A DNA stretch of 64,000 bases from Candidatus Gastranaerophilales bacterium (GTDB taxonomy: Bacteria > Cyanobacteriota > Vampirovibrionia > Gastranaerophilales > Gastranaerophilaceae), in contig CALURI010000003.1 in the NCBI GenBank assembly GCA_944323135.1, forward strand, positions 62,001-126,000, read 5' to 3'. This document shows, one piece after another, positions 1 through 64,000 of the stretch; the stretch's first letter is position 1; every line of letters begins with the position of its first letter. The notes below the pieces were generated by a model. That model was not told the DNA's origin, did not search any database, and saw nothing but the letters and a program-made list of their open reading frames with translations. A program made the position numbers and the translations under genes.

Positions 1-1
1 A

Positions 2-652
2 GGGAAATCTTTTCTTAACAGTACAGCGTCAGATGAACCAAAATTAAGTAATATGATAGATTTGGCATTGGGGAATGATTGTAATCTTGTAGCATTGACA
101 TTAAATAAAGAAATAGGGATTCCAAAAACATCTGATGGACGGTTGGAAATAGCATTCAATATATATGAAAAGTGTTTAGAAAAAGGTTTTGAAAGTGAAA
201 AGATATTTTTTGATCCTTTGGTTTTGCCTGTCTGTGTTGATCAATCTCAAGGGATTGAAGCTTTAAATACTATTAAAATGATTAAAGAAAGTTTTGATCC
301 GCCTGTTAAAACAGTAATCGGACTTTCTAATATATCAAACGGCTGTCCGAAAGAATTGAGGTCTTTAATTAATAGGGTTTATGCGTGTTTGGCATGCGGA
401 GCGGGGTTAGATGCCGCAATTATTGATGCAAAAGATTTGGAACTTGTTAGAATATTAAAAATGATATCTTTAAATTCTCCGCACAGTGATGTCGATAAGT
501 TATATATTAATCTCGCAGCTATGGTAAAAGATTTTGGAGAACTGGAAGATATATCGTTTGATAACGATGACAAGGAACAACGCGAAATTATAAAAGCTGC
601 GAAAATATTATTAAATAAAGAAATATATTCTCATAGCTTTACACAAATATAA
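2..652 (+). CDS. Pterin-binding methyltransferase (MetH/AcsE-like), 5' truncated
   Basis: The reading frame is open to the left edge of the window, so the N-terminus is missing; an internal ATG at 53 is not the natural start because conserved sequence precedes it (an NSTASDEPKL stretch, residues 6-15 of the visible part). That stretch, followed by alternating hydrophobic strands and helices, matches the dihydropteroate-synthase-like TIM barrel that binds methyltetrahydrofolate in AcsE and in the pterin domain of MetH. A late motif with GLSNISNG fits the family strand carrying a conserved Asn. The known role is methyl transfer from methyl-THF to a corrinoid protein. Which pathway it serves (methionine synthesis or an acetyl-CoA type methyl branch) cannot be told because the upstream neighbours are outside the window. 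Confidence 0.8.
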   Translation, partial: GKSFLNSTASDEPKLSNMIDLALGNDCNLVALTLNKEIGIPKTSDGRLEIAFNIYEKCLEKGFESEKIFFDPLVLPVCVDQSQGIEALNTIKMIKESFDPPVKTVIGLSNISNGCPKELRSLINRVYACLACGAGLDAAIIDAKDLELVRILKMISLNSPHSDVDKLYINLAAMVKDFGELEDISFDNDDKEQREIIKAAKILLNKEIYSHSFTQI

Positions 653-717
653 TTTACGTATATAATATTGTTAAATGGTATAAACAGGTGTAAACAGGTT
701 AAAAGGAGAGTAAGATT

Positions 718-2766
718 ATTAATAAGAAGTTGATATTTTCGGCATTATTATCTCTGGTTTTGACAGGTGCTCAAGTTAATGCAATGACTCCAGAAGCAAA
801 TTCTTTGTATCAGCAGGCATGTTCGGCTGAATATAGAGAAGATTACAAAACTGCTGTTGATAAATTATTACAGGCTTTGAATCTTGCAAATAATGATGTG
901 ATGATTTATACAAAACTTGCAGGTGTGTATAGTGAAATGGGAGAATATGATAAGGCCCTTGAGACATATTCAAAAGTCGCAGAATTAAAACCGTCTGACG
1001 GTTATATATATTTGAGTGTCGGAAGTATTTATGAAAATTTAGGTAAATATCAGGACGCTTTAAATGCTTATAATAAAGTAGCTGAAATGTGTCCGGAATA
1101 TTTGTATAATTATTTGAATATTGCAAATGTTCAATATCAATTAAGAGATTATAAATCTGCGATAGAAAATTATAATAAATTTTTATCAACTTACTCTCAG
1201 CATATAGAAGCCCGTGAAAATCTTGCAGCTTCATATATTAACAGCGGGGATTTTACAAATGCGGTTAATGAGTATGAAAATTTGTACAGGCGTAATCCCG
1301 TAAGTTTTAAAAATTTTGCGAATTACGGTCAAGCATTATTTCAGGTAAAAGATTACCAGAAGGCTTCGGAATTTTTAGAAAAAGCTGTTGAAGTAAATCC
1401 GGATAACACTTCTGCTCACGTAAGTTTGGCTTTATCTTATCAGGAATTGGGTAAAAATGAGCAAGCTCTTGCTCAATATGATGTTGTATTCAGGCAACAG
1501 CCAGCGTTGAGTTCAATCCGTTTTGATTATGCAAATTTACTTGCTGATATTGGACAAGATGAAGCAGCTATTGCGAATTACAAAATTTATATAGCAAATT
1601 ATCCGAATGATTTCAGAGGCTATCAAAATATTGGTGTAGTTTATAAACGTTTAAACAAACTTGATGATACTATTTCAAATTATGAAAAAGCTCTTGCTCT
1701 TCAAAAAGATAAAAAAGATATAGCTCTTGTTGAAGATTTGGCTCAATGTTATCATTTGAAAAAAGATTATCCTAATGCTTTAAAATATTATGATGAAGTT
1801 TTAGCAGTTAATAAAGATGATTACGATGTAAAATATAACAAGGCTCTTGTTTTACATGCAATGGATAATTATAATGATGCTATAGCTATTTATACAGAGC
1901 TTTTGAAAGAAAAGTCAAATACAAATGTTCAAAATAATTTAACATCTGCATTATTAGCTCAAGGTGATAAATATTTACAAGAAAAGAATTACTCTCTTGC
2001 AACTGAAACTTATGAAAAAGCAATTCAATCCGGAGCAAAAGACGGTTCTGTATATTTTGGTTTGGCACGGTCATACAGAGCTTGTGATTTAAATGAAAGA
2101 GCCGCAGAAAATTATGAGAAAGCAATATCTTTGTCTCCTGATAATCCCGAGTATAGTAAAGAATATACGGAATTTATCGCTTCTGTAAATAAAACTCCTG
2201 ATGTTCAATCAAATTCATCAGAGACAGGAGTCTCAGAAGGCGGAATAAAAGAGATTTCTCTTTCAATGGATGACGCAAAACAATCAGAAATTTCTGAATC
2301 TGAACAAAATAAAAAGTTAATTGCTGCAGGTGATGCAAGCTTTAAAAAAGATAACTTTGATGAAGCCGTAAAAAATTATCAAGCAGCTTTAAAAATTAAT
2401 CCATCAGATGAAGTTACACTTTTGAAAATAGGAAACATTTATTATAACGCAAAACAAGATAATAAAAACGCAATAAATTTTTATAAAAAATCAATTGTAG
2501 TAAATCCTAATTATGCAGACGGTTGGTTTAATCTTGGGCTTGTGTATGCACATGAAAACAATAATAACAAAGCAAAAGAATGTTTTCACCGCGTAATAAC
2601 ATTAAATCCAAATTACGGATATGCATATTATGCACTGGGGCTTGCTTATGAAGAAGATGGAAATACAAAAGAAGCTCTTAATAATTACAAAATCTTTTTA
2701 ACTCATAATAAAGATGCTGCTGTAACAAAGAGTGTACAAGAAAAGATTAAAAATCTCGAAAAATGA
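718..2766 (+). CDS. Exported TPR-repeat protein, probable ATT start
   Basis: A protein of about 680 residues built almost entirely of tetratricopeptide repeats (roughly 14-16 units of 34 residues, many with Y/A/P at the usual places such as LxPxNPEY), with a linker of low complexity near residues 485-525 between two repeat blocks. TPR arrays act as protein-binding scaffolds. The start needs care. A TTG at 730 is possible, but the strong ribosome site AGGAG at 704-708 lies 21 nt before it, while the ATT codons at 715 and 718 lie 6 and 9 nt after it. Starting at ATT adds the residues NKK, which complete a normal signal peptide (basic N-region, hydrophobic core, cleavage near VNA). The stop overlaps the next gene by 4 nt (ATGA), so the two are probably co-translated. 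Confidence 0.85.
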   Translation: MNKKLIFSALLSLVLTGAQVNAMTPEANSLYQQACSAEYREDYKTAVDKLLQALNLANNDVMIYTKLAGVYSEMGEYDKALETYSKVAELKPSDGYIYLSVGSIYENLGKYQDALNAYNKVAEMCPEYLYNYLNIANVQYQLRDYKSAIENYNKFLSTYSQHIEARENLAASYINSGDFTNAVNEYENLYRRNPVSFKNFANYGQALFQVKDYQKASEFLEKAVEVNPDNTSAHVSLALSYQELGKNEQALAQYDVVFRQQPALSSIRFDYANLLADIGQDEAAIANYKIYIANYPNDFRGYQNIGVVYKRLNKLDDTISNYEKALALQKDKKDIALVEDLAQCYHLKKDYPNALKYYDEVLAVNKDDYDVKYNKALVLHAMDNYNDAIAIYTELLKEKSNTNVQNNLTSALLAQGDKYLQEKNYSLATETYEKAIQSGAKDGSVYFGLARSYRACDLNERAAENYEKAISLSPDNPEYSKEYTEFIASVNKTPDVQSNSSETGVSEGGIKEISLSMDDAKQSEISESEQNKKLIAAGDASFKKDNFDEAVKNYQAALKINPSDEVTLLKIGNIYYNAKQDNKNAINFYKKSIVVNPNYADGWFNLGLVYAHENNNNKAKECFHRVITLNPNYGYAYYALGLAYEEDGNTKEALNNYKIFLTHNKDAAVTKSVQEKIKNLEK

Positions 2767-3173
2767 AAAAATTAAATATTATACTTCTTTTGATTTTAAT
2801 CCTTTTTACCGCAACATCTTGTACGCGGGATAAGGCTGGAATTTTGTTTAATACCCGACCTATTACGGAAAAAAATATCTATGATTATTCTACAAATTTT
2901 CCTGTCGGTTCAAGAATATATTATGTTATTTTGATGCCCCAAAAAGTAGAATCAAGATATATTTATATTCAAATTGTTAAAAAGGACAATGATTACGGCA
3001 GGCTTGGGTATAAATTAATACAGACAAGAAATATAAGATTGAAAGATGAAGAAATTAATTATTTTACAGACTACTTTGTACTAAATGAAAGCGGATATTA
3101 TTTCATGAAAGTTTATTCAAAAGATAAACCTCAAAAAGTTCTTGCAGCTGCAGAATTTTATGTCAGAAATTAG
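2763..3173 (+). CDS. Small lipoprotein
   Basis: A 136-residue protein that starts inside the stop codon of the TPR gene. It opens with a short basic region, a hydrophobic stretch and a lipobox-like ATSC with the cysteine at about residue 20, so it is predicted to be lipidated and membrane anchored. The rest is beta-rich with no motif I recognise. Its tight coupling to the TPR protein suggests that the two work together at the envelope, which is an inference. A strong terminator follows 16 nt later. Confidence 0.8.
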   Translation: MKKLNIILLLILILFTATSCTRDKAGILFNTRPITEKNIYDYSTNFPVGSRIYYVILMPQKVESRYIYIQIVKKDNDYGRLGYKLIQTRNIRLKDEEINYFTDYFVLNESGYYFMKVYSKDKPQKVLAAAEFYVRN

Positions 3174-3188
3174 TTAAATTGAAAATAA

Positions 3189-3218
3189 AAAAAAGCGAAG
3201 ATTATTCTTCGCTTTTTT
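3189..3218. terminator. Bidirectional intrinsic terminator
   Basis: The stem GCGAAGA/TCTTCGC with loop TTAT is flanked by an A run on the left and a T run on the right, so it can stop transcription from the lipoprotein operon (+) and from gyrA (-), which converge here. Confidence 0.9.
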
Positions 3219-3234
3219 ATCTGATTTTATTTTA

Positions 3235-5799
3235 TTACTCTTCAGAATTATTATTATCTAACAGACTTGTTTGTGACACATTATTTTGAGCTTCTTCAGC
3301 ATCCATTGCTGCTACATCTTTTTTAACCTGTTCATCTTCATCAGGATTTACAATTTTGTTAACAGATACGACAGTATCATGATCTGTTAAGTTTTGAGCT
3401 CTTACACCTGTTGCAGGGCGTCCCTGACGAGAGATTGAGCCTGCATTCAATCTTGTAACAACTCCGTTTGCAGTTACCATCATAATGTCATCAGATTCTT
3501 TTACAATAGTTAATGCAACAAGTTTTGATGAAGTTGATTTGAATTTAGTTGCAATAAGACCGATTCCGCCTCTGTTTTGGCTTCTGAATTCTGATAATTT
3601 TGTACGTTTCCCGAAGCCGTCTGATGTAACTACAAGCAAATCTGCATCATAATCGCGAGGAACGATGTCGCAGCCTACGATTTCGTCACCTATACGTAAT
3701 TTCATTGAAGTAACACCTCTTGCGCTTCTGCCTAGCGGTCTTAAATCTTCAATCGGGAAGCGGATTGCCATACCACAAGATGTTCCGATAATGATTTCAT
3801 CTCTTGCAGTTGCAAGTTTTACCCAATCAAGTTCATCATTTTCTTCCAAACCGATTGCGATAATTCCGTTTCTTCTGATATTTGTAAAGTTATCAAGTTC
3901 TATACGTTTGATGTAACCTTTTTTAGTCAACATAATCAAGTTCAAATCATGAGAGAAATTGCTTACAGGTACAACTGCTGTAATTCTTTCATCTTGATCT
4001 ATCGGGAGAACATTAATTATCGGCAATCCTTTTGCTTGACGTCCGCCTTCAGGGAAGTCATAGACATTCAAGCTGTAAACTGTTCCTTTTGATGAGAAGA
4101 ACAATACTTTATCATGCATCATTGCGGTGAAGAAGTGTTGAATATCATCATCTTCTTTTGTTTTGATACCTGATTTGCCGCGAGTCGCACGATTTTGTCT
4201 TTCAAATGTATCTAAAGAAATACGTTTCAAATATCCTTGGTGAGTGATAAATACTGCCATAGGAGTATTTGGAGTTAAATCTTCAATTGTAACTTCGCCT
4301 TGTTCAGGTAAGATTTGAGTTTTTCTGTCATCACCGTATTTTTCTTTATCTTCTAAAAGTTCGCCTTTGATAATATCAAGGATTTTTTGACGGCTTGCTA
4401 AGATTTCTTCGTATTCAGCGATTTTCTTAACTAATTCATCGTATTCAGCCTTAACTTTGTCTTGTTCTAATCCGGTTAATCTTCTCAATTGCATTTCAAG
4501 GATTGCGTTTGCCTGATCAGCGTCAAGCCCAAATCTGCTCATTAATCCGTTTCTTGCATCATCGGTTGTTTTTGAACTTTTGATCAGTTCAATTACTTCA
4601 TCAATTGAACCCAATGCGATAATCAAACCGGCTAAGATATGAGCTCTGATTTTAGCTTTTTTCAAGAAGAAAATAGTTCTTCTTGTAACGATTTCAACTC
4701 TGTGTTCTACGAATTCTGATAATACTTCGTATAAATTCATTAATCTTGGCTGTTTGCCGCATAATGCAAGCATATTAACTCCGAAAGTCGTAGCAAGTTG
4801 AGTATATTTGAATAAATTATTTTTAACAACATCAGGTTTAGCGTCACGTTTAAGTTCGATTACGATACGCATACCTTCCCTGTCGGATTCATCACGAATA
4901 TCAGAAATCCCGTTAATTCTTTGATCTTTAACAAGTTCTGCGATTTTTTCAATTAAAACAGATTTGTTTACCTGATAAGGAATTTCTGTTACAACAATTG
5001 CAGTACGTCCTTGACGACCGCCGCCGCCTGCAATTTCTTCAAAGTTTGCAACGGCTTGCATTTTGATAGAGCCACGTCCTGTTTCATAAGCCTGTTTAAT
5101 ATCGTTTAAGCCTATAATAGTTGCAGCAGTCGGAAAATCAGGCCCTTTAACATATTCCATAAGTTCTGATACGGTGATATTAGGATTATCTATAAGTGCA
5201 ATTGTTCCGTCAACAATTTCGCATACGTTATGAGGCGGAATATTTGTTGCCATACCAACTGCAATACCTGAACAACCGTTTAATAAAAGCATCGGAAGTC
5301 TTACCGGTAATACGGAAGGTTCTTGTAATGAACCGTCGAAGTTTGGTTCAAATTCAACTGTTTCACAATCAATATCAGCAAGCATTGATTGTGTAATTTT
5401 ATGCATTCTGGCCTCTGTATAACGCATTGCAGCTGCACCGTCACCGTCAACCGAACCGAAGTTACCATGACCGTCTACGGTTAAATAACGGGTAGAGAAA
5501 TCTTGAGCCATACGAACTAATGCTTCGTATACCGCAGTATCACCGTGAGGGTGGTATTTACCTAAAACTTCACCAACAATACGTGCACATTTCTTAAACG
5601 GTTTGTCAGGAGTCATCCCAAGTTCGTTCATTGCGTATAAAATACGTCTGTGAACAGGTTTTAAACCGTCCCTAACATCAGGTAATGCACGTCCTACAAT
5701 TACACTCATTGCATAATCGATATATGAACGTTTCATCTCTTCTCTAATATTTACAGGAACGATTTTGCCGTCTGCAAACATGTTTTGTTGGTTGCTCAT
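3235..5799 (-). CDS. gyrA: DNA gyrase subunit A
   Basis: This is the breakage-reunion subunit of gyrase, which with GyrB introduces negative supercoils. The N-terminal winged-helix/tower region has the catalytic tyrosine in AAMRYTEAR (Tyr127) and the quinolone-determining region [10 protein letters not shown] (residues 83-92), with Thr at the position equivalent to E. coli Ser83 and Glu at the Asp87 position. The six-bladed C-terminal beta-pinwheel follows, and the protein ends in an acidic tail. The GyrA box that marks true gyrases is degenerate ([10 protein letters not shown], about residues 532-541). The ATG at 5799 is preferred, with an AGAGGGG site at 5811-5817; a GTG at 5811 would add four residues and overlap that site. 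The length of 854 aa is normal. It has no gyrB neighbour in the window. Confidence 0.96.
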
Positions 5800-5969
5800 G
5801 TGTTGTTCCACCCCTCTTTATTTAATATTTATAATAATTCTCTTTATTTTAAAGGTTTATTTTCCTTGATAATATTGTATCACAAACACATGTAATTGGG
5901 TAATTTTAAAATAATCTTTACAAAAGCTAAAACTATTTTGCTGCTTGGCAAAATTTTGAATTAAGTTGA

Positions 5970-6197
5970 TTATTGGAAGTTCTTTAGATTAATTAAATTT
6001 TCCAAGTTCACATCAAGAATTTCTGCGAGGTTTTTCAAGTATAACAATGTAGGGTTTGTTAATCCTCGTTCAACTTTACTGTAGTATCTTTTATCAATAT
6101 CAAGTTTATTGACTACATCGTCTTGTGATAGCCCTTTTAATGATCGTATTACTTTAATTTTTAGTCCGATTTTTTTTAGAAATTCTTTATTATCCAT
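5970..6197 (-). CDS. Small XRE-family HTH regulator
   Basis: A 75-residue protein that is essentially a single Cro/CI-type helix-turn-helix domain. It has the pattern LxxIRxxKGLSQDDVV, a recognition helix with YYSKVERG, and the trailing helix of the family (LAEILDVNLENLI). It probably binds DNA as a dimer. It is transcribed away from a pilin-like gene, with 107 bp between the starts. The same arrangement recurs at 23.8-24.8 kb with a related regulator, so it is inferred to control that pilin gene. The start has no Shine-Dalgarno site but a TAAAAT box 6 nt upstream, suggesting a leaderless transcript. Confidence 0.9.
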   Translation of the reverse strand: MDNKEFLKKIGLKIKVIRSLKGLSQDDVVNKLDIDKRYYSKVERGLTNPTLLYLKNLAEILDVNLENLINLKNFQ

Positions 6198-6203
6198 AAA
6201 AAG

Positions 6204-6232
6204 ATTTTATGGGGGTGACGGAAAGTAAACAA
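6204..6232 (-). promoter_or_regulatory. Promoter of the XRE regulator (leaderless)
   Basis: TTGTTT (6232-6227), a 17-nt spacer and TAAAAT (6209-6204) lie on the minus strand. The -10 box ends 6 nt before the ATG, so the predicted transcript starts at or next to the start codon. Confidence 0.6.
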
Positions 6233-6253
6233 TAGCATAATAATATAAAATAG

Positions 6254-6263
6254 GTTTATAAAC
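6254..6263. promoter_or_regulatory. Candidate operator, 10-bp palindrome GTTTATAAAC
   Basis: A perfect 10-bp palindrome lies in the divergent gap between the XRE regulator and the pilin-like gene, 41 nt before the pilin start. Its position fits a regulator binding site, but one palindrome in AT-rich DNA is weak evidence. Confidence 0.3.
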
Positions 6264-6304
6264 TATTAATATAGATAATAAACAAAATTTTAAGAGGACA
6301 AACA

Positions 6305-7003
6305 ATGAAAAGTAAAGAGGGGTTTGCTCTTGCAGAAGTTTTGATAACTTTGGGAATTATTGGTGTGGTTGCTGCGATGACATTGCCTGTACTTATCCAA
6401 AATCACAGAAACAGTGTTGTTGAAGCAAGGCTAAAAAAGTTTTATTCTGTTATGAATCAAGCTGTTATTATGGCAGAAAATGATTACGGTGATAAAAAAG
6501 AGTGGTATGAGGATTTAACTGGTGCAGAAATTGATAATGACGGAAATCCAATTCCTGGTTCTTCTGAATTAGAAAAGTGGTTTAATAAATATTTAATGCC
6601 ATATTTAATAGAGGTTAAAACTGAAACTTTATCTGATGGAACATTTATGGTGTATTTTTCAGATGGAAGTGCTCTGGCAACTATATCTGCAGGCAGGGGG
6701 CGATATTGGTATTTTTATCCTTTCAATCCTGAAAAATGTATGAGTAGAACTCAGGAAAAAGCCAATGGAGTATGTAGGTTTGTTTTTTGTTTTAAACTTG
6801 TAGGTGATGAATATTCGTGGAAATATCATCTTGATAAAGGTTTTGAACCTGCAAAATACCGTTGGGATGGTTCTTTGGAAAATTTATATAAAGGATGTAG
6901 TGATAAGATATCTGATGGAATTCTTCATGGACATTGTGCAGCTTTAATCCAATATAACGGTTGGAAAATTCCAAAAAATTATCCTTTTAGAATAAGTTAT
7001 TAA
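6305..7003 (+). CDS. Type IV pilin-like (pseudopilin) protein
   Basis: A 232-residue protein with a type III (prepilin) signal: a short basic leader ending in EG, then FALAEVLITLGIIG, where Phe is +1 and Glu is the conserved +5, followed by a hydrophobic helix. A prepilin peptidase would cut after Gly6, and the protein would assemble in, or be processed by, a type IV pilus or type II secretion-like machine. The globular part is Tyr/Trp-rich, has several cysteines in its second half, and ends in a motif (ALIQxNGWKIPKxYPxR) shared with the interrupted pilin gene at 23.8 kb. A good site AAGAGG precedes the ATG. It is divergent from an XRE regulator. The precise role (minor pilin, competence or adhesion) is unknown. 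Confidence 0.88.
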   Translation: MKSKEGFALAEVLITLGIIGVVAAMTLPVLIQNHRNSVVEARLKKFYSVMNQAVIMAENDYGDKKEWYEDLTGAEIDNDGNPIPGSSELEKWFNKYLMPYLIEVKTETLSDGTFMVYFSDGSALATISAGRGRYWYFYPFNPEKCMSRTQEKANGVCRFVFCFKLVGDEYSWKYHLDKGFEPAKYRWDGSLENLYKGCSDKISDGILHGHCAALIQYNGWKIPKNYPFRISY

Positions 7004-7542
7004 TCAATTTTGTATTTTGGAGCTTCTTTAGTTACAAGTTCCATGTATTTTTTGTTATTTTTTTCAGCAAAATCTATGGCTTTTTTTCGTGCTTCTTCTT
7101 GTCCGCCAAGTTCTGATGAGTAAAATCGTTTTGCATAAGAAAATCTGTCTAGTCCTTTCACTTTTGATGGTTGGTAGACTGCTGTATTGTATTCGTAGTA
7201 TTCTTTATTTTCAGGAAAAGTTAAATATCCGACAATTGAAGCGTCTGGATATACTAAAACGGATGCACCTTTTGTTTTTTCTTGAATTTCATGTGCATAT
7301 TGTGCGGCAGCATCTGTCGGGTTTGTCAAATTCGGAAAATTTGAAAGCTGAAGTTTGCTGTGCCAATTCCCTATATTTTCGTCTTTCAAAAGGTAGTCGT
7401 AATTTTTTGTTTCGCTGTCGGGGTTTGAGAGGTTGTATGTTTGTTTGTCAAATTTTATTTTGTCAATTTGTGCAAAGGTTGCACATTGGCATAGAGTTAA
7501 TATATTTACCAAAATAAGAATTTTTTTTAATAAATTTTTCAT
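7000..7542 (-). CDS. Secreted protein of unknown function
   Basis: A 180-residue protein with a clear N-terminal signal peptide (MKNLLKKILIL..., cleavage likely near TFA). A CQC just before the cleavage region could be an atypical lipobox, but does not match it well. The mature part is Tyr/Lys-rich and I do not recognise a family. It converges on the pilin-like gene with a 4-nt overlap at the stop codons, so the two are not one operon. Confidence 0.75.
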   Translation of the reverse strand: MKNLLKKILILVNILTLCQCATFAQIDKIKFDKQTYNLSNPDSETKNYDYLLKDENIGNWHSKLQLSNFPNLTNPTDAAAQYAHEIQEKTKGASVLVYPDASIVGYLTFPENKEYYEYNTAVYQPSKVKGLDRFSYAKRFYSSELGGQEEARKKAIDFAEKNNKKYMELVTKEAPKYKID

Positions 7543-7678
7543 AAATTATGCAAACCCCTTTCTTTATTTTTATTTGATTGCTTATAAAATTATTTGTTTT
7601 TCAATTGTAAAAATCTATTACCCGTTTTGTTAATTAGAGTTATTTATTGTACAATTTATTTATAAGGAGAGTAAAATT

Positions 7679-8236
7679 ATGCCGTTTGAATTTGTTCCGC
7701 AAAAAATAAAAGATGTGATTTTGGTTAAACCAAAGGTTTTTGGGGATAATCGCGGATTTTTTATGGAAAGTTATAAAAAATCTGATTTTTTTGCAAATGG
7801 GATAGATGTTGAATTTAATCAGGATAATCATTCAAAATCAACAGCCCATGTTTTAAGAGGTTTGCATTATCAAGAAAAGCCATACGGTCAGGCAAAACTT
7901 GTAAGATGCGGTCGCGGCAGAATTTATGATGTTGCTGTGGATATCAGACCTGAATCTGAAACTTTCTCCCAATATGTAAAAGTTGAATTGTCAGAAGAAA
8001 ATAAACACATGTTATTTATTCCAGAAGGATTTGCACACGGTTTTGTTGTATTGTCTGATGAAGCTGAACTTTTATACAAAGCTAGCGGGGAATATGCTCC
8101 TCAGGCGGATAGAGGGATTTTGTGGTCTGATAAAGATATAAATATTGATTGGGGGATTGATTTTGAACCTATTTTGTCTGAAAAAGACAAGAACCAAAAA
8201 ACTCTGAAAGAGATTTTTGGCAGCACAACAATATAA
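7679..8236 (+). CDS. rfbC: dTDP-4-dehydrorhamnose 3,5-epimerase
   Basis: It epimerises dTDP-4-keto-6-deoxyglucose at C3 and C5, the third step of dTDP-L-rhamnose synthesis in the cytoplasm. The cupin fold is visible, with the catalytic His in VLRGLHYQ (about residue 61) and the downstream strand motif FIPEGFAHGF. Its 185-aa length is normal. It has a strong AAGGAGAG site and is the first gene of the rhamnose operon rfbC-rfbB-GT-rfbD-rfbA. Confidence 0.96.
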   Translation: MPFEFVPQKIKDVILVKPKVFGDNRGFFMESYKKSDFFANGIDVEFNQDNHSKSTAHVLRGLHYQEKPYGQAKLVRCGRGRIYDVAVDIRPESETFSQYVKVELSEENKHMLFIPEGFAHGFVVLSDEAELLYKASGEYAPQADRGILWSDKDINIDWGIDFEPILSEKDKNQKTLKEIFGSTTI

Positions 8237-8251
8237 GGAGAAATTAAAATA

Positions 8252-9232
8252 ATGTCAAAAATACTTGTAACCGGTGGTGCCGGGTTTATCGGAAGTTGTT
8301 TTGTAAGATATATGTTAAAAAATCATCTTGATTATAAAATTATAAATCTTGATGCCTTAACTTATGCAGGAAATATTGAAAATCTTGATGATGTAAAAGA
8401 TAACCCTAATTACACATTTGTTCACGGAAATATTTGTGATAAAAAGCTTGTTCCGGAATTAGTGGAACAAGTTGATGCTGTTGTAAATTTTGCGGCTGAA
8501 TCTCATGTGGATCGTTCAATTACAGGCCCTGAAATTTTTATTGAAACTAACGTAAAAGGTACATTAAATTTATTACAGGCAGCTCGTCGATTCAAGACAG
8601 AAAAATATTTGCAAGTATCGACAGATGAGGTGTACGGTACTTTAGGTAAGACCGGTTATTTCACGGAAACTACACCACTTGCACCTAACAGCCCTTATTC
8701 AGCATCAAAGGCTTCTGCGGACATGCTTGTCAGAGCTTACCATGAAACTTATAATATGCCTGTTTTGACAACAAGATGTTCTAATAACTACGGACCTTAT
8801 CAGTATCCTGAAAAACTTATACCTTTCTTTATTTCTCAGCTTCTGAAGGGGGATAAAGTCCCTGTATATGGTGACGGTATGAATGTCCGTGACTGGTTGT
8901 ATGTGTATGATCATTGTGCAGCAATAGATACTGTTTTGCATAAAGGCAGAGTCGGTGAAGTTTATAATATTGGGGGGCATAACGAAAAAACTAATATGGA
9001 AATCACTCATCTTATTTTAGATGCTATGGGTAAGGATGAATCTTCAATTAAATATGTAGAAGATAGACTTGGTCATGATAAACGTTATGCAATTTGTAAT
9101 GACAAAATTCAATCAGAATTGGGCTGGAAACCGTCATTAACTTTTGAAGAAGGTATTAAAATCACAATAGATTGGTATTTGAATAATCAAGATTGGATTA
9201 AATCTATTGAAGCTAAAAAAGCTAAAGTTTAA
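8252..9232 (+). CDS. rfbB: dTDP-glucose 4,6-dehydratase
   Basis: A short-chain dehydrogenase/reductase that converts dTDP-glucose to dTDP-4-keto-6-deoxyglucose using bound NAD. The nucleotide-binding GGAGFIGS (residues 8-15), the STDEVYG segment carrying the catalytic Thr/Asp/Glu, and the YSASKA active-site Tyr/Lys motif (about residues 150-155) are all present. The length of 326 aa is normal. It lies 15 nt after rfbC with an AAGGAG site. Confidence 0.97.
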   Translation: MSKILVTGGAGFIGSCFVRYMLKNHLDYKIINLDALTYAGNIENLDDVKDNPNYTFVHGNICDKKLVPELVEQVDAVVNFAAESHVDRSITGPEIFIETNVKGTLNLLQAARRFKTEKYLQVSTDEVYGTLGKTGYFTETTPLAPNSPYSASKASADMLVRAYHETYNMPVLTTRCSNNYGPYQYPEKLIPFFISQLLKGDKVPVYGDGMNVRDWLYVYDHCAAIDTVLHKGRVGEVYNIGGHNEKTNMEITHLILDAMGKDESSIKYVEDRLGHDKRYAICNDKIQSELGWKPSLTFEEGIKITIDWYLNNQDWIKSIEAKKAKV

Positions 9233-9236
9233 AAAA

Positions 9237-10187
9237 ATGAATGAAAAATTAAAAAAATTCTTAAAAAAATTTATAAAAGTCGACGCTTATGAGACCGGAA
9301 AAGGTTATAATATGCTTCGATATAGCTGCGGACCGATAAAATATGAAAAATATCATTTCCCTAAATTAAAAAAGTTAAATAAATTTTATAAACGCAATTC
9401 TAAAGTATATCTATCAATCGTAAGTATAGCTAAAAATGAAGGTCCGTATATAAAAGAATGGATAGAGTATCATAAAATAGCAGGTGTAGAACGATTTTAT
9501 TTTTATGATAACGGCTCAACAGATAATACAAAAGAGGTTTTAGAACCATATATAAAAGACGGTACCGTTATTTATAATTATATAGAAGGAAAATGTTTGC
9601 AGAATTTAGCGTATGCAGATGCAATCGTAAAGTATAAAAATCAAACACGTTGGCTTGCAATAATCGATTTGGATGAATATATAGTTCCGATATCAATGGA
9701 TACAATCCCTCAATTTTTAAAAGCTTATGAAAAATATCCTGCAATTGGTATAAATTGGATTGCTTTTGACAGTAATGGCAGAAAAACTAAACCGACTGAA
9801 CAAGGAGGACTTGTTACTGCAAATTATACAAGATGTAGGAATAGTTTTTATATAAAGTCAATAGTTAACCCCCAAAAAGTGATTGGAATTTTTAATCCTC
9901 ATTATGCAATATATAAAAATGATGAATATGCAGTAAATGAAAATTTTGAGACATTATATGGTTCTGTTACCAAAAAACATTTGTCAGATAAAATCAGGAT
10001 AAATCATTATTATTCAAAATCCGTTGAAGAATATGTGAAAAAGACAGGAAGAGGAAATGCTGATAATGATAAGAAGCGTATTTATGTTGAAGAATATGTA
10101 AATTTTCCTGAATACACTTATGATTATGCAATTCAGAAATATTTACCTGAGTTGAAGAAAAGAATGAATATAAAAGAGGATGATTAA
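9237..10187 (+). CDS. Glycosyltransferase, GT2/GT92-like
   Basis: A protein of 316 residues with a GT-A fold. It has a nucleotide-sugar strand followed by AKNEGPYIKEW (about residues 62-72), then YDNGSTDNT, and the metal-binding DLDEYIVP (about residue 145), as in family 92 (DUF23-like) transferases. A later INHYYSKS motif also fits that family. It probably adds a sugar to a surface glycan. It sits between rfbB and rfbD, 4 nt after rfbB, in an otherwise standard rhamnose operon, so its substrate may be linked to rhamnose-containing polymers. The ATG at 9237 is chosen over a TTG at 9207 inside rfbB; neither has a clear ribosome site. Its lysine-rich N-terminus and codon choice differ somewhat from its neighbours. 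Confidence 0.82.
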   Translation: MNEKLKKFLKKFIKVDAYETGKGYNMLRYSCGPIKYEKYHFPKLKKLNKFYKRNSKVYLSIVSIAKNEGPYIKEWIEYHKIAGVERFYFYDNGSTDNTKEVLEPYIKDGTVIYNYIEGKCLQNLAYADAIVKYKNQTRWLAIIDLDEYIVPISMDTIPQFLKAYEKYPAIGINWIAFDSNGRKTKPTEQGGLVTANYTRCRNSFYIKSIVNPQKVIGIFNPHYAIYKNDEYAVNENFETLYGSVTKKHLSDKIRINHYYSKSVEEYVKKTGRGNADNDKKRIYVEEYVNFPEYTYDYAIQKYLPELKKRMNIKEDD

Positions 10188-10189
10188 AT

Positions 10190-11011
10190 ATGAAAAAAAT
10201 ACTTGTAACAGGTGCAAACGGAATGTTAGGACAGGATTTGTGCCCAATATTAGAAGACAGCGGATATGAAGTTATTGAAACTGATATTGATACTTTAGAT
10301 ATTACAAATTCTAAAATTGTCTCTGATGTTTTAAAGGAAAATAAACCGGATATTGTTATTCATTGCGCTGCGTATACAAATGTTGATAAGGCAGAAGAAG
10401 ATTTGCATACTGCAGAATTGATTAATGTAACAGGGACTGAAAATATCGCAGAAGCTTGTGGTAAACTTGGGATTACTCTTGTATATATTTCAACTGATTA
10501 TGTATTTGACGGGACAAAAAATGAACCCTACAAACCGAATGACAGAACAAATCCTATAAATAATTATGGAATGACAAAATATGAGGGTGAAGAAGCTGTC
10601 AGAAGTCTTTGTGAAAAATATTATGTAGCGCGAACAAGCTGGCTTTACGGACATCATGGCAAAAATTTTGTAGAAACAATGCTTTCTCTGGCAGATAAGC
10701 CTGAAATAAAGGTTGTTGATGACCAGATTGGATGCCCGACCTGGACTGTTGAACTTGCAAACGGGATTGTTAAAATACTTTCAAAACCTTATGGAACATA
10801 TCATATTTGCGGTTCGGGGCATACAAGTTGGTATGGTTTTGCAAGAGAAATTTTTGTTCAATCAGGTTTGAATGTCAATTTAATCCCTTGTACTACGTAT
10901 GAATTTCCTCGTCCTGCAAAACGCCCTTCTTATAGCGTTATGGATAATGATAAAATTTGCAGAAACTGGCAAGCTGCATTAAAAGATTATATTGAACTGA
11001 GAAATGTATAA
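10190..11011 (+). CDS. rfbD: dTDP-4-dehydrorhamnose reductase
   Basis: It reduces dTDP-4-keto-rhamnose to dTDP-L-rhamnose with NAD(P)H, the last step of the pathway. It shows the Rossmann motif TGANGMLGQ (residues 7-15), STDYVFDG, and the catalytic YGMTKYEGE (Tyr and Lys, about residues 126-134). The length of 273 aa is slightly short but within the family. It starts 2 nt after the glycosyltransferase stop, with a GAGGA site overlapping that gene. Confidence 0.95.
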   Translation: MKKILVTGANGMLGQDLCPILEDSGYEVIETDIDTLDITNSKIVSDVLKENKPDIVIHCAAYTNVDKAEEDLHTAELINVTGTENIAEACGKLGITLVYISTDYVFDGTKNEPYKPNDRTNPINNYGMTKYEGEEAVRSLCEKYYVARTSWLYGHHGKNFVETMLSLADKPEIKVVDDQIGCPTWTVELANGIVKILSKPYGTYHICGSGHTSWYGFAREIFVQSGLNVNLIPCTTYEFPRPAKRPSYSVMDNDKICRNWQAALKDYIELRNV

Positions 11012-11074
11012 TTTTTAAATATTGAAAATCTTCTAAATTTCAAGTAAAATACTTAAAAAAAATGAGGTGTTTTT

Positions 11075-11953
11075 ATGAAAGGTATTGTATTAGCAGGCGG
11101 TGCAGGCACAAGATTATTTCCGAGTACAATTGCTGTATCAAAACAGCTTTTGCCGATTTATGACAAACCGATGATCTATCATCCGATTTCTGTTTTGATG
11201 CTTGCAGGGATTAAAGATATTTTGATAATCTCAACACCTGCTGATTTGCCGAATTTTAAAAGGCTTCTAGGTGACGGGAGCCAATTTGGAGTTAATTTTT
11301 CTTACAAGGAACAGCCATCTCCTGATGGACTTGCTCAGGCTTTTATTCTTGGGGAAGAATTTATCGGAAATGAGTGTGTTTCATTAATTTTAGGTGACAA
11401 TATTTTTTATGGCGGAGGGTTTTCAGGGAAATTAAAACGTGTTGTATCAGATATTACAAATAACGGCGGTGCAACAGTGTTTGGTTATCCTGTTAAAGAT
11501 CCGCAGAGGTTTGGTGTTGTTGAATTTGATAAGGATAGTAAGGTTCTTTCTTTAGAAGAAAAACCGCAAAATCCTAAATCTAATTACGCTGTAACAGGGC
11601 TTTATTTTTATGATAATAAAGTTGTTGAATATGCAAAGAATTTGGCGCCTTCAGCCAGAGGCGAATTAGAAATTACTGATTTGAATAACATTTATTTGAA
11701 AAATTCTGAGTTAAATGTGGAACTTTTAGGACGCGGTTTTGCTTGGCTTGATACCGGTACTCATCAATCACTTTTGCAGGCAAGCCAATTTGTCAGAACT
11801 GTTGAAGAAAATCAAGGGATAAAAATTGCCTGTCTTGAAGAAGTTGCATATCGAATGGGCTTTATTTCGAAAGAAAATTTGCTGGGTGAGTTAGTCAAAT
11901 TCAAAAATAATGAATATTATAATTATGTTAAAAATATTTTATTGAAGGATTAA
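11075..11953 (+). CDS. rfbA: Glucose-1-phosphate thymidylyltransferase
   Basis: It makes dTDP-glucose from dTTP and glucose-1-phosphate, the entry step of the rhamnose pathway. The nucleotidyltransferase signature [13 protein letters not shown] (residues 6-18) and the magnesium/sugar-binding LGDNIFYGG are intact. The length of 292 aa is typical. It is last in the operon, after a 63-nt gap with its own GAGGTG ribosome site. Confidence 0.97.
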
Positions 11954-11957
11954 ATCT

Positions 11958-12722
11958 TTATTGAAACATTTTTGAACGAATTTTTTTTAATTCATTGATT
12001 GTTTTTGGGTAGTCCCCGTTAGTTAATTCACCTATTGCTTTGTATAATTTTAAAATACTGTTTTCAATATTTTTATGGTTCATTGTGACCATATCACAGG
12101 CCATTTCTTCATTCGACATTGCAAGACGTGTCATATCCCGAAAACCGCTTGAGGCAATTTCTAATGCCAGAGGATTTTCTTTTGCGGCAAGCATGAGACC
12201 TTGAGCAATTACCATTGGCATGTGAGAAATCATTGCAACTGCTTCATCATGTTTTTCTGCAGTTGTAAAAATAGGAGTTGCACCAACATAATCAATAATT
12301 TCAAGTAATAAAGCCTGTTCTTCAGTCTTCTTGTCTTTTTGATTGCCTATAATTACCCATTTAGCATTTTTAAATAATCCTTCAAATGAGTTTTCAAATC
12401 CTTTATGTTCCGTTCCTGCCATTGGGTGTGACGGAATAAATTTGTATGGTCTTTGTTTTTCTGATACAAATTTTTTCAGACTGCAAACATCTGTTACAAC
12501 GGTATCAGGTGACAAATAATTTTCCAATTCATCAAGCACAGCTATAGTTTTATTCATTGGAGTGCATACAAAAATTAAATCTCTATCTTTTAAAATGTCA
12601 TAAGTTTTGAAGATTTTGTCACCGTTTTGAGATTTAGAAACAGCTATTACATCATATTTTTTCTTTAAATCTTTGAATAAAGATCCGCCGATTAAGCCTA
12701 GTCCGATAATTCCTATTTTCAT
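11958..12722 (-). CDS. tyrA: Prephenate/arogenate dehydrogenase
   Basis: A 254-residue NAD(P)-dependent dehydrogenase of tyrosine synthesis. The dinucleotide fold GLGLIGGS lies at residues 7-14, followed by VCTPM, then SHPMAGTEHKG (about residues 97-107) with the active-site His, and the helical C-terminal dimerisation domain. It has no fused chorismate mutase or ACT domain. Whether prephenate or arogenate is the substrate cannot be read from the sequence. It converges on rfbA. The start has no Shine-Dalgarno site, only a TATAAT box 6 nt before the ATG. Confidence 0.93.
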   Translation of the reverse strand: MKIGIIGLGLIGGSLFKDLKKKYDVIAVSKSQNGDKIFKTYDILKDRDLIFVCTPMNKTIAVLDELENYLSPDTVVTDVCSLKKFVSEKQRPYKFIPSHPMAGTEHKGFENSFEGLFKNAKWVIIGNQKDKKTEEQALLLEIIDYVGATPIFTTAEKHDEAVAMISHMPMVIAQGLMLAAKENPLALEIASSGFRDMTRLAMSNEEMACDMVTMNHKNIENSILKLYKAIGELTNGDYPKTINELKKIRSKMFQ

Positions 12723-12728
12723 AAAATT

Positions 12729-12737
12729 ATTATAGCA
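12729..12737 (-). promoter_or_regulatory. tyrA extended -10 promoter (leaderless)
   Basis: TGCTATAAT on the minus strand forms an extended -10 element that ends 6 nt before the tyrA ATG. No good -35 is seen. Confidence 0.6.
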
Positions 12738-12796
12738 TACAAATTGACTGGTTTATTATTGTTTTGTATAATCATTAAATAAAAGGGGGTTATAAT

Positions 12797-13315
12797 ATGG
12801 ATTTATTGGAACTTTTAAAGAAAAGATATTCTGTAAGAAAATTTGATGATAGAAAAGTTGAAAAAGAGAAACTTGATTTGATACTGGAAGCTGGTAGAGT
12901 TGCTCCGACAGCAGTGAATTTTCAACCGCAAAGAATTCTTGTGATAGAATCTCAAGAAGCTCTTGAAAATTTGAAAAAATGCACTCCTTACCATTTCAAT
13001 GCCCCTTTAACTCTTTTAATTTGTTATGATAATACAGTGAGCTGGAAAAGAGGTCATGATGGTTATGAAATGGGGCCGGTTGATGCAAGTATTGTTACAA
13101 CTCAAATGATGTTAGAAGTAGAAAATCTTGGCCTTGGTACAACTTGGGTAGGCTCTTTTAAACCTGAATTATTGAGAGAATTTTACAATCTTCCTGACAA
13201 TATTGAACCTGTGGCGATTTTACCTATCGGTTATCCTGCAAAAGATTCAGCTCCAAATCCGCATCATAACGAAAGATATGAATTAAGTCATACTGTTTTT
13301 TATAACAAATTTTAA
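12797..13315 (+). CDS. Nitroreductase-family flavoprotein
   Basis: A 172-residue FMN-dependent oxidoreductase. The opening KRYSVRKFDDRKV gives the FMN-phosphate-binding Arg/Ser/Arg residues, APTAVNFQPQ the second FMN loop, and GLGTTWVGSF the C-terminal FMN contact. The true substrate is unknown, as is usual for this family. It has a strong AGGGGG site and stands alone, divergent from tyrA and convergent with the HAD gene. Confidence 0.9.
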   Translation: MDLLELLKKRYSVRKFDDRKVEKEKLDLILEAGRVAPTAVNFQPQRILVIESQEALENLKKCTPYHFNAPLTLLICYDNTVSWKRGHDGYEMGPVDASIVTTQMMLEVENLGLGTTWVGSFKPELLREFYNLPDNIEPVAILPIGYPAKDSAPNPHHNERYELSHTVFYNKF

Positions 13316-13316
13316 A

Positions 13317-14072
13317 TTAATATATTCCGATATTATCAAGTGAAGTTGTTGTAAATTTTGATGTCTGCATAAGAGTATTTTCATCAATTTGTCCTGTAGA
13401 TACAAGGATTGTTTGATTTACACCTCCGTTTTTTGCTGCAATAAAATCCATCGGGGCATCACCTATCATAAGTGTATTTTCAGGATTTGATTTTAATAAT
13501 TCTAATGCCAATTTGACAGGTGCTCCGCTTTCTTTTGTTTCTTTAGTGGATTCTCTTCCGATTACGACATCAAATAAATTTTCCCATTGGAAATGTTTCA
13601 GAGTCAAAAGAGTTGATTCTTTTGCATCTGATGTTACAATTCCGGTTTTTAAATCTTTAGCTTTAATTTTTCTTATGAAATCTATTGCAGATTTAATAGG
13701 TTTTGTATATTCAGACATATTTTCATAAAATACTTTGCTTACGTGGTCGAATATTTTTTCAATATCGTTTTGTGTAATTTTTATACCTAAGTCATTTAGG
13801 TTTTTGCAAAATATTTCAATAATCACAGGTCTTGAATACAATGCTGTAATGCCGTCATGAAGCATCTCACCTTTTGAAATATCATAGCCTAAGTAAAGAC
13901 AGAGTTTTGGGAATAAGTCTTTTGACAGATTAAATTTTTCAATAATTTCTTCGACTCTCATCTCTGTCATTTTGCCCCAAAAATAGTGCAAATCAATGAA
14001 AGTTCCGTCTTTATCAAACAATATTGTATCTATATTTTTAATTTCCCATTTTTCGGTTTTTAAATTAATCAT
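13317..14072 (-). CDS. HAD-family phosphatase
   Basis: A 251-residue haloacid-dehalogenase-type hydrolase. Motif I is FDKDGT (about residues 19-24, nucleophile Asp), motif II is IVTSD, and motif III/IV is MIGDAPMDFIAA. A helical cap lies between residues 30 and 130, as in phosphoglycolate phosphatase-like enzymes. The substrate is unknown. Its ATG shares one base with the stop of the ldpA-like gene (TAATG), so translation is coupled. Confidence 0.88.
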   Translation of the reverse strand: MINLKTEKWEIKNIDTILFDKDGTFIDLHYFWGKMTEMRVEEIIEKFNLSKDLFPKLCLYLGYDISKGEMLHDGITALYSRPVIIEIFCKNLNDLGIKITQNDIEKIFDHVSKVFYENMSEYTKPIKSAIDFIRKIKAKDLKTGIVTSDAKESTLLTLKHFQWENLFDVVIGRESTKETKESGAPVKLALELLKSNPENTLMIGDAPMDFIAAKNGGVNQTILVSTGQIDENTLMQTSKFTTTSLDNIGIY

Positions 14073-15037
14073 TATTTGTCTGCCTTTACGATTGTGTTTA
14101 TAAGTTCTTTTGCTATTTTTACTGCTTCTTCCATTAATTTTGGATCATTGAATAGGTTATCGTTTGTTAAGTAATCTTTTACGATTTTTCTTGCATAAGA
14201 ACCTACAGCAAGACAATGTGGATGAACGTCGCACATGTGGGCAAGTTCAATAGAATTTGAGTTAGTTCCGCCAGACATCATAATGTATGCAGGGAATTTT
14301 GCATTTTCAAATAATTGAGCTGTTGCAACAGCTTGCAATGTTGTTCCAAAGTGGTCGTTGCTTCCGCTCATTGCAATTCCGTCAGCCTGAATAATTGTTG
14401 TGTAAGGCTTTCTTAGGCTCAACATCTTTTTAACACGTTCTTTAAGTCTTTTGTCACCGAGTTCAGATCTGTCAATTGAAATACATAGCATTCCGTCAAA
14501 AAAGTCGTTGATTTGTAACCATTTGTCCATTACATCTTTTTCATTAGTTGAAATCGCGTGGAATTCGATACAATCAATACCTTTTTCGATTAATTTTGGC
14601 AAAACTTCTTTATAATCTTGAAGTTGGCTGACCATTTCAATTGCATTTTTCGGACAGTTATTAGCACATTGTGTGCAGCCGATGCATCTTTCTTTTTTTA
14701 CTTTGTATTTATCAAGTTCAATAATTGCATCATGCGGGCAGATTAATTTACATTTTCCGCATTTAACACATTTTGTCTGGTCTATTACGGCTTTTGTAAT
14801 ATGAGGGTCGCCATCAATCCCGACACTTACACATAAGTATCTGTCTTCTTTTATCCCTGCTCTTTCAAGTCCTCTTTTTGCTGCATCTACAATTTCAGGT
14901 TTTGCACATAAATCAAAAAAGTTACATCCAGCAAGTGAATAAATTGTGACAAGTCTTTCTACTTCTGTTGCATCTTCGTTTCCTGCTCCGCAAACAAGTT
15001 TAAAACATTCTTTTTTATCTAATAAATCTTTTAACAT
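14072..15037 (-). CDS. ldpA: LdpA-like 2x[4Fe-4S] protein
   Basis: A 321-residue protein with an N-terminal domain starting KLVCGAGNED, then two ferredoxin-type cluster motifs (Cys90, 93, 96, 100 and Cys118, 121, 124, 128), then a TIM-barrel-like C-terminal domain. This order matches the cyanobacterial LdpA family (light-dependent period A), which in Synechococcus links cellular redox state to the circadian clock. Here a clock role is unproven, and a redox or radical enzyme role is possible. The ATG at 15037 has a GAAGGA site; an upstream in-frame start at 15115 would run through the tRNA-Ser gene and is rejected. It is followed by a one-base overlap with a HAD phosphatase. Confidence 0.75.
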   Translation of the reverse strand: MLKDLLDKKECFKLVCGAGNEDATEVERLVTIYSLAGCNFFDLCAKPEIVDAAKRGLERAGIKEDRYLCVSVGIDGDPHITKAVIDQTKCVKCGKCKLICPHDAIIELDKYKVKKERCIGCTQCANNCPKNAIEMVSQLQDYKEVLPKLIEKGIDCIEFHAISTNEKDVMDKWLQINDFFDGMLCISIDRSELGDKRLKERVKKMLSLRKPYTTIIQADGIAMSGSNDHFGTTLQAVATAQLFENAKFPAYIMMSGGTNSNSIELAHMCDVHPHCLAVGSYARKIVKDYLTNDNLFNDPKLMEEAVKIAKELINTIVKADK

Positions 15038-15091
15038 AACAAATTCCTTCTTTTTTATATCTGGGTAAATCTTAGATAATAATTGATATAC

Positions 15092-15177
15092 GGAGAGGGT
15101 GGGATTCGAACCCACGGAGAGTGTTACCCCTCACAGACTTTCGAGATCCGCACCTTAAACCACTCGGACACCTCTCC
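15092..15177 (-). tRNA. tRNA-Ser (anticodon CGA)
   Basis: The 86-nt gene folds as a class II tRNA: a 7-bp acceptor stem GGAGAGG/CCTCTCC, a D arm, an anticodon stem CGGAT/GTCTG around the loop CTCGAAA (anticodon CGA, reading UCG), a long variable arm and a standard T arm GGGTTCGAATCCC. The 3' CCA is not encoded. It lies 20 nt after proA and 54 nt before the ldpA start on the same strand, with no terminator visible on either side, so it may be cut from a longer transcript. Confidence 0.95.
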
Positions 15178-15197
15178 TTATTTGTACTTTATATTTA

Positions 15198-16454
15198 TTA
15201 TGTTCTTATATCTTTATGTGAAAAATGTTTCGTTCCGTCAACGTAATCTTTTACGATATTGCCGTTGCCTATAAGTTTGTATTTATAAATTGTTAAACCT
15301 TCTAATCCTACAGGGCCTCTTGCGTGGGTTTTGTTTGTTGAAATTCCGACTTCGGCACCGAATCCGTAGCGGAAACCGTCTGCAAATCTTGTTGATGCGT
15401 TAAAATATACCCCTGCTGAATCAACTTTATTCATAAATTTTTCCGCATTTTCTATATTCTTTGTAATAATACTATCTGTATGGCCTGAACCGTATGTGTT
15501 TATATGTTCGATTGCTTCATCAACATTTTTTACTGTTTTGAATGATAAAATCTTATCACCGTATTCGAGTGACCAGCTTTCAGGTTTGTCTATCAATTGA
15601 ATTTCTGATAGTTGTAATGCGGCAAGCAGGTTGTCAATTTTTGGAAATTTTTCGTGGATTAACAAAGTCTCAACAGAGTTGCAAGCGCTCGGGTATTGAG
15701 TTTTTGCATCTGTTACAACTTTTATTGCCATATCAATATCTGCACTCTCATCGATAAATATGTGACAAATCCCATCAGCGTGTCCTAGAACAGGAATTTT
15801 GGTGTTTTCTTTTATGAATTTAACAAGTTTATTTCCGCCTCTTGGAATTATCAAGTTAATATATTTATCGCATTTTAACATTTCTGCGACATCTTCGCGT
15901 GTAAATACTTGCTGAATAACATTTTTTGGAAATCCTTCTATTTTTTCAAGTGCAGAATTTATAATTGATAGGATTTTTTTATTTGTGTTTATGGATTCTT
16001 TTCCGCCTTTTAAAATTACAGCGTTTGCGGATTTTATCGCAAGTGATGAAATCTGTGCGATAACATCAGGTCTTGCCTCAAAGATTATTCCTAAAACCCC
16101 GATAGGACAAGATACTTTGTATAGAGTTAAGTCGCTGTCTAGTTCTCTTACTAAAAGCTTCTTATTCACAGGATCTTCAAGTTTTGCAATATCTCTAATC
16201 CCTTGAATCATATCGCGCATTTTGTTTTCATCAAGTTTTAGGCGATTGAATGTTGATTTTGTAAGTTCGCCTGATTCTACAAGACTTTTTGCTGCTTCCA
16301 AATCTTTTTTATTGGCATCAAAAATTTCTTTTTTGTTAGCTTCAATTTCGCCTGCAATTTTTAATAAAGCAGTATTTTTTAATTCAGTTGATAAATCAGC
16401 AATTTTTAATGAAGCATTTTTTGCATCTTTTGCGATTTTTACAAAGTCAATCAT
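15198..16454 (-). CDS. proA: Gamma-glutamyl phosphate reductase
   Basis: It catalyses the second step of proline synthesis, NADPH reduction of glutamyl-5-phosphate to the semialdehyde. It has the aldehyde dehydrogenase fold, with the catalytic Cys in YPSACNSVETLL (about residue 256) and the family signature with GHADGICHIFID. The length of 418 aa is normal. The ATG has a strong AAGGAGAG site. It lies 44 nt after proB in the same direction, so they form a proBA operon. Confidence 0.97.
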   Translation of the reverse strand: MIDFVKIAKDAKNASLKIADLSTELKNTALLKIAGEIEANKKEIFDANKKDLEAAKSLVESGELTKSTFNRLKLDENKMRDMIQGIRDIAKLEDPVNKKLLVRELDSDLTLYKVSCPIGVLGIIFEARPDVIAQISSLAIKSANAVILKGGKESINTNKKILSIINSALEKIEGFPKNVIQQVFTREDVAEMLKCDKYINLIIPRGGNKLVKFIKENTKIPVLGHADGICHIFIDESADIDMAIKVVTDAKTQYPSACNSVETLLIHEKFPKIDNLLAALQLSEIQLIDKPESWSLEYGDKILSFKTVKNVDEAIEHINTYGSGHTDSIITKNIENAEKFMNKVDSAGVYFNASTRFADGFRYGFGAEVGISTNKTHARGPVGLEGLTIYKYKLIGNGNIVKDYVDGTKHFSHKDIRT

Positions 16455-16498
16455 TTTTTCTCTCCTTGTTTGGGAAAAGTTTGTTTTATACAGGTATA

Positions 16499-17638
16499 TT
16501 ATAGGAGGGTTATGTTATCTCGTGTGATAATTGCATCATAGTTTTTAAACCCAAGAATTTCCATAATGTTATCTGAATGACAACCTATTACTTTTCTGCA
16601 GGAATCTGAACTGTAATTTACTATTCCTCTTGCAATTTCATGTCCTTTTTCATCAAGAATTGAAACAACATCTCCCTTGTTAAATTCGTGTATAACATCT
16701 AAAACACCGATGGGTAATAAACTTTTTTGTTCAAGAAGTGCTTTTTTAGCTCCTTTATTTACAACAATTTGTCCTATAATATTTGTTGCATAACCTATCC
16801 AGCGTTTTTTATCAGACATACTTTCAGGTTGAGGAAGAAACATTGTTCCTATTTCCTCTCCTTCAAATATTTTTTTGATAACATAAGGTGTTTTCCCGTT
16901 TGCAATAAGAACTTTTCCGCCAAACCTTGTTACCATTCTTGCAGCTTTTAGTTTTGTTCTCATTCCGCCTCTGCCACCTTCTGATGCATCTGTTCCCAGT
17001 GCCAAAATCTCATCTGTAACTTCTTCTACGGTACGGAAAATTTTTGCATCAGGATTTGTTTTCGGATTTTTATCGTACAAACCTTCCACATCTGAGAGGA
17101 TTACAAGTAAATCCGCGTCCAGCTCACTTGCAACAAGTGCAGATAATTTGTCATTGTCTGAAAAACATACTTGCATGTGTTCAAATTGCGGGTGAACTTC
17201 AACAGTTGATACTGTATCATTTTGATTAATAATAGGGATTACTTTAAGCTCAAGAAGTTTGTTCAAGGTCGTTCTAAGACTTAAATATCTTTGCCTTACA
17301 GAAAAATCATCTTCTGTTAAAAGAATTTGAGATGCAATAAGACCGTATGTGTCAAATCCTGTTTCGTAAATTGACATCAATTTTCCTTGTCCGATTGCGG
17401 CACAAGCTTGTTTTAAAGCTACGCCTTCGGTGCTTTCAATGCCTAATCTTTTTTTGCCGAGCCCTACTGCGCCTGATGTTATTACGATAACTTCTTTGCC
17501 TTGCCTTGCAAGGTGCGAAAGGTCTTCAATGAAGGAGAATACTCTTGGCAATGATACATAGCCGTCATCCCCTCTTAAGATATTTGTTCCAAATTTGAAA
17601 ACAATACGTTTTGCATTTATAAATTCTTCTCTATTCAT
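16499..17638 (-). CDS. proB: Glutamate 5-kinase
   Basis: It phosphorylates glutamate in the first, normally proline-inhibited, step of proline synthesis. The amino-acid kinase domain (residues 1-260) has KFGTNIL, ITSGAVGLG, NQNDTVS and GRGGMRTKL. A C-terminal PUA domain follows (about residues 285-375), as in most bacterial ProB. The length of 379 aa is normal. There is no Shine-Dalgarno site, but a TATAAT ends 6 nt before the ATG. Confidence 0.97.
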   Translation of the reverse strand: MNREEFINAKRIVFKFGTNILRGDDGYVSLPRVFSFIEDLSHLARQGKEVIVITSGAVGLGKKRLGIESTEGVALKQACAAIGQGKLMSIYETGFDTYGLIASQILLTEDDFSVRQRYLSLRTTLNKLLELKVIPIINQNDTVSTVEVHPQFEHMQVCFSDNDKLSALVASELDADLLVILSDVEGLYDKNPKTNPDAKIFRTVEEVTDEILALGTDASEGGRGGMRTKLKAARMVTRFGGKVLIANGKTPYVIKKIFEGEEIGTMFLPQPESMSDKKRWIGYATNIIGQIVVNKGAKKALLEQKSLLPIGVLDVIHEFNKGDVVSILDEKGHEIARGIVNYSSDSCRKVIGCHSDNIMEILGFKNYDAIITRDNITLL

Positions 17639-17644
17639 AATATT

Positions 17645-17650
17645 ATTATA
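17645..17650 (-). promoter_or_regulatory. proB -10 box (leaderless)
   Basis: A perfect TATAAT on the minus strand ends 6 nt before the proB ATG. No convincing -35 is visible. Confidence 0.55.
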
Positions 17651-17662
17651 TTACAAATAAAT

Positions 17663-17974
17663 TTAATCGATTTCAACTTCTTGATTTATTTCTACTTCAT
17701 TTTTTTCATCAGATACCGGTGCTTTATTATCTTTGTATAACCAATACAGGTACATATCGACAAGCAAGAAGAAAGTGTTTAAAATATATAACCAAAATAC
17801 CCAATCCATGTTGTCTAATACTTTGTGGGCTATTCCACATACATAACCTAATAAAATTAGCATTGAAAAGTGAATACTTTTCCCATGTACACATTTGCAT
17901 TTATATGTTTTCAGTGCTGCAACAGGCCAGCTAATTCCGAAACATACCATCATTCCGGCTTCAAATACGCTCAT
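17663..17974 (-). CDS. Small three-helix membrane protein
   Basis: A 103-residue protein with three predicted transmembrane helices (about residues 5-22, 35-54 and 58-79) and a charged, Glu-rich C-terminal tail. The size, helix number and an SWP motif in helix 1 recall PQ-loop/SemiSWEET-type half transporters, but the resemblance is weak. It has a good AAGGAG site and lies 10 nt after the upstream gene, so it is probably co-transcribed with the two paralogous genes before it. Confidence 0.7.
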   Translation of the reverse strand: MSVFEAGMMVCFGISWPVAALKTYKCKCVHGKSIHFSMLILLGYVCGIAHKVLDNMDWVFWLYILNTFFLLVDMYLYWLYKDNKAPVSDEKNEVEINQEVEID

Positions 17975-17984
17975 TTTTCTCCTT

Positions 17985-18626
17985 TTATACTTTTATATTT
18001 ACTGTTTTACTATTATTGTTATTGCTGATTTTTTTCTTTTCCTCAAAACCTAAGCCTCTCATTAAGGGGTGAAGGATATAGTTGCTTAATTCTGATGCAA
18101 TCCAGGCAAGACCTATTACTGTCCCTGTCAGGTTGCTTAATTCAATTGCACCTTTTGCGGCAGGAAATTCTGGTGGTTTGTCGTCTTTTAAAAGATGTTC
18201 CTTTAAGGTTAATTTATCATCTTCAGATACTTTTAATGTATCAGAAATTTTTGATAAAAGCTTATGTCCTTGTCTGTCTTTTTTCTCTATTTTTGCAAGT
18301 TTTGCATAGTTTAGATATTCCGCTGCATTTTTAAAGGCTGGTAAGTCTTTATCTCCTTTTAGAATTTTTTGTGCTATTTTATATCCGTATTTTTGGAAAA
18401 TAAAAGGAATCATTGTTAAATATATTCCAAGACAAAGTGCCTGATATAAACCTTCTTTTGTTGCGGCATATTTCCTTGTATCTTTATCAACGTGGTTATC
18501 CATCATAATTGCAGCGGGACGACCGGTTGCTTTAAATAGTGATTCTGTTGTTACTGTGTATTTTGTGTTATTTGCAAAGTTTACAAATTTAGGGTTTAAA
18601 AGGATATTAGCTACTTTGTCAAGCAT
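17985..18626 (-). CDS. Membrane-associated protein, paralogue of the upstream gene
   Basis: A 213-residue protein of unknown function. A central motif (RPAAIMMDNHVDKDTRKYAA, about residues 36-55) is followed by EGLYQA and a hydrophobic helix (about residues 65-85); a second hydrophobic segment lies near residues 170-190. The same pattern MMDxxxxKDxRKYxAxxEGLxxA occurs in the gene directly upstream, so the pair arose by tandem duplication. Start and stop share one base with that gene, so translation is coupled. No known family is recognised. Confidence 0.75.
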   Translation of the reverse strand: MLDKVANILLNPKFVNFANNTKYTVTTESLFKATGRPAAIMMDNHVDKDTRKYAATKEGLYQALCLGIYLTMIPFIFQKYGYKIAQKILKGDKDLPAFKNAAEYLNYAKLAKIEKKDRQGHKLLSKISDTLKVSEDDKLTLKEHLLKDDKPPEFPAAKGAIELSNLTGTVIGLAWIASELSNYILHPLMRGLGFEEKKKISNNNNSKTVNIKV

Positions 18627-19156
18627 TATATACCTCCTATCTTCATTCCGGAATTATAAAAATTCTTGAAATGATAAGGGGTTGTATAACCTTGGAAATT
18701 CGGCTGTCTTATATTATTCTTTGGAAGGGTATATTTAGGTGTTTTTTTTGTTTCTTTTTGATTTGGTAACAGGGCATTCATGAGAGGTTTAGTTGCTGCA
18801 TTGCATATTGCAGGTATGACAAAAAGCGCTGTTAAGCTAACTGTGATAAGTGACAGAGTAGATTTCATTTTAGGAAGTTCATTAAGGTGATTAGTTTTTT
18901 TTGCAATATGTTTTGCAAGCTTTTCAACTCCTGCATCAGTGATTAAGTATGAGCAAAAAGCCACGGCACCTGTTAATCCCTCTCTGAATGCGGTGTATTT
19001 TCTTGAATCCTTTTCTTGTTTTTTGTCCATCATAGTAAATGTAGGACGTAAAATTCCTTTTGATACGGCAATTGTTAAAGCTCCATAGAGAGCTTTGTTG
19101 TTTTTGCCAAGATTTATACATAGATTCTTAAAATGTCTTTGAAAAGGGGTAGTCAT
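18626..19156 (-). CDS. Membrane-associated protein, paralogue of the downstream gene
   Basis: A 176-residue protein of unknown function. It carries MMDKKQEKDSRKYTAFREGL (about residues 42-61), the motif shared with its downstream neighbour, then a hydrophobic segment (about residues 62-78) and a second one (about residues 103-128) before a polar tail rich in Asn and Pro. It is the first gene of the three-gene minus-strand set 17663-19156, and is divergent from the LysR gene. Confidence 0.75.
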   Translation of the reverse strand: MTTPFQRHFKNLCINLGKNNKALYGALTIAVSKGILRPTFTMMDKKQEKDSRKYTAFREGLTGAVAFCSYLITDAGVEKLAKHIAKKTNHLNELPKMKSTLSLITVSLTALFVIPAICNAATKPLMNALLPNQKETKKTPKYTLPKNNIRQPNFQGYTTPYHFKNFYNSGMKIGGI

Positions 19157-19254
19157 TAATTTTCTCCATTATTATTCTAAAACTTGAAAATAGTGTGTAA
19201 AATATCAAAAATATTATAATGATTATAAGTTTTTCTTATAATTTATTAATCTTA

Positions 19255-19263
19255 TGATATAAT
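19255..19263 (+). promoter_or_regulatory. LysR gene extended -10 promoter (leaderless)
   Basis: TGATATAAT is an extended -10 element that ends 6 nt before the ATG at 19270. No Shine-Dalgarno sequence is present. Confidence 0.6.
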
Positions 19264-19269
19264 TTAGTT

Positions 19270-20151
19270 ATGAATTTAAATCAATTTAAATATATTGTTG
19301 CAATAGCGGATGAATTGAATATATCTAAAGCTGCTCAAAAACTCTATGTTTCACAACCTTCTCTAAGTCAATGTGTACAAAATGTTGAACGCGAACTTGG
19401 TACAAAGATTTTTGATAGAAGTACAACTCCTTTAAAAATTACTTATGCAGGAGAAGTTTATATAAAGTGGGCAAGAAAAATTTTAAATTCAACAGAAGAA
19501 ATAAATAGGCAAATTGCCGATATTTCAGGGCTTAAAAATATAAAACTTTCTATAGGTATTTCTCCATACCGCAGTACTTGTATTTTGCCAGCGGTTATAA
19601 AGCAGTTTAAAAAATTGTATCCGCAATGTTATATAGTTGTAGAAGAACATCCGACAACTATTCTGCATTCTATGATGGATGAGGGCAAAATTGATATTTT
19701 AATTGATACTCCGCATCATAATACAATTGATTATACAAGTATTCCATTAATAAAAGAAAATATATTGCTTGATGTCCCAAAAGATTGGAATATAAAAGAT
19801 GATGAGGTTGATCTTTCTGAATTTGCGGATAAACCTTTTGTAATGCTTGCAAATGAACAATTGTTAGGCAGATTGTCAAGAGATTTGTGTTTGAAAAACG
19901 GTTTTGAACCAAAAATTGCATTAGAATGTCATACTGTAGAAACGGCTCATGCTTTTGTTGCAGAAGGTATAGGTATATCTTTTGTGCCTGAACTTTTTGT
20001 AAAATATTGGAATAAAAAAGATACAAATTATTATAAAATTAAAAATTGTCAGCCTGTTCGAGAATTTTGTGTAATATACGATAACAGAAAGTATTTACCT
20101 TTAGCTGTTCAAGATTTTATAAAAGTATTAGATGATTTCTTGCACAGTTAA
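19270..20151 (+). CDS. LysR-type transcriptional regulator
   Basis: A 293-residue protein of the LysR family. The N-terminal winged helix-turn-helix is typical (LNISKAAQKLYVSQPSLSQC, residues 17-36, then ELGTKIFDRS), followed by the linker helix and a periplasmic-binding-like effector domain (residues about 90-290). It lies just before alr in the same direction and divergent from a membrane protein set. Either could be its target, but LysR regulators often control the divergent gene. The effector is unknown. Confidence 0.93.
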   Translation: MNLNQFKYIVAIADELNISKAAQKLYVSQPSLSQCVQNVERELGTKIFDRSTTPLKITYAGEVYIKWARKILNSTEEINRQIADISGLKNIKLSIGISPYRSTCILPAVIKQFKKLYPQCYIVVEEHPTTILHSMMDEGKIDILIDTPHHNTIDYTSIPLIKENILLDVPKDWNIKDDEVDLSEFADKPFVMLANEQLLGRLSRDLCLKNGFEPKIALECHTVETAHAFVAEGIGISFVPELFVKYWNKKDTNYYKIKNCQPVREFCVIYDNRKYLPLAVQDFIKVLDDFLHS

Positions 20152-20177
20152 TAATTTAGTAATATACTAAAGTTATT

Positions 20178-21359
20178 ATGAAAAACGTAAGACAAACAAA
20201 TATAAATATACATAGAGATAGCTGGGTTGAGATTAATTTAGAAAATATTGCATATAATATGCGCTCAATAAGAAAAAATACCCCTGAAGGAATTAAGTTG
20301 TTAGCGGTTGTTAAAGCTGATGCATACGGACATGGCTCTGTTATGTTAGCCCCGACTCTTTTGGCTTCAGGTGCTGATATGTTGGGAGTTGCTTCAATTG
20401 ACGAAGGTGTCGATTTAAGACAGGCAAAAATTAATTGTGAAATTTTAGTTTTGGGAGCTGTTCCTGTATGGGCTGTAGAAAGTGCAGTGAAAGCTGATTT
20501 AACTATAGCAATTTTTTCAAAAGAGCATTTGGCAGCTTGCCGTCAAGCTTATGAAAGAACCGGTATAAAACCCAAAGTTCATGTAAAACTCGATACAGGA
20601 ATGAACAGAATTGGTGTATCAATTGATGATGCGGTTGAATTTATTAACGAAGTCAGAAATGCAGATTATTTAGATTTTGGCGGAATATTTACGCATCTTG
20701 CAAACGCTGAAAATAGAGAAAAAACTCAAATTCAAATAAACAGATGGAACAGTGTAATTTCAAAAATTGATACAAAAGGTCTGCTTTTACATATTCTAAA
20801 TACAGCAGGTGCAATGTGTTATGATGTTCCAAATTCAAATATGCGACGTGCAGGAATTGCTTTATACGGCCTTTATCCTGATTTGCCTGAAGACGGGAAT
20901 GATCAAAAGCCTCTATACAAAACTGGCGGCGATTATGATACTTTCCAAAAAGTGGTGAAAAAACCGGATTTGAAACCTGTAATGTCTTTAAAAGCCAGAA
21001 TTGTAAATATTCATGAGGCAAAAGACGGAGAAGGAATCAGCTATGGGCATACCTTTACAGCACATGGGGTGAGAAAAATCGCAACAGTTCCTTTAGGTTA
21101 TGCAGATGGCGTTCCACGCGGACTTTCTAATAAAATTTCCGGGGTTTTGAATGGAAAAGAAGTCCCGCAAGTAGGGAATATTACAATGGATCAGATGATG
21201 TTTGATATAACAGGAGTGGATGCAAACTTAGGCGATATCATAACATTATTAGATGAAAATCATACAATTGATGAGTGGGCAAAAATATTAGGGACAATAA
21301 ATTACGAATTGACTTGCCGTTTAAAAGTTAGATTACCAAGAGTTTATACAAGGGAATAG
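20178..21359 (+). CDS. alr: Alanine racemase
   Basis: A PLP-dependent racemase that makes D-alanine for peptidoglycan. The PLP lysine lies in AVVKADAYGHGS (Lys46), and the second catalytic base is the Tyr of SYGHTF (about residue 288). Fold type III barrel motifs (HVKLDTGMNRIG, FTHLANAE) are clear. At 393 aa it is a little longer than average, with an insertion around residues 235-265 (DLPEDGNDQK...). It sits 8 nt before the dihydrolipoyl dehydrogenase gene. Confidence 0.96.
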   Translation: MKNVRQTNINIHRDSWVEINLENIAYNMRSIRKNTPEGIKLLAVVKADAYGHGSVMLAPTLLASGADMLGVASIDEGVDLRQAKINCEILVLGAVPVWAVESAVKADLTIAIFSKEHLAACRQAYERTGIKPKVHVKLDTGMNRIGVSIDDAVEFINEVRNADYLDFGGIFTHLANAENREKTQIQINRWNSVISKIDTKGLLLHILNTAGAMCYDVPNSNMRRAGIALYGLYPDLPEDGNDQKPLYKTGGDYDTFQKVVKKPDLKPVMSLKARIVNIHEAKDGEGISYGHTFTAHGVRKIATVPLGYADGVPRGLSNKISGVLNGKEVPQVGNITMDQMMFDITGVDANLGDIITLLDENHTIDEWAKILGTINYELTCRLKVRLPRVYTRE

Positions 21360-21366
21360 GTTTTTA

Positions 21367-22602
21367 ATGAGTGAAAATTGCAAATTTGATTTGGGTATAA
21401 TTGGTGCAGGGCCTGCTGGTTATACTGCTGCTTTTCAGGCCAGAGCTAAGGGATTATCTGTTGTTTTATTTGAAAAGGATAAAGTTGGCGGTGTATGTCT
21501 TAACAGAGGTTGTATTCCGACAAAAGCAATTTTGCACTCAGCCGAGTTGTATGAAGAAATCAAGTCAGCTTCAGAACTTGGTATAAATCTTGAAAATTTG
21601 TCTTTTGATTACAAAAAAGTTGTTGAAAGAAAAGACAAAGTTGTTGAAAAGGTTAGAAAATCTCTTGAATTAGCCTTGAAAAACAGCGGAGTGCAAACAA
21701 TAAATTCTGAGGCAAAAGTAATTTCTAATAATCAAATTTATGCTGATGACAAAGTTTATGAATGTGCTAGTATAATTACTGCAACAGGTTCTAAGCCGAA
21801 AGATTTTCCAAATCTAAGATTTGATCATGAATTTGTATTAAGTTCTGATGATATTTTAAATTTAGATACTTTGCCAAAAAGTATTTTAATAATAGGTTCT
21901 GGAGCTATCGGGATTGAATGGGCAAGAATTTTTGCAGCATTTGATGTTGATGTTTCAGTTGTTGAAGTCGCGGAGCATTTGCTTCCGTTGGCCGATATCG
22001 AAGTTTCAAAAAGAGTTGAAAGAATTTTTAAGGCTAAAAAAATAAAGATGTTTTTGGCGGATTCTGTTGAAAAAATTGAGGATAGAAAAGTTTATTTATC
22101 TTCCGGTGATATTTTGGAGCCCGAACTTGTTCTTTTAGCAGTCGGACGAAAACCTGAAAATGATTTTGAAAATGTAACTTGTATCGGTGATGCTTGCGGG
22201 AAAATCCAGCTCGCACATTTTGCAATAAAGCAGGCTATTGAAAACGTTTCCGGAATTGAGTTTGACGAAAATCTTGTTCCGTCAGTAGTTTACGGCTGTC
22301 CTGAAATAGCTTGGGTTGGTAAACGTGAACAGGATTTGGAAGAAGGAAGTTATAAAAAATCAAATCTTTTAATTTCTGCTCTTGGTAAATCTCATTGTGA
22401 TAATTGTACAGATGGATTTATAAAAATACTTTCACAAAACGGAAAAATTGTAGGTGCACATATTGTTGCAAAAGAAGCTTCTTCTTTAATTCAACAAATA
22501 ACAATAGCTATGCAAAATAACATAGCTATTGATGATTTGAAAAAAGTTTGTTTTGCACATCCAACATATTCAGAGGGCATATTTGAATGTTTGTTTAAAT
22601 AG
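21367..22602 (+). CDS. lpdA: Dihydrolipoyl dehydrogenase, short form
   Basis: A flavoprotein disulfide reductase. The FAD motif GAGPAGYTAA (residues 12-21), redox disulfide GGVCLNRGCIPTK, NAD motif IGSGAIGIEWA and C-terminal catalytic HPTYSEG are all present, so the fold and active site look complete. At 411 aa it is about 50 residues shorter than usual Lpd. The missing part is mainly between VGRKPEND and the FAD-contacting IGDA, where only about 9 residues remain. It regenerates lipoamide in 2-oxoacid dehydrogenase or glycine cleavage complexes. lipA lies downstream, which supports a lipoyl role. Confidence 0.88.
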   Translation: MSENCKFDLGIIGAGPAGYTAAFQARAKGLSVVLFEKDKVGGVCLNRGCIPTKAILHSAELYEEIKSASELGINLENLSFDYKKVVERKDKVVEKVRKSLELALKNSGVQTINSEAKVISNNQIYADDKVYECASIITATGSKPKDFPNLRFDHEFVLSSDDILNLDTLPKSILIIGSGAIGIEWARIFAAFDVDVSVVEVAEHLLPLADIEVSKRVERIFKAKKIKMFLADSVEKIEDRKVYLSSGDILEPELVLLAVGRKPENDFENVTCIGDACGKIQLAHFAIKQAIENVSGIEFDENLVPSVVYGCPEIAWVGKREQDLEEGSYKKSNLLISALGKSHCDNCTDGFIKILSQNGKIVGAHIVAKEASSLIQQITIAMQNNIAIDDLKKVCFAHPTYSEGIFECLFK

Positions 22603-22840
22603 TGCCTGTCCAGAACGGAACTTTTCCAAAATTCCAATATGTGTTTGTAGGGTTTAAGTCTTTGTGGCGCCATATTTTTTTACGTTCAACTTTAGTTTCG
22701 GTTTTTTGTTGGTCATCTTCATTTTGTTGAACTTGTACTTCTTCCTCTGTTGTTACACGAGATCCCGGTACTTCATAAACTTCTGCATAAGCACATCCTG
22801 CAAAACATAATAAACAAAATAGTGTTATAAAATTTTTCAT
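22595..22840 (-). CDS. Small secreted protein
   Basis: An 81-residue protein with a signal peptide (MKNFITLFCLLCFAGCAYA, cleavage after AYA; the FAGC could instead act as a lipobox). The mature part is short, Gln/Glu-rich and ends with aromatic residues. A strong AGGAGTAAC site precedes the ATG, which supports it as a real gene. It converges on lpdA with an 8-nt overlap. The function is unknown. Confidence 0.7.
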   Translation of the reverse strand: MKNFITLFCLLCFAGCAYAEVYEVPGSRVTTEEEVQVQQNEDDQQKTETKVERKKIWRHKDLNPTNTYWNFGKVPFWTGTI

Positions 22841-22909
22841 ACAAGTTACTCCTGTTGTTCCTTACATACATTATAACGTTATAAGTCATGAAAATCAATA
22901 TTTTTGCTA

Positions 22910-22915
22910 TATAAT
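22910..22915 (+). promoter_or_regulatory. lipA -10 box (leaderless)
   Basis: TATAAT ends 7 nt before the lipA ATG. There is no Shine-Dalgarno sequence. Confidence 0.5.
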
Positions 22916-22922
22916 TTAAAAT

Positions 22923-23765
22923 ATGCATAAAAGATTACCTGATTATTTAAAACGACCAATTATAGATACGGATAAAACCCGCACTGTACGTAGAATTTTA
23001 AAGACAAAATGTTTAAATACCGTATGTGAAAATGCTCGTTGCCCTAATAAAAATGAATGTTACACAAAAAATACAGCTACATTTTTGATTATGGGGAAAA
23101 ACTGTACAAGAAATTGCAGATATTGCAATATTACCTGTTCGCGTCCTGAGCCTTTGGATTTGAATGAACCTTTTCATGTTGCTGAAGCTGTAAAAGATTT
23201 AGGACTTAAATATGCTGTAATTACCTCTGTTACAAGAGATGATTTGCCTGATGGCGGTGCAGAGCATTTTGCAAATTGTATTTATGAAATCAGAAAAATC
23301 TCCCCTGATGTTAAAATTGAAATTTTAACTCCTGATTTTAAAGGAAATAAAGATTCTCTAAATACTATTATAAAAGCTAATCCGAATGTTTTTAACCATA
23401 ATATTGAAACGGTAAGAAATGTGTTTAAAACAGCTCGTCCTCAAGGAGATTATGATTGTTCATTGGAAGTTTTGAAATATATTAAAGATAATAGTGATAT
23501 ATTAACAAAATCAGGATTGATGATAGGTTTGGGCGAAACCTTTGAAGATATAGAAGAAACGCTGCTTGATTTGAAAAATGTAGGCTGTGATATTTTGACA
23601 ATAGGTCAATATATTCAACCATCAAAGGCTCATTTAGAGGTTTCTAAATACTATACCTCTGATGAATATGAAAAATTAAAACAGTTGGCTAAAAAGGTTG
23701 GGATAAAGTACTATCAAATTGGGCCTTTAGTCAGAAGTTCCTATCGAGCATCGGAATTGATTTAA
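22923..23765 (+). CDS. lipA: Lipoyl synthase
   Basis: A radical SAM enzyme that inserts two sulfurs into protein-bound octanoyl groups. The auxiliary-cluster motif CENARCPNKNEC (about residues 36-47) and the radical SAM motif CTRNCRYC (about residues 61-68) are intact, followed by VTRDDLPDGGAEHF and the terminal RSSY motif that binds the auxiliary cluster. The length of 280 aa is normal. Its octanoyl donor enzyme may be the lipM-like gene at 36.4 kb. Confidence 0.96.
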   Translation: MHKRLPDYLKRPIIDTDKTRTVRRILKTKCLNTVCENARCPNKNECYTKNTATFLIMGKNCTRNCRYCNITCSRPEPLDLNEPFHVAEAVKDLGLKYAVITSVTRDDLPDGGAEHFANCIYEIRKISPDVKIEILTPDFKGNKDSLNTIIKANPNVFNHNIETVRNVFKTARPQGDYDCSLEVLKYIKDNSDILTKSGLMIGLGETFEDIEETLLDLKNVGCDILTIGQYIQPSKAHLEVSKYYTSDEYEKLKQLAKKVGIKYYQIGPLVRSSYRASELI

Positions 23766-24493
23766 AATCTTATAGGATAATCTTTAGGAATTTTCCAGCC
23801 GTTCATTTGAATTAAAGCAGTGCAATATGCTCTTTCATTGTTAACACTTTCTTTACATCCGACACTGTTATCATTTCTAAGTTTTTCTTCTGTACCGTCC
23901 CATCCTGCTTTATAAGGTTCTATACCTTTACCATAGTGATATTTGTTACTAGAAGTGTTGGTTGTAGGATTAAAGTAAAAAGTAAAACTTGTTTTCCCTC
24001 TGTCATTTTTGGATTTTTCTGTTATTATATTTCCGTTTTCATCTACATTTTTTTCGTAATTTTTTGCATCAGGGAAAAATATCATTGACATTGGTCCAAA
24101 TGAAAACATACTCCCATCTTGAAAATAGACTAATACACTGCTTTTCCCATAAGTAATTTTTAGTGGAGAAAGGTATGGTCTGAAATATTTGTTAAAATAC
24201 TCAGTATTTGGGATAGGTTTTGAAGTGTCATTGTTCCCGTTTTCATCTTTTTCGTATAATATTTCAAATTTATCCCACCCGCTGGTATCACCATAATCGG
24301 CTTCAGCCATTTTAACAGCCTGATTCATAGTGCTGTAAATTTTTGCGAGTCTTGTCTCTACAACGGTTTTTCTATGATTAGCAATAAGTGTCGGTATTGT
24401 TAGTGCCGCAACAACACCGATAATTCCAAGTGTTATTAATACTTATGCGAGAGTAAAACCTATTTTTTGTTTAGTAAGATGTTTTTTATTCAT
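23762..24493 (-). pseudogene. Type IV pilin-like gene with a TAA at the Glu5 codon
   Basis: From an ATG at 24493 the frame reads a basic leader ending KIG, then FTLA, a TAA stop (24445-24443), then VLITLGIIGVVAALTIPTLI and an intact 227-codon remainder to the TAA at 23762. The stop falls exactly on the conserved Glu5 of type IV pilins; a single base change (A to C at 24445 on the plus strand) would give GAA. The remainder is conserved, including MNQAVKMAEADYGD and a C-terminal ALIQMNGWKIPKDYPIR almost identical to the pilin at 6.3 kb. Internal restart at the Met of STMNQAV (24328) would make a protein without the pilin helix. It is therefore a recent pseudogene, a readthrough case or a sequence error. 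It is divergent from an XRE regulator. Confidence 0.85.
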
Positions 24494-24583
24494 GTTAAAT
24501 CTCAATTATACTAGCTTACTATTTAATATATTTTATGTCTAATAATTGAATTTTAGTATATCGAATTATTTTTGTCAATAGTT

Positions 24584-24589
24584 TAAAAT
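24584..24589 (+). promoter_or_regulatory. -10 box of the second XRE regulator (leaderless)
   Basis: TAAAAT ends 6 nt before the ATG at 24596, the same box and spacing as for the XRE gene at 6.2 kb. No Shine-Dalgarno sequence is seen. Confidence 0.5.
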
Positions 24590-24595
24590 TAGATA

Positions 24596-24814
24596 ATGCA
24601 AAAAGATGATTTTTTGAAATTGGGATATAAAATAAAATTTGAAAGAAGCAAGCGTAAACTCTCTCAATTAGATTTAGCATTAAAAACAGGGCTTACAACA
24701 AGAACAGTAAGCAGAATTGAATGTGGCTCAATTGATCCTAAATATTCAACATTAGTTAGAATTGCAGGAGCACTGGAATTAAATATAATTGATTTATTGA
24801 ATTTTAAATTATAA
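24596..24814 (+). CDS. Small XRE-family HTH regulator
   Basis: A 72-residue single-domain Cro/CI-type regulator. It has IKFERSKRKLSQLDLALKTG, then TTRTVSRIECGSIDPK and a final helix LVRIAGALELNIIDLL. It is similar in size and pattern to the protein at 5970-6197, and like it is divergent from a pilin-like gene with about 100 bp between the starts. It is inferred to regulate that pilin gene. It converges on tsaC with a 6-nt gap. Confidence 0.9.
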   Translation: MQKDDFLKLGYKIKFERSKRKLSQLDLALKTGLTTRTVSRIECGSIDPKYSTLVRIAGALELNIIDLLNFKL

Positions 24815-24820
24815 ATTTTA

Positions 24821-25405
24821 TTAAATTTCTATTGTGATTGCACCTTGACGGAATATTTTTAAATCATCTTTGAATACTCCGCAAACAGTTGATTCAAGAC
24901 CTTTGCAGATGTGACCGTAGTCAGGGATTATCAAATCTGCAAGCCCTTGCATATTTTCTAGCGCTTGTTCATAAGTTTTTGCAGACGGTTGATGAGACAG
25001 ATTGGCACTGGTTGTAGCAAGAACATGACCGGGGGTAATTTCACAAATTTCTTTAAAAACTTCGTTATCAGGCACTCTTATTCCGACTGTTTCCATGTTT
25101 GATGTCATAAAATATGGAGTTTTGTCACTTTTTTCAACGACAAGTGTGAGTGCTCCAGGAAAATATTTTTTAATTAAACGGCAACCGATTTTTGGTATTG
25201 GTTTTACATATTCAAGCAAATTGTATGTTTCGTTAGACATTAAAATTAAAGGTTTTTGAGCTTCTCGTTTTTTTATTTCATAAATTTTTTTTACAGCTTT
25301 TTCAGATGTTGGCAGGCAGCCTAGTCCCCATACTGTGTCTGTTACGTATACGATTACTCCATCATTTTCTAAAACTTCTTTAATTTGTTCTTTATTTTCC
25401 AGCAT
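24821..25405 (-). CDS. tsaC: Threonylcarbamoyl-AMP synthase (YrdC/Sua5 family)
   Basis: It makes threonylcarbamoyl-AMP from threonine, bicarbonate and ATP for the t6A37 modification of tRNAs. The YrdC domain fills the 194 residues: TDTVWGLGCL near the start, IKKREAQKPLILM (the KxR..KP motif), the FPGALTLVV strand and TTSANLSHQPS. There is no C-terminal Sua5 domain. Its start overlaps the end of murJ by 14 nt with a GAGGAAG site. Confidence 0.93.
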   Translation of the reverse strand: MLENKEQIKEVLENDGVIVYVTDTVWGLGCLPTSEKAVKKIYEIKKREAQKPLILMSNETYNLLEYVKPIPKIGCRLIKKYFPGALTLVVEKSDKTPYFMTSNMETVGIRVPDNEVFKEICEITPGHVLATTSANLSHQPSAKTYEQALENMQGLADLIIPDYGHICKGLESTVCGVFKDDLKIFRQGAITIEI

Positions 25406-27011
25406 TTATCTTCCTCATAAATCTTTGAGCTAACTCATATGCATATTCCATTTTGAATATTAAATTTAATCCTGTATAGCATACAAGACATAAAATACCT
25501 ACTGATGCGATTTTTATTATTTCAAATAGTGATTTAGGCATATGAATGAATTTGTCAAAACCGTATGCTAAGCCAAAACATAATATCAGTGATATAACTC
25601 CGGCAATAGACATTTTTAATAGATTTGTAAATAGACCTTTGTAATCCATTCTGACTTTTTTATAAATTAAACTGCCAAGCACGCAGGCATTGAATAGAGT
25701 TACAAGTGAGGTAGATAGTGTAATTCCGCCTATTCCCATGTGCATTTTGCTTATGAATATTACGTTAAGCAGATATTTTAATACGATTGATGAAAAGGCT
25801 ACGATAAAAGGAGTTTTTGAATCATTGAAAGAATAGTAAACTCTTGTGATAGAATCTCTGAATACATAAGGTAATATTGAAACAGATAGGAACCACAATG
25901 CTTCAGTTACCATAAATGTCGCATTAGCGTCAAATACTCCACGTTCAAAGATTAATCGAACGGCGTCCATTCCAACAGTTAGAATTCCTATGATAATTGG
26001 AATTGCTGCAAAGAAAAGAACTCCTACGCCTTTATTAAAATATGTTTTGATTCCGTCCAAATCTTTTTCTGCTACGAGTCTAGAAAAAATTGGAAATAAC
26101 GGAACTAAAAAAGCTGTAACCAAAATACCTACAGGAAATTGAAAAACTCTGTTTGCGTATCCGATTGCTGTCCAAGCTCCTTCTGAAATAGATGATGTGA
26201 AAAACATATCAACATAAATATGAATTTGTCCGACAGTAGAGCTTAATACTGCTGGGAATAAAAGTTCCATTATTTCTTTAAAATTAGGGTTATTTGTAAA
26301 TTCAAAGTTTGGTCGCCATTTGAAACCGAGCTTTCTAACATTCGGATACTGGATTACAAGCTGTAATATTGCACCTACTGTAGTTGCCCAAGCAAGTGCG
26401 TAACCTTTGGCGTCATTCGGGACAGCCATAACTACTCCGATTATTGCCGCACTCATTATAATCGGTGATAAATTCGGCAGCATAAACTGTTTGTAAATAA
26501 TTAGTATTCCGTAATAAATTCCGACTATTCCGCCGATTATTAAAAGCGGGGTCATAATTTTTAAATGTTCTGCAGCTAAATTAATCATATCAGCAGAGCC
26601 GTTTGAGATGATTAATCCCATAATTTGACGCGGAAATACAAACATTATAACTGATAAAATAAGGAAAAATATTGTTGTTGCTGTCATAAAAGTTGAATAT
26701 AATTTATTTACAGCTTCTTCTGGTTTTTCTTTTAAACTTGGAATAAGTTTTGAAAATACAGCAACTGTTGCGCTGTGAAAAGGACCTCCTACCCCGCCGA
26801 GAAGTATTAGTGATAAAGAAGGAATCTGATATGCATAATAATATGCATCTGATACCAAAGTCGCTCCATAGTAGTTTGCAATAACAATATCTCTGATAAA
26901 GCCTATAAGTTTGCTTATTATTGTAACCACTGCAATTATCCAGGCGGCTTTAAGTACACTCATAGATTTATTATCTTTTTCTTTTTCACCAATTTCTAAT
27001 TTATTATCCAT
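25392..27011 (-). CDS. murJ: Lipid II flippase MurJ
   Basis: A 539-residue MOP-superfamily membrane protein with about 14 transmembrane helices, which moves lipid-linked peptidoglycan precursor across the inner membrane. It has the N-terminal signature (ISKLIGFIRDIVIANYYG, about residues 38-55), AYYYAYQIPSL, and the central GVFDANAT segment typical of MurJ. It lies 6 nt downstream of the SpoIID-like gene and overlaps tsaC, forming a three-gene operon whose first two members both concern cell wall. Confidence 0.95.
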   Translation of the reverse strand: MDNKLEIGEKEKDNKSMSVLKAAWIIAVVTIISKLIGFIRDIVIANYYGATLVSDAYYYAYQIPSLSLILLGGVGGPFHSATVAVFSKLIPSLKEKPEEAVNKLYSTFMTATTIFFLILSVIMFVFPRQIMGLIISNGSADMINLAAEHLKIMTPLLIIGGIVGIYYGILIIYKQFMLPNLSPIIMSAAIIGVVMAVPNDAKGYALAWATTVGAILQLVIQYPNVRKLGFKWRPNFEFTNNPNFKEIMELLFPAVLSSTVGQIHIYVDMFFTSSISEGAWTAIGYANRVFQFPVGILVTAFLVPLFPIFSRLVAEKDLDGIKTYFNKGVGVLFFAAIPIIIGILTVGMDAVRLIFERGVFDANATFMVTEALWFLSVSILPYVFRDSITRVYYSFNDSKTPFIVAFSSIVLKYLLNVIFISKMHMGIGGITLSTSLVTLFNACVLGSLIYKKVRMDYKGLFTNLLKMSIAGVISLILCFGLAYGFDKFIHMPKSLFEIIKIASVGILCLVCYTGLNLIFKMEYAYELAQRFMRKINAGK

Positions 27012-27017
27012 TTATCA

Positions 27018-28754
27018 TCACCAAATATAATCATTGTCAGATTTTCCGACAAGTTCAACATATAATCTTATACCTTTTCTTGCGGAGCTTTCAAAAAATT
27101 CAGGAGATGTGAATGTAATTGTATTCCGCCCTTTTTTTATGTATTTAGATATATCTATTTCTGAGTATCTTTTATATCCAAGAATTTCTTTCGGAAGTTC
27201 AAAATTTTGTTTAAAACCGTTTATATCAACGCTTAAGGTATTTACTCCGAATTTATTATCAACTATTATTTTTGCTTTTTTATCTTTAGCGTAAAAATGT
27301 TGAGTTTCACTTTGCTGGCCTATTTCAGTTGAAATAATTATTGGTTTTGTTGAAAGAGTTATCCCTGTATAGTAGTGCTGTAAGATTTTGTCATAAGAAA
27401 AGTGCATTTCTGAACCCATAAAGCCTGCACCATATTGGCTCATCCCAACACCATGTCCAAAACCGCCGCCAAATGCATGAACTGAAATTAAATTTCCGTT
27501 TTCATCTTGGATATTATCAAAGACAACATTTGCGCTTGGTAATGCTTTGCCGTCTTTTGTCAACAGTCTTCTTACAACAAGTTCTTTATAAATTTTGTAA
27601 GTTTGAGAGCGTGTTACAATTTCCATTTCTATAATTTTTCCGGAATCGCCGCGTTTTAAAACTTTAAGTTCAACCAAATCATCTAACTTATCGCCTTTTT
27701 TAAATACAGGATGTATAAAACCCGTAGTTGATTGTGCTATAAGTGTTGTTTCAAGAGCATTTTTAAGCTCTTGTGCATCCCATTCTCTTTCCCATCTGAA
27801 ATAAGGTGAACGAATATCATAAGCATCAGGTCTTGATTTATAATATTCACTTGCTGCCTTTTCATTATCTAAAGCTGATTGCCCTATAATATCGGGACGA
27901 GCTTTCAGATAAGGTTTTTCTGCTGAGGGAAATGCTTTTGTTTTTGGGTCAGAAAATGCATTTGAAAAACTTTCTGTATATCCTCCGGCAGTTGATGAAT
28001 ATTGAGCAAGGATTAAGTCCCAATCATAAATTGCAACAATCCCTTCGGTTTCTTTTACTGCTTGATTTGATAATTCTTTTTCAGTATTTGCTCCAAAATA
28101 CACTTGACTTGCAACGCTGTCTACAACATCATAATTCGGCGATGATTTTACGCGCGGGGAAAGTACATAATTTCTTGCTGCAACGCTTTGAGCTTTTAAA
28201 GCTTCCAAACCGAAGCTTACGGGCATTTCGTTTGGGACAACACCTTTTAGATAATCTTCAACTTCAATCATATTAACAAGGTTAAATGTTCCGTTACTGT
28301 TTGGTGTAAGCTCAAATGCTCCGTGATATAAGGCTTGTTTACCGGCACGTTTTAAACCTGTTACCCCTAAAAGTCCAAAGTTACTTGTAATCTCAATCGG
28401 CCCTTTTATTTTTTCAGGAAACATATTACCCGGGGTATAAATGTTAAACATTCCGTTTGTATAAGATATTTTAATTTCCTGATTTGTAGGATAATTCCCG
28501 ATAAGAATTCTATTATCATATATTTGGGTATCACCTGTTCCAAATACTGTTATTTCTTTGTACTGATATGTTCCAAAGTTTTGGGTTCCTATACCTACTC
28601 TGATAACTTCAGATGACGGTATATTTTGCGAAGTGGCAGCTTCCCTTGCTGCTTGCAATGTTGCCTGCGGTACTTGAGGAATTATTTGTGCAAGACAGCA
28701 GGAACCTATATTTAAAATTGTACTCAATAAAATAAGATATAATAACTTTTTCAT
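27018..28754 (-). CDS. Exported SpoIID/LytB-domain protein
   Basis: A 578-residue exported protein. The signal peptide starts at the ATG at 28754 (MKKLLYLILLSTIL); upstream in-frame starts up to 28790 would read through the promoter and are not preferred. The SpoIID domain spans about residues 150-480: VEDYLKGVVPNEMP carries the likely catalytic Glu, followed by LKAQSVAARNY, YSSTAGGYTES and GGGFGHGVGMSQYGA. SpoIID of Bacillus is a lytic transglycosylase acting on stem-peptide-free glycan. The C-terminus adds a beta-rich domain (about residues 480-578). Co-transcription with murJ fits wall remodelling. Confidence 0.92.
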   Translation of the reverse strand: MKKLLYLILLSTILNIGSCCLAQIIPQVPQATLQAAREAATSQNIPSSEVIRVGIGTQNFGTYQYKEITVFGTGDTQIYDNRILIGNYPTNQEIKISYTNGMFNIYTPGNMFPEKIKGPIEITSNFGLLGVTGLKRAGKQALYHGAFELTPNSNGTFNLVNMIEVEDYLKGVVPNEMPVSFGLEALKAQSVAARNYVLSPRVKSSPNYDVVDSVASQVYFGANTEKELSNQAVKETEGIVAIYDWDLILAQYSSTAGGYTESFSNAFSDPKTKAFPSAEKPYLKARPDIIGQSALDNEKAASEYYKSRPDAYDIRSPYFRWEREWDAQELKNALETTLIAQSTTGFIHPVFKKGDKLDDLVELKVLKRGDSGKIIEMEIVTRSQTYKIYKELVVRRLLTKDGKALPSANVVFDNIQDENGNLISVHAFGGGFGHGVGMSQYGAGFMGSEMHFSYDKILQHYYTGITLSTKPIIISTEIGQQSETQHFYAKDKKAKIIVDNKFGVNTLSVDINGFKQNFELPKEILGYKRYSEIDISKYIKKGRNTITFTSPEFFESSARKGIRLYVELVGKSDNDYIW

Positions 28755-28760
28755 AAAATT

Positions 28761-28790
28761 ATTATATGACAAAACAGGCAAAAGTAACAA
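28761..28790 (-). promoter_or_regulatory. spoIID-like operon promoter (leaderless)
   Basis: TTGTTA (28790-28785), an 18-nt spacer and TATAAT (28766-28761) lie on the minus strand, with the -10 box ending 6 nt before the ATG. It begins immediately after the stop of the upstream gene. Confidence 0.7.
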
Positions 28791-29327
28791 TTATTGTTTT
28801 TCTGTTTTTGCTTCTTCTTTTTCTTTGGATTTAGCAGATTCTTCTTTTGTCACATTTTCTTCTTTAATTATAGGAGAAGCTTCTTTTAATGGTTTATACC
28901 CGATATCTTTTATTGCTTTTGTATATTTTATTATCGGGTACACTATTGCTCCTGTCAAAGCTACAGTTGAGATAATTACACCGCCTAATGCTCCGCCAAT
29001 TGTTTTTGCAAATTTACCCATTTTGGATTTTGTTTTGATAAGAGATGCTGTTAAGGCTCCTCCTACTATAGCTCCGCCAAGAGTTGCTAAATGTGCGGCT
29101 TGGCTCAATTTCCTTTCAGAATTTATATTATATTTTCCATATTTTGTGTGAATTTCTTGGACAAGTTTTTCAAATTTGTCTTGGTTTTCTTCAGGAATTG
29201 TAAATTTGAATGTTTGACCTGTTTGAGGATATTTTGTTTCATAGATAATACGACCATCAGAAGTTTTTTCGACTTTTTTGGGGCGTGTTGCTAATATTGG
29301 ACTTGTTTTAATATTAATATCTACCAT
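28791..29327 (-). CDS. Membrane protein with glycine-rich hairpin and charged tail
   Basis: A 178-residue protein. An N-terminal soluble part (about residues 1-70, with TSDGRIIYETKYPQTGQ) is followed by two glycine/alanine-rich hydrophobic segments (about residues 77-95 and 107-132) and a Lys/Glu-rich C-terminal tail (from about residue 150). There is no signal peptide. The glycine-rich hairpin recalls membrane-inserting anchors, but no family is recognised. It is followed at once by the spoIID-like promoter. Confidence 0.72.
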   Translation of the reverse strand: MVDINIKTSPILATRPKKVEKTSDGRIIYETKYPQTGQTFKFTIPEENQDKFEKLVQEIHTKYGKYNINSERKLSQAAHLATLGGAIVGGALTASLIKTKSKMGKFAKTIGGALGGVIISTVALTGAIVYPIIKYTKAIKDIGYKPLKEASPIIKEENVTKEESAKSKEKEEAKTEKQ

Positions 29328-29378
29328 ATAATTTGTAAGTTGCGTAAAAAATTTTTTTGCTTATTTGTAAAGAAATAT

Positions 29379-30752
29379 TTACTTAACTTCCCAAGTCGTT
29401 CCTTCTTTGGAGTCTTTTAAGACAATATTAACTTCATCCAGTGCAATTCTGATTTTATCGGCAATTTCCCAATTCTTTGCATCACGTGCTTCTTTTCTGT
29501 ATGCAATTAATTCTTCCATTGAATTAAAGTCTTTGCCAAGTTTTTCGGAAACACATTTTACTGCATTTTTTAATTCATCTTCAGAAAGAGTAGGCTTTTC
29601 AAATGTGAATCCTAGTGCAGATGCTAGTTTATACAGAATTGTAAATGCATCTTTATCATCTTTGTTAGCTTTGTTTGTAAGGTCAAAAAGTATCGCAAGG
29701 GCTTTAGATGTATTTAAATCATCATCCATTGCATCAACAAACTGATTGTATTCATCAGTTTTTGTAATATCTAAATCTTCATTAATTTTTGTACGTTTGG
29801 CATTTAGCATACGTTTTACACCTGCTTGTGCTGACGAAAGTGCTTCATCTGAAAATTCAACAGGCATTCTGTAGTGATTTGTTAAAATGAAAAATCTTAT
29901 TGTATTTGAATCATATTTTTTCAATAATTCATCTATTGTTAAGAAATTTCCTAAAGATTTTGACATCTTTTCTTTATTAATAGTTACAAAACCGTTGTGA
30001 AGCCAGTAATTTACAAATGTACAGCCATTTGCACATTCTGATTGAGCAATTTCATTTTCATGGTGAGGGAAGATTAAATCTGCTCCGCCTGCGTGAATAT
30101 CTATTGTTTTGCCTAAATATTTTCTGCTCATTGCGGAACATTCGATATGCCAACCCGGTCTGCCTGTTCCCCAAGGTGATTTGTAACCGAATTTTTCATC
30201 TTTTTTCCACAATGCAAAATCTAACGGATCTTCCTTATGTTCTCCTATTTCAATCCTTGCACCGCTTTCCAATTGGTCGATAGGCTGTTTTGAAAGGTAG
30301 CCGTATTTAGGGAATTTTTTTACTCTGAAATAAACATCTCCATCTGCTTCATAAGCAAAACCTTTGTTTATTAAGTCTTTTACCATTCCTATCATTTCAC
30401 CTAATGTTTTGGTAGCAAAAGGTTCAATGTCAGGTTTCAGAGTATTTAAAGCTTTCATTGAATTTGCAAATTGTTTATACCAATATTGTGATACTTCTTC
30501 AGGAGTTTTCCCTTCTTTTTCGGCTTTTTTCAAGATTTTATCATCAACATCTGTAACATTACGGCAATAAGTAACATCATATCCTTTGAATTTTAGATAT
30601 CTGTATAAAACATCCCAAGTAATATAACATCTTGCATGCCCCAGATGTGCAAAATCATAAACTGTAGGTCCGCAGACATACATTTTAACTTTATTTTCTT
30701 CAATTGGATTGAATTCTTCTGTCTTGTTTGTATAAGAATTGTGCAATTTCAT
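29379..30752 (-). CDS. cysS: Cysteinyl-tRNA synthetase
   Basis: A class I synthetase of 457 aa, normal length. The zinc/cysteine-binding CGPTVYD, the HIGH-type motif AHLGHAR (about residues 35-41), WHIECSAM, HHENEIAQSE and the KMSKS loop KEKMSKSLGN (about residues 264-273) are all present, with a C-terminal helical anticodon-binding region. The ATG has an AGAGGGA site. Confidence 0.97.
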   Translation of the reverse strand: MKLHNSYTNKTEEFNPIEENKVKMYVCGPTVYDFAHLGHARCYITWDVLYRYLKFKGYDVTYCRNVTDVDDKILKKAEKEGKTPEEVSQYWYKQFANSMKALNTLKPDIEPFATKTLGEMIGMVKDLINKGFAYEADGDVYFRVKKFPKYGYLSKQPIDQLESGARIEIGEHKEDPLDFALWKKDEKFGYKSPWGTGRPGWHIECSAMSRKYLGKTIDIHAGGADLIFPHHENEIAQSECANGCTFVNYWLHNGFVTINKEKMSKSLGNFLTIDELLKKYDSNTIRFFILTNHYRMPVEFSDEALSSAQAGVKRMLNAKRTKINEDLDITKTDEYNQFVDAMDDDLNTSKALAILFDLTNKANKDDKDAFTILYKLASALGFTFEKPTLSEDELKNAVKCVSEKLGKDFNSMEELIAYRKEARDAKNWEIADKIRIALDEVNIVLKDSKEGTTWEVK

Positions 30753-30899
30753 ATAAAATCCCTCTTTTTATTAACAATTTTACTACAAAAAACTTGAATG
30801 TTAATTAATGTAAACAAAAATGAAACAATAAGCAATTTTATATATAAAAAATATTTATACAATATATACGTAATAGTTGAAAAACATGAGGAGATATTT

Positions 30900-31364
30900 A
30901 TGGTTGAACCGTTAAACAATGCAAGAAACAGCAATGTACCTGAAGGGTATACAAAAATCAAAATGTATGATGAAAAAGCAAAAAAGACAAAAACATTTTT
31001 GGTACCTGTTGGTAAACAAATTGAAGTAAACGGTAAAGTTTATGATCCATCTAAAGGTAAGAATAATGAAATTGTTTTTACCAGAGGACAAAATTTTAAA
31101 GAGGGTTATGATTTAATGGAAATGGCCCTTAACAGAATGGATGTAAATCAGGACGGTAAAATTGACGCAAAAGATTCATCCGGAAATCTTGCATCGAAAT
31201 TAAACAGAGATTTAGATAAAAAAGGTCTTGAAAAATACTATGTTAAAGATGCAAAAGATGTTTATTCCGATGCGGGCGTGAATAAAGGTGAAGGCGGCGT
31301 AACGTTTAGCCATGAAGGAAATGATTTTAAATACAGTATTTATTTGGAAGATAAAAATAAATAA
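30900..31364 (+). CDS. Small cytosolic-type protein with one EF-hand loop
   Basis: A 154-residue protein from the ATG at 30900 (GAGGAG site 6 nt upstream); an in-frame upstream start at 30798 lacks a site. The clear feature is a canonical calcium loop DVNQDGKIDAKD (about residues 79-90) within a helix-loop-helix. The N-terminal third is Lys-rich and beta-like, with VPVGKQIEVNGKVYDPSKG. There is no signal peptide or membrane segment, and no family is recognised. It is a single-gene unit, ended 5 nt later by a strong terminator. Confidence 0.78.
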   Translation: MVEPLNNARNSNVPEGYTKIKMYDEKAKKTKTFLVPVGKQIEVNGKVYDPSKGKNNEIVFTRGQNFKEGYDLMEMALNRMDVNQDGKIDAKDSSGNLASKLNRDLDKKGLEKYYVKDAKDVYSDAGVNKGEGGVTFSHEGNDFKYSIYLEDKNK

Positions 31365-31368
31365 AGTT

Positions 31369-31400
31369 AAAAAAGCGGTTTTTTATAAAACCGCTTTTTT
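31369..31400. terminator. Bidirectional intrinsic terminator
   Basis: The stem GCGGTTTT/AAAACCGC with loop TTAT is flanked by six A and six T. It serves the EF-hand gene (+) and the peptidase gene (-), whose stop codon lies in the loop. Confidence 0.92.
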
Positions 31401-32033
31401 AATTTCATCAAAAATTTTAAAAACAGATTCTTTTAAGTTTTCCATAGGGCATTTTTCATCAAGTTCCAGAGTAATTGTAGGAATCTGTCTTTCAACGCCA
31501 GCATAAGTGCCGAAGCTGCCGGGGGTTGGATAACCTATACTTGCTTCTGCAGGATAGTTTATTATTTGAGAAATTTTTTCTGCAATTTCTTTTGCAGGCC
31601 CGTCATAGTTTACGACTTTGTATGGAGCGTGTAGTGTAAGAATAATTTGTGGCTTAAATTCATTAATAGTATCGATAAGAAACTGTGTTTCGATTTCGCT
31701 GCCAGCGCTTTTTCCCCCGTAATAGCTTGAATTTTCATCATCACAGGTCGCATTTTCACCTTCATTTTTTCCCCAATTTTTTGTAGGGAAATTTCTGTTT
31801 AAATCAACTCCGTTAGCATTTGTTCTTTTATTCATTTGCATACCATCAGGATTTAGGCATGGTATGAATAAGAGATTTTCGGGGTTATATTTTTTTAGAT
31901 ATTCATTAATTAAAAATACTCCCTGAGGTTCGTCACCGTGTATAACTCCGATAATCAGAGCTTTTGCATTATTATTGCCGAGTAATTCTATTTTGTTATC
32001 TAATTTTGTTTTTATTGATTTTAATTTATCCAA
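31383..32033 (-). CDS. M14-family zinc carboxypeptidase (MpaA-like)
   Basis: A 216-residue metallopeptidase. The zinc ligands are seen in HGDEPQG (His and Glu, about residues 32-38) and in LTLHAP (the third ligand). NPDGMQ, then GVDLNRNFP, is the substrate-binding signature, and TLELDE carries the catalytic Glu. It resembles MpaA, which trims D-glutamyl-meso-DAP from murein tripeptide during wall recycling, but the substrate is not proven. It overlaps ftsY by 8 nt and its stop lies in a terminator. Confidence 0.88.
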   Translation of the reverse strand: MDKLKSIKTKLDNKIELLGNNNAKALIIGVIHGDEPQGVFLINEYLKKYNPENLLFIPCLNPDGMQMNKRTNANGVDLNRNFPTKNWGKNEGENATCDDENSSYYGGKSAGSEIETQFLIDTINEFKPQIILTLHAPYKVVNYDGPAKEIAEKISQIINYPAEASIGYPTPGSFGTYAGVERQIPTITLELDEKCPMENLKESVFKIFDEIKKAVL

Positions 32034-32940
32034 ATAAAGCCTCTATAAATTCTTCGCTGTTAAATTCTTTTAAATCTTCCATTTTTTCTCCGACTCCGAC
32101 AAGTTTTACGGGTAATTTTAATTCTTTTGCTACTGCAAGAACTATTGCGCCTTTTGCAGATCCGTCAAGCTTGGTGAGTGCAACGGAGGTAAGATTTACT
32201 GCTTCTGTGAATACTTTTGCCTGTTGAAGCCCGTTTTGTCCGGTATTTGCATCGAGAACAAGTATGCATTCTCTTAAAGCTTCCGGAGCTTTTTTGTCTA
32301 TGACTGATTTAATTTTTTTCAATTCTTCCATAAGGTTGAATTTATTTTGCAGACGTCCTGCTGTATCTGTTAAAATTACATCAAAATTTTCTTTTTGAGC
32401 CTTTTCTATTGCCTCATATACGACTGATGCAGGATCTGCTTTGTCACGTCTTACAATTTCGGCTCCTGCTCGTTTTGACCAAATATCAAGTTGTTCTTCA
32501 GCAGCTGCTCTGAATGTATCACCTGCTGCTATTAAAACTTTCTTCCCCTGTTCTTTAAATTTGTAAGCGAGTTTGCCTATGAGAGTAGTTTTTCCGGCAC
32601 CGTTTACACCTGTTATAAAGTAGATGTTTAATTCGTTTTCTTTATAACAAAGTTTTTTATCGCCTGCATTTTTTAAAACATTTAAAAATTCTTCTTTCAG
32701 GTATGATTTAACTTCAGAAGGCTTAATTTTTGTTTGGTTTCTTAATTTATCAACAAGTTCTGATGCGTATCCTACGCCTAAATCTGCACTGATAAGCATA
32801 TCTTCCATATCATCAAGTACAAATTCCGAAAATTCTTCTTCATTTTCAACGGAATTTACAACATTTCCGACAAGCACTCTTGCAGTATTTGAAACTGTTT
32901 CTTTAAGATTATTGAATTTGTCTTTAAAAAATCCGAACAT
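32026..32940 (-). CDS. ftsY: Signal recognition particle receptor FtsY
   Basis: A GTPase that docks ribosome-SRP complexes at the inner membrane. The NG domain is complete: a helical N domain (residues 1-90), P-loop GVNGAGKTTLIGKLA (about residues 107-121), DTFRAAAEEQL, DTAGRLQNK, TKLDGSAKGG-like TKLDGSAKGA and the closing GVGEKMEDL. There is almost no acidic A domain. The 304-aa length is normal. A TATTAT box ends 6 nt before the ATG and no Shine-Dalgarno is visible. Confidence 0.97.
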   Translation of the reverse strand: MFGFFKDKFNNLKETVSNTARVLVGNVVNSVENEEEFSEFVLDDMEDMLISADLGVGYASELVDKLRNQTKIKPSEVKSYLKEEFLNVLKNAGDKKLCYKENELNIYFITGVNGAGKTTLIGKLAYKFKEQGKKVLIAAGDTFRAAAEEQLDIWSKRAGAEIVRRDKADPASVVYEAIEKAQKENFDVILTDTAGRLQNKFNLMEELKKIKSVIDKKAPEALRECILVLDANTGQNGLQQAKVFTEAVNLTSVALTKLDGSAKGAIVLAVAKELKLPVKLVGVGEKMEDLKEFNSEEFIEALFG

Positions 32941-32946
32941 ATTGGG

Positions 32947-32952
32947 ATAATA
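32947..32952 (-). promoter_or_regulatory. ftsY -10 box (leaderless)
   Basis: TATTAT on the minus strand ends 6 nt before the ftsY ATG, downstream of the nusB terminator, so ftsY would have its own start. Confidence 0.45.
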
Positions 32953-32991
32953 ACATGAAACTGTTCAATTTGCATCATTTTTATGATAATT

Positions 32992-33022
32992 AAAAAAGAC
33001 CTATTTTGATAGGTCTTTTTTT
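32992..33022. terminator. Intrinsic terminator after nusB
   Basis: The stem GACCTA/TAGGTC with a 6-nt loop has an A run on the left and a T run on the right. It lies between nusB and ftsY, both on the minus strand. Confidence 0.88.
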
Positions 33023-33047
33023 GTAATATTTTAATTAAAATATTGGT

Positions 33048-33707
33048 TTAGTTAATCCCGTAATCTACGATAACTTTTGCAAGAATTCCGTTGATAAATG
33101 CTGCACTGTCGTCTGTTGAATATTTTTTAGCAAGTTCTAATGCTTCATCAACAACAACTTTCATTGGTGCATCTTTTATGTATAACAGTTCAACAATTGC
33201 TATACGTAAAATATCTTTATCCATTTTTACCAAGCGGCCTAAATCCCAATTTTTTGCATATTTTTGAATAATGTCATCAACTTCTTTGTGATTTTTTTGG
33301 AAGAAGTCTGCAATTTGAATTGCGTAATTTTTTACATCATTTTGAGAATCAAGAGTTGTAAATTCTGCGATTTCAAGAGCAAGTACAGCTTTTTCTGCGA
33401 TATCAATCATTTCGTTAATTCTTCCTGTCATATCTGATGTCATCGGAATAGGAACAGGAATGTTTGCTGCACCTATAGGTCTTTTTAAATTGATTTCTGA
33501 ATCTGCTTCGTAATTTTCAATTTGATCTCTCATCGCAATAAGCGAACCGAGTGAGGTTTTTAGCTCATCTTCAGCACTGCTTGTTAAAATTCTTACAGAT
33601 TTAAGTATTATATTTTCTAAATCTTCTCTTGAATAATTAGTTATTTTTTTATCAAATTGTGAAAATAATATAAATGCCAATTCTCTGGCAGCTCTGCGGG
33701 CTTGCAT
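33048..33707 (-). CDS. nusB: Transcription antitermination factor NusB, long form
   Basis: A 219-residue NusB, against about 140 in E. coli. The N-terminal ARRAARELAFILFSQ and C-terminal AIVELLYIKDAPMKVVVDEALELAKKY...FINGILAKV are the family core. The extra length is an insertion from about residue 20 to 115. Cyanobacterial NusB proteins have, as I recall, the same long architecture, and nusB-ftsY linkage occurs there too. It binds boxA RNA with NusE in rRNA antitermination. A GAGGT site precedes the ATG. Confidence 0.93.
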   Translation of the reverse strand: MQARRAARELAFILFSQFDKKITNYSREDLENIILKSVRILTSSAEDELKTSLGSLIAMRDQIENYEADSEINLKRPIGAANIPVPIPMTSDMTGRINEMIDIAEKAVLALEIAEFTTLDSQNDVKNYAIQIADFFQKNHKEVDDIIQKYAKNWDLGRLVKMDKDILRIAIVELLYIKDAPMKVVVDEALELAKKYSTDDSAAFINGILAKVIVDYGIN

Positions 33708-33829
33708 ATTTTTACCTCTTTTTTTTATAATTATAATTTTACAAGCCTAATGCTATCATGAAAAATTTTTATCTACAAGATTTTGAGTTTTAGATAAATA
33801 ATTTTAAGTTTTAATATTTTTTAATAATC

Positions 33830-34561
33830 TTATTTGCAAATTTTTAAATGAGAATGTAAATTTTTGCGTTCTGATATTTTGTCAAGTCTGTTTTTTATAA
33901 ATTCTGCATTATTTGAAAACGGTTCTTCTGATAAAAATTTTCTGTAATATCTTTGGGCATCGAATTTTTTGCCAAGTTTATCAAAGCATACTCCTATGCC
34001 TGCGTAAGCTTTATAATAATTTGGTTTTTGTTTTAAAATATTGCGCAAAACTGATGAAGCCTCTTTATATTTACCGAGTTTCATTAAAAGAGTTGATTTA
34101 TGGTCGTATGCCTTTATAAAGTCTGGTGAATTCTCTATTAATTTTTGATAAATCATTAAGGCAAGGTCATATTCTTCACATAATTCATGTGCCGCGCCCA
34201 GTTGCAAAATAGCTTCGGGGTTGTCAGGGTTTATTTGAATTGCCTGTATAAAGTTTTTTATAGCACCGCATGGAATACCATCAAGAAGATTGCATAAACC
34301 AAGCTCAAAATAAGTTTCGTAGCTTTCGGGATTTAATTCTGAGGCTGTTGTTAAATATTTGATTGCTTTTGAATATTGTTTTAAATGTTTGTAACAAATT
34401 CCAAGCCCGTAATAACTTTCAGTATTATTTCTGTCGATAAGTATTGCGTTTAAATAATTTGATACAGCTTCTTTATACATGTTTTCACGACGAAGTGCAT
34501 CTGCTTTTTCGCAGAATTTATTATCAGGCTTGTGTTGGGTTTTCTGTATTGTGGAATTCAA
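33830..34561 (-). CDS. TPR-repeat protein
   Basis: A 243-residue protein with about six tetratricopeptide repeats (for example YYGLGICYKHLKQYSKAIKY, then YFELGLCNLLDG...). There is no signal peptide, so it is probably a cytoplasmic scaffold. It starts with TTG at 34561, supported by AGAGGA 7 nt upstream. It is divergent from the pair of exported paralogues at 34.7 kb. The partner is unknown. Confidence 0.83.
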   Translation of the reverse strand: MNSTIQKTQHKPDNKFCEKADALRRENMYKEAVSNYLNAILIDRNNTESYYGLGICYKHLKQYSKAIKYLTTASELNPESYETYFELGLCNLLDGIPCGAIKNFIQAIQINPDNPEAILQLGAAHELCEEYDLALMIYQKLIENSPDFIKAYDHKSTLLMKLGKYKEASSVLRNILKQKPNYYKAYAGIGVCFDKLGKKFDAQRYYRKFLSEEPFSNNAEFIKNRLDKISERKNLHSHLKICK

Positions 34562-34642
34562 TTTATGTTCCTCTTTCTTTATTTATGATAGTTTTTTTTT
34601 CAGAAGTGAAGAACAATCATTTGATGTATAGTTTATCAATCG

Positions 34643-34672
34643 TTGGATTTATTATTTTTCTTGTGTTATAAA
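34643..34672 (+). promoter_or_regulatory. Promoter of the exported-paralogue operon (leaderless)
   Basis: TTGGAT (34643-34648), an 18-nt spacer and TATAAA (34667-34672) preceded by TGT (extended -10). The -10 box ends 6 nt before the ATG at 34679. Confidence 0.65.
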
Positions 34673-34678
34673 TTTGTT

Positions 34679-35497
34679 ATGAAAAAGTATTTGTTATTGG
34701 TTTTAATTTTAGGTTGTGTGTATCTTCCGGTCAGAGCTGATGAGGTTTCGCTTGACAATGTTGAAACGCAAAAAATTCAATTGCCGAAAACAAATATTAA
34801 TACTAAACAGTCTCTTGTCGTTAATGATGAACAAATTTTGCAAGAATTGATTAAGATGCAAAAAGACAAAGATGTTGAGGATATTGAAAATCTCTGGAAA
34901 GGCACTGTTGAAAATAATCAGGTTATCGGGTTTGCGTTGAAAAAGCTTGCAACTCCGGAAAGTCAAAGACGAATTCATTCTTCTCTTATGGCGAAAACTT
35001 TATCTGCCGTTGTAGCCGGTGCTTCACTTGCGCCGTCATTGGTCGGGGCTGATTATATGGTTCAGTCTTCTGCATTTGCTGCAGGCAGGCTTGCTCAGAA
35101 CTTGATTAACCGAAAAAATATTCCGACAGAAATCCCTTTAACAGATACTGAATTGATTGAACTTGCAGGATTAGTTGAAAATTTGCAGGATAAAATTATT
35201 AATGCTTATTATAACTATAAAAGTTCTCTTTCTCAGTTGAAAGAGACAAGACAACGTTTGCTTTTATATAATAAAAATTATGCAAAAGCTCTTGATGAAG
35301 AAGATTTACTTGAAATTTCAATATCATCTTCTCTTTACGATAATATGCGCGTTGAAGAATTTTATTATATGGAGTGTGCTAAAAAATACCATTTGGAGCT
35401 TCAAAGGCTTGCAGGCAAAAAGGTTGTTGATAAATTGAATTTATATCAATTTAATTATAATTCAACGCTTGTTGGAGAAAAGGCGGTGAAAAAATGA
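34679..35497 (+). CDS. Exported helical protein, paralogue 1 (TolC-like C-terminal half)
   Basis: A 272-residue protein with a signal peptide (MKKYLLLVLILG, cleavage near VRA). After a polar linker comes a conserved block (DIENLWKGT...IGFALKKLATP, about residues 60-90), a small-residue hydrophobic stretch (about residues 103-135) and a long alpha-helical region with LVENLQDKIINAYYNY (about residue 165 onward). The helical part resembles TolC-like outer-membrane efflux helices, and the length would suit only a partial barrel. The next gene is a clear paralogue. The ATG at 34679 is used; a TTG at 34643 overlaps the promoter. Confidence 0.8.
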   Translation: MKKYLLLVLILGCVYLPVRADEVSLDNVETQKIQLPKTNINTKQSLVVNDEQILQELIKMQKDKDVEDIENLWKGTVENNQVIGFALKKLATPESQRRIHSSLMAKTLSAVVAGASLAPSLVGADYMVQSSAFAAGRLAQNLINRKNIPTEIPLTDTELIELAGLVENLQDKIINAYYNYKSSLSQLKETRQRLLLYNKNYAKALDEEDLLEISISSSLYDNMRVEEFYYMECAKKYHLELQRLAGKKVVDKLNLYQFNYNSTLVGEKAVKK

Positions 35498-36387
35498 AGA
35501 AATTTTTGATACTTGCTTTAGTCCTTAATTTATCATTGCCTTGTTTTTCAATAACATTTGAAGATTTAAAAACTCCAAAACCTCCGGCATACAGGACAGG
35601 GCTTTCAGATACTCCGGAAAAAGAATATACAGAAGCAAAAGCTGTTGAAGAAGATAAGGTTCATCAAACTTATGTAAAAAAAGATGCTGAACAATTCGAT
35701 TCTAAAGATTTAACTTTTGCGGATTTAAGCATTAAACAGATATCCAAAGAAGTTGCAGCAGATTTAGAACTTGATCAGGAGGATATGATTGGAGATCTTA
35801 CTGTATTGTGGCAGGGGGCTGCAACACAAAGTGATACAATAAACTTTGCGCTGTACAAGCTTGCAAACCCTGATGAAGATAAACCTGACGAAAAATCAGT
35901 AAAAAAAGTTTTGACAACGATTGCAAGTATGTCAACACTTGTCGGTGCAGGTATGGGTAATCCTATTCTTGCAACAGGTTCAATTTTAGGCGGTAACGTG
36001 CTTGGTATAATGTCACAGGATACAAAAGCACTTAACTATAAATATACTAAAGTTACTGATGCTGATATGATTATTCTTGTTCGTAAAATTGAAGATTTGC
36101 AGCAAAAAACGGTAGATTTATATTACAATTACATGACTGCCAGAAAAAAATTAAAACTTATTGAAGATATTGCTGAAACCAGAAAGAAAAATTACGAACT
36201 TGCGCAGGATTTGTCACGTGAAGTAATTTTGATAACTGATGCTTATTACAGAACTTCTTTGGATAATCTTATGAAAGCCAAGTCTGATTATTACGCAAAG
36301 CGTGCAGCGCTTGAACAATTTGTAGGCAGTGATGTTTTCTCACAATTTGAGCAGGATTTAAAAAAGAGAGATGCAAAAGATAAATGA
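35494..36387 (+). CDS. Exported helical protein, paralogue 2 (TolC-like C-terminal half)
   Basis: A 297-residue paralogue of the preceding gene, overlapping it by 4 nt (ATGA). It has a signal peptide (MKKFLILALVLNLSLPCFS), a polar linker, then the shared block TVLWQGAATQSDTINFALYK (about residues 106-125), a Gly/Ala-rich hydrophobic stretch, and the helical segment with IEDLQQKTVDLYYNYM (about residues 196-211). Both probably form a coiled-coil envelope complex, which is inferred from tandem order and coupled translation. No named family is recognised with certainty. Confidence 0.8.
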   Translation: MKKFLILALVLNLSLPCFSITFEDLKTPKPPAYRTGLSDTPEKEYTEAKAVEEDKVHQTYVKKDAEQFDSKDLTFADLSIKQISKEVAADLELDQEDMIGDLTVLWQGAATQSDTINFALYKLANPDEDKPDEKSVKKVLTTIASMSTLVGAGMGNPILATGSILGGNVLGIMSQDTKALNYKYTKVTDADMIILVRKIEDLQQKTVDLYYNYMTARKKLKLIEDIAETRKKNYELAQDLSREVILITDAYYRTSLDNLMKAKSDYYAKRAALEQFVGSDVFSQFEQDLKKRDAKDK

Positions 36388-37043
36388 AATTTATTCCATA
36401 TGAAGTAAATACAGGTGCTCAAAATATGCAAATTGATAGTGATTTGCTTGAGAATGCGATAAAAACAAAGGAAAAGATCCCGATATTCAGACTTTATGGC
36501 TGGAGTCCTGCTTGCGTATCTCTGGGGCGTAATCAAAAAAGTGATTTTATTGATGAAAAGTTTTTAAGAGAAAATAATATTGATATTGTACGGCGTTTAA
36601 CAGGCGGGCGTGCTCTTTTGCATGACGATGAAATTACATATAGTTTTGTATGTCCCGTATCGTGTTTAGAAAATGGGGATAATGTAGTCAATTCATATAA
36701 GGAAATATCTGAAATTTTAATTAATGCATTTTGTAAAATAGGTATTAAACTTGATTTTGGCGGAGTTAAAAAAGCTCAAAAACATCCTGATTATTGTATG
36801 TTAGTTTCGACAGGAGCTGATTTGTGTTACAACAATAAAAAACTTATCGGTTCTGCACAATTCAGAAAAGAAAACTATATTCTGCAACATGGCTCTATAC
36901 TTTATGATTATGATGCAAATTTGCTTGAAAAAGTTTTCCGTGAAAAAGTTGATACATCTTCAATTACTTCTATAAAAGAAATTAATCCTTGTATAACAAA
37001 GGAAGATATTATCGAATTATTAAGTAATGTAAATTCCCTGTAA
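36384..37043 (+). CDS. lipM: Lipoate-protein ligase/octanoyltransferase (LipM-like)
   Basis: A 219-residue member of the biotin/lipoate ligase fold. RRLTGGRALLHDDEITYS (about residues 71-88) is the family substrate loop, and IGSAQFRK with LQHGSILYD matches the LipM group. A Cys at about residue 138 (PDYCMLV) is in the place of the LipM acyl-thioester cysteine, which argues for octanoyl transfer from ACP rather than ATP-dependent lipoate ligation. It would supply the substrate of LipA. It overlaps the exported paralogue gene by 4 nt, an unexpected operon partner. Confidence 0.82.
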   Translation: MKFIPYEVNTGAQNMQIDSDLLENAIKTKEKIPIFRLYGWSPACVSLGRNQKSDFIDEKFLRENNIDIVRRLTGGRALLHDDEITYSFVCPVSCLENGDNVVNSYKEISEILINAFCKIGIKLDFGGVKKAQKHPDYCMLVSTGADLCYNNKKLIGSAQFRKENYILQHGSILYDYDANLLEKVFREKVDTSSITSIKEINPCITKEDIIELLSNVNSL

Positions 37044-37162
37044 TCCTTTATTTATATATATTTCAGCCAATATTAACATAATTCTTTTATTAAAGAAGCA
37101 ATTTTTATAACGAAATTTTGTTTATATAAATACGGGGATTAAAAACTCAGGGGATTTAGGAA

Positions 37163-38659
37163 ATGTTAAATTTTGGATTTACAAATTTATTAAATAATCA
37201 GTGGCCAAACTTAGCCGCTTACCAATCTCTTGGCAACCGTTATTGGGTATCTGATTTCGGAGGAGAAGGTGCAGGCTCTCCTCAACATAATATTTATCCA
37301 AGCGGGTATTCTCCATTAGTTTATTCATTAGCTCAAGGAGTTAGTCAAGCAAATCATATCAGTCAATGGAATCCTATGTTAATTGGTATGGATTTGACTC
37401 AATCTTTTAATACTAATCCGATATTAAATATGCAGGGTAATATGGCAGCTTATAATTGGGGAGCTTCTATTGTAATGAATGCAAGACTTAACAGCCAAGT
37501 AAATAACCTTGCAGGACTTGAAGCACAACTTACTTCAATTTTAAAATCAGATAAACTTGATGAATCTCAAAAACAAAGATTACAAGATGTTCTTGATCAG
37601 GTAAAAGCAATGAAAGAAAAAGTTCAAAAAATGCTTGAAAAAGGACAGCTTTCAACAGAAGAAATTGAAGCAATTCAAGGTGAAATTACTGAATTAATCG
37701 AAAATGCTTCAAAAACAGCTCAAGAAGTTTTGGAAGAAGTAAAAGAAGCAGCTGCAGAAGATGCAACAGAAGGTACTGATGGTTCTGATGAAACAGATGC
37801 TGATACTGATACAGCAGATGAAACTGAAAATAACGAAGGTGCAGGGGATGCTTCTTCAGAAGTTGTAAAGAAACAAAAAGAAACAGAAAATGCAGCAGTT
37901 GATATCTGTCAAAATATTTACAGCGGTTCTGTAGGTTCAACATTTACAGATTATGACACAATCAAAAAAGGTATAAACAAGATTACAAAAGACAATGTAA
38001 CAACAGTTTTGAATATGTGGCAAGATCAATATCAACCGAATTCGGGTGATGCAAACTTAATAGAAACATTATTTGATGAAGAAAAATTCTGGAATCCATC
38101 ATTAAATAAACCTGCAAATGGCGGTAAAATAAGCAATCCTGAAAATAATATGGATATGATTTGGAATATTGTAGTAGCACTTGATGAACGTGCTAAGGAA
38201 TTGGGTATTAAAAATAAACTTGCAGGGTTATTTGCAATTTGTTACGATGAACTTGATGATACTTTTGTAGATCAAGATGCTATTATAAATTCAGTTCAAA
38301 AAATTAATGAAGCAGTTACAAAAGCAGAAGCTACTCAAACAAAGAAAGATTTGAAAGAAGAAAAAACAAATAAAGTAAAAGCTGATGCAGCTACTAAAAA
38401 AGCTGAAAAAGCTAAAGCTGAAGCTCAAAAAATTCAAGAGCAAAAAAATCAATTCAGAGATGATATGAGAGAAATTTTAGGTGATGACAAAGCTGAAATT
38501 TCTGGAAATGTAAAATATAAAGATGGAAAATTTGTTGTAAGAATTAACGGTAAAGATTATTACGGCAAAGATTATCTTGAATTAGCAAATGCTCTTGAAA
38601 AAGCAGGTTATGATCCTGTTCAATACCTTAAAGAAAAAGCATTAAACAAAGCTGCTTAA
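37163..38659 (+). CDS. Acidic coiled-coil protein of unknown function
   Basis: A 498-residue protein without signal peptide or membrane helices. The N-terminal 120 residues are rich in Asn, Gly and aromatic residues. A Glu/Lys heptad region follows (about residues 120-210), then a strongly acidic Asp/Glu/Thr stretch (about residues 195-245), a globular part with WNPSLNKPANGG, and an Ala/Lys/Glu coiled coil (about residues 390-440). It ends with a small domain containing the VRINGKDYYGKDYLELANALEKAGYDP motif region. No family is recognised. It is a single-gene unit with an upstream gap of 120 bp and a strong terminator after it. Confidence 0.8.
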   Translation: MLNFGFTNLLNNQWPNLAAYQSLGNRYWVSDFGGEGAGSPQHNIYPSGYSPLVYSLAQGVSQANHISQWNPMLIGMDLTQSFNTNPILNMQGNMAAYNWGASIVMNARLNSQVNNLAGLEAQLTSILKSDKLDESQKQRLQDVLDQVKAMKEKVQKMLEKGQLSTEEIEAIQGEITELIENASKTAQEVLEEVKEAAAEDATEGTDGSDETDADTDTADETENNEGAGDASSEVVKKQKETENAAVDICQNIYSGSVGSTFTDYDTIKKGINKITKDNVTTVLNMWQDQYQPNSGDANLIETLFDEEKFWNPSLNKPANGGKISNPENNMDMIWNIVVALDERAKELGIKNKLAGLFAICYDELDDTFVDQDAIINSVQKINEAVTKAEATQTKKDLKEEKTNKVKADAATKKAEKAKAEAQKIQEQKNQFRDDMREILGDDKAEISGNVKYKDGKFVVRINGKDYYGKDYLELANALEKAGYDPVQYLKEKALNKAA

Positions 38660-38737
38660 GAAAAGATTTATATTTAATGATTCCTCATATTTGGTAGAAA
38701 ATCGTAGAAAGAAAATTAGTAGGTTAAGTGTGAATTT

Positions 38738-38763
38738 GTCCCCTAAGAAGGGGACTTTTTTTT
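38738..38763 (+). terminator. Intrinsic terminator
   Basis: The perfect stem GTCCCCT/AGGGGAC with loop AAGA is followed by eight T, 78 nt after the coiled-coil gene stop. Confidence 0.92.
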
Positions 38764-38769
38764 AGATTG

Positions 38770-39426
38770 TTATTTTTCAAGATAAATTTTTGCGATTTCA
38801 ATATCGTTTTGGGTTGTTATTTTTATATTTTTATAGCTGCCGTTAATAATGTAGACAGTTTCCCCAAGATGTTCCAGCATTCCTGCATCATCTGTAAAAT
38901 TCTGACCGTAAAGTTTTTGGTGAGCTTCTTTTATTAGATTATATTCAAATGCTTGCGGGGTTTGTGTGTTATAGAGTTTTGCTCTGTCTATTGTTTTTAT
39001 TATTTTCCCGTCTGCAACTTCTTTTATTGTATCAATTGTTTTTGTTGCAACGGTTAAGGCTTTTTTTGTTATAACTTCTTCGATTGCTAAATTTATTAAG
39101 TCAGTTGTAATCATTGGTCTGGCACCATCATGTATTAGTACATAATCGCATAATGAAGCTTGAAGTCCATTAAAAACTGATGCTTGACGTGTTGCACCGC
39201 CTTCAATGATTTTTACGTTTGAACTGTTTTTGAACATGTCTTTTAATTCATCCATTATAGAAATATTTGCGCATATTATAATTTCATTAACTTCTGATTT
39301 TTCAAATGCTTCAACGGTATATTTTATAACTTCTTTATTATTAATCTTCTCCAAGAGTTTGTTTTTGTTCCCGAAACGCGATGATGCCCCGCCGGCAGGA
39401 ATTATTGCGTTTACTTTGAAATTCAT
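38770..39426 (-). CDS. ispD: 2-C-methyl-D-erythritol 4-phosphate cytidylyltransferase
   Basis: An MEP-pathway enzyme for isoprenoid precursor synthesis. It has the nucleotidyltransferase opening PAGGASSRFGNKNK (residues 10-23), then LIHDGARPM (about residues 112-120) and TPQAFEYNLI. The length of 218 aa is typical. It is last in the run ROK-GT9-(GGDEF)-thiL-ispD on the minus strand, 5 nt after thiL with an AAGGAG site. Confidence 0.93.
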   Translation of the reverse strand: MNFKVNAIIPAGGASSRFGNKNKLLEKINNKEVIKYTVEAFEKSEVNEIIICANISIMDELKDMFKNSSNVKIIEGGATRQASVFNGLQASLCDYVLIHDGARPMITTDLINLAIEEVITKKALTVATKTIDTIKEVADGKIIKTIDRAKLYNTQTPQAFEYNLIKEAHQKLYGQNFTDDAGMLEHLGETVYIINGSYKNIKITTQNDIEIAKIYLEK

Positions 39427-39431
39427 TTTTT

Positions 39432-40319
39432 TTACTCCTTAAAATGTTTGTATAATTTTTCGTCTATGTCAGTGTAAATTTTTCCGTCAATCATTAAACC
39501 TGTATTGCCGTTTTTTACCTCTCCTATTATCGTATAAGCATCAAGTTTTTTCAACAGAGAATCAGGGACTGCTGCTACAAGCTGATAATCCTCTCCTCCG
39601 TATAATACAGTTTCCATATCAACTTGCGGAGCATGCGGAATTTTTGAGGTATCAACTGTTATTGTTACTTTGCTTGCTTGTGCAATTTGAATAAGAGCAT
39701 CTGCAAGACCGTCTGAGGTATCCATCATTGCGTAATCTTCTGATGAATTTTCTGCTATCTGTCGGGAAAATTCTTTTTGAGCAACAGGCATGAGGTGTTG
39801 TTTTATAAAATATTCAGGTTCTGTTTTATTGTTTAATAAAAGATTTAGACCGTAAGCGCTTGAACCGTGTTCTCCGGATACGATTATCTTATAATTCTCT
39901 TTAGCATTTGAACGTGAAGATATTTTTCTGCCTTTATCAGTTCCTATTGCTGTTGCGGAAATATATATTTTGTCGCTTCCGGTTAAATCTCCTCCGACAA
40001 TTTGGATATCATCGGAGGCTTTTTTAGCTCCTTTATAAAATTCTTTTACAAAATTTTCATTAACAGAATTTGGCAACGATAAAGATATTGTCATATACAT
40101 AGGTTTTGCACCTGAAGCGCATACATCGCTGATATTTACCATTGCAGTTTTGTAGCCTAATTGAAATGGGGTGATAAAGTCTCTTTTAAAATGGATATCT
40201 TCAATCAAACTATCTTGAGTTATAACTATTCCCAAATCTTTGAGATAAGCACAATCATCTCCTATGTATCCGGATTTTAAAATTGATTTAATTGTTTGTA
40301 TAAGTGATTTTTCGTTCAT
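39432..40319 (-). CDS. thiL: Thiamine-monophosphate kinase
   Basis: It phosphorylates thiamine phosphate to the active diphosphate. Family motifs are GDDCA near residue 20, TQDSLIEDIHF, NISDVCASGAKPMYM, GGDLTGSDK and MDTSDGLADAL. The length of 295 aa from the ATG at 40319 is slightly short but complete. A longer frame up to 40373 lies inside the upstream gene. The ATG shares one base with the stop of the GGDEF gene (TAATG). Confidence 0.93.
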   Translation of the reverse strand: MNEKSLIQTIKSILKSGYIGDDCAYLKDLGIVITQDSLIEDIHFKRDFITPFQLGYKTAMVNISDVCASGAKPMYMTISLSLPNSVNENFVKEFYKGAKKASDDIQIVGGDLTGSDKIYISATAIGTDKGRKISSRSNAKENYKIIVSGEHGSSAYGLNLLLNNKTEPEYFIKQHLMPVAQKEFSRQIAENSSEDYAMMDTSDGLADALIQIAQASKVTITVDTSKIPHAPQVDMETVLYGGEDYQLVAAVPDSLLKKLDAYTIIGEVKNGNTGLMIDGKIYTDIDEKLYKHFKE

Positions 40320-42214
40320 TATATATCGTGATCTATAAGTGAGATAAATTCTTGTACCAAAGCTGAATTCCATTTTTTACCGGCATCTTTTTTAATAACT
40401 TCAATTGCTTGTTTAGGAGTTAATTCTGCTCTGTATGTTCTTGGTTCTGTGAGTGCAAAATAAGCATCAACAATAAGTATAATTTGTGATGTCATCGGGA
40501 TTGCTTCCCCTGAAATTTTTGACGGGTAACCGCTGCCATCCCAGTTTTCGTGGTGATGTTCTATTATTGGGATAATATCTTGGATATAGCTTATAGGTTG
40601 CAGGATTTCTCTTGCGGCTATAAGAGGGTGTTCTTTTATATGGTTGCGTTCTTCTTCTGTTAGTGGTGTTGTTTTTTGTAAAAGCTCTACCGGAAGCATT
40701 AAATTCCCGATATCATATAAAAGCATTGCAATTCTTAATTTATCAATATCATCTTTGGGTAAATCAAAACGTTTTGCAAGACTTACTGCGAGTAAAACTT
40801 TTGATTTCATAACTCCTGTATGGTGAAGAGGATTATAAGTTTGTGTCAACATATCAGCAACTGTGTATAGAGCTTCTTTATGGACTTCGCTTTTAGGTAT
40901 TTGAAGCTTCGCTTTAAGCTCTTTTGATAATTCATTGTCAAGCGGGATATTATGTTTTGATAAAATATCCATAAATGTATTAACTGCAATTTCTTGCCAG
41001 CTTGTTTCCGTAATCGGTTTTGCAAGTGTAACTTGATTTCTGCCGTTTCTTTTTGATTGATACATTGCTTGATCAGTTAAGTCTAAAATATCTTCAATAT
41101 TGTCAGAATGTTCAAGAAATGTTGCAACCCCAATACTTGCCGTTATATGACCTATTGTGTCAAGCTTTTGTTCTTCTAATGCTTTTCGAATTCTTTCTGC
41201 TGCTATCATTGCACCGTTTGAATCTACACCGGGAAGAATTACGTTAAATTCTTCTCCGCCCATTCTTGCCGCTGTGTCTATTGAACGAGCATTGCCTTTT
41301 AAAACTTCTGCAACTGTTTTTATTGCTAAATCCCCGTATGCGTGACCATATTTATCATTTATTTGTTTTAAATGATCAAGATCAAGACCTATTATACTAA
41401 AGGGTTGATGTTGACGAAGGGCACGTGTTACTTCTTTTTTTAGATATTCTTCAAAATATCTTCTGTTATAAAGACCTGTGAGGCTGTCTGTTACTGCTTG
41501 TGATTTTACTTCTTCGAACAAGTCGGCAATTGTTATTGCCATTTCAATTTGCTGTGCAAAGATTGTTAAAAATTCTGTTTCTCCTGTTGTAAGTTCTCGC
41601 CTTGAAGAAAATACATTAAACCATCCGTAATGAATGTTTCGTGAGTATAGAGGTACTGTTATTATTGCTTTGCTTGGACTGCCGTCAACTATTTCATCTA
41701 TTGTATCATCAGATACATCAGGTGCAACTGATTTAAGAGTCCCGCCGATATCAGGTGTGAGCATAATCTTTCTTTCGGCTGCGGCTTTTGCATATACACT
41801 GTCCTTATTATAAGAGAGTTTTCGCGCTTGGATAGGTGTTTTTATAAGTTTATCAACTCTTTTGATTGATGGGTCATTGGATTGTGCAAGAACAGTAAGG
41901 TAAATCCCTTTTTCATCTTCACATTTTTTTATTATGTTACAGTGAAGATAACCAAGTTCTCCCTGAATATTATTCACAATTGTTTCAAGAACACTTTGAA
42001 GCGGACGTGATGCATTCATCATATCCCAAATGTGTTGTAATGTCAGCATTCTTTTGTTTGCAATATTGAGTTCTCTTGTACGTTCTTCAATTTCTTTTTC
42101 AAGTTGAAGATTGCGTTCGTATATTTCAAGATAATCCTGTTTCCCGTTATAAACAGCATTTTCTACTTCAGAGACTTTTCTGTATATATCTTTTAAGTTA
42201 TCGAAAAAACTCAT
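40319..42214 (-). CDS. GAF-GGDEF diguanylate cyclase with degenerate HD-GYP domain
   Basis: A 631-residue cytoplasmic protein: coiled coil (about residues 10-60), GAF-like sensor (about residues 65-225), GGDEF domain with DSLTGLYNRRYFEEY and the active site RMGGEEF (about residues 315-321), then an HD-GYP domain (about residues 430-625). The inhibitory I-site RxxD (RSID) sits 5 residues before GGEEF, so it should make c-di-GMP under feedback control. The HD-GYP part keeps HHENWDGSGYP, but the HD pair reads YD (LLYDIGN) and the later Asp of the ADxxDALT segment is Phe, so phosphodiesterase activity is doubtful. The ATG at 42214 is chosen because the GTG at 42229 would place the TATAAT box inside the gene. 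Confidence 0.9.
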   Translation of the reverse strand: MSFFDNLKDIYRKVSEVENAVYNGKQDYLEIYERNLQLEKEIEERTRELNIANKRMLTLQHIWDMMNASRPLQSVLETIVNNIQGELGYLHCNIIKKCEDEKGIYLTVLAQSNDPSIKRVDKLIKTPIQARKLSYNKDSVYAKAAAERKIMLTPDIGGTLKSVAPDVSDDTIDEIVDGSPSKAIITVPLYSRNIHYGWFNVFSSRRELTTGETEFLTIFAQQIEMAITIADLFEEVKSQAVTDSLTGLYNRRYFEEYLKKEVTRALRQHQPFSIIGLDLDHLKQINDKYGHAYGDLAIKTVAEVLKGNARSIDTAARMGGEEFNVILPGVDSNGAMIAAERIRKALEEQKLDTIGHITASIGVATFLEHSDNIEDILDLTDQAMYQSKRNGRNQVTLAKPITETSWQEIAVNTFMDILSKHNIPLDNELSKELKAKLQIPKSEVHKEALYTVADMLTQTYNPLHHTGVMKSKVLLAVSLAKRFDLPKDDIDKLRIAMLLYDIGNLMLPVELLQKTTPLTEEERNHIKEHPLIAAREILQPISYIQDIIPIIEHHHENWDGSGYPSKISGEAIPMTSQIILIVDAYFALTEPRTYRAELTPKQAIEVIKKDAGKKWNSALVQEFISLIDHDI

Positions 42215-42220
42215 ATATTT

Positions 42221-42226
42221 ATTATA
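42221..42226 (-). promoter_or_regulatory. -10 box of the GGDEF gene (leaderless)
   Basis: A perfect TATAAT on the minus strand ends 6 nt before the ATG at 42214. It overlaps the stop codon region of the upstream glycosyltransferase gene. Confidence 0.6.
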
Positions 42227-43283
42227 CACTATGTTTCGAGTTTTGTAATATGTTGTTTACAATATTTATAATTTCTTCAGGTTTCGGATAATTTACGCAT
42301 TGTTCCGCATCAGCGCCTTTAAGCGGACACTTCCTTGTATGGCAAGGCTGGCATTTTAATTTTCCGTTTATTGCAAAATATTTTTTATCATCTCCGAAAG
42401 GACCGTATGATGTTGGCGGAGTGCAGCAAAATATTGAAATTACTGCTGGTATCTCTGTCGCTCTCGCAACGTGAGCGCTGCCTGAATCAGGAGCCATAAC
42501 AAGTGTTGCACGGGAGAATATCTCTATTAAGTCTTTAATTGTTGTTTGACCTGCAAGATTAATAAAATTATCTCCGCCTATGTACGTTATTAAATCATTA
42601 TCTGTTTTAGTCCCCGTAAAAACAAGAGAACATTTATCTTTTATTGCATCTACAACAGCTTTCCAATTATCTTTGTTCCAATGTTTAAGCTTCCAAGTTG
42701 TTGCAGGACAAATTACAACCATTGGTTTTGTTTTATCTAAATTTTTCAATAATATATTTACTTTAGCTTTGGTTTCTTCACTTGTTTGAGGCAGAGTGAA
42801 TTTTACTTTATCAGTTCCTTTTAATCCAAGATATTTCGCATATTGCATGTGTTGAAAAACAGCATGGGTTGTCCAATTAGGATTTGGAGCCGGAGAAATG
42901 CGTTCATTACCTCCAAGATATGAAAATTCCCTACCATATTTATAACAAATTTTTCTTTTTGCTCCGCATAACCTCATCCATAGCATACTTTTGAACATCA
43001 TTTGGGTATCAATTGCAATATCGAAATGTTCATCTCTTAAGCTTTTGAGTATTTTAAAAAATTCTATTGTGTTTTTGATTGAAAATCCGTCTTTTTTCCA
43101 TTTTTGTATAGGGATTAATACAGCTCGTTTTACTGCAGGATTATTTTTTACAATATCTATTCCTTTTTCGGAAACAAGCCAAGTAACTTCATATCCGTTA
43201 TCTTTCAGCACATTTGCAAGTGGAATGTTGAATATAACATCCCCAAGTGAAGATAATCTGATAAGCATTATTTTTTTTGTCAT
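42222..43283 (-). CDS. Family 9 glycosyltransferase (heptosyltransferase-like)
   Basis: A 353-residue GT-B enzyme of the ADP-heptose:LPS heptosyltransferase family. The opening MLIRLSSLGDVIFNIPLA (residues 6-23), the central VVICPATTWKLKHW and the C-terminal nucleotide-sugar loop VMAPDSGSAHVARA (about residues 257-270) are characteristic. A cysteine cluster near the C-terminus (CQPCHTRKCPLKG) is seen in several members. It implies lipopolysaccharide core or similar glycan assembly, so an outer membrane. It starts directly after the ROK kinase stop. Confidence 0.9.
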   Translation of the reverse strand: MTKKIMLIRLSSLGDVIFNIPLANVLKDNGYEVTWLVSEKGIDIVKNNPAVKRAVLIPIQKWKKDGFSIKNTIEFFKILKSLRDEHFDIAIDTQMMFKSMLWMRLCGAKRKICYKYGREFSYLGGNERISPAPNPNWTTHAVFQHMQYAKYLGLKGTDKVKFTLPQTSEETKAKVNILLKNLDKTKPMVVICPATTWKLKHWNKDNWKAVVDAIKDKCSLVFTGTKTDNDLITYIGGDNFINLAGQTTIKDLIEIFSRATLVMAPDSGSAHVARATEIPAVISIFCCTPPTSYGPFGDDKKYFAINGKLKCQPCHTRKCPLKGADAEQCVNYPKPEEIINIVNNILQNSKHSV

Positions 43284-44243
43284 TTAAAATCCCCTGTCTT
43301 CCAAAAATGCTGCTCCTATAACTCCTGAATAATCTCCTAGTATAGCTTTTTTGAATTGTATTTTTTCGGCAGGAACAGGTAATGATTTCGCTTTAGCTTT
43401 TTTAATTGTTTCTTGATAAAAATAGTCAACTGCTTCAATCAAACCGCCGCCTAAAATTATTAATTCAGGATTAATAAAGTTTATAATACTTGCAAGACCG
43501 CCTGAAAGGTATTCAGAAGCTTCTGTTACACATTGTAGAACAAGCTCATCATCTTTTTCAATAGACTTTTGAATCATACTTGAAGTTATTGCTTTGCCGG
43601 GTTCAAGATATTCAAGTATAGCTGATTTACGCCCTTTTTTTAATGCCCCTTCTATTCTTTTTTCTATAGCAGATCGTGATGCATAAGCTTCAAGACAACC
43701 ATGTGCTCCGCACGCACATTGTCTTCCGTTTAAATCTACTATAATATGTCCGATTTCTCCGGCAGTTCCTGTTGAACCATATATTATTTGCCCGTTTTTT
43801 ACAATAGATGAACCGACTCCTGTTCCGACAAAAACACATACAAAGTCATTATAACCTTTTGCAGCTCCGAATTTTTGTTCTCCTTTTGCTGCAATTTCTA
43901 CATCATTACCTACAAAAACAGGCAGGTTAAATTTTTCCGATAATATTTTTTTTAAGTTTAAATCATAACAATCAAGGTTTGGTGCAGCTATTATTATCCC
44001 GTTCTTTCGGTCAATTTGCCCTGCTGCTCCTATGCCTATAGAACTTATTTCATTTAGCTTGACTCCGCTTGTTTCTATAAGCTCTTCAATGCCGTCAAGC
44101 ATTTTTTTTACTATGTTTTGCGGACCTTTGTCTTTTTTTGTTTTCTTTTTAACGTGTTCTACGACTTTACCGGTTTGCCTGTTAATAAGGGCTATAAGAA
44201 TTTTTGTTCCACCTAAATCAATTCCGATTGAATAAATTTTCAT
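43284..44243 (-). CDS. ROK-family sugar kinase (glucokinase-like)
   Basis: A 319-residue ROK protein with no DNA-binding domain, so a kinase rather than a repressor. It shows the ATP motif GIDLGGTKILIAL (residues 7-19), VFVGNDVEIAAKGE (catalytic Asp), GTGVGSSIV, GEIGHIIVD and the zinc motif CACGAHGCLEAYAS (about residues 173-186). Glucose is the likeliest substrate. It is first of the minus-strand run and adjacent to a glycosyltransferase. TATAAT-like boxes lie 2 and 9 nt before the ATG. Confidence 0.92.
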   Translation of the reverse strand: MKIYSIGIDLGGTKILIALINRQTGKVVEHVKKKTKKDKGPQNIVKKMLDGIEELIETSGVKLNEISSIGIGAAGQIDRKNGIIIAAPNLDCYDLNLKKILSEKFNLPVFVGNDVEIAAKGEQKFGAAKGYNDFVCVFVGTGVGSSIVKNGQIIYGSTGTAGEIGHIIVDLNGRQCACGAHGCLEAYASRSAIEKRIEGALKKGRKSAILEYLEPGKAITSSMIQKSIEKDDELVLQCVTEASEYLSGGLASIINFINPELIILGGGLIEAVDYFYQETIKKAKAKSLPVPAEKIQFKKAILGDYSGVIGAAFLEDRGF

Positions 44244-44331
44244 ATATTATAAATTATATATAAAAATACAAAATTTGCAAAAAATGAAATTCTTTGTTAG
44301 ACTGTTAAAGTATATAAGAAGGGGGATATGT

Positions 44332-45879
44332 ATGAATTTGATGAAAAAGTTTTTTATAACTCTTGTGTTAATGATATTTGCCTGTCAATATTCATTTGCA
44401 GCAGATGTGTGGGTTAATGATTTAAGAAGGATGTTTACGAATAATTCTTCTATTATTTATGAAATTAACTTGAGAACTTTTGGGGCGCAAGATACAAATA
44501 AAAACGGAATTATAGATTTTGATGATGCAGAAGAAAGCGGAACTTTTTTAAATGCAATCCCAAAACTTGCTGAACTTTCTCAAAAAGGTATAAATACAAT
44601 TCATGTAATGCCTATAACTCCTGTCGGTAAAACAAAAGCTTTGGGTACAGCAGGGTCTTTATACGCAGCTTCTTCATTTAATACATTAAATCCTCAACTC
44701 GCAAGTAAACAAAGTGCTCTTTCTATAAACGATCAGGCAAGAAAATTTATTAATGAAGCTCATAAATATCATATAAGAGTTATTATAGATTTGCCTTCTT
44801 GCGGTTCTTATGATTTGTATATGCAAAGACCTGAATTATTTGTAAAAGATAAGTCAGGGCAACCTGTAATACCTGCCGATTGGACAGATGTAAGATTGTT
44901 AAATGCAGGTACTGAAAATGCAGTTAACAAAGATGTTTATAACTTATATAAAGAATTTGTTGATATGGTAATAGGTTTAGGTGCAGATGGTATTAGAGCT
45001 GATGTTGCAACTAACAAGCCCGCAAAATTCTGGAAAGATTTGATTGCTTATTCAAGAACAAAAGATCATCAATTTATGTGGCTTGCTGAAGCATCGGAAA
45101 GCTGGACAACTCCTGTTTCTGAATATGCTGTTTTTACCCCTTATGATAAATTGCTGGAAGCTGGGTTTGACGGATATTACGGCAGTTATTTTAATTTAAA
45201 AAATTATAAAACAGGCAGAGAATTAACAAACCAAATTATTGCAACAAATGCAGCTATTAAAAAATATTCAGAACCAAAAGCTGTTATAGGGAGTTTTACA
45301 ACTCATGATGAAATGAGTCCTGTGTTGATTAACGGTGAAAAATTCAGCGAAATGATTATTTGGTTAAATGCTACATTACCTGTCAATTCTTATTTTGTAG
45401 ACGGATTTGATTCCGGTGACAGTTATATTTATTTGTGGGCAAATAAAGAAGCTTTTAAGACTTTTACTGACGATGATTATTATTTTGTACACCGCGGTAA
45501 AATTGATATATTTAATTTCTCAAGACAACCGGGCGGAAAGTCTACTGATTTAATGCAAACATTCATTATTGCAAATCAATTTAAAAGACAGTTTTCTAAA
45601 ATAATTAATAATGGTCAATTTGTTCCTTTAAAGACTTCTGTTCCTTCTGCATTTGCTTATGCAATGAGTTACGGGGGTAAGAGTATCATTGTTATAGGTA
45701 ATTTGAATTTTAGAAATAATATCGATACAAAAGTTTCGGTTCCAAAACTTGATAACAAGAATATTGTATTGCCTTTGAGGATTAATAATATTCCTATTAC
45801 TGAAAAAGGTGGATTTAAAACAACCCTTAACCCAGGAGAAACTCAAGTATTAGTTATAAATGATCTTGAAGTAAAATAA
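44332..45879 (+). CDS. Exported GH13-type (alpha-amylase-like) glycosidase
   Basis: A 515-residue protein with a signal peptide (MNLMKKFFITLVLMIFACQYSFA). The (beta/alpha)8 catalytic domain has the three GH13 acidic residues: the nucleophile in GIRADVA (about residue 219), the acid/base in WLAEAS (about residue 247) and the transition-state Asp in FTTHDEM (about residue 325). The usual VxNH motif is replaced by IIDLPSC, so substrate binding is atypical. Near residues 45-56, DTNKNGIIDFDD is an EF-hand-like calcium loop inserted in the barrel start. The ATG at 44332 has an AAGGGGG site. It probably degrades alpha-glucans in the periplasm or outside. Confidence 0.85.
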   Translation: MNLMKKFFITLVLMIFACQYSFAADVWVNDLRRMFTNNSSIIYEINLRTFGAQDTNKNGIIDFDDAEESGTFLNAIPKLAELSQKGINTIHVMPITPVGKTKALGTAGSLYAASSFNTLNPQLASKQSALSINDQARKFINEAHKYHIRVIIDLPSCGSYDLYMQRPELFVKDKSGQPVIPADWTDVRLLNAGTENAVNKDVYNLYKEFVDMVIGLGADGIRADVATNKPAKFWKDLIAYSRTKDHQFMWLAEASESWTTPVSEYAVFTPYDKLLEAGFDGYYGSYFNLKNYKTGRELTNQIIATNAAIKKYSEPKAVIGSFTTHDEMSPVLINGEKFSEMIIWLNATLPVNSYFVDGFDSGDSYIYLWANKEAFKTFTDDDYYFVHRGKIDIFNFSRQPGGKSTDLMQTFIIANQFKRQFSKIINNGQFVPLKTSVPSAFAYAMSYGGKSIIVIGNLNFRNNIDTKVSVPKLDNKNIVLPLRINNIPITEKGGFKTTLNPGETQVLVINDLEVK

Positions 45880-45911
45880 AAAAAACGAGGAAATAAATTC
45901 CTCGTTTTTTT
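45878..45911. terminator. Bidirectional intrinsic terminator
   Basis: The stem AACGAGGAA/TTCCTCGTT with a 5-nt loop has A and T runs outside. It lies between the converging GH13 gene and the 1,490-aa gene, overlapping both stop codons. Confidence 0.9.
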
Positions 45912-48900
45912 ATCTAAGTGCAGCAAGAGCTGCTACACGTTTTTTGTGTTTTTCCATAATTTCTTTTGTTCGTTGAGTTAATCTTCCTGCCGGTGCAGAT
46001 TTTTTTGCAGGAGTTGTTGTTTGGTTTTGATTCATTCCTAATAATTGAGAACCAGTACTTGCAGCTCCTGATAATGCTGTTATTATATTTGAGATATTCT
46101 TTTGTTTTTGTTCTGATGCAGCTTCTATTTTTGCCATTTTAGCTTTGTAATCTGTACGTTGTTGCTTTTCTGTTTCAAGTTTTGCTACTTGATCGGCATT
46201 ACCTGCTTGTTGAGCTGCTGCAATTTCAGTATCTAAGGTAGCATCGTCCATATCTGCATATTCTTTAGATGCTCCGTTTTCTCTCATATTATCTTTTAGT
46301 TCTTTATCAAGATCTTTAGATGCTTCTTTTTGAGCTTTTCTTGCAGCTTTTGCTTCTTTTAATTCTTCTTTTTCTTGAGTTTTTTGTTCTTTTAATTGTT
46401 CTTTTTCTGTTTTGTTATCTGTTGTATCATTTTTTTCAGTTTCTTCTGTATCTTTGTTTTTATCTTCTTTTTCGTTTTCAGAAGTATTATCAGATTTTTT
46501 TGCGGCTAATTGCCCTACTGCTGAGATTGTACTGATTGCTCCTCCAACCATGCCTAAAATGTTAGCAAATTCGCCTTCTGCACCAAATTCTGTCATAAGC
46601 TGGCTTGTTGTAGATAAAGTGCTTCCTGCAACACCTGCTATTTGCATTGTTTTGCCAAATGTGGAAGCGCCTGTGTTGCCTAAATCAGCAATAGTTGATG
46701 CAGAAGTCGTCAGAGATGCTGCTGCCCCTGTGATTGTGGATATTTTACTGAATACTCCGTTAGCTTCTTTACCTTGTACGGCTCTTACATTATTTACCAT
46801 AGAAGCTCCGGAAGATACGATATTTAGACCTGCACTTACTGCTGTTAATGTGCTGCTTACTGCTCCTTGTGTGCCTGAAAGTGATGTGACGGCTGAAATT
46901 GCGGTTTGCCCTAATGACATTAAACCTGCTGCAAGATTACCATTGGCTACATTGATTGCAGCTTTTGTAACACCGCATGCAACTGTTCCGTATGTGCCTA
47001 CTGTTGTTAAGGTTATACCTGTTGTCTGGATTGGAGTGCCGCTTGAAATTAATGCTGCACCTGCTGCTGCAGTAAATGGATTGCTCAACATTGCTGTACC
47101 GCTTGCAATCATTCCTGTACCGATTTTATTCATTATAATACCGGTTGAGGTTGTGATTGAGAAGACGTTTTCAGCTATGCCTACTGCTCCTAATTGTTTT
47201 TGAAGTTTATCTTGTTTTTCTTTTTCGTCTTTCTGTTCTTGTTTTACTTGTTTGGTAATTGCTTTAGTTGTTTTTTCAAATGTTTTTTGCTTTTTCGTAA
47301 CACTGGTTTCAATATTTACTAATTTTGTATTATTTCTGGTTATTATATTACCTGTAACTTGAAATTCTGAGCTTAAAACATTTAGCCTTGCACTGTTATT
47401 TGCAATTCGGTCAGAATTGTCTGAAACGTTTTGAGCAACGTTCATTGAAGAACTGCCTAAGAGGTTCCCTTGTGCATTGTTATTTTGTGGTTGTTGCGGT
47501 TGTTGAGCACTTGCATCTTCTGCTGCAAGTGTTTCATTTTCCATTGTTATTGTTTCGTATTCCGCAAGCATTTCTTCTTGTCTTCTTGCGGCTTCTTCTG
47601 CTTCTTTTGTTAATTGTTCCGCTTCTTTTTGTTCTTGTTGAATTTGTTTTTGTAATTTTTTTGCTTCTTTTTCAAGCTCTTTTTTACTTTTTTCAGTTTC
47701 TTTTTTTATGTTTTTAGAATCTTTTCCGTCTTCTTCTGCACTTGCGTTTATATCATCAACTTCTTTTTGAGATTTATTTGCGGTTTTTTCGTCTGCTTCT
47801 TCAGGTTCTTCTGTTCCTGTTTCTTCAGGAGTATTTGAATTTGTTTCTGTTGTTGATAAATCTGAATTAGGTTGAATTGCGCTTTCGATTGTTTCATCAA
47901 GATCTGTTTGAGGAACGGAATTTGAAGGCATAGTTTGCGGAATTGTGCCTTGCTGAGGCTGTGTTTGAGAAACTGGATTGTTAAAAGATTCAACTGTTGT
48001 TGAAATATTATTCGAATTAGTTATAGTTTCTGAAGTTGTTGAGGTAGTAGTTGTTTGAACTTGTGTTTGTTGAGTGTTATTTTCTGTTGTTGTATTTTGT
48101 CCGTTTTGTTGAGGTTGTTGATCGCCTGAATTGTTGGCAGGTGTGTTTGAATTTTCTGCTTCTGCTGTAGATGCGGCTGCGTTTTCTCCTGTTATTGAAA
48201 CTATTTTTGTATCTAATGCATTCAAATTTGCAAGTGCATCTGAAATGTTTACAGATGCCTCGTTTGTTGATTTTTCTGCTTGATCTTTATATGGTTTTGT
48301 AGCTTCTAATTGTGCTTCTTTTCCGATACGCTGACTTTGGACTCCTTTTGCGTATAACCATCTTGAACGTTCTGAGAATAAGAATTGTTTTAGTGCCATT
48401 TCTATAAAGAATGTGCCTATGCGTGCAAGAGTTATGCCTGAATTATTTGTAAAGTCAAGCTGTGTAGTATATTCAGGAATTATTGAATCTTTGTATTCAG
48501 AAGTTGTTCCTTGAGCTGTTATTTCTTCAGGAACTGCTTTATCTAATGTAGATTTTTCTTTAGATGTTTGAATTTGGAATTCTTTTTTTGCTGCTTCTGT
48601 TTCTGCATTCAGGTTTTGAATTTCTAAATTATTATCATTGATTATTTTTTTCTTTTCTGCAATTTTATTTTGAGTATTTGCATCTGTTTTTTCGTTTTCT
48701 TGTGTGTTACCGTTTTGTAATTCAGTATCAATTTCTCCTGAAGATTTGCCTGTTAATTGTTCAAGATCTTTTTTAGCTTTTGCGTTTTCGTCTTCAAGCT
48801 CTTGAATTTGTTTTTGGCGTGCTTCTTCTTCTTTGTTGTAGGCTTTGATTAGGGTATTTACTTTTTTCTCAGCAAGTTCTGCAAAGTCTTTATGACTTTG

Positions 48901-50382
48901 AGCTATGTTTATTGAAGTTAGAGCTTGTTGAGTTTGTTTTTGTAAATCTGTATTAATAGTGCCTGCTTGGTCTGTAAGTTGTTGAACACTTTCATCATTA
49001 AGTATAAAGTCTTCTTCAGATGTATTATTTTCGTTTGCAGCAGCCGTTTTATCCTTATTTGCTTCGTTGTTTGCAGGGTTTGTTTGTGTAGCAGCCGTTG
49101 TGTCTGTATTATTTGTTTGACTTGTTGTTTGGGAAACAGTATCAGTGCTTTGTAATTCTGTAGCTGATAATACACTATTTTCTATACCGATACTTGTTGC
49201 AATATCTTGTACGGAATTACTTGTATCTGCAGAATATTCCATAGTATCATTACCGATTTTGTTAGCTTCTTTAGCAAGGGTTTTACCTTGAGCCATTGCT
49301 AAAATTGAACCGATAAAACCTGTTTCTTGTGATATGGTTTGTGTTGTTCTTTTATATTTTGAATCTGATGTATAATCTGCAAGCATATCGCCGATATATA
49401 TTGTCTCATCGGCTAAATCTTGTCCGAGTACAGCTAGAATGTTTATTTGATTTAATGATTTTGCAATTTCATTTTTGTCAAATATCATGTCATCAGAATT
49501 TTTTCCTTGTTTGTTTTCAAGCATTCCCGTTAATTCTGCATAACGTTGGGCTTCGGTATCTGTTAAGGCTTCACCGTTATTGATTTTGTCTTGCAGTTGT
49601 CTCCATTCTTTCAGTTGTTTTTCATATTCTTCAAGTGCTTTTTTTTGATTTTTTATTTTATCTTCAAAATTTCTGCTTTCATTTTGAGTTTTAGGCAGAA
49701 GTTCATCTATCTGCACGCTTAATTTTTCATTATTATCGTTACATTGTTCTATTTTCTTTTTTGCTTTTGGAATTAATTCAAGATATGTGTCTTTTTCTGT
49801 AACTTCTTCAGTATTTCCTTCGTCGACATCGGTTGAACTTTCAAGATTTGCACCTTGACTTTGCATAATAGTATTTGCGATATCTACTATGTCTTGAGGG
49901 ATATTAACGCCGTTTTGTTGCATTTGAATAATTTCTTCAGCAGAATAACCTGACCATTGAGGATCAAGGATTTTACCGCTTTTTTTTGCGTAAGCTTCAA
50001 TGCTATATTTCATGGAAATATTAAAAGAGTTTATGTTTGATAAATTAGAATCATATACATTATATGTTTTTTCAACATATTTAATGGTCCCATCAGCTTG
50101 TTTTTCTTTTTTCTTGACTGTTTTAGTCCCTACAACAAGAAGTTCATTAGGATTATCCGGATCTCTTGTTAATTCTATATTCCCCGGTATATTATAGCCG
50201 TTTGCATTAATTACTTCATAACCTGTTTCGTCTTTGTAATATTTTTCAAATTCTGTTTTCTGGGTATCATCCATTTGGTAAAAAAGGCGCAATGCATCTG
50301 TATAGCTTATTTGTTCGCCATTCACGTCAAGGTAAAAGTCCTGAAATATTTCGTATTTGTTTGGCACGCCTTCGATTTGCAT
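45910..50382 (-). CDS. 1,490-residue coiled-coil protein with large hydrophobic domain
   Basis: One uninterrupted frame of 1,490 codons with an AGGAAAA site. There is no signal peptide. Layout: a small globular start (residues 1-150), coiled coil with Gln/Asn/Thr-rich linkers (about residues 180-640), a short hydrophobic helix plus basic segment (about residues 645-680), low-complexity Thr/Gln/Asn region (about residues 730-880), coiled coil (about residues 880-1060), a 200-residue Gly/Ala/Ser/Thr-rich hydrophobic domain (about residues 1080-1290), and a Lys/Glu-rich coil ending in KKRVAALAALR. The combination of long coils and a Gly/Ala hydrophobic domain without signal peptide is reminiscent of secreted pore-forming translocators, but I see no specific family motif. 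Function unknown. Confidence 0.82.
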   Translation of the reverse strand: MQIEGVPNKYEIFQDFYLDVNGEQISYTDALRLFYQMDDTQKTEFEKYYKDETGYEVINANGYNIPGNIELTRDPDNPNELLVVGTKTVKKKEKQADGTIKYVEKTYNVYDSNLSNINSFNISMKYSIEAYAKKSGKILDPQWSGYSAEEIIQMQQNGVNIPQDIVDIANTIMQSQGANLESSTDVDEGNTEEVTEKDTYLELIPKAKKKIEQCNDNNEKLSVQIDELLPKTQNESRNFEDKIKNQKKALEEYEKQLKEWRQLQDKINNGEALTDTEAQRYAELTGMLENKQGKNSDDMIFDKNEIAKSLNQINILAVLGQDLADETIYIGDMLADYTSDSKYKRTTQTISQETGFIGSILAMAQGKTLAKEANKIGNDTMEYSADTSNSVQDIATSIGIENSVLSATELQSTDTVSQTTSQTNNTDTTAATQTNPANNEANKDKTAAANENNTSEEDFILNDESVQQLTDQAGTINTDLQKQTQQALTSINIAQSHKDFAELAEKKVNTLIKAYNKEEEARQKQIQELEDENAKAKKDLEQLTGKSSGEIDTELQNGNTQENEKTDANTQNKIAEKKKIINDNNLEIQNLNAETEAAKKEFQIQTSKEKSTLDKAVPEEITAQGTTSEYKDSIIPEYTTQLDFTNNSGITLARIGTFFIEMALKQFLFSERSRWLYAKGVQSQRIGKEAQLEATKPYKDQAEKSTNEASVNISDALANLNALDTKIVSITGENAAASTAEAENSNTPANNSGDQQPQQNGQNTTTENNTQQTQVQTTTTSTTSETITNSNNISTTVESFNNPVSQTQPQQGTIPQTMPSNSVPQTDLDETIESAIQPNSDLSTTETNSNTPEETGTEEPEEADEKTANKSQKEVDDINASAEEDGKDSKNIKKETEKSKKELEKEAKKLQKQIQQEQKEAEQLTKEAEEAARRQEEMLAEYETITMENETLAAEDASAQQPQQPQNNNAQGNLLGSSSMNVAQNVSDNSDRIANNSARLNVLSSEFQVTGNIITRNNTKLVNIETSVTKKQKTFEKTTKAITKQVKQEQKDEKEKQDKLQKQLGAVGIAENVFSITTSTGIIMNKIGTGMIASGTAMLSNPFTAAAGAALISSGTPIQTTGITLTTVGTYGTVACGVTKAAINVANGNLAAGLMSLGQTAISAVTSLSGTQGAVSSTLTAVSAGLNIVSSGASMVNNVRAVQGKEANGVFSKISTITGAAASLTTSASTIADLGNTGASTFGKTMQIAGVAGSTLSTTSQLMTEFGAEGEFANILGMVGGAISTISAVGQLAAKKSDNTSENEKEDKNKDTEETEKNDTTDNKTEKEQLKEQKTQEKEELKEAKAARKAQKEASKDLDKELKDNMRENGASKEYADMDDATLDTEIAAAQQAGNADQVAKLETEKQQRTDYKAKMAKIEAASEQKQKNISNIITALSGAASTGSQLLGMNQNQTTTPAKKSAPAGRLTQRTKEIMEKHKKRVAALAALR

Positions 50383-50470
50383 AGTTTTCCTATTTTCCTT
50401 TTTTATTTATTTATCGGAAAATTGCACGTGAAACTTTAACAAATAACGGCTTTAAATCTTTTTATATGAC

Positions 50471-50505
50471 AAAAAACTCCGTAAAACTTTAGTTTTACGG
50501 AGTTT
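50471..50505 (-). terminator. Intrinsic terminator of trxA
   Basis: A 14-bp perfect stem (AAACTCCGTAAAAC and its complement) with loop TTTA; the plus-strand A run at 50471-50476 is a U run in the trxA transcript. Confidence 0.9.
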
Positions 50506-50529
50506 ACAATTGTAACAATTTTTATTAAA

Positions 50530-50853
50530 TTATAAATGTTTCTCAATATTAGAAATAATTGTTGACTTTGGCATTAAACCTACAAGTCTTTCAAGAGCTT
50601 TACCGTTTTTGAATACTAAAAGGCTTGGAAGACCGCTTATAGCATAATCTTGAGCAGTTTTAAGGTTCTCATCAGTGTTAACTTTTACAAATTTAACTTT
50701 TCCTGAAAATTCTTGAGCTACTTCATCTAAAATCGGACCTAATTTTCTGCACGGCCCGCACCAAGGTGCCCAAAAATCTACCACTACAGGTTGTTCGGAA
50801 TTTAAAACTTCCTGCTCAAAACTGGCATCATTAATATCAATTGCATTTGACAT
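50530..50853 (-). CDS. trxA: Thioredoxin
   Basis: A 107-residue thioredoxin with the active site WAPWCGPCRK (redox cysteines 32 and 35), the cis-proline region SGLPSLLVF and GLMPKS at the end. It is the general cytoplasmic disulfide reductant. It is a single gene with a strong AAGGAGA site and its own terminator, 80 nt after the stop of the gene on the same strand's far side. Confidence 0.96.
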   Translation of the reverse strand: MSNAIDINDASFEQEVLNSEQPVVVDFWAPWCGPCRKLGPILDEVAQEFSGKVKFVKVNTDENLKTAQDYAISGLPSLLVFKNGKALERLVGLMPKSTIISNIEKHL

Positions 50854-50947
50854 TATATATCTCCTTATTTTTTTATTTAACGGATTTATTCTATCACAGA
50901 ATTTTTTTTTGTGCTATTATCTTGTCAGAATTCTATAGGATAAGAAT

Positions 50948-51865
50948 ATGGTAAGAAAAAAGATAGTAGAAATTGTTCTTGATACAGAAACTACAGGTTT
51001 GGATTATACAAAAGAAAAAATGGTTGAATTTGCCGCAGTTAGACTTGAAAATGGCAAAATAAAAGATGAATTTCAAACTTTAATTAATCCCGAACAGCAT
51101 ATAAGAAAATCTAGTATGGCAATTCATGGTATTACTCAGGAAATGGTTGCCGATGCGCCTACTGAAGCTGAAGCAATGCCTAAAATTCTTGAATTTATCG
51201 GTGATTATCCGATTGTTGCTCATAATTGTATATTTGATTATTCTTTTTTAAATGAAGCAAGTTTAAGAACTTTTGGACAAGAATTAAACAATCCCAGAAT
51301 TGATTCCCAGCAGATGTTTAAAGAAGTGTATCCTGATTTGCCGTCACATGGGTTAGAAGCTTTGACATCAAAATTTAATGTAGAATTGAATAATCATCAC
51401 CGCGCAATGGCTGATACTATGGGACTTGCATTAGCATACCCAAAATTAAAAAAATTGTATCTTCAAAAATATGATTGGGAAGTTAAACAACTTGATAATG
51501 TTGAATATTTATTTGAAAGATTTTTGCGAATTCAACAGACTGTTACAACTTTGCAATCTGAATTGCAGGATTTGAAATCCGTATTTAAGCTTTATTTTGA
51601 ACAAGGCGGTGAACCGATAATTTCTCAATCCGGAGAAACTCTTGTTTATAATTCTAAACAATCATTCGGGTATGATTTGCACCAGATTAAAGATGTTTTG
51701 GAAGAAGTAGGAGCTTTTGATAAAGCTGTGAAATTGAATACAGGCTTTATTGACCGATTGGTTTGCGGTTGCAGGCTTGATGAGGAAAAAAGAGAGATTA
51801 TAAAAGATGCTCGTCAAGAAATTACGGAAACAAGAAATATACAAATTATAAAAGCAGGAAAGTAA
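50948..51865 (+). CDS. DnaQ-like 3'-5' exonuclease
   Basis: A 305-residue protein. The N-terminal 175 residues are a DEDDh exonuclease: LDTETTGLD (Asp and Glu of ExoI), AHNCIFDYSFL (ExoII Asp) and HHRAMADTMG (His and Asp of ExoIII). The C-terminal 130 residues are helical and unfamiliar, with a possible coiled coil (TTLQSELQDLK). It could be a DNA polymerase III epsilon-type proofreader or a repair nuclease. The replication role is not proven by context. It is followed 2 nt later by a transporter gene. Confidence 0.88.
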   Translation: MVRKKIVEIVLDTETTGLDYTKEKMVEFAAVRLENGKIKDEFQTLINPEQHIRKSSMAIHGITQEMVADAPTEAEAMPKILEFIGDYPIVAHNCIFDYSFLNEASLRTFGQELNNPRIDSQQMFKEVYPDLPSHGLEALTSKFNVELNNHHRAMADTMGLALAYPKLKKLYLQKYDWEVKQLDNVEYLFERFLRIQQTVTTLQSELQDLKSVFKLYFEQGGEPIISQSGETLVYNSKQSFGYDLHQIKDVLEEVGAFDKAVKLNTGFIDRLVCGCRLDEEKREIIKDARQEITETRNIQIIKAGK

Positions 51866-51867
51866 GT

Positions 51868-53274
51868 ATGGCAAATAAATTCATTGAATTTTTTAAGGAG
51901 CCTCCGGCTAAAGAAGTTATTACGGATAAAGAAAAAGTTGATAAAATGTATTCTCATTTCAGATGGAGAATATTTTATTCAAGTTTTATCGCGTATGTTG
52001 TGTTTCACTTATGCAGAAAAAATATTGCGGTGGCTTTGCCTTCAATGGGGGCAGCTTTACATTTGTCAAATACTGAATTGGGACTTTTAGGTTCTTCTTT
52101 ATATGTAACTTATGGTATAGGTAAATTTGTAAATGGTGTACTTGCTGATAAGTCAAATGTAAGAACTTTTTTACCTACGGCATTAATATTATCAGCAATA
52201 TGTAATTTGTGCTTTGTATTAAGTGCAACAATTATAACTCCGGGACATGTCAGCTTTTTCGGCTTGCCTTCTGCTACTATTCTTCTTTGGATTATGGCAT
52301 TTTTCTGGGGAGCTAACGGTTGGTTTCAGTCTTGCGGATTTCCTCCTGTTGCAAAAAGTTTATCATATTGGTTTTCAAATTCTGAAAGAGGTACGAAATG
52401 GTCTTTGTGGTCAACTTCTCACCAGATTGGCGTATTTTCGGCAGTAATGATTTCAGGCTTTGTTATTGATAAATTTGGATGGAAGGCTGCTTTTTATATT
52501 CCTGCAATTATTTGTATAATTACAGGTTTATGGTTGTTTGACAGACTGAGAGATAAACCTCAATCTTTGGGACTTCCTGATGTTGAAAAGTATAAAAATG
52601 AACCTGTAAAATGTCAAAAAGACGATGATGATAAGGATGAAAGATCTTATTTTCAAATATTCAAGGAGCATATTTTATGCAACCCTGTGATTTGGATGTT
52701 AGCTATTGCTTATATTTTTGTTTATATTATAAGATTCGGAACGGAAGATTGGCTTGTTAAATATTTAGTTGAAGTTAAAGGTAATACTCTTACTCTTGCA
52801 AGTTCTAAATTGAGTTCTCTTGCACTTGTTGGTGCATTTGGAGCAATTTTGGCAGGCGTTATTTCGGATAAAATATATAAAGGAAACAGAACTCCTATTA
52901 ATATTGTATTTTTAATTTGCTTAATATTCAGTTTGTTGGCTTTTGCGGCAAACCCTGCATCAAATAATATTATGGATTATGTTTACGCTGCAATGATTGG
53001 GATGTTTACAGCTGGACCTCAGATGTTAATCGGCGGATTATGTGCAGTGGAAAGCAGCTCTAAAAAAGTAGCTTCGGCATCTATCGGTTTTACCGGAGTA
53101 TTCGGATATGTCGGTGCGGCTTTATCTTCAAGCGGAACAGGAGTTGTTGTAGATAAATTTGGATGGAACGGAGCTATTATATTTTGGATGATTTCTACAA
53201 TGATTTGTGTTGTTATATGCTCGATTTTATTGATTTATGAAAAATTGAAGAAAAGAGCAGTTGCACAAAATTAG
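51868..53274 (+). CDS. MFS organophosphate antiporter (GlpT/UhpT-like)
   Basis: A 468-residue, 12-helix transporter. The start (RWRIFYSSFIAYVVFHLCRKN, about residues 32-52) has the family Arg/Tyr pattern, with SSLYVTYGIGKFVNGVLADKSN and WGANGWFQSCGFPPVAKSLSYWF typical of organophosphate:phosphate antiporters such as GlpT, UhpT and PgtP. The likely cargo is a phosphorylated C3 or C6 compound. It follows the exonuclease gene by 2 nt with AGGAAAG, and its stop overlaps that of the converging kinase gene by 4 nt. Confidence 0.9.
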   Translation: MANKFIEFFKEPPAKEVITDKEKVDKMYSHFRWRIFYSSFIAYVVFHLCRKNIAVALPSMGAALHLSNTELGLLGSSLYVTYGIGKFVNGVLADKSNVRTFLPTALILSAICNLCFVLSATIITPGHVSFFGLPSATILLWIMAFFWGANGWFQSCGFPPVAKSLSYWFSNSERGTKWSLWSTSHQIGVFSAVMISGFVIDKFGWKAAFYIPAIICIITGLWLFDRLRDKPQSLGLPDVEKYKNEPVKCQKDDDDKDERSYFQIFKEHILCNPVIWMLAIAYIFVYIIRFGTEDWLVKYLVEVKGNTLTLASSKLSSLALVGAFGAILAGVISDKIYKGNRTPINIVFLICLIFSLLAFAANPASNNIMDYVYAAMIGMFTAGPQMLIGGLCAVESSSKKVASASIGFTGVFGYVGAALSSSGTGVVVDKFGWNGAIIFWMISTMICVVICSILLIYEKLKKRAVAQN

Positions 53275-54452
53275 TTTTTAGCTGTTTTCGTTGTTGATTT
53301 TTTTGTATTTATCGGAATTGTAAACCAAAATGTACTTCCTTGGTGTAGTTTTGATTTTACATAAATTTCACCGCCATGAGCTTGAAGTATTTTTCGGCAT
53401 AGAGCAAGACCTACACCTGAACCTTGTTGGCGTTTAAGTTCACTGCGATTTACCTGTGTAAAAAAGTTGAAAATTTTTGTGATATCTTTTTTGCTTATTC
53501 CGTCGCCTTTATCTCTAATCTCAAAAACGAATTCTTTTTTTCTGTTTACATAAGTTACAATTGCGATGGAACTGTTTTCCTTGCTGAATTTTAAAGCATT
53601 AGATACCAAATTATAAATTAATTGTTTAAACCTTATCAAATCAACATTAATAATAATATCTGAAAGAGTGTAATTAAATGTAATCTTTTTTTCTTTACGC
53701 ATTTCATCAAAATTTTGAAGAATCTCTGTAATCAGTTGTTTTGTCCTTATTCGTTCACGTTTTATAGTTAACGGCTGAGAATCGCTTCGTGCATATTCTA
53801 AAATATTTTTTATCAGACTCATTAAGTAAACGGAATTATTTGAAATATTATTTAAGTATTTAATATTTTCATCATCATTAATTTTTTCTGATAATAAATC
53901 ACAAAATCCTATAATGGCATTAAGAGGGGTCTTAAATTCGTGAGATACGCTTGCAAGAAATTCAGTTCTTTCTCTTGCGGTTCTTCTTTTTTCATCGTAA
54001 AGGGTTATGATTTCAAGCCTTGCACTAATATATTCTGTTAAAATTTCAACAGCATTAATGTTATTTTTATTAAAATTCTTGTCTGCAGAAATTAGTCCGA
54101 TGTAGCCTAAAATATTGTTTCTGTAAATAATTGGTTTTAGAATTCTATTGGTATTTGACATATATGAAAGATGTTCATAAATTTCTTCGAGCCCAAAATT
54201 ATTATAAAAATCAGTTATTGTTTGTCTTATATTTTTTACTTCTTTTTCTAATGATTTATCTTGTTTAAAACGTTCAGTGGTTGTAAGTTTTTTCACTTCT
54301 ACCTGATTATTATTCCAATTTATAAGGCTTACCCAGCTTGCATAAGCACCTGTAAGCTGTATAAATTCTGTATTTATTATATCTGCCATGTCTTTTAAAG
54401 TTTTTGCAGTATTAATTTTTTTTGTAAAATTATAAATTGCTTTCTTGTTCAT
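53271..54452 (-). CDS. Soluble sensor histidine kinase (GAF-HisKA-HATPase)
   Basis: A 393-residue kinase without transmembrane helices. The N-terminal 150 residues look like a GAF domain (EFIQLTGAYASWVSLINW...). HisKA has the phospho-acceptor His in VSHEFKTPLNAIIGF (about residue 172), and the ATPase has the N box LVSNALKFS, the G1 box RDKGDGISKKD and G2 box GSGVGLALCRKIL. No response regulator lies nearby, so it is an orphan in this window. It is divergent from gmk with only 14 nt between the start codons. Confidence 0.92.
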   Translation of the reverse strand: MNKKAIYNFTKKINTAKTLKDMADIINTEFIQLTGAYASWVSLINWNNNQVEVKKLTTTERFKQDKSLEKEVKNIRQTITDFYNNFGLEEIYEHLSYMSNTNRILKPIIYRNNILGYIGLISADKNFNKNNINAVEILTEYISARLEIITLYDEKRRTARERTEFLASVSHEFKTPLNAIIGFCDLLSEKINDDENIKYLNNISNNSVYLMSLIKNILEYARSDSQPLTIKRERIRTKQLITEILQNFDEMRKEKKITFNYTLSDIIINVDLIRFKQLIYNLVSNALKFSKENSSIAIVTYVNRKKEFVFEIRDKGDGISKKDITKIFNFFTQVNRSELKRQQGSGVGLALCRKILQAHGGEIYVKSKLHQGSTFWFTIPINTKKSTTKTAKN

Positions 54453-54454
54453 TG

Positions 54455-54464
54455 TATAATTATA
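54455..54464. promoter_or_regulatory. Palindromic double -10 box between gmk and the kinase gene
   Basis: TATAATTATA reads as TATAAT on each strand (54455-54460 for gmk, 54464-54459 for the kinase), the two boxes sharing 2 bp. Each box ends exactly 6 nt before its ATG. On the kinase side a TTACAT lies 18 nt upstream, inside gmk. Both transcripts would be leaderless, and both promoters cannot be occupied at once. Confidence 0.7.
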
Positions 54465-54466
54465 CT

Positions 54467-55030
54467 ATGAATAAAAAATTATATGTAATATCAGGTTCAT
54501 CAGGTGTCGGTAAAGGTACTGTTTTAAAAGGTTTTTTATCAAGAAATCCTGAGTTTATGCTTTCTATATCCTGTACAACAAGAAAGCCCAGAGAAGGTGA
54601 AATTGACGGTGTTAATTATTTCTTTTTGACAAAAGAAGATTTTAAAAACTGCATTGATAATAATAAATTTCTTGAATGGGCTGAATTTGCCGGTAATTTT
54701 TACGGAACAAAGAAAAAATTTATTAATCAATGTTTGGAAGAAGGCAAAGATATTATTTTAGAGATTGATACGCAAGGGGCGTTACAGGTAAAAAAACAGA
54801 TGCCAGAAGCTGTTTTGATTTTTATATGCCCGCCGTCTTTTGAAACTTTGGAAAATCGTTTGCGCGGACGTCACACTGAAGATGAAGCGACTATACAAAA
54901 AAGGCTTCATGCAGTGAAAGAGGAACTTGCCCGTGCTGAAAAATTTGATTATAAAGTCGTTAATGATGATTTAGATAGGGCAATTTCGGAAATTGAAAGA
55001 ATTATTGCCGGAGAACGTAAGAAATGTTAA
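54467..55030 (+). CDS. gmk: Guanylate kinase
   Basis: It converts GMP to GDP. The P-loop is SGSSGVGKGT (about residues 9-18), followed by the GMP-binding CTTRKPREGEIDGVNYFF and EWAEFAGNFYGT, with the lid RGRHTEDEATIQKRL. The length of 187 aa is normal. The ATG at 54467 is used; an in-frame TTG at 54437 lies inside the divergent kinase gene. It leads the operon gmk-coaBC-NIF3. As in other bacteria, an rpoZ gene might have been expected between gmk and coaBC, but they overlap by 7 nt. Confidence 0.96.
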   Translation: MNKKLYVISGSSGVGKGTVLKGFLSRNPEFMLSISCTTRKPREGEIDGVNYFFLTKEDFKNCIDNNKFLEWAEFAGNFYGTKKKFINQCLEEGKDIILEIDTQGALQVKKQMPEAVLIFICPPSFETLENRLRGRHTEDEATIQKRLHAVKEELARAEKFDYKVVNDDLDRAISEIERIIAGERKKC

Positions 55031-56217
55031 GCGGGAAAACAGTACTTATAGGAATAACAGGCGGAATTGCGGCTTACAAGATTTGTGAGCTCATCAGAAT
55101 GTATAAAAGAGCTAATGCAAATGTTCTTGTTATATGTACGCCTAATGCTTTAAATTTTGTAACTAAACTTACGCTGCAAAATTTGAGCGGGAATGAAGTT
55201 GCTGTTGAAGAATTTGATGTGAGAGATTATAAACCCGAGCATATTTCTTATGCGGATAGTGCTGATATTATGGTAATTGCACCTGCAACTGTCAATACTA
55301 TTTCAAAAATAGCGCAAGGGATTTGTGATAATCTTTTAACATCTGTTGCTTGTGCTTTTACAAAGCCTGTTATTATTGCACCTGCGATGAATTGTAATAT
55401 GTGGGAAAATCCGATATTTCAAGAAAATTTGAAAAAACTTCATTACGAAATTTTAGAACCTGACAGCGGTTATCTTGCTTGCGGTTATGATGGTAAGGGC
55501 AGACTTTGTTCGCTTGAAAAAATATTTGATAAAACAGTTGAGCTTTTAACATATAAACCTTTAGCAGGTAAAAAAATTGTTATAACTTCCGGCGGAACAA
55601 TAGAAGATATTGATCCTGTAAGATATATTTCAAATTATTCATCAGGGAAAATGGGACTTGCACTTGCTGATAGTGCCAAAAATTTGGGCGCAGATGTAAC
55701 TTTGATTACAACAAAAGATGTATCAAGAAAATATAATGTGATAAAAGTTAAATCAGCTTTAGATATGAAAGAGGGTGTTGAAAAGGAATTTGAAAATTCT
55801 GATTGTATTATAATGGCTGCGGCTGTTGCGGATTATAGAGTTAAAGAAGTTGCTTCTCGGAAAATGAAAAAAACTGATGCTGATGAAATTACCTTAACTC
55901 TTGTAAAAAATCCTGATATTTTAAAAGAGTTGTGTGAGAAAAAATTAAAATTAAATGCTTCTGATAATAAAGCTGCAATTCCTTTGTTAGTCGGTTTTTG
56001 CGCTGAAAGTGAAAATTTACTTAATAATGCAAAAGAAAAAATTGAGAAAAAAGGTTGTGATTTCTTAATTGCAAATGATATTTCAAGAAAAGATATTGGT
56101 TTTTCAAGTGATTATAACGAAGTTACAATTTTGGATAAAAAAGGTAACATGCAAAAACTTGAAAAAGCAGATAAAATGACAATTGCAAGACAAATTTTTA
56201 AGGTTATTTATGGATAA
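55024..56217 (+). CDS. coaBC: Bifunctional phosphopantothenoylcysteine decarboxylase/synthetase
   Basis: A two-domain enzyme of coenzyme A synthesis. The N-terminal CoaC half (about residues 1-180) is a flavoprotein with GITGGIAAYK, PATVNTISKIAQGICDNL, PAMNCNMWENP and the catalytic Cys in ACGYDGKGRL. The C-terminal CoaB half (about residues 185-397) begins ITSGGTIEDIDPVRYISN and has MAAAVADYR and KNPDIL. The length of 397 aa is normal. It overlaps gmk by 7 nt and the NIF3 gene by 8 nt. Confidence 0.96.
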   Translation: MLSGKTVLIGITGGIAAYKICELIRMYKRANANVLVICTPNALNFVTKLTLQNLSGNEVAVEEFDVRDYKPEHISYADSADIMVIAPATVNTISKIAQGICDNLLTSVACAFTKPVIIAPAMNCNMWENPIFQENLKKLHYEILEPDSGYLACGYDGKGRLCSLEKIFDKTVELLTYKPLAGKKIVITSGGTIEDIDPVRYISNYSSGKMGLALADSAKNLGADVTLITTKDVSRKYNVIKVKSALDMKEGVEKEFENSDCIIMAAAVADYRVKEVASRKMKKTDADEITLTLVKNPDILKELCEKKLKLNASDNKAAIPLLVGFCAESENLLNNAKEKIEKKGCDFLIANDISRKDIGFSSDYNEVTILDKKGNMQKLEKADKMTIARQIFKVIYG

Positions 56218-56908
56218 ATATGAGATTGTCAAAAGGATAGAAAATTATGCACCGCCAGAACTTGCAGAAAATTGGGATTGTTCAGGCTGGGTTGTTGAAA
56301 CAGGTAAAAAAGATATTCAAAAAATTATGCTTGCTTTAACTGTTACTGATGATGTTGTCAGACAGGCTGACAAAAATAATTGTGATATGATAATTTCTCA
56401 TCATCCTTTATTTTTTGTTCCATTAAAATATAAAAATGCGGATATTTATTGTGCACATACAAACATGGACGGAACTGAAGGCGGTACTACGGATAGATTG
56501 ATAGATATTTTGGGTTTTAAGAAATCGGTTAATATCGGCAATTTTACAAGGCTTGTAAGCTTGAAAGAAGCTATTTCTGTAAAAGATTTTGCTGAAATTT
56601 TAAGGGGAATTTCTCCGCATCTTAGATATGTGAATAATTCAGGTGTAAATGAGATAAAAAATATAGCGTTTTGTGCAGGCAGCGGTTCTGAATTTATTCA
56701 GGAAGCTTTTGAAAACGGAGCAGATGCTTTTGTTACTGGAGATTTAAAATTTCATACCGCGCTTGATTCTCCGATTGTAATTTTTGATATCGGACATTTT
56801 GAAAGTGAAATAATGATTTTAGATGTATTTGAAAATTTGTTGTCTGATATTAAAGTATTAAGAGCACAGGAAAAATCTCCTTTTATTTATGTGAATAATT
56901 TTTCATAA
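56210..56908 (+). CDS. NIF3-like dinuclear metal protein
   Basis: A 232-residue protein of the NIF3/DUF34 family (sometimes annotated GTP cyclohydrolase I type 2). It has ENWDCSGW near the start, the metal ligands in ISHHPLFF and AHTNMD (about residues 56-84), and DIGHFESE near the C-terminus (usual family pattern GHxxSE). The role is uncertain across the family. The ATG at 56210 overlaps the coaBC stop by 8 nt; a start at 56183 would lie deeper in coaBC and is less likely. Confidence 0.9.
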   Translation: MDKYEIVKRIENYAPPELAENWDCSGWVVETGKKDIQKIMLALTVTDDVVRQADKNNCDMIISHHPLFFVPLKYKNADIYCAHTNMDGTEGGTTDRLIDILGFKKSVNIGNFTRLVSLKEAISVKDFAEILRGISPHLRYVNNSGVNEIKNIAFCAGSGSEFIQEAFENGADAFVTGDLKFHTALDSPIVIFDIGHFESEIMILDVFENLLSDIKVLRAQEKSPFIYVNNFS

Positions 56909-56936
56909 TAAAATAATATTTCTCAAAACATAAATC

Positions 56937-56964
56937 TTGACATTCAACTTTGAGCGGTTAGAAT
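56937..56964 (+). promoter_or_regulatory. tRNA-Gln promoter
   Basis: A consensus TTGACA (56937-56942), a 16-nt spacer and TAGAAT (56959-56964), 20 nt before the mature tRNA end. This is the strongest -35 match in the window. Confidence 0.8.
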
Positions 56965-56984
56965 AATAAACGTAGCCCATATAT

Positions 56985-57056
56985 TGGGGCGTCGCCAAGT
57001 GGTAAGGCACCTGGTTTTGGTCCAGGCATTCGGAGGTTCGAATCCTTCCGCCCCAG
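56985..57056 (+). tRNA. tRNA-Gln (anticodon TTG)
   Basis: The 72-nt gene has the acceptor stem TGGGGCG/CGCCCCA, anticodon stem CCTGG/CCAGG around TTTTGGT (anticodon TTG, reading CAA/CAG) and T arm GGAGGTTCGAATCCTTCC. The discriminator is G and CCA is not encoded. It has its own promoter and terminator. Confidence 0.96.
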
Positions 57057-57062
57057 ATGTTT

Positions 57063-57093
57063 AAAAAGATCGAAAAATTTTTCGGTCTTTTTT
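57063..57093 (+). terminator. Intrinsic terminator after tRNA-Gln
   Basis: The stem GATCGAAA/TTTCGGTC (one G-T pair) is followed by a T run, starting 7 nt after the tRNA. The following 245 bp to the cupin start are very AT-rich, and I see no gene there. Confidence 0.82.
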
Positions 57094-57338
57094 ATTTTGT
57101 TGTATTTGTTAATCCGTTTTGATTTTGTTCAAGTTTTTTATTTGTATCATTGAGAAGATTTTGTAAGATGTTTATTACGCTTTCATAACTTTACATAAGA
57201 GGAATAAATAATTGTAATTTATTATGCTTTTTAGGTATATTGTCTGATGCAATATAAGTATTTGCTATTTTAAAAAAATAGTAAATAATAAAAATATAGT
57301 CAATTTGACAATTTGTCAGAGTAAATTTAAAAAAAGTA

Positions 57339-57800
57339 ATGATGGAAAAAATAAAAAGAGTTTTATTAATTTTGATGATACTAGCGGGAGGTAATCTGGT
57401 TATGGCAGAAGAATTAAAACAGCCGTTTGCAATAGGTGAAATCAATCCGTACAATAAATATTTTACAGGTACTACACATTTGAATATGTTAGTAACCAGG
57501 GATGAAATTTTTAATTCATCTATCGGTAATGTGACATTTGACGCAGGGGCAAGAACTAATTGGCATAAACATTAAGGCGGTCAAATTCTTCTTGTAACGG
57601 CAGGTGAAGGCAGATATCAAGAAAAAGGTAAGGAAATTCAAATATTAAAAAAGGGTGATGTAGTAAAAATTCCGCCAAACGCAGAACATTGGCACGGAGC
57701 AGCTCCGGATTGCAATTTTGCACATATATCAATAGAACCTAATATCCCGAATAATGAAACTGTGTGGCTTGAACCTGTTACTGATAAAGAATATAAATAA
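57339..57800 (+). pseudogene. Exported cupin gene interrupted by one TAA
   Basis: From the ATG at 57339 there is a signal peptide (MEKIKRVLLILMILAGGNLVMA), then a small cupin. The frame stops at TAA 57573-57575, directly after ARTNWHKH, and continues intact after it as GGQILLVTAGEGRYQEKGKE, GDVVKIPPNAEHWHGAA and on to the TAA at 57798. Homologues read HxHxGGQ without a break, so one codon in the first metal-binding cupin motif is replaced by a stop. The 153-codon remainder shows no other damage. No good ribosome site precedes the second half. It leads a cluster of exported or cytosolic redox proteins. Confidence 0.85.
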
Positions 57801-57813
57801 GGTAAAATTTTTT

Positions 57814-58656
57814 ATGTTAAAGAAATTATTGGTATTATTTTTTACTATGCTCGTATCGCAAAATTTTATTATAGCGGCATCAATACAGGATGAGAATATG
57901 AATATGACAAGAACTGATATTTGTAAAAAAAATTATAAAGTACTTTTTCAGGGAGAAGCTCTTTTGCCAAACGGCGATGACCCTGAAATGATGGCAATTT
58001 TACAAAAATATATTTTTGGTGAAGTATTTACTGTTGGGAATTTAGATATCAAAACAAGGGAAATGATTACAGTAACCTCTCTTGCGGCTCAGCAGACTTT
58101 ACCTCAATTAAAAGCTCATATAAACGGTGCCTTGAATGCGGGAGTTACTCCTATTGAATTGAGAGAAGCTATTTATCAATGTGCCCCTTTTATAGGTTTT
58201 CCAAAAACATTAAATGCTCTTGGAGTTTTGAATGAAGTATTTAAAGAAAGAGGTATTCAAACACCTTTAAAATCTACAGCAACAACTGATGAAAATAACC
58301 GTTATGAAAAAGGCTTGGCAATACAAGAACCTTTGTACGGAGATGAAATTAAAAAAGCTATGTCAAATCTTCCTGACAATATGGGTGAAGATGTTGCAAA
58401 ATTTTTAACAGGGGTATGCTTTGGAGATTTTTATACAAGAGAAGGTCTTGATGTAAAAACAAGAGAACTTCTTGTAATTAGTATATTAGTTACAACAGGT
58501 AACACTGAAACTTTAAAAAGTCATATAAAAGGGAATTTAAAAGCAGGAAATTCTAAAGAAACCATTACGGCAGCAATAATCCAATGTTTGCCTTATGTTG
58601 GTTTCCCTAATACTTTGGCAGCTTTAAAAATGTTAAAAGATGTGTTAGCATATTAG
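57814..58656 (+). CDS. Exported carboxymuconolactone decarboxylase-family protein
   Basis: A 280-residue protein with a signal peptide (MLKKLLVLFFTMLVSQNFIIAA) and two CMD domains (about residues 65-150 and 195-275). Each has TREM/TREL, then LKxHIxGxLxAG and QCxPxxGFPxTLxAL. The AhpD-type CxxC pair is absent, so peroxidase-reductant activity as in AhpD is unlikely. The family often sits with cupin and flavodoxin genes, as here, but its reaction is unknown. The ATG at 57814 is chosen because an upstream in-frame ATG at 57754 lies inside the cupin gene and would remove the signal peptide from the N-terminus. Confidence 0.87.
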   Translation: MLKKLLVLFFTMLVSQNFIIAASIQDENMNMTRTDICKKNYKVLFQGEALLPNGDDPEMMAILQKYIFGEVFTVGNLDIKTREMITVTSLAAQQTLPQLKAHINGALNAGVTPIELREAIYQCAPFIGFPKTLNALGVLNEVFKERGIQTPLKSTATTDENNRYEKGLAIQEPLYGDEIKKAMSNLPDNMGEDVAKFLTGVCFGDFYTREGLDVKTRELLVISILVTTGNTETLKSHIKGNLKAGNSKETITAAIIQCLPYVGFPNTLAALKMLKDVLAY

Positions 58657-58670
58657 AAAGGGAAATCTGT

Positions 58671-59213
58671 ATGTCTAAAAATGTATTAATTATATCTACA
58701 AGTTTAAGGAATTCAAGCAGTTCTGAAATCCTTGCAAAAGAAGTTGAAAAAGGTGCAAAAGATGCAGGACATAATGTTGAATTTGTAACTTTGAAGGATA
58801 AGAAAATAAGTTTTTGCAAAGGATGTTTGGCTTGTCAGAGATTAAAACATTGTGTTATTGATGATGATGCAAATTTGATTTCCGACAAAATAAAAATCTC
58901 AGATGTAATCGTTTGGGCAACCCCTGTTTATTATTACGAAATGAGCGGTCAAATGAAAACTGTTATTGATAGAGCTAATCCTTTATTTGTTTCTGATTAT
59001 AAGTTTAAAGAAGTTTATTTAATAACAACTTCTGCAGATTCAGATACGGGTGTAGGACAGGCTGTTGTAAATGGAATAAATGGTTGGATTGCTTGCTTTG
59101 ATGGGGTAAAATTCTGCGGATATCTTAGCGGTGGGGGTATTACAAGTCCTTCTGATCTTGAAGCAAATCCTGATTTGTTAAAGAAAGCTTATGTTTTAGG
59201 TAAAAATATATAA
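58671..59213 (+). CDS. NADPH-dependent FMN reductase/flavodoxin-fold protein
   Basis: A 180-residue flavodoxin-like protein. STSLRNSSSSEIL (residues 9-21) is the FMN phosphate loop, CKGCLAC (about residues 47-53) is a cysteine motif seen in iron-sulfur flavoproteins and related reductases, and WATPVYYYEMSGQMK is the FMN-contacting segment. It lies 14 nt after the CMD gene in the same direction. The electron acceptor is unknown. Confidence 0.88.
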   Translation: MSKNVLIISTSLRNSSSSEILAKEVEKGAKDAGHNVEFVTLKDKKISFCKGCLACQRLKHCVIDDDANLISDKIKISDVIVWATPVYYYEMSGQMKTVIDRANPLFVSDYKFKEVYLITTSADSDTGVGQAVVNGINGWIACFDGVKFCGYLSGGGITSPSDLEANPDLLKKAYVLGKNI

Positions 59214-59226
59214 AATTTTTATGCAT

Positions 59227-59269
59227 AAGAAGCGGGAAGTATTGATTATACAATGCTTCTCGCTTCTTT
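59227..59269. terminator. Intrinsic terminator between converging flavoprotein genes
   Basis: A 16-bp stem starting GAAGCGGGAAG (two G-T pairs) with a 6-nt loop and a short T run, between the FMN reductase (+) and flavodoxin (-) genes. Confidence 0.82.
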
Positions 59270-59281
59270 ATATTTAATCTG

Positions 59282-59755
59282 TTATAACTTTAATTTATTT
59301 ATCCAGTCTGCAATTTCTGTATCTTTTGCTGAATTTTCATAAGATGTATATCCTTCTGTTATTTCAGCACCTTTGGCTAGGTTTTGCATATCTGCATAAG
59401 TTGAAGATGCTCCGCCTCCTCCGTGTGTACAGAATGGTATTATTGTTTTACCTGTAAAATCATTTTTACTTAAAAATGTTTTTACAGGTCCTGCCATAGT
59501 GTACCACCAAACAGGAGTGCCTATAAATATTATGTCATAATCTTTTATATTTCCGTTATCTATAAGTTCCGGTTTTATATCTTTTTGTTTTTCTTCTTGA
59601 GCAACATTTACAGCTTCATTATAATTTCTCGGGTATTCTTTTTTAGGTATAATTTCAAATATATCACCGTTTGTTATATTTTGAATTTTAGCGGCAACTC
59701 TTTTCGTGTTTCCGGAATAGGAATAGTAAGCTATTAAGATTTTTTTATTATTCAT
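59282..59755 (-). CDS. Flavodoxin
   Basis: A 157-residue flavodoxin. The FMN phosphate loop is YYSYSGNTKRVA (about residues 10-21), followed by GTPVWWYTMAGPVKTFL (the isoalloxazine-binding region, about residues 75-91) and FCTHGGGGASST. It is closer to the flavodoxin_4-type proteins found beside cupin/CMD genes than to electron-transfer FldA. It has a strong AAGGAGAG site. Confidence 0.9.
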   Translation of the reverse strand: MNNKKILIAYYSYSGNTKRVAAKIQNITNGDIFEIIPKKEYPRNYNEAVNVAQEEKQKDIKPELIDNGNIKDYDIIFIGTPVWWYTMAGPVKTFLSKNDFTGKTIIPFCTHGGGGASSTYADMQNLAKGAEITEGYTSYENSAKDTEIADWINKLKL

Positions 59756-59843
59756 ATAACTCTCCTTTTTTTGATGCTAAATATATTTTTATATTATATA
59801 TGTTGATAGTTGCTATCAGTCAAGAGGTAAGAATTGTTTTTTA

Positions 59844-59852
59844 TGTTATATT
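59844..59852 (+). promoter_or_regulatory. Extended -10 promoter of the SGNH gene (leaderless)
   Basis: TGTTATATT is an extended -10 element that ends 6 nt before the ATG at 59859. No Shine-Dalgarno sequence is seen. Confidence 0.55.
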
Positions 59853-59858
59853 ATTTTT

Positions 59859-60479
59859 ATGAAAAAAATTTTGTGTTTTGGTGATAGCAATACTTATGGG
59901 TTTAATCCTGCGGATGGAAGCAGATTTCCTGAAAATATTCGTTGGTCCGGCAGATTAAAAAAATTTGCATCTTCTAAATATGAAATAATAGAAGCAGGAG
60001 GAAATAACCGTACAGCGTTCTGTGAAAATCCTCAAGGAAAAGAGTTTACCGGATACAAAGTAATTGAAAAATACTATCAAGAGCGTTATGATTTAATAAT
60101 TTTGGCAATAGGTATAAATGATATTCAAACATTTTATAATATATCTGTTGAAGATTTTCAGAAAGGTTTAGAAAATTTTGTAAAACTTGTTAAATCTTCT
60201 TTTCTCGATTCAAAGATTTTATTGGTTGCTCCTTCAATTTTAAAAAAAGTTATTTTGAAAAGTTGTTTCGGCACTTTATTTGATGAAAATTCGATAGAAA
60301 AATCTTTAAAACTAAGCGAAATTTATCAAAAAACTGCAAAAAAATTAGATTGTGAGTTTATGGATTTGAATAATGTTACAGAATCCTCTGATATCGATGG
60401 TTTGCATTATACAGAAGAACAGCATGAAAAAATTTCTCATGCTGTTTTTCAAAAAATTTGTAAAATAATTTGTGATTAA
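59859..60479 (+). CDS. SGNH/GDSL-family esterase
   Basis: A 206-residue hydrolase. Block I is FGDSNTYGF with the nucleophile Ser8, block II is the GGNN region, block III is AIGINDI and block V is DGLHYT with the catalytic Asp and His near residue 180. There is no signal peptide, so it is cytoplasmic. The substrate is probably an acyl or acetyl ester. It converges with the metallo-hydrolase gene with a 4-nt overlap. Confidence 0.9.
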   Translation: MKKILCFGDSNTYGFNPADGSRFPENIRWSGRLKKFASSKYEIIEAGGNNRTAFCENPQGKEFTGYKVIEKYYQERYDLIILAIGINDIQTFYNISVEDFQKGLENFVKLVKSSFLDSKILLVAPSILKKVILKSCFGTLFDENSIEKSLKLSEIYQKTAKKLDCEFMDLNNVTESSDIDGLHYTEEQHEKISHAVFQKICKIICD

Positions 60480-61246
60480 TATTTTAGTATTTCATTGTCA
60501 TCAGGAACAACAACATTATTAAGTTTTAAATTTTTTATATCATCTCTTGTGACAGTCATGTGACTTACTGTTCCCATGTGGCTTGATATGATTGTAGAAT
60601 TTTTTGCATATTCCGCTATTGTTTTTACATCATCCGTATTCATAATTAGATATTCCCCGTTTAATACTTTAGCTCCGCAAGCATTTACAACTATTATATC
60701 GGGAGAAAATTTGTCTATTGAATTTTTAACTTCTGTGCACCAGATTGTATCTCCTGCTACATAAAGAGTTTTTTCATCTTGGGCTTTGAACACAATTCCC
60801 ATTGCTTCATAAGGCATGCCAATAGATTCGCATAATGGCTTAACGATTTCTCGTTTTCCATGTTCGCATTTAGTTTTATATAAAGTTACTCCTTCAAAAT
60901 TTGTTCCGTTTCCTGAAAGAATTTTTAAATTTGAAAAACCGAATTGCTTTATAATTTTTTCATCATCTGTACTTTGGACAAAAAACGGAATATTTTTATC
61001 AAGCGCTTTAGCTGCATATTCATCCCAGTGATCAGGGTGAAAATGTGTTAAAATTACCGCATCAATATTGTTTACAATATCTTTAATTGAAACAGGTAAA
61101 TCAACTCTCGGTTGTTTAACTTCCGCATTATAAGCGCTGTCAAATCCCGGCATATATTCTTTAGGTCCTAACCAAGGGTCGATAAGGAATTTTTTGCCTT
61201 TAAAAGTGACAATAATTGTTGCATTTCTTATTTGGTGGATTTCCAT
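60476..61246 (-). CDS. MBL-fold metallohydrolase (UlaG-like)
   Basis: A 256-residue metallo-beta-lactamase-fold protein. THFHPDHWDE (about residues 71-80) gives the HxHxDH zinc motif, VAGDTIWCTE the bridging Asp, and SSHMGTVSHM late zinc ligand candidates. It resembles UlaG-type lactonases and related enzymes. The first strands (IRNATIIVTFKGKKFLIDPW) need the ATG at 61246, so it truly overlaps the upstream transporter gene by 47 nt. Confidence 0.88.
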   Translation of the reverse strand: MEIHQIRNATIIVTFKGKKFLIDPWLGPKEYMPGFDSAYNAEVKQPRVDLPVSIKDIVNNIDAVILTHFHPDHWDEYAAKALDKNIPFFVQSTDDEKIIKQFGFSNLKILSGNGTNFEGVTLYKTKCEHGKREIVKPLCESIGMPYEAMGIVFKAQDEKTLYVAGDTIWCTEVKNSIDKFSPDIIVVNACGAKVLNGEYLIMNTDDVKTIAEYAKNSTIISSHMGTVSHMTVTRDDIKNLKLNNVVVPDDNEILKY

Positions 61247-62168
61247 TTTTTACTTCTCTTCCTTTATGTGTTTTTTGTTTTCTTTTATTGGATAAAATTA
61301 TAAGGAAAACTCCGAGCAAAATCAATATTACACCTATTGATATTCTAAGAGTAAGTTGTTCGTTAAAAAATATTATTCCGAAAAATATTGCGGTTAATGG
61401 TTCAAGTGCACCTAAAATAGCTGTGTTTGTTGAGCCGATAAGCTTTATTGAAACAGTTATTGTTTCAAGTGAAATTATTGTCGGGAAAATTGAAAGCCCA
61501 ATTACTAAAAGCCAAGATGTCGGATTATGAAGGATTTGAAGCTTTGTACAAAATTCCAAGTTTACGATATAAACAAAAAGTCCGAAAAGCATTACGTAAA
61601 AACTTAATTTCGCACTGTTAATATCTTTGACTGCTTTTATATTTTTCACTCCGACTATGTAAAGAGCGTATAAAAAAGCTGATAGAAGTACAACACATAA
61701 TCCATGAAAATTTAAACTTACTCCGGTTTCCCCCTTGTACAATAGTACAATCCCTATTGATGTTGATATTATGGCAAAAATTATGGTTTTTGTTATCTTT
61801 TCTTTAAAAAATATTGTCATTATGATAGCGACAATTACCGGATAAATAAAAAGAATTGTGCAGGCAATACCTGGTTCTATATATTTAAAAGCTTCAAAAA
61901 GTGTTAGTGACGAGACGGAAAAACATAATCCTAAAATTAAAAGCGGGAAAAATTCTTGTTTAGATAGTTTAAGCGATATTTTTTTGTAAAATTTCAACCA
62001 TAGATAATATATTATTACAGCTAGAAAGTATCTGTAAAACAGTACGGAATTTATCCCTACTCCTTTTGAGTATAAAGGAAGTGCAAATAAAGGGTTTGTA
62101 CCGTAACTTGCTGCTGCGATTGTTCCGTTCAGGATTCCTTTTGTATTGTTACTTATTTTTAGGCTCAT
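61200..62168 (-). CDS. EamA-family (DMT) transporter
   Basis: A 322-residue integral membrane protein with 10 predicted helices in two EamA halves (about residues 8-140 and 150-290), each with the small-residue and proline pattern of drug/metabolite transporters (for example EPGIACTILFIYPV and GALEPLTAIFFGIIF). The substrate is unknown. The last 16 residues overlap the MBL gene and are polar. A TAATAT box with TGC ends 7 nt before the ATG. Confidence 0.88.
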   Translation of the reverse strand: MSLKISNNTKGILNGTIAAASYGTNPLFALPLYSKGVGINSVLFYRYFLAVIIYYLWLKFYKKISLKLSKQEFFPLLILGLCFSVSSLTLFEAFKYIEPGIACTILFIYPVIVAIIMTIFFKEKITKTIIFAIISTSIGIVLLYKGETGVSLNFHGLCVVLLSAFLYALYIVGVKNIKAVKDINSAKLSFYVMLFGLFVYIVNLEFCTKLQILHNPTSWLLVIGLSIFPTIISLETITVSIKLIGSTNTAILGALEPLTAIFFGIIFFNEQLTLRISIGVILILLGVFLIILSNKRKQKTHKGREVKNGNPPNKKCNNYCHF

Positions 62169-62175
62169 AGTTTAA

Positions 62176-62184
62176 ATATTAGCA
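62176..62184 (-). promoter_or_regulatory. Extended -10 promoter of the EamA gene (leaderless)
   Basis: TGCTAATAT on the minus strand is an extended -10 element that ends 7 nt before the ATG at 62168. Confidence 0.5.
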
Positions 62185-62221
62185 AAAATAAGAGCAACAG
62201 GAAAATTTTTTATAAAATTTC

Positions 62222-62250
62222 TTGATATTTTTCAAAATAACTTTTATAAT
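62222..62250 (+). promoter_or_regulatory. Promoter of the nucleotidyltransferase gene (leaderless)
   Basis: TTGATA (62222-62227), a 17-nt spacer and a perfect TATAAT (62245-62250), then six T and the ATG at 62257. It is the cleanest example of the leaderless pattern. Confidence 0.75.
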
Positions 62251-62256
62251 TTTTTT

Positions 62257-62913
62257 ATGGAATTTAATATTGAAATATGGTTGCAGGAATTTACAAAAAA
62301 ATTATTTGATCAGTTTAATTCCCGAATAAAGTTTGTCGGGCTTCAAGGAAGCTACAGACGAGGGGAATCTAATGAAAACAGTGATGTAGATATAGTTATA
62401 ATTTTAGATAAACTTTCATTTGAAGATTTAACTGAATATAAAAATATAGTGCATTCAATGCCGTTTTATGAAAAAGTGTGCGGTTTTATATGCGGAGAAA
62501 AAGAGATTTATGAATGGCCTAAATACGATCTTTTTCAATTGGCTAATGATACAGTTTCTCTTCATGGAAATTTGTTTGATTTTATTCCGATTTTAAAGCA
62601 TGGTGATATTTTGGATTCTATAAAAATTAATGCTGCAAATCTTTATCACAGAATGTGTCATGGATTTCTTTTTGAAAACAAAGATGTTGAAGTTTTGTAT
62701 GAAGGTTATAAAAGTGCTTTTTATCTTTTGCAAGCTATTTATTATTCAAGTAATACTGAATTTGTCGGTACTAAAAAAGAACTTGTCAGAGTTCTTGATG
62801 GTGAAGATAAAGAAATTTTGCTTGTTAATATGAATTGGGACTCTTTGCAAGTGGGTGAAAATTCTGATTTTTATTTCGAAAAGCTTATAAATTGGGCAGG
62901 AAGATATATTTAA
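62257..62913 (+). CDS. Nucleotidyltransferase-domain protein
   Basis: A 218-residue protein with a pol-beta-type nucleotidyltransferase motif GLQGSYRRGESNENSDVDIV (about residues 28-47; GSxxRG and the SDxD metal pair), followed by a helical C-terminal half like that of antibiotic adenylyltransferases and HEPN-linked proteins. The target is unknown; aminoglycoside modification is possible but not shown. It stands alone behind a good promoter and converges with the hydrolase gene (4-nt overlap). Confidence 0.83.
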   Translation: MEFNIEIWLQEFTKKLFDQFNSRIKFVGLQGSYRRGESNENSDVDIVIILDKLSFEDLTEYKNIVHSMPFYEKVCGFICGEKEIYEWPKYDLFQLANDTVSLHGNLFDFIPILKHGDILDSIKINAANLYHRMCHGFLFENKDVEVLYEGYKSAFYLLQAIYYSSNTEFVGTKKELVRVLDGEDKEILLVNMNWDSLQVGENSDFYFEKLINWAGRYI

Positions 62914-64000
62914 TTATTAACTTTAGTATTTTTTGTATTGAGTGATATTTCCTGTTTTAAGTCTTTAAGAAATTCCGGTGTGTATAAAAAGCCAAGATGA
63001 GCTCCGTTACTTAGTAATATAGTTTTTTTACCGGTATGAATTTTTAATTGTTTTAATTGTTTTTGATTAACTAAATAATCATCAAGTGAGTGGTAAATTT
63101 TGTAATTTGAGTTGTTTTCGAGGTAGTCTGATATTGATAACAGATTGGAATTATTTCTTAAATCTTCCATAGTTTTGTATTTTTCGCCAAGGAGATATTT
63201 TTCTGTATAATCTCTGTAATTCATATTATTTATAGTTTCATAAATATTTGTTTTCTTATTTTTTTGAATGTTTTCAATTGTGAATATTAAATCTGATAAT
63301 TTTTGATGCATTATAAACCCTGTTATAAGTTTTCCTTCTTCTTCCGTAAACGGAAGAGTTTTGAGATTTAAATTTTTTGCGGTGTCTTTCATATCTGTAA
63401 GTTGTACAATTTTTGCGGCAGTCAAGGCTGCTTTATTTTTTATATTATTTGGGCTTTTGCTCCATTCTTCACTGTTTTTATCAAATTGCTCCATTGCATA
63501 AACAAGTTCTACAGGAGGGCATATTGAAATATATTTTGTTATATTAAGTGTATTATTTTTATACTCTTCGTTTGCGAGAAACAGTGTTGTCAGAGCACCA
63601 AAAGATGTTCCGATAACTGTTTTCCCATTGAATTTGCAATTATATTTCTTTTCCAGATTGTCAATTATTTTAGTTGTAACGGTTTTAAGATATTTAATAT
63701 CTTCACTTGGAACTCCTGGTTTATAGCCTTCCGGCATACTTTTTACAAATTCCCATTGGAAATGACTCCCTTGAATTATGACAGAATAACCTTCATCATA
63801 GAAAATTTTTGCAAGTACAACAGAATGATGTGATGTTATGCCTTCGCCTATTGAGGGATAAATTATAGCAACAGGCGAATTTTTGTCATTTTGCATAATA
63901 TATTTAAATTTGTAGTTTTCTTTGTTTGGTGTGATATTTACAGATGCAGTTTTAATCTTTTTACTGAAACATCTGTTCCAAATTGACAATTCATTCCATA
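62910..64000 (-). CDS. Alpha/beta-hydrolase-like protein, 5' end beyond window
   Basis: At least 359 residues. A strand-turn IIYPSIGEG early on and the nucleophile elbow GTSFGALTT (Gly-x-Ser-x-Gly, about residue 130) suggest an alpha/beta hydrolase; a late SLDDYLVN and NGAHLGFLY supply candidate Asp and His. The inserted region (about residues 165-290) is helical. The reading frame is open to the right edge of the window and the TTG at 63989 has no ribosome site, so the true start is probably outside. The substrate is unknown. Confidence 0.72.
   Translation of the reverse strand, partial: WNELSIWNRCFSKKIKTASVNITPNKENYKFKYIMQNDKNSPVAIIYPSIGEGITSHHSVVLAKIFYDEGYSVIIQGSHFQWEFVKSMPEGYKPGVPSEDIKYLKTVTTKIIDNLEKKYNCKFNGKTVIGTSFGALTTLFLANEEYKNNTLNITKYISICPPVELVYAMEQFDKNSEEWSKSPNNIKNKAALTAAKIVQLTDMKDTAKNLNLKTLPFTEEEGKLITGFIMHQKLSDLIFTIENIQKNKKTNIYETINNMNYRDYTEKYLLGEKYKTMEDLRNNSNLLSISDYLENNSNYKIYHSLDDYLVNQKQLKQLKIHTGKKTILLSNGAHLGFLYTPEFLKDLKQEISLNTKNTKVNN

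What the first reader, a model, noticed from the sequence alone, without database searches (positions are those of the whole stretch)
54453..54466. 14-bp divergent promoter: palindromic overlapping -10 boxes between gmk and a histidine kinase gene
The two start codons are separated by only 14 bp, and the centre TATAATTATA is a TATAAT on both strands sharing 2 bp, each ending 6 nt before its ATG. RNA polymerase cannot bind both ways at once, so a nucleotide/CoA synthesis operon and an orphan sensor kinase would compete for one DNA site, with each -35 region inside the other gene. This is a very compact form of mutually exclusive promoter.
Basis: partly seen in the sequence, partly recalled or inferred. 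Interest (0 to 1): 0.7.

Follow-up and report, generated by a model that had tools for sequence, protein, structure and literature searches.

The report
Shared promoter for two leaderless genes
In a gut bacterium related to cyanobacteria, two genes facing away from each other are separated by only 14 DNA letters, whose palindromic centre very probably starts both transcripts right at their start codons, and related species keep that centre symmetric only while both genes are there.

Summary
In detail: cat-TGTATAATTATACT-ATG lies between an orphan histidine kinase (HK) gene and gmk-coaBC. Both TATAAT boxes end exactly 6 nt before their ATG. Genome-wide, TATAAT-like boxes peak sharply at this distance (94 genes against about 25) and 92 of those 94 genes lack a Shine-Dalgarno motif.

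Of 90 distinct gmk loci from Gastranaerophilales genomes, 40 have the HK divergent to gmk. The gap is 14 bp in 37 of these, and the intergenic DNA is far better conserved than nearby third codon positions. Where the HK is lost or moved, gmk keeps its TATAAT (45 of 50) but the opposite half is gone (0 of 45, against 38 of 40 when adjacent), over at least six independent changes.

This is a bidirectional promoter (Warman/Grainger type) driving two leaderless genes, with a predicted start separation of 15 bp rather than the 18 bp usual in E. coli. At least two further gene pairs share the 14-bp arrangement. RNA polymerase exclusion follows from geometry; real competition is unproven, and E. coli work found little at basal activity. 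Transcription starts have not been mapped.

The parts
54453..54466 (.). 14-bp intergenic region TGTATAATTATACT, the whole space between two divergent start codons
   Evidence: Mean identity to consensus 0.96 over 37 loci, against 0.59-0.66 at third codon positions of the flanking genes.
54455..54460 (+). TATAAT, predicted -10 box of gmk, at -12 to -7 from the gmk ATG
   Evidence: TATAAT lies 6-7 nt before ATG in 45 of 50 loci lacking the adjacent HK.
54459..54464 (-). TATAAT, predicted -10 box of the histidine kinase gene, overlapping the gmk box by 2 bp
   Evidence: Present when the HK is divergent to gmk, absent when it is not. HK genes that have moved keep a TATAAT-like box just upstream of their own ATG.
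54467..54467 (+). Predicted +1 of gmk mRNA (A of ATG), leaderless; inferred, not mapped
   Evidence: The -10 box ends 6 nt before it. Genome-wide peak at that distance; 92 of 94 such genes have no SD.
54452..54452 (-). Predicted +1 of HK mRNA (A of ATG), leaderless; inferred, not mapped. 15 bp from the gmk +1
   Evidence: Same reasoning.
54467..55030 (+). gmk, guanylate kinase (187 aa)
   Evidence: TIGR03263 E 1e-73; PF00625.
53271..54452 (-). Orphan sensor histidine kinase (393 aa): weak GAF-like N-terminus, HisKA, HATPase_c; no response regulator nearby
55024..56217 (+). coaBC, overlapping the gmk end by 7 bp, so probably co-transcribed
   Evidence: TIGR00521 E 6e-123; ORF coordinates.
56210..56908 (+). 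DUF34/NIF3 family gene, likely next in the operon
   Evidence: PF01784; ORF.

Best explanation
The 14 bp are a minimal bidirectional promoter. Its decamer TATAATTATA holds a perfect -10 box on each strand, overlapping by 2 bp. The housekeeping sigma factor can recognise it in either orientation, and transcription starts on the A of either ATG, so both mRNAs (gmk-coaBC-NIF3 one way, the histidine kinase the other) have no 5' leader and no Shine-Dalgarno. Only one polymerase can occupy the site at a time, because the two melted regions overlap. The -35 contribution is weak, and T-rich positions around -15 to -18 probably help. Shown by sequence: the geometry, the genome-wide leaderless signature, the conservation, and loss of one half when its gene leaves. 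Inferred: sigma recognition, exact starts, leaderless translation, exclusion in vivo. Any regulatory use of the exclusion, such as strong gmk transcription limiting kinase synthesis, is only a hypothesis.
For: Sequence. TATAAT-like boxes at 6 nt before ATG: 94 of 1071 genes against about 25 at other distances; exact TATAAT 42 against about 5. SD motif in 2 of those 94 genes against 509 of 947 other genes. Gap of 14 bp in 37 of 40 loci with divergent HK, across several genera. Intergenic identity 0.96 against 0.59-0.66 at third codon positions. Opposite half kept 38/40 with HK, 0/45 without, same direction in 6 of 6 informative independent pairs, sign test p 0.03. HK genes separated from gmk keep a TATAAT-like box of their own. 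Bidirectional promoters by -10 symmetry are established in bacteria (PMC12825309, PMC10268837).
Against: No transcription data exist for this uncultured organism. The 15-bp start separation is not among the preferred 10, 18 and 23 bp named for E. coli (PMC12825309), although it falls in the 7-25 bp definition (PMC10268837). In an AT-rich genome (31% GC) promoter-like strings are common. Three adjacent loci have gaps of 17 or 19 bp, so 14 bp is not absolutely required.
Confidence: 0.85

Rival explanations
1. The palindrome is an operator for a dimeric transcription factor that regulates one or both genes, and its resemblance to two -10 boxes is incidental.
For: A 12-bp perfect palindrome (GTATAATTATAC) lies exactly over both starts in this genome.
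Against: Only the core that forms the two hexamers is conserved; the outermost symmetric pair is not (position -2 only 0.68). Tolerated changes in the HK half give TATGAT or TACAAT, which keep the key -12T, -11A and -7T. Without HK the half-site alone stays with gmk. The decamer is only mildly frequent genome-wide.
Confidence: 0.05
2. Only the gmk promoter is real. The HK is transcribed from an unseen promoter inside gmk, and the symmetric half is a by-product of AT richness.
For: The gmk half is the more widely conserved one (45 of 50 loci without HK).
Against: The HK half is present in 38 of 40 adjacent loci and 0 of 45 others. The HK has no SD, so an upstream start would give a leadered mRNA with no ribosome site. 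Moved HK genes carry their own box.
Confidence: 0.07
3. Two promoters happen to overlap because genome compaction pushed the genes together; the overlap has no regulatory role and polymerase occupancy is too low for competition. (This concerns consequence, not anatomy, and can be true together with the best explanation.)
For: Basal competition was negligible at five tested E. coli bidirectional promoters (PMC12825309). The HK is repeatedly lost or moved without gmk losing its promoter.
Against: The overlap has been maintained across genera although the genes could drift apart.
Confidence: 0.5

Closest known systems
Bidirectional promoters by -10 element symmetry (Warman et al. 2021, cited in PMC12825309; Middlemiss et al. 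2023, PMC10268837)
   Same: Shared, pseudo-symmetric -10 on opposite strands; predicted starts within the defined 7-25 bp; weak -35; T at -18 on both strands; site between divergent genes.
   Different: Predicted start separation 15 bp (-7T opposite -8A) instead of 18 (-7T opposite -11A), which allows two perfect TATAAT boxes. Both RNAs are predicted leaderless, so the start codons themselves bound the promoter. Starts not mapped.
TA-led leaderless genes of bacteria (Zheng et al. 2011, PMC3160421)
   Same: A Pribnow-like signal about 10 bp upstream of the start codon and no SD.
   Different: Here two such genes are head to head and share one signal. That survey's list of groups with leaderless genes does not include this lineage.
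E. [quoted passage not shown]
   Same: Two mRNAs from one bidirectional promoter, starts 10-23 bp apart.
   Different: No regulator gene or operator is known here; one partner is an orphan kinase and the other an operon for nucleotide and CoA synthesis.

Membership tests
Bidirectional promoter (Warman/Grainger) | -10 elements on opposite strands that overlap or are shared | tested here: met
   conserved in 37 of 40 divergent loci.
Bidirectional promoter (Warman/Grainger) | Divergent mapped starts 7-25 bp apart | not testable with these tools
   Predicted separation is 15 bp; no 5'-end data.
Bidirectional promoter (Warman/Grainger) | Preferred (not obligatory) separation of 18 bp, also 10 or 23 | tested here: not met
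   15 bp by prediction. In the genus the leaderless 18-bp layout is not enriched (69 against control 81), whereas the 15-bp layout is (71 against 13). This is a preference in other bacteria, not a requirement.
Bidirectional promoter (Warman/Grainger) | T at -18 relative to each start | tested here: met
   Position 54449 is T on the + strand; 54470 is A on +, so T on -.
Leaderless gene | -10-like signal about 6 nt before the start codon, without SD | tested here: met
   Both genes; genome-wide class shown.
Leaderless gene | mRNA 5' end at the start codon | not testable with these tools
   Uncultured organism, no RNA data held.
Mutually exclusive promoter switch | Transcription one way measurably reduces the other | not testable with these tools
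   Needs in vitro transcription or reporters.

The most novel reading that the evidence does not exclude
This lineage has a class of minimal head-to-head gene pairs in which a roughly 10-bp palindrome bounded by two start codons is the entire shared control region: no UTRs, no SD, no -35. The 15-bp start geometry would be favoured because each gene's ATG-A supplies the T at -15 and -18 that helps the opposite promoter. Several unrelated gene pairs would have settled on it independently.
Probability: 0.45. Interest if true: 0.62.

Novelty: new variant of a known kind. Interest (0 to 1): 0.5.

Why it matters
If start mapping confirms it, this is about the shortest DNA that can separate two genes while giving each its own promoter, because leaderless transcription removes the need for any other space. 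It offers a natural series (HK present, moved, lost) for measuring whether polymerase competition between opposed -10 boxes matters, an open question for bidirectional promoters. It also suggests that the preferred geometry of bidirectional promoters can differ between lineages.

Tried and rejected
Calling genes across 1.24 Mb of the own genome suggested that every very short divergent gap is exactly 14 bp (ORFs of 100 aa or more). Adding two other species showed gaps of 11, 16, 23 and more, and my simple first-ATG caller even missed the gmk/HK pair in one species, so I dropped 'always 14'. The genus-wide excess of the degenerate 14-bp motif (71 against 13) comes mostly from three conserved families (gmk/HK, a ketoacyl-synthase pair, rarA and its neighbour), by hand count about 50 of 71, so it is not dozens of independent cases. 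The C8:24411 site is not a plain gene pair in this genome: the minus ATG opens only a 5-codon ORF. A first phylogenetic test used a faulty label (last TATAAT instead of the one in register) and was replaced. The layouts for gaps 12, 15, 16, 17 and 22 bp served as contrasts: little or no excess (22 bp: 107 against 80). The 2021 Nature Microbiology paper on bidirectional promoters is not held, so its spacing figures are taken from the two later papers.

Full report
What is there. The sequence at 54450-54469 is CAT-TGTATAATTATACT-ATG. The minus-strand ORF starting at 54452 is a 393-aa histidine kinase with HisKA and HATPase_c domains and a weak GAF-like N-terminus. The plus-strand ORF starting at 54467 is guanylate kinase, followed with overlap by coaBC and then a DUF34/NIF3 gene. 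Eighteen response-regulator hits exist in the genome; the only one on this contig is about 70 kb away, so the kinase is an orphan by position. Related contigs are named Candidatus Gastranaerophilales or Melainabacteria, with two Scatousia, so the source is a gut member of the non-photosynthetic sister group of cyanobacteria.

Meaning of the 6-nt distance. A -10 box spans -12 to -7. With 6 nt between box and ATG, +1 is the A of ATG on both strands, predicting leaderless mRNAs. In 1.24 Mb of the same genome, boxes matching TATAAT in at least 5 of 6 positions lie exactly 6 nt before ATG in 94 of 1071 genes, against about 25 at most other distances; for exact TATAAT the numbers are 42 and about 5. 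SD-like motifs occur in 2 of those 94 genes but in 509 of 947 other genes. The genome therefore mixes SD-led and leaderless genes, as described for other bacteria (Zheng et al. 2011, PMC3160421). The logo of 91 exact cases pooled from three species shows T at -15, -17 and -18, a weak G at -14 and only a faint -35. At the present site the best -35 match at spacers 16-18 is 3 of 6 for each gene.

Conservation and natural experiments. From the 58 related genomes and 80 named contigs I took 90 distinct gmk upstream regions. In 40 the kinase is the divergent neighbour. Reading the sequences, the gap is 14 bp in 37; the exceptions are 19 bp (L219) and 17 bp (L241, L243). In the 37 loci the 14 bp are 0.96 identical to consensus, against 0.59 (HK) and 0.66 (gmk) at third codon positions (some gmk proteins have a short N-terminal extension that lowers the gmk figure). 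Where the kinase is absent or displaced (50 loci), gmk keeps TATAAT 6-7 nt before its ATG in 45. The other five have no box, and in those whose upstream gene was inspected (L027, L028, L034) a same-strand gene abuts gmk, as in an operon. The bases completing the opposite -10 box are present in 38 of 40 adjacent loci and 0 of 45 others. On a gmk tree the kinase label changes at least 13 times (7 on well-supported branches alone), and in the 6 well-supported independent pairs in which the box differs it follows the kinase every time (sign test p 0.03). In L015/L016 and L029 a short ORF stub or only the CAT remains and the kinase half of the palindrome has decayed. In five species where other genes lie between kinase and gmk, or the kinase lies on another contig, the kinase has its own TATAAT-like box just upstream. 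Each half therefore behaves as the promoter of its own gene.

Is 14 bp special? A degenerate pattern for two leaderless boxes with a 14-bp gap is found 71 times in 33 genomes of the genus against 13 for the reversed control (sums by hand). The equivalent patterns for 12, 15, 16 and 17 bp show no clear excess (16/12, 8/9, 7/11, 69/81), and for 22 bp 107/80. The 17-bp case is the 18-bp start separation preferred in E. coli and Salmonella (PMC12825309, PMC10268837). About 50 of the 71 sites belong to three conserved families: gmk/HK; a FabF-like and a Ketoacyl-synt_2 gene pair (C3:53935 here); and rarA with a neighbour that starts at the same site in some species (L055, L081, L083). The strict pattern with TATAATTATA occurs 48 times in 286 genomes of the order against 0 for the control. 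Of 20 loci examined, 11 are gmk/HK, 2 are a serine-recombinase-like gene with an 83-aa ORF, and 7 have a real gene on one side and a tiny ORF on the other. The 14-bp layout thus recurs in a few unrelated pairs, not everywhere. A geometric reason is available: of the overlaps that give gaps of 17 bp or less, only this one lets both boxes be perfect TATAAT, and each gene's ATG followed by A supplies T at -15 and -18 of the opposite promoter. That is inference.

Mechanism and limits. RNA polymerase bound for one gene would melt roughly 54456-54468, and for the other 54451-54463, so simultaneous open complexes are impossible by geometry. Whether this matters is open: five E. coli bidirectional promoters had basal activity too low for competition, and competition appeared only when one direction was activated (PMC12825309).

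Classification. It works like a bidirectional promoter and fits the sequence definition, with predicted starts 15 bp apart (inside the 7-25 bp definition but not at a preferred distance) and two leaderless products. I rate it a new variant of a known kind: well supported by comparative genomics, not by transcription data.

Noticed in passing
L109:13935-13954 (G000:C3:53935-53954): A second conserved 14-bp head-to-head pair in this genome, a FabF-like ketoacyl synthase and a Ketoacyl-synt_2 protein, with the spacer GGTAACATATTATC; found by pattern in about 20 species of the genus, in G026 as a perfect 20-bp palindrome including both start codons.
   Followed up: partly
L100:4411-4430 (G000:C8:24411-24430): Conserved site upstream of rarA/mgsA. 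In some species a 390-409 aa protein starts 14 bp away; in others, including this one, that ATG opens a 5-codon ORF (MVRQK, MISKK, MVSEK) just before the next gene, possibly a leaderless mini-ORF.
   Followed up: partly
L325-L330, position 1501: In genus g22, an ABC-permease-like gene shares the 14-bp TATAATTATA layout with a 9-14 codon ORF (MRERTYAKI and similar) conserved across six species.
   Followed up: no
L321 and L322, position 1501: A serine-recombinase-like gene and an 83-aa ORF are divergent across a perfect 20-bp palindrome CATGCTATAATTATAGCATG in different genera, which suggests a mobile element carrying this promoter.
   Followed up: no
window 51868-53274: MFS transporter of the UhpC/GlpT/PgtP group, convergent with the orphan kinase and overlapping its end by 4 bp; the gene order MFS, kinase, gmk, coaBC is kept in relatives, so transporter and kinase may be functionally linked.
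   Followed up: no
L241 and L243 (gmk upstream): In the most distant adjacent loci three extra bases sit between the two half-sites, so the boxes no longer overlap and each lies 9 nt before its ATG.
   Followed up: partly
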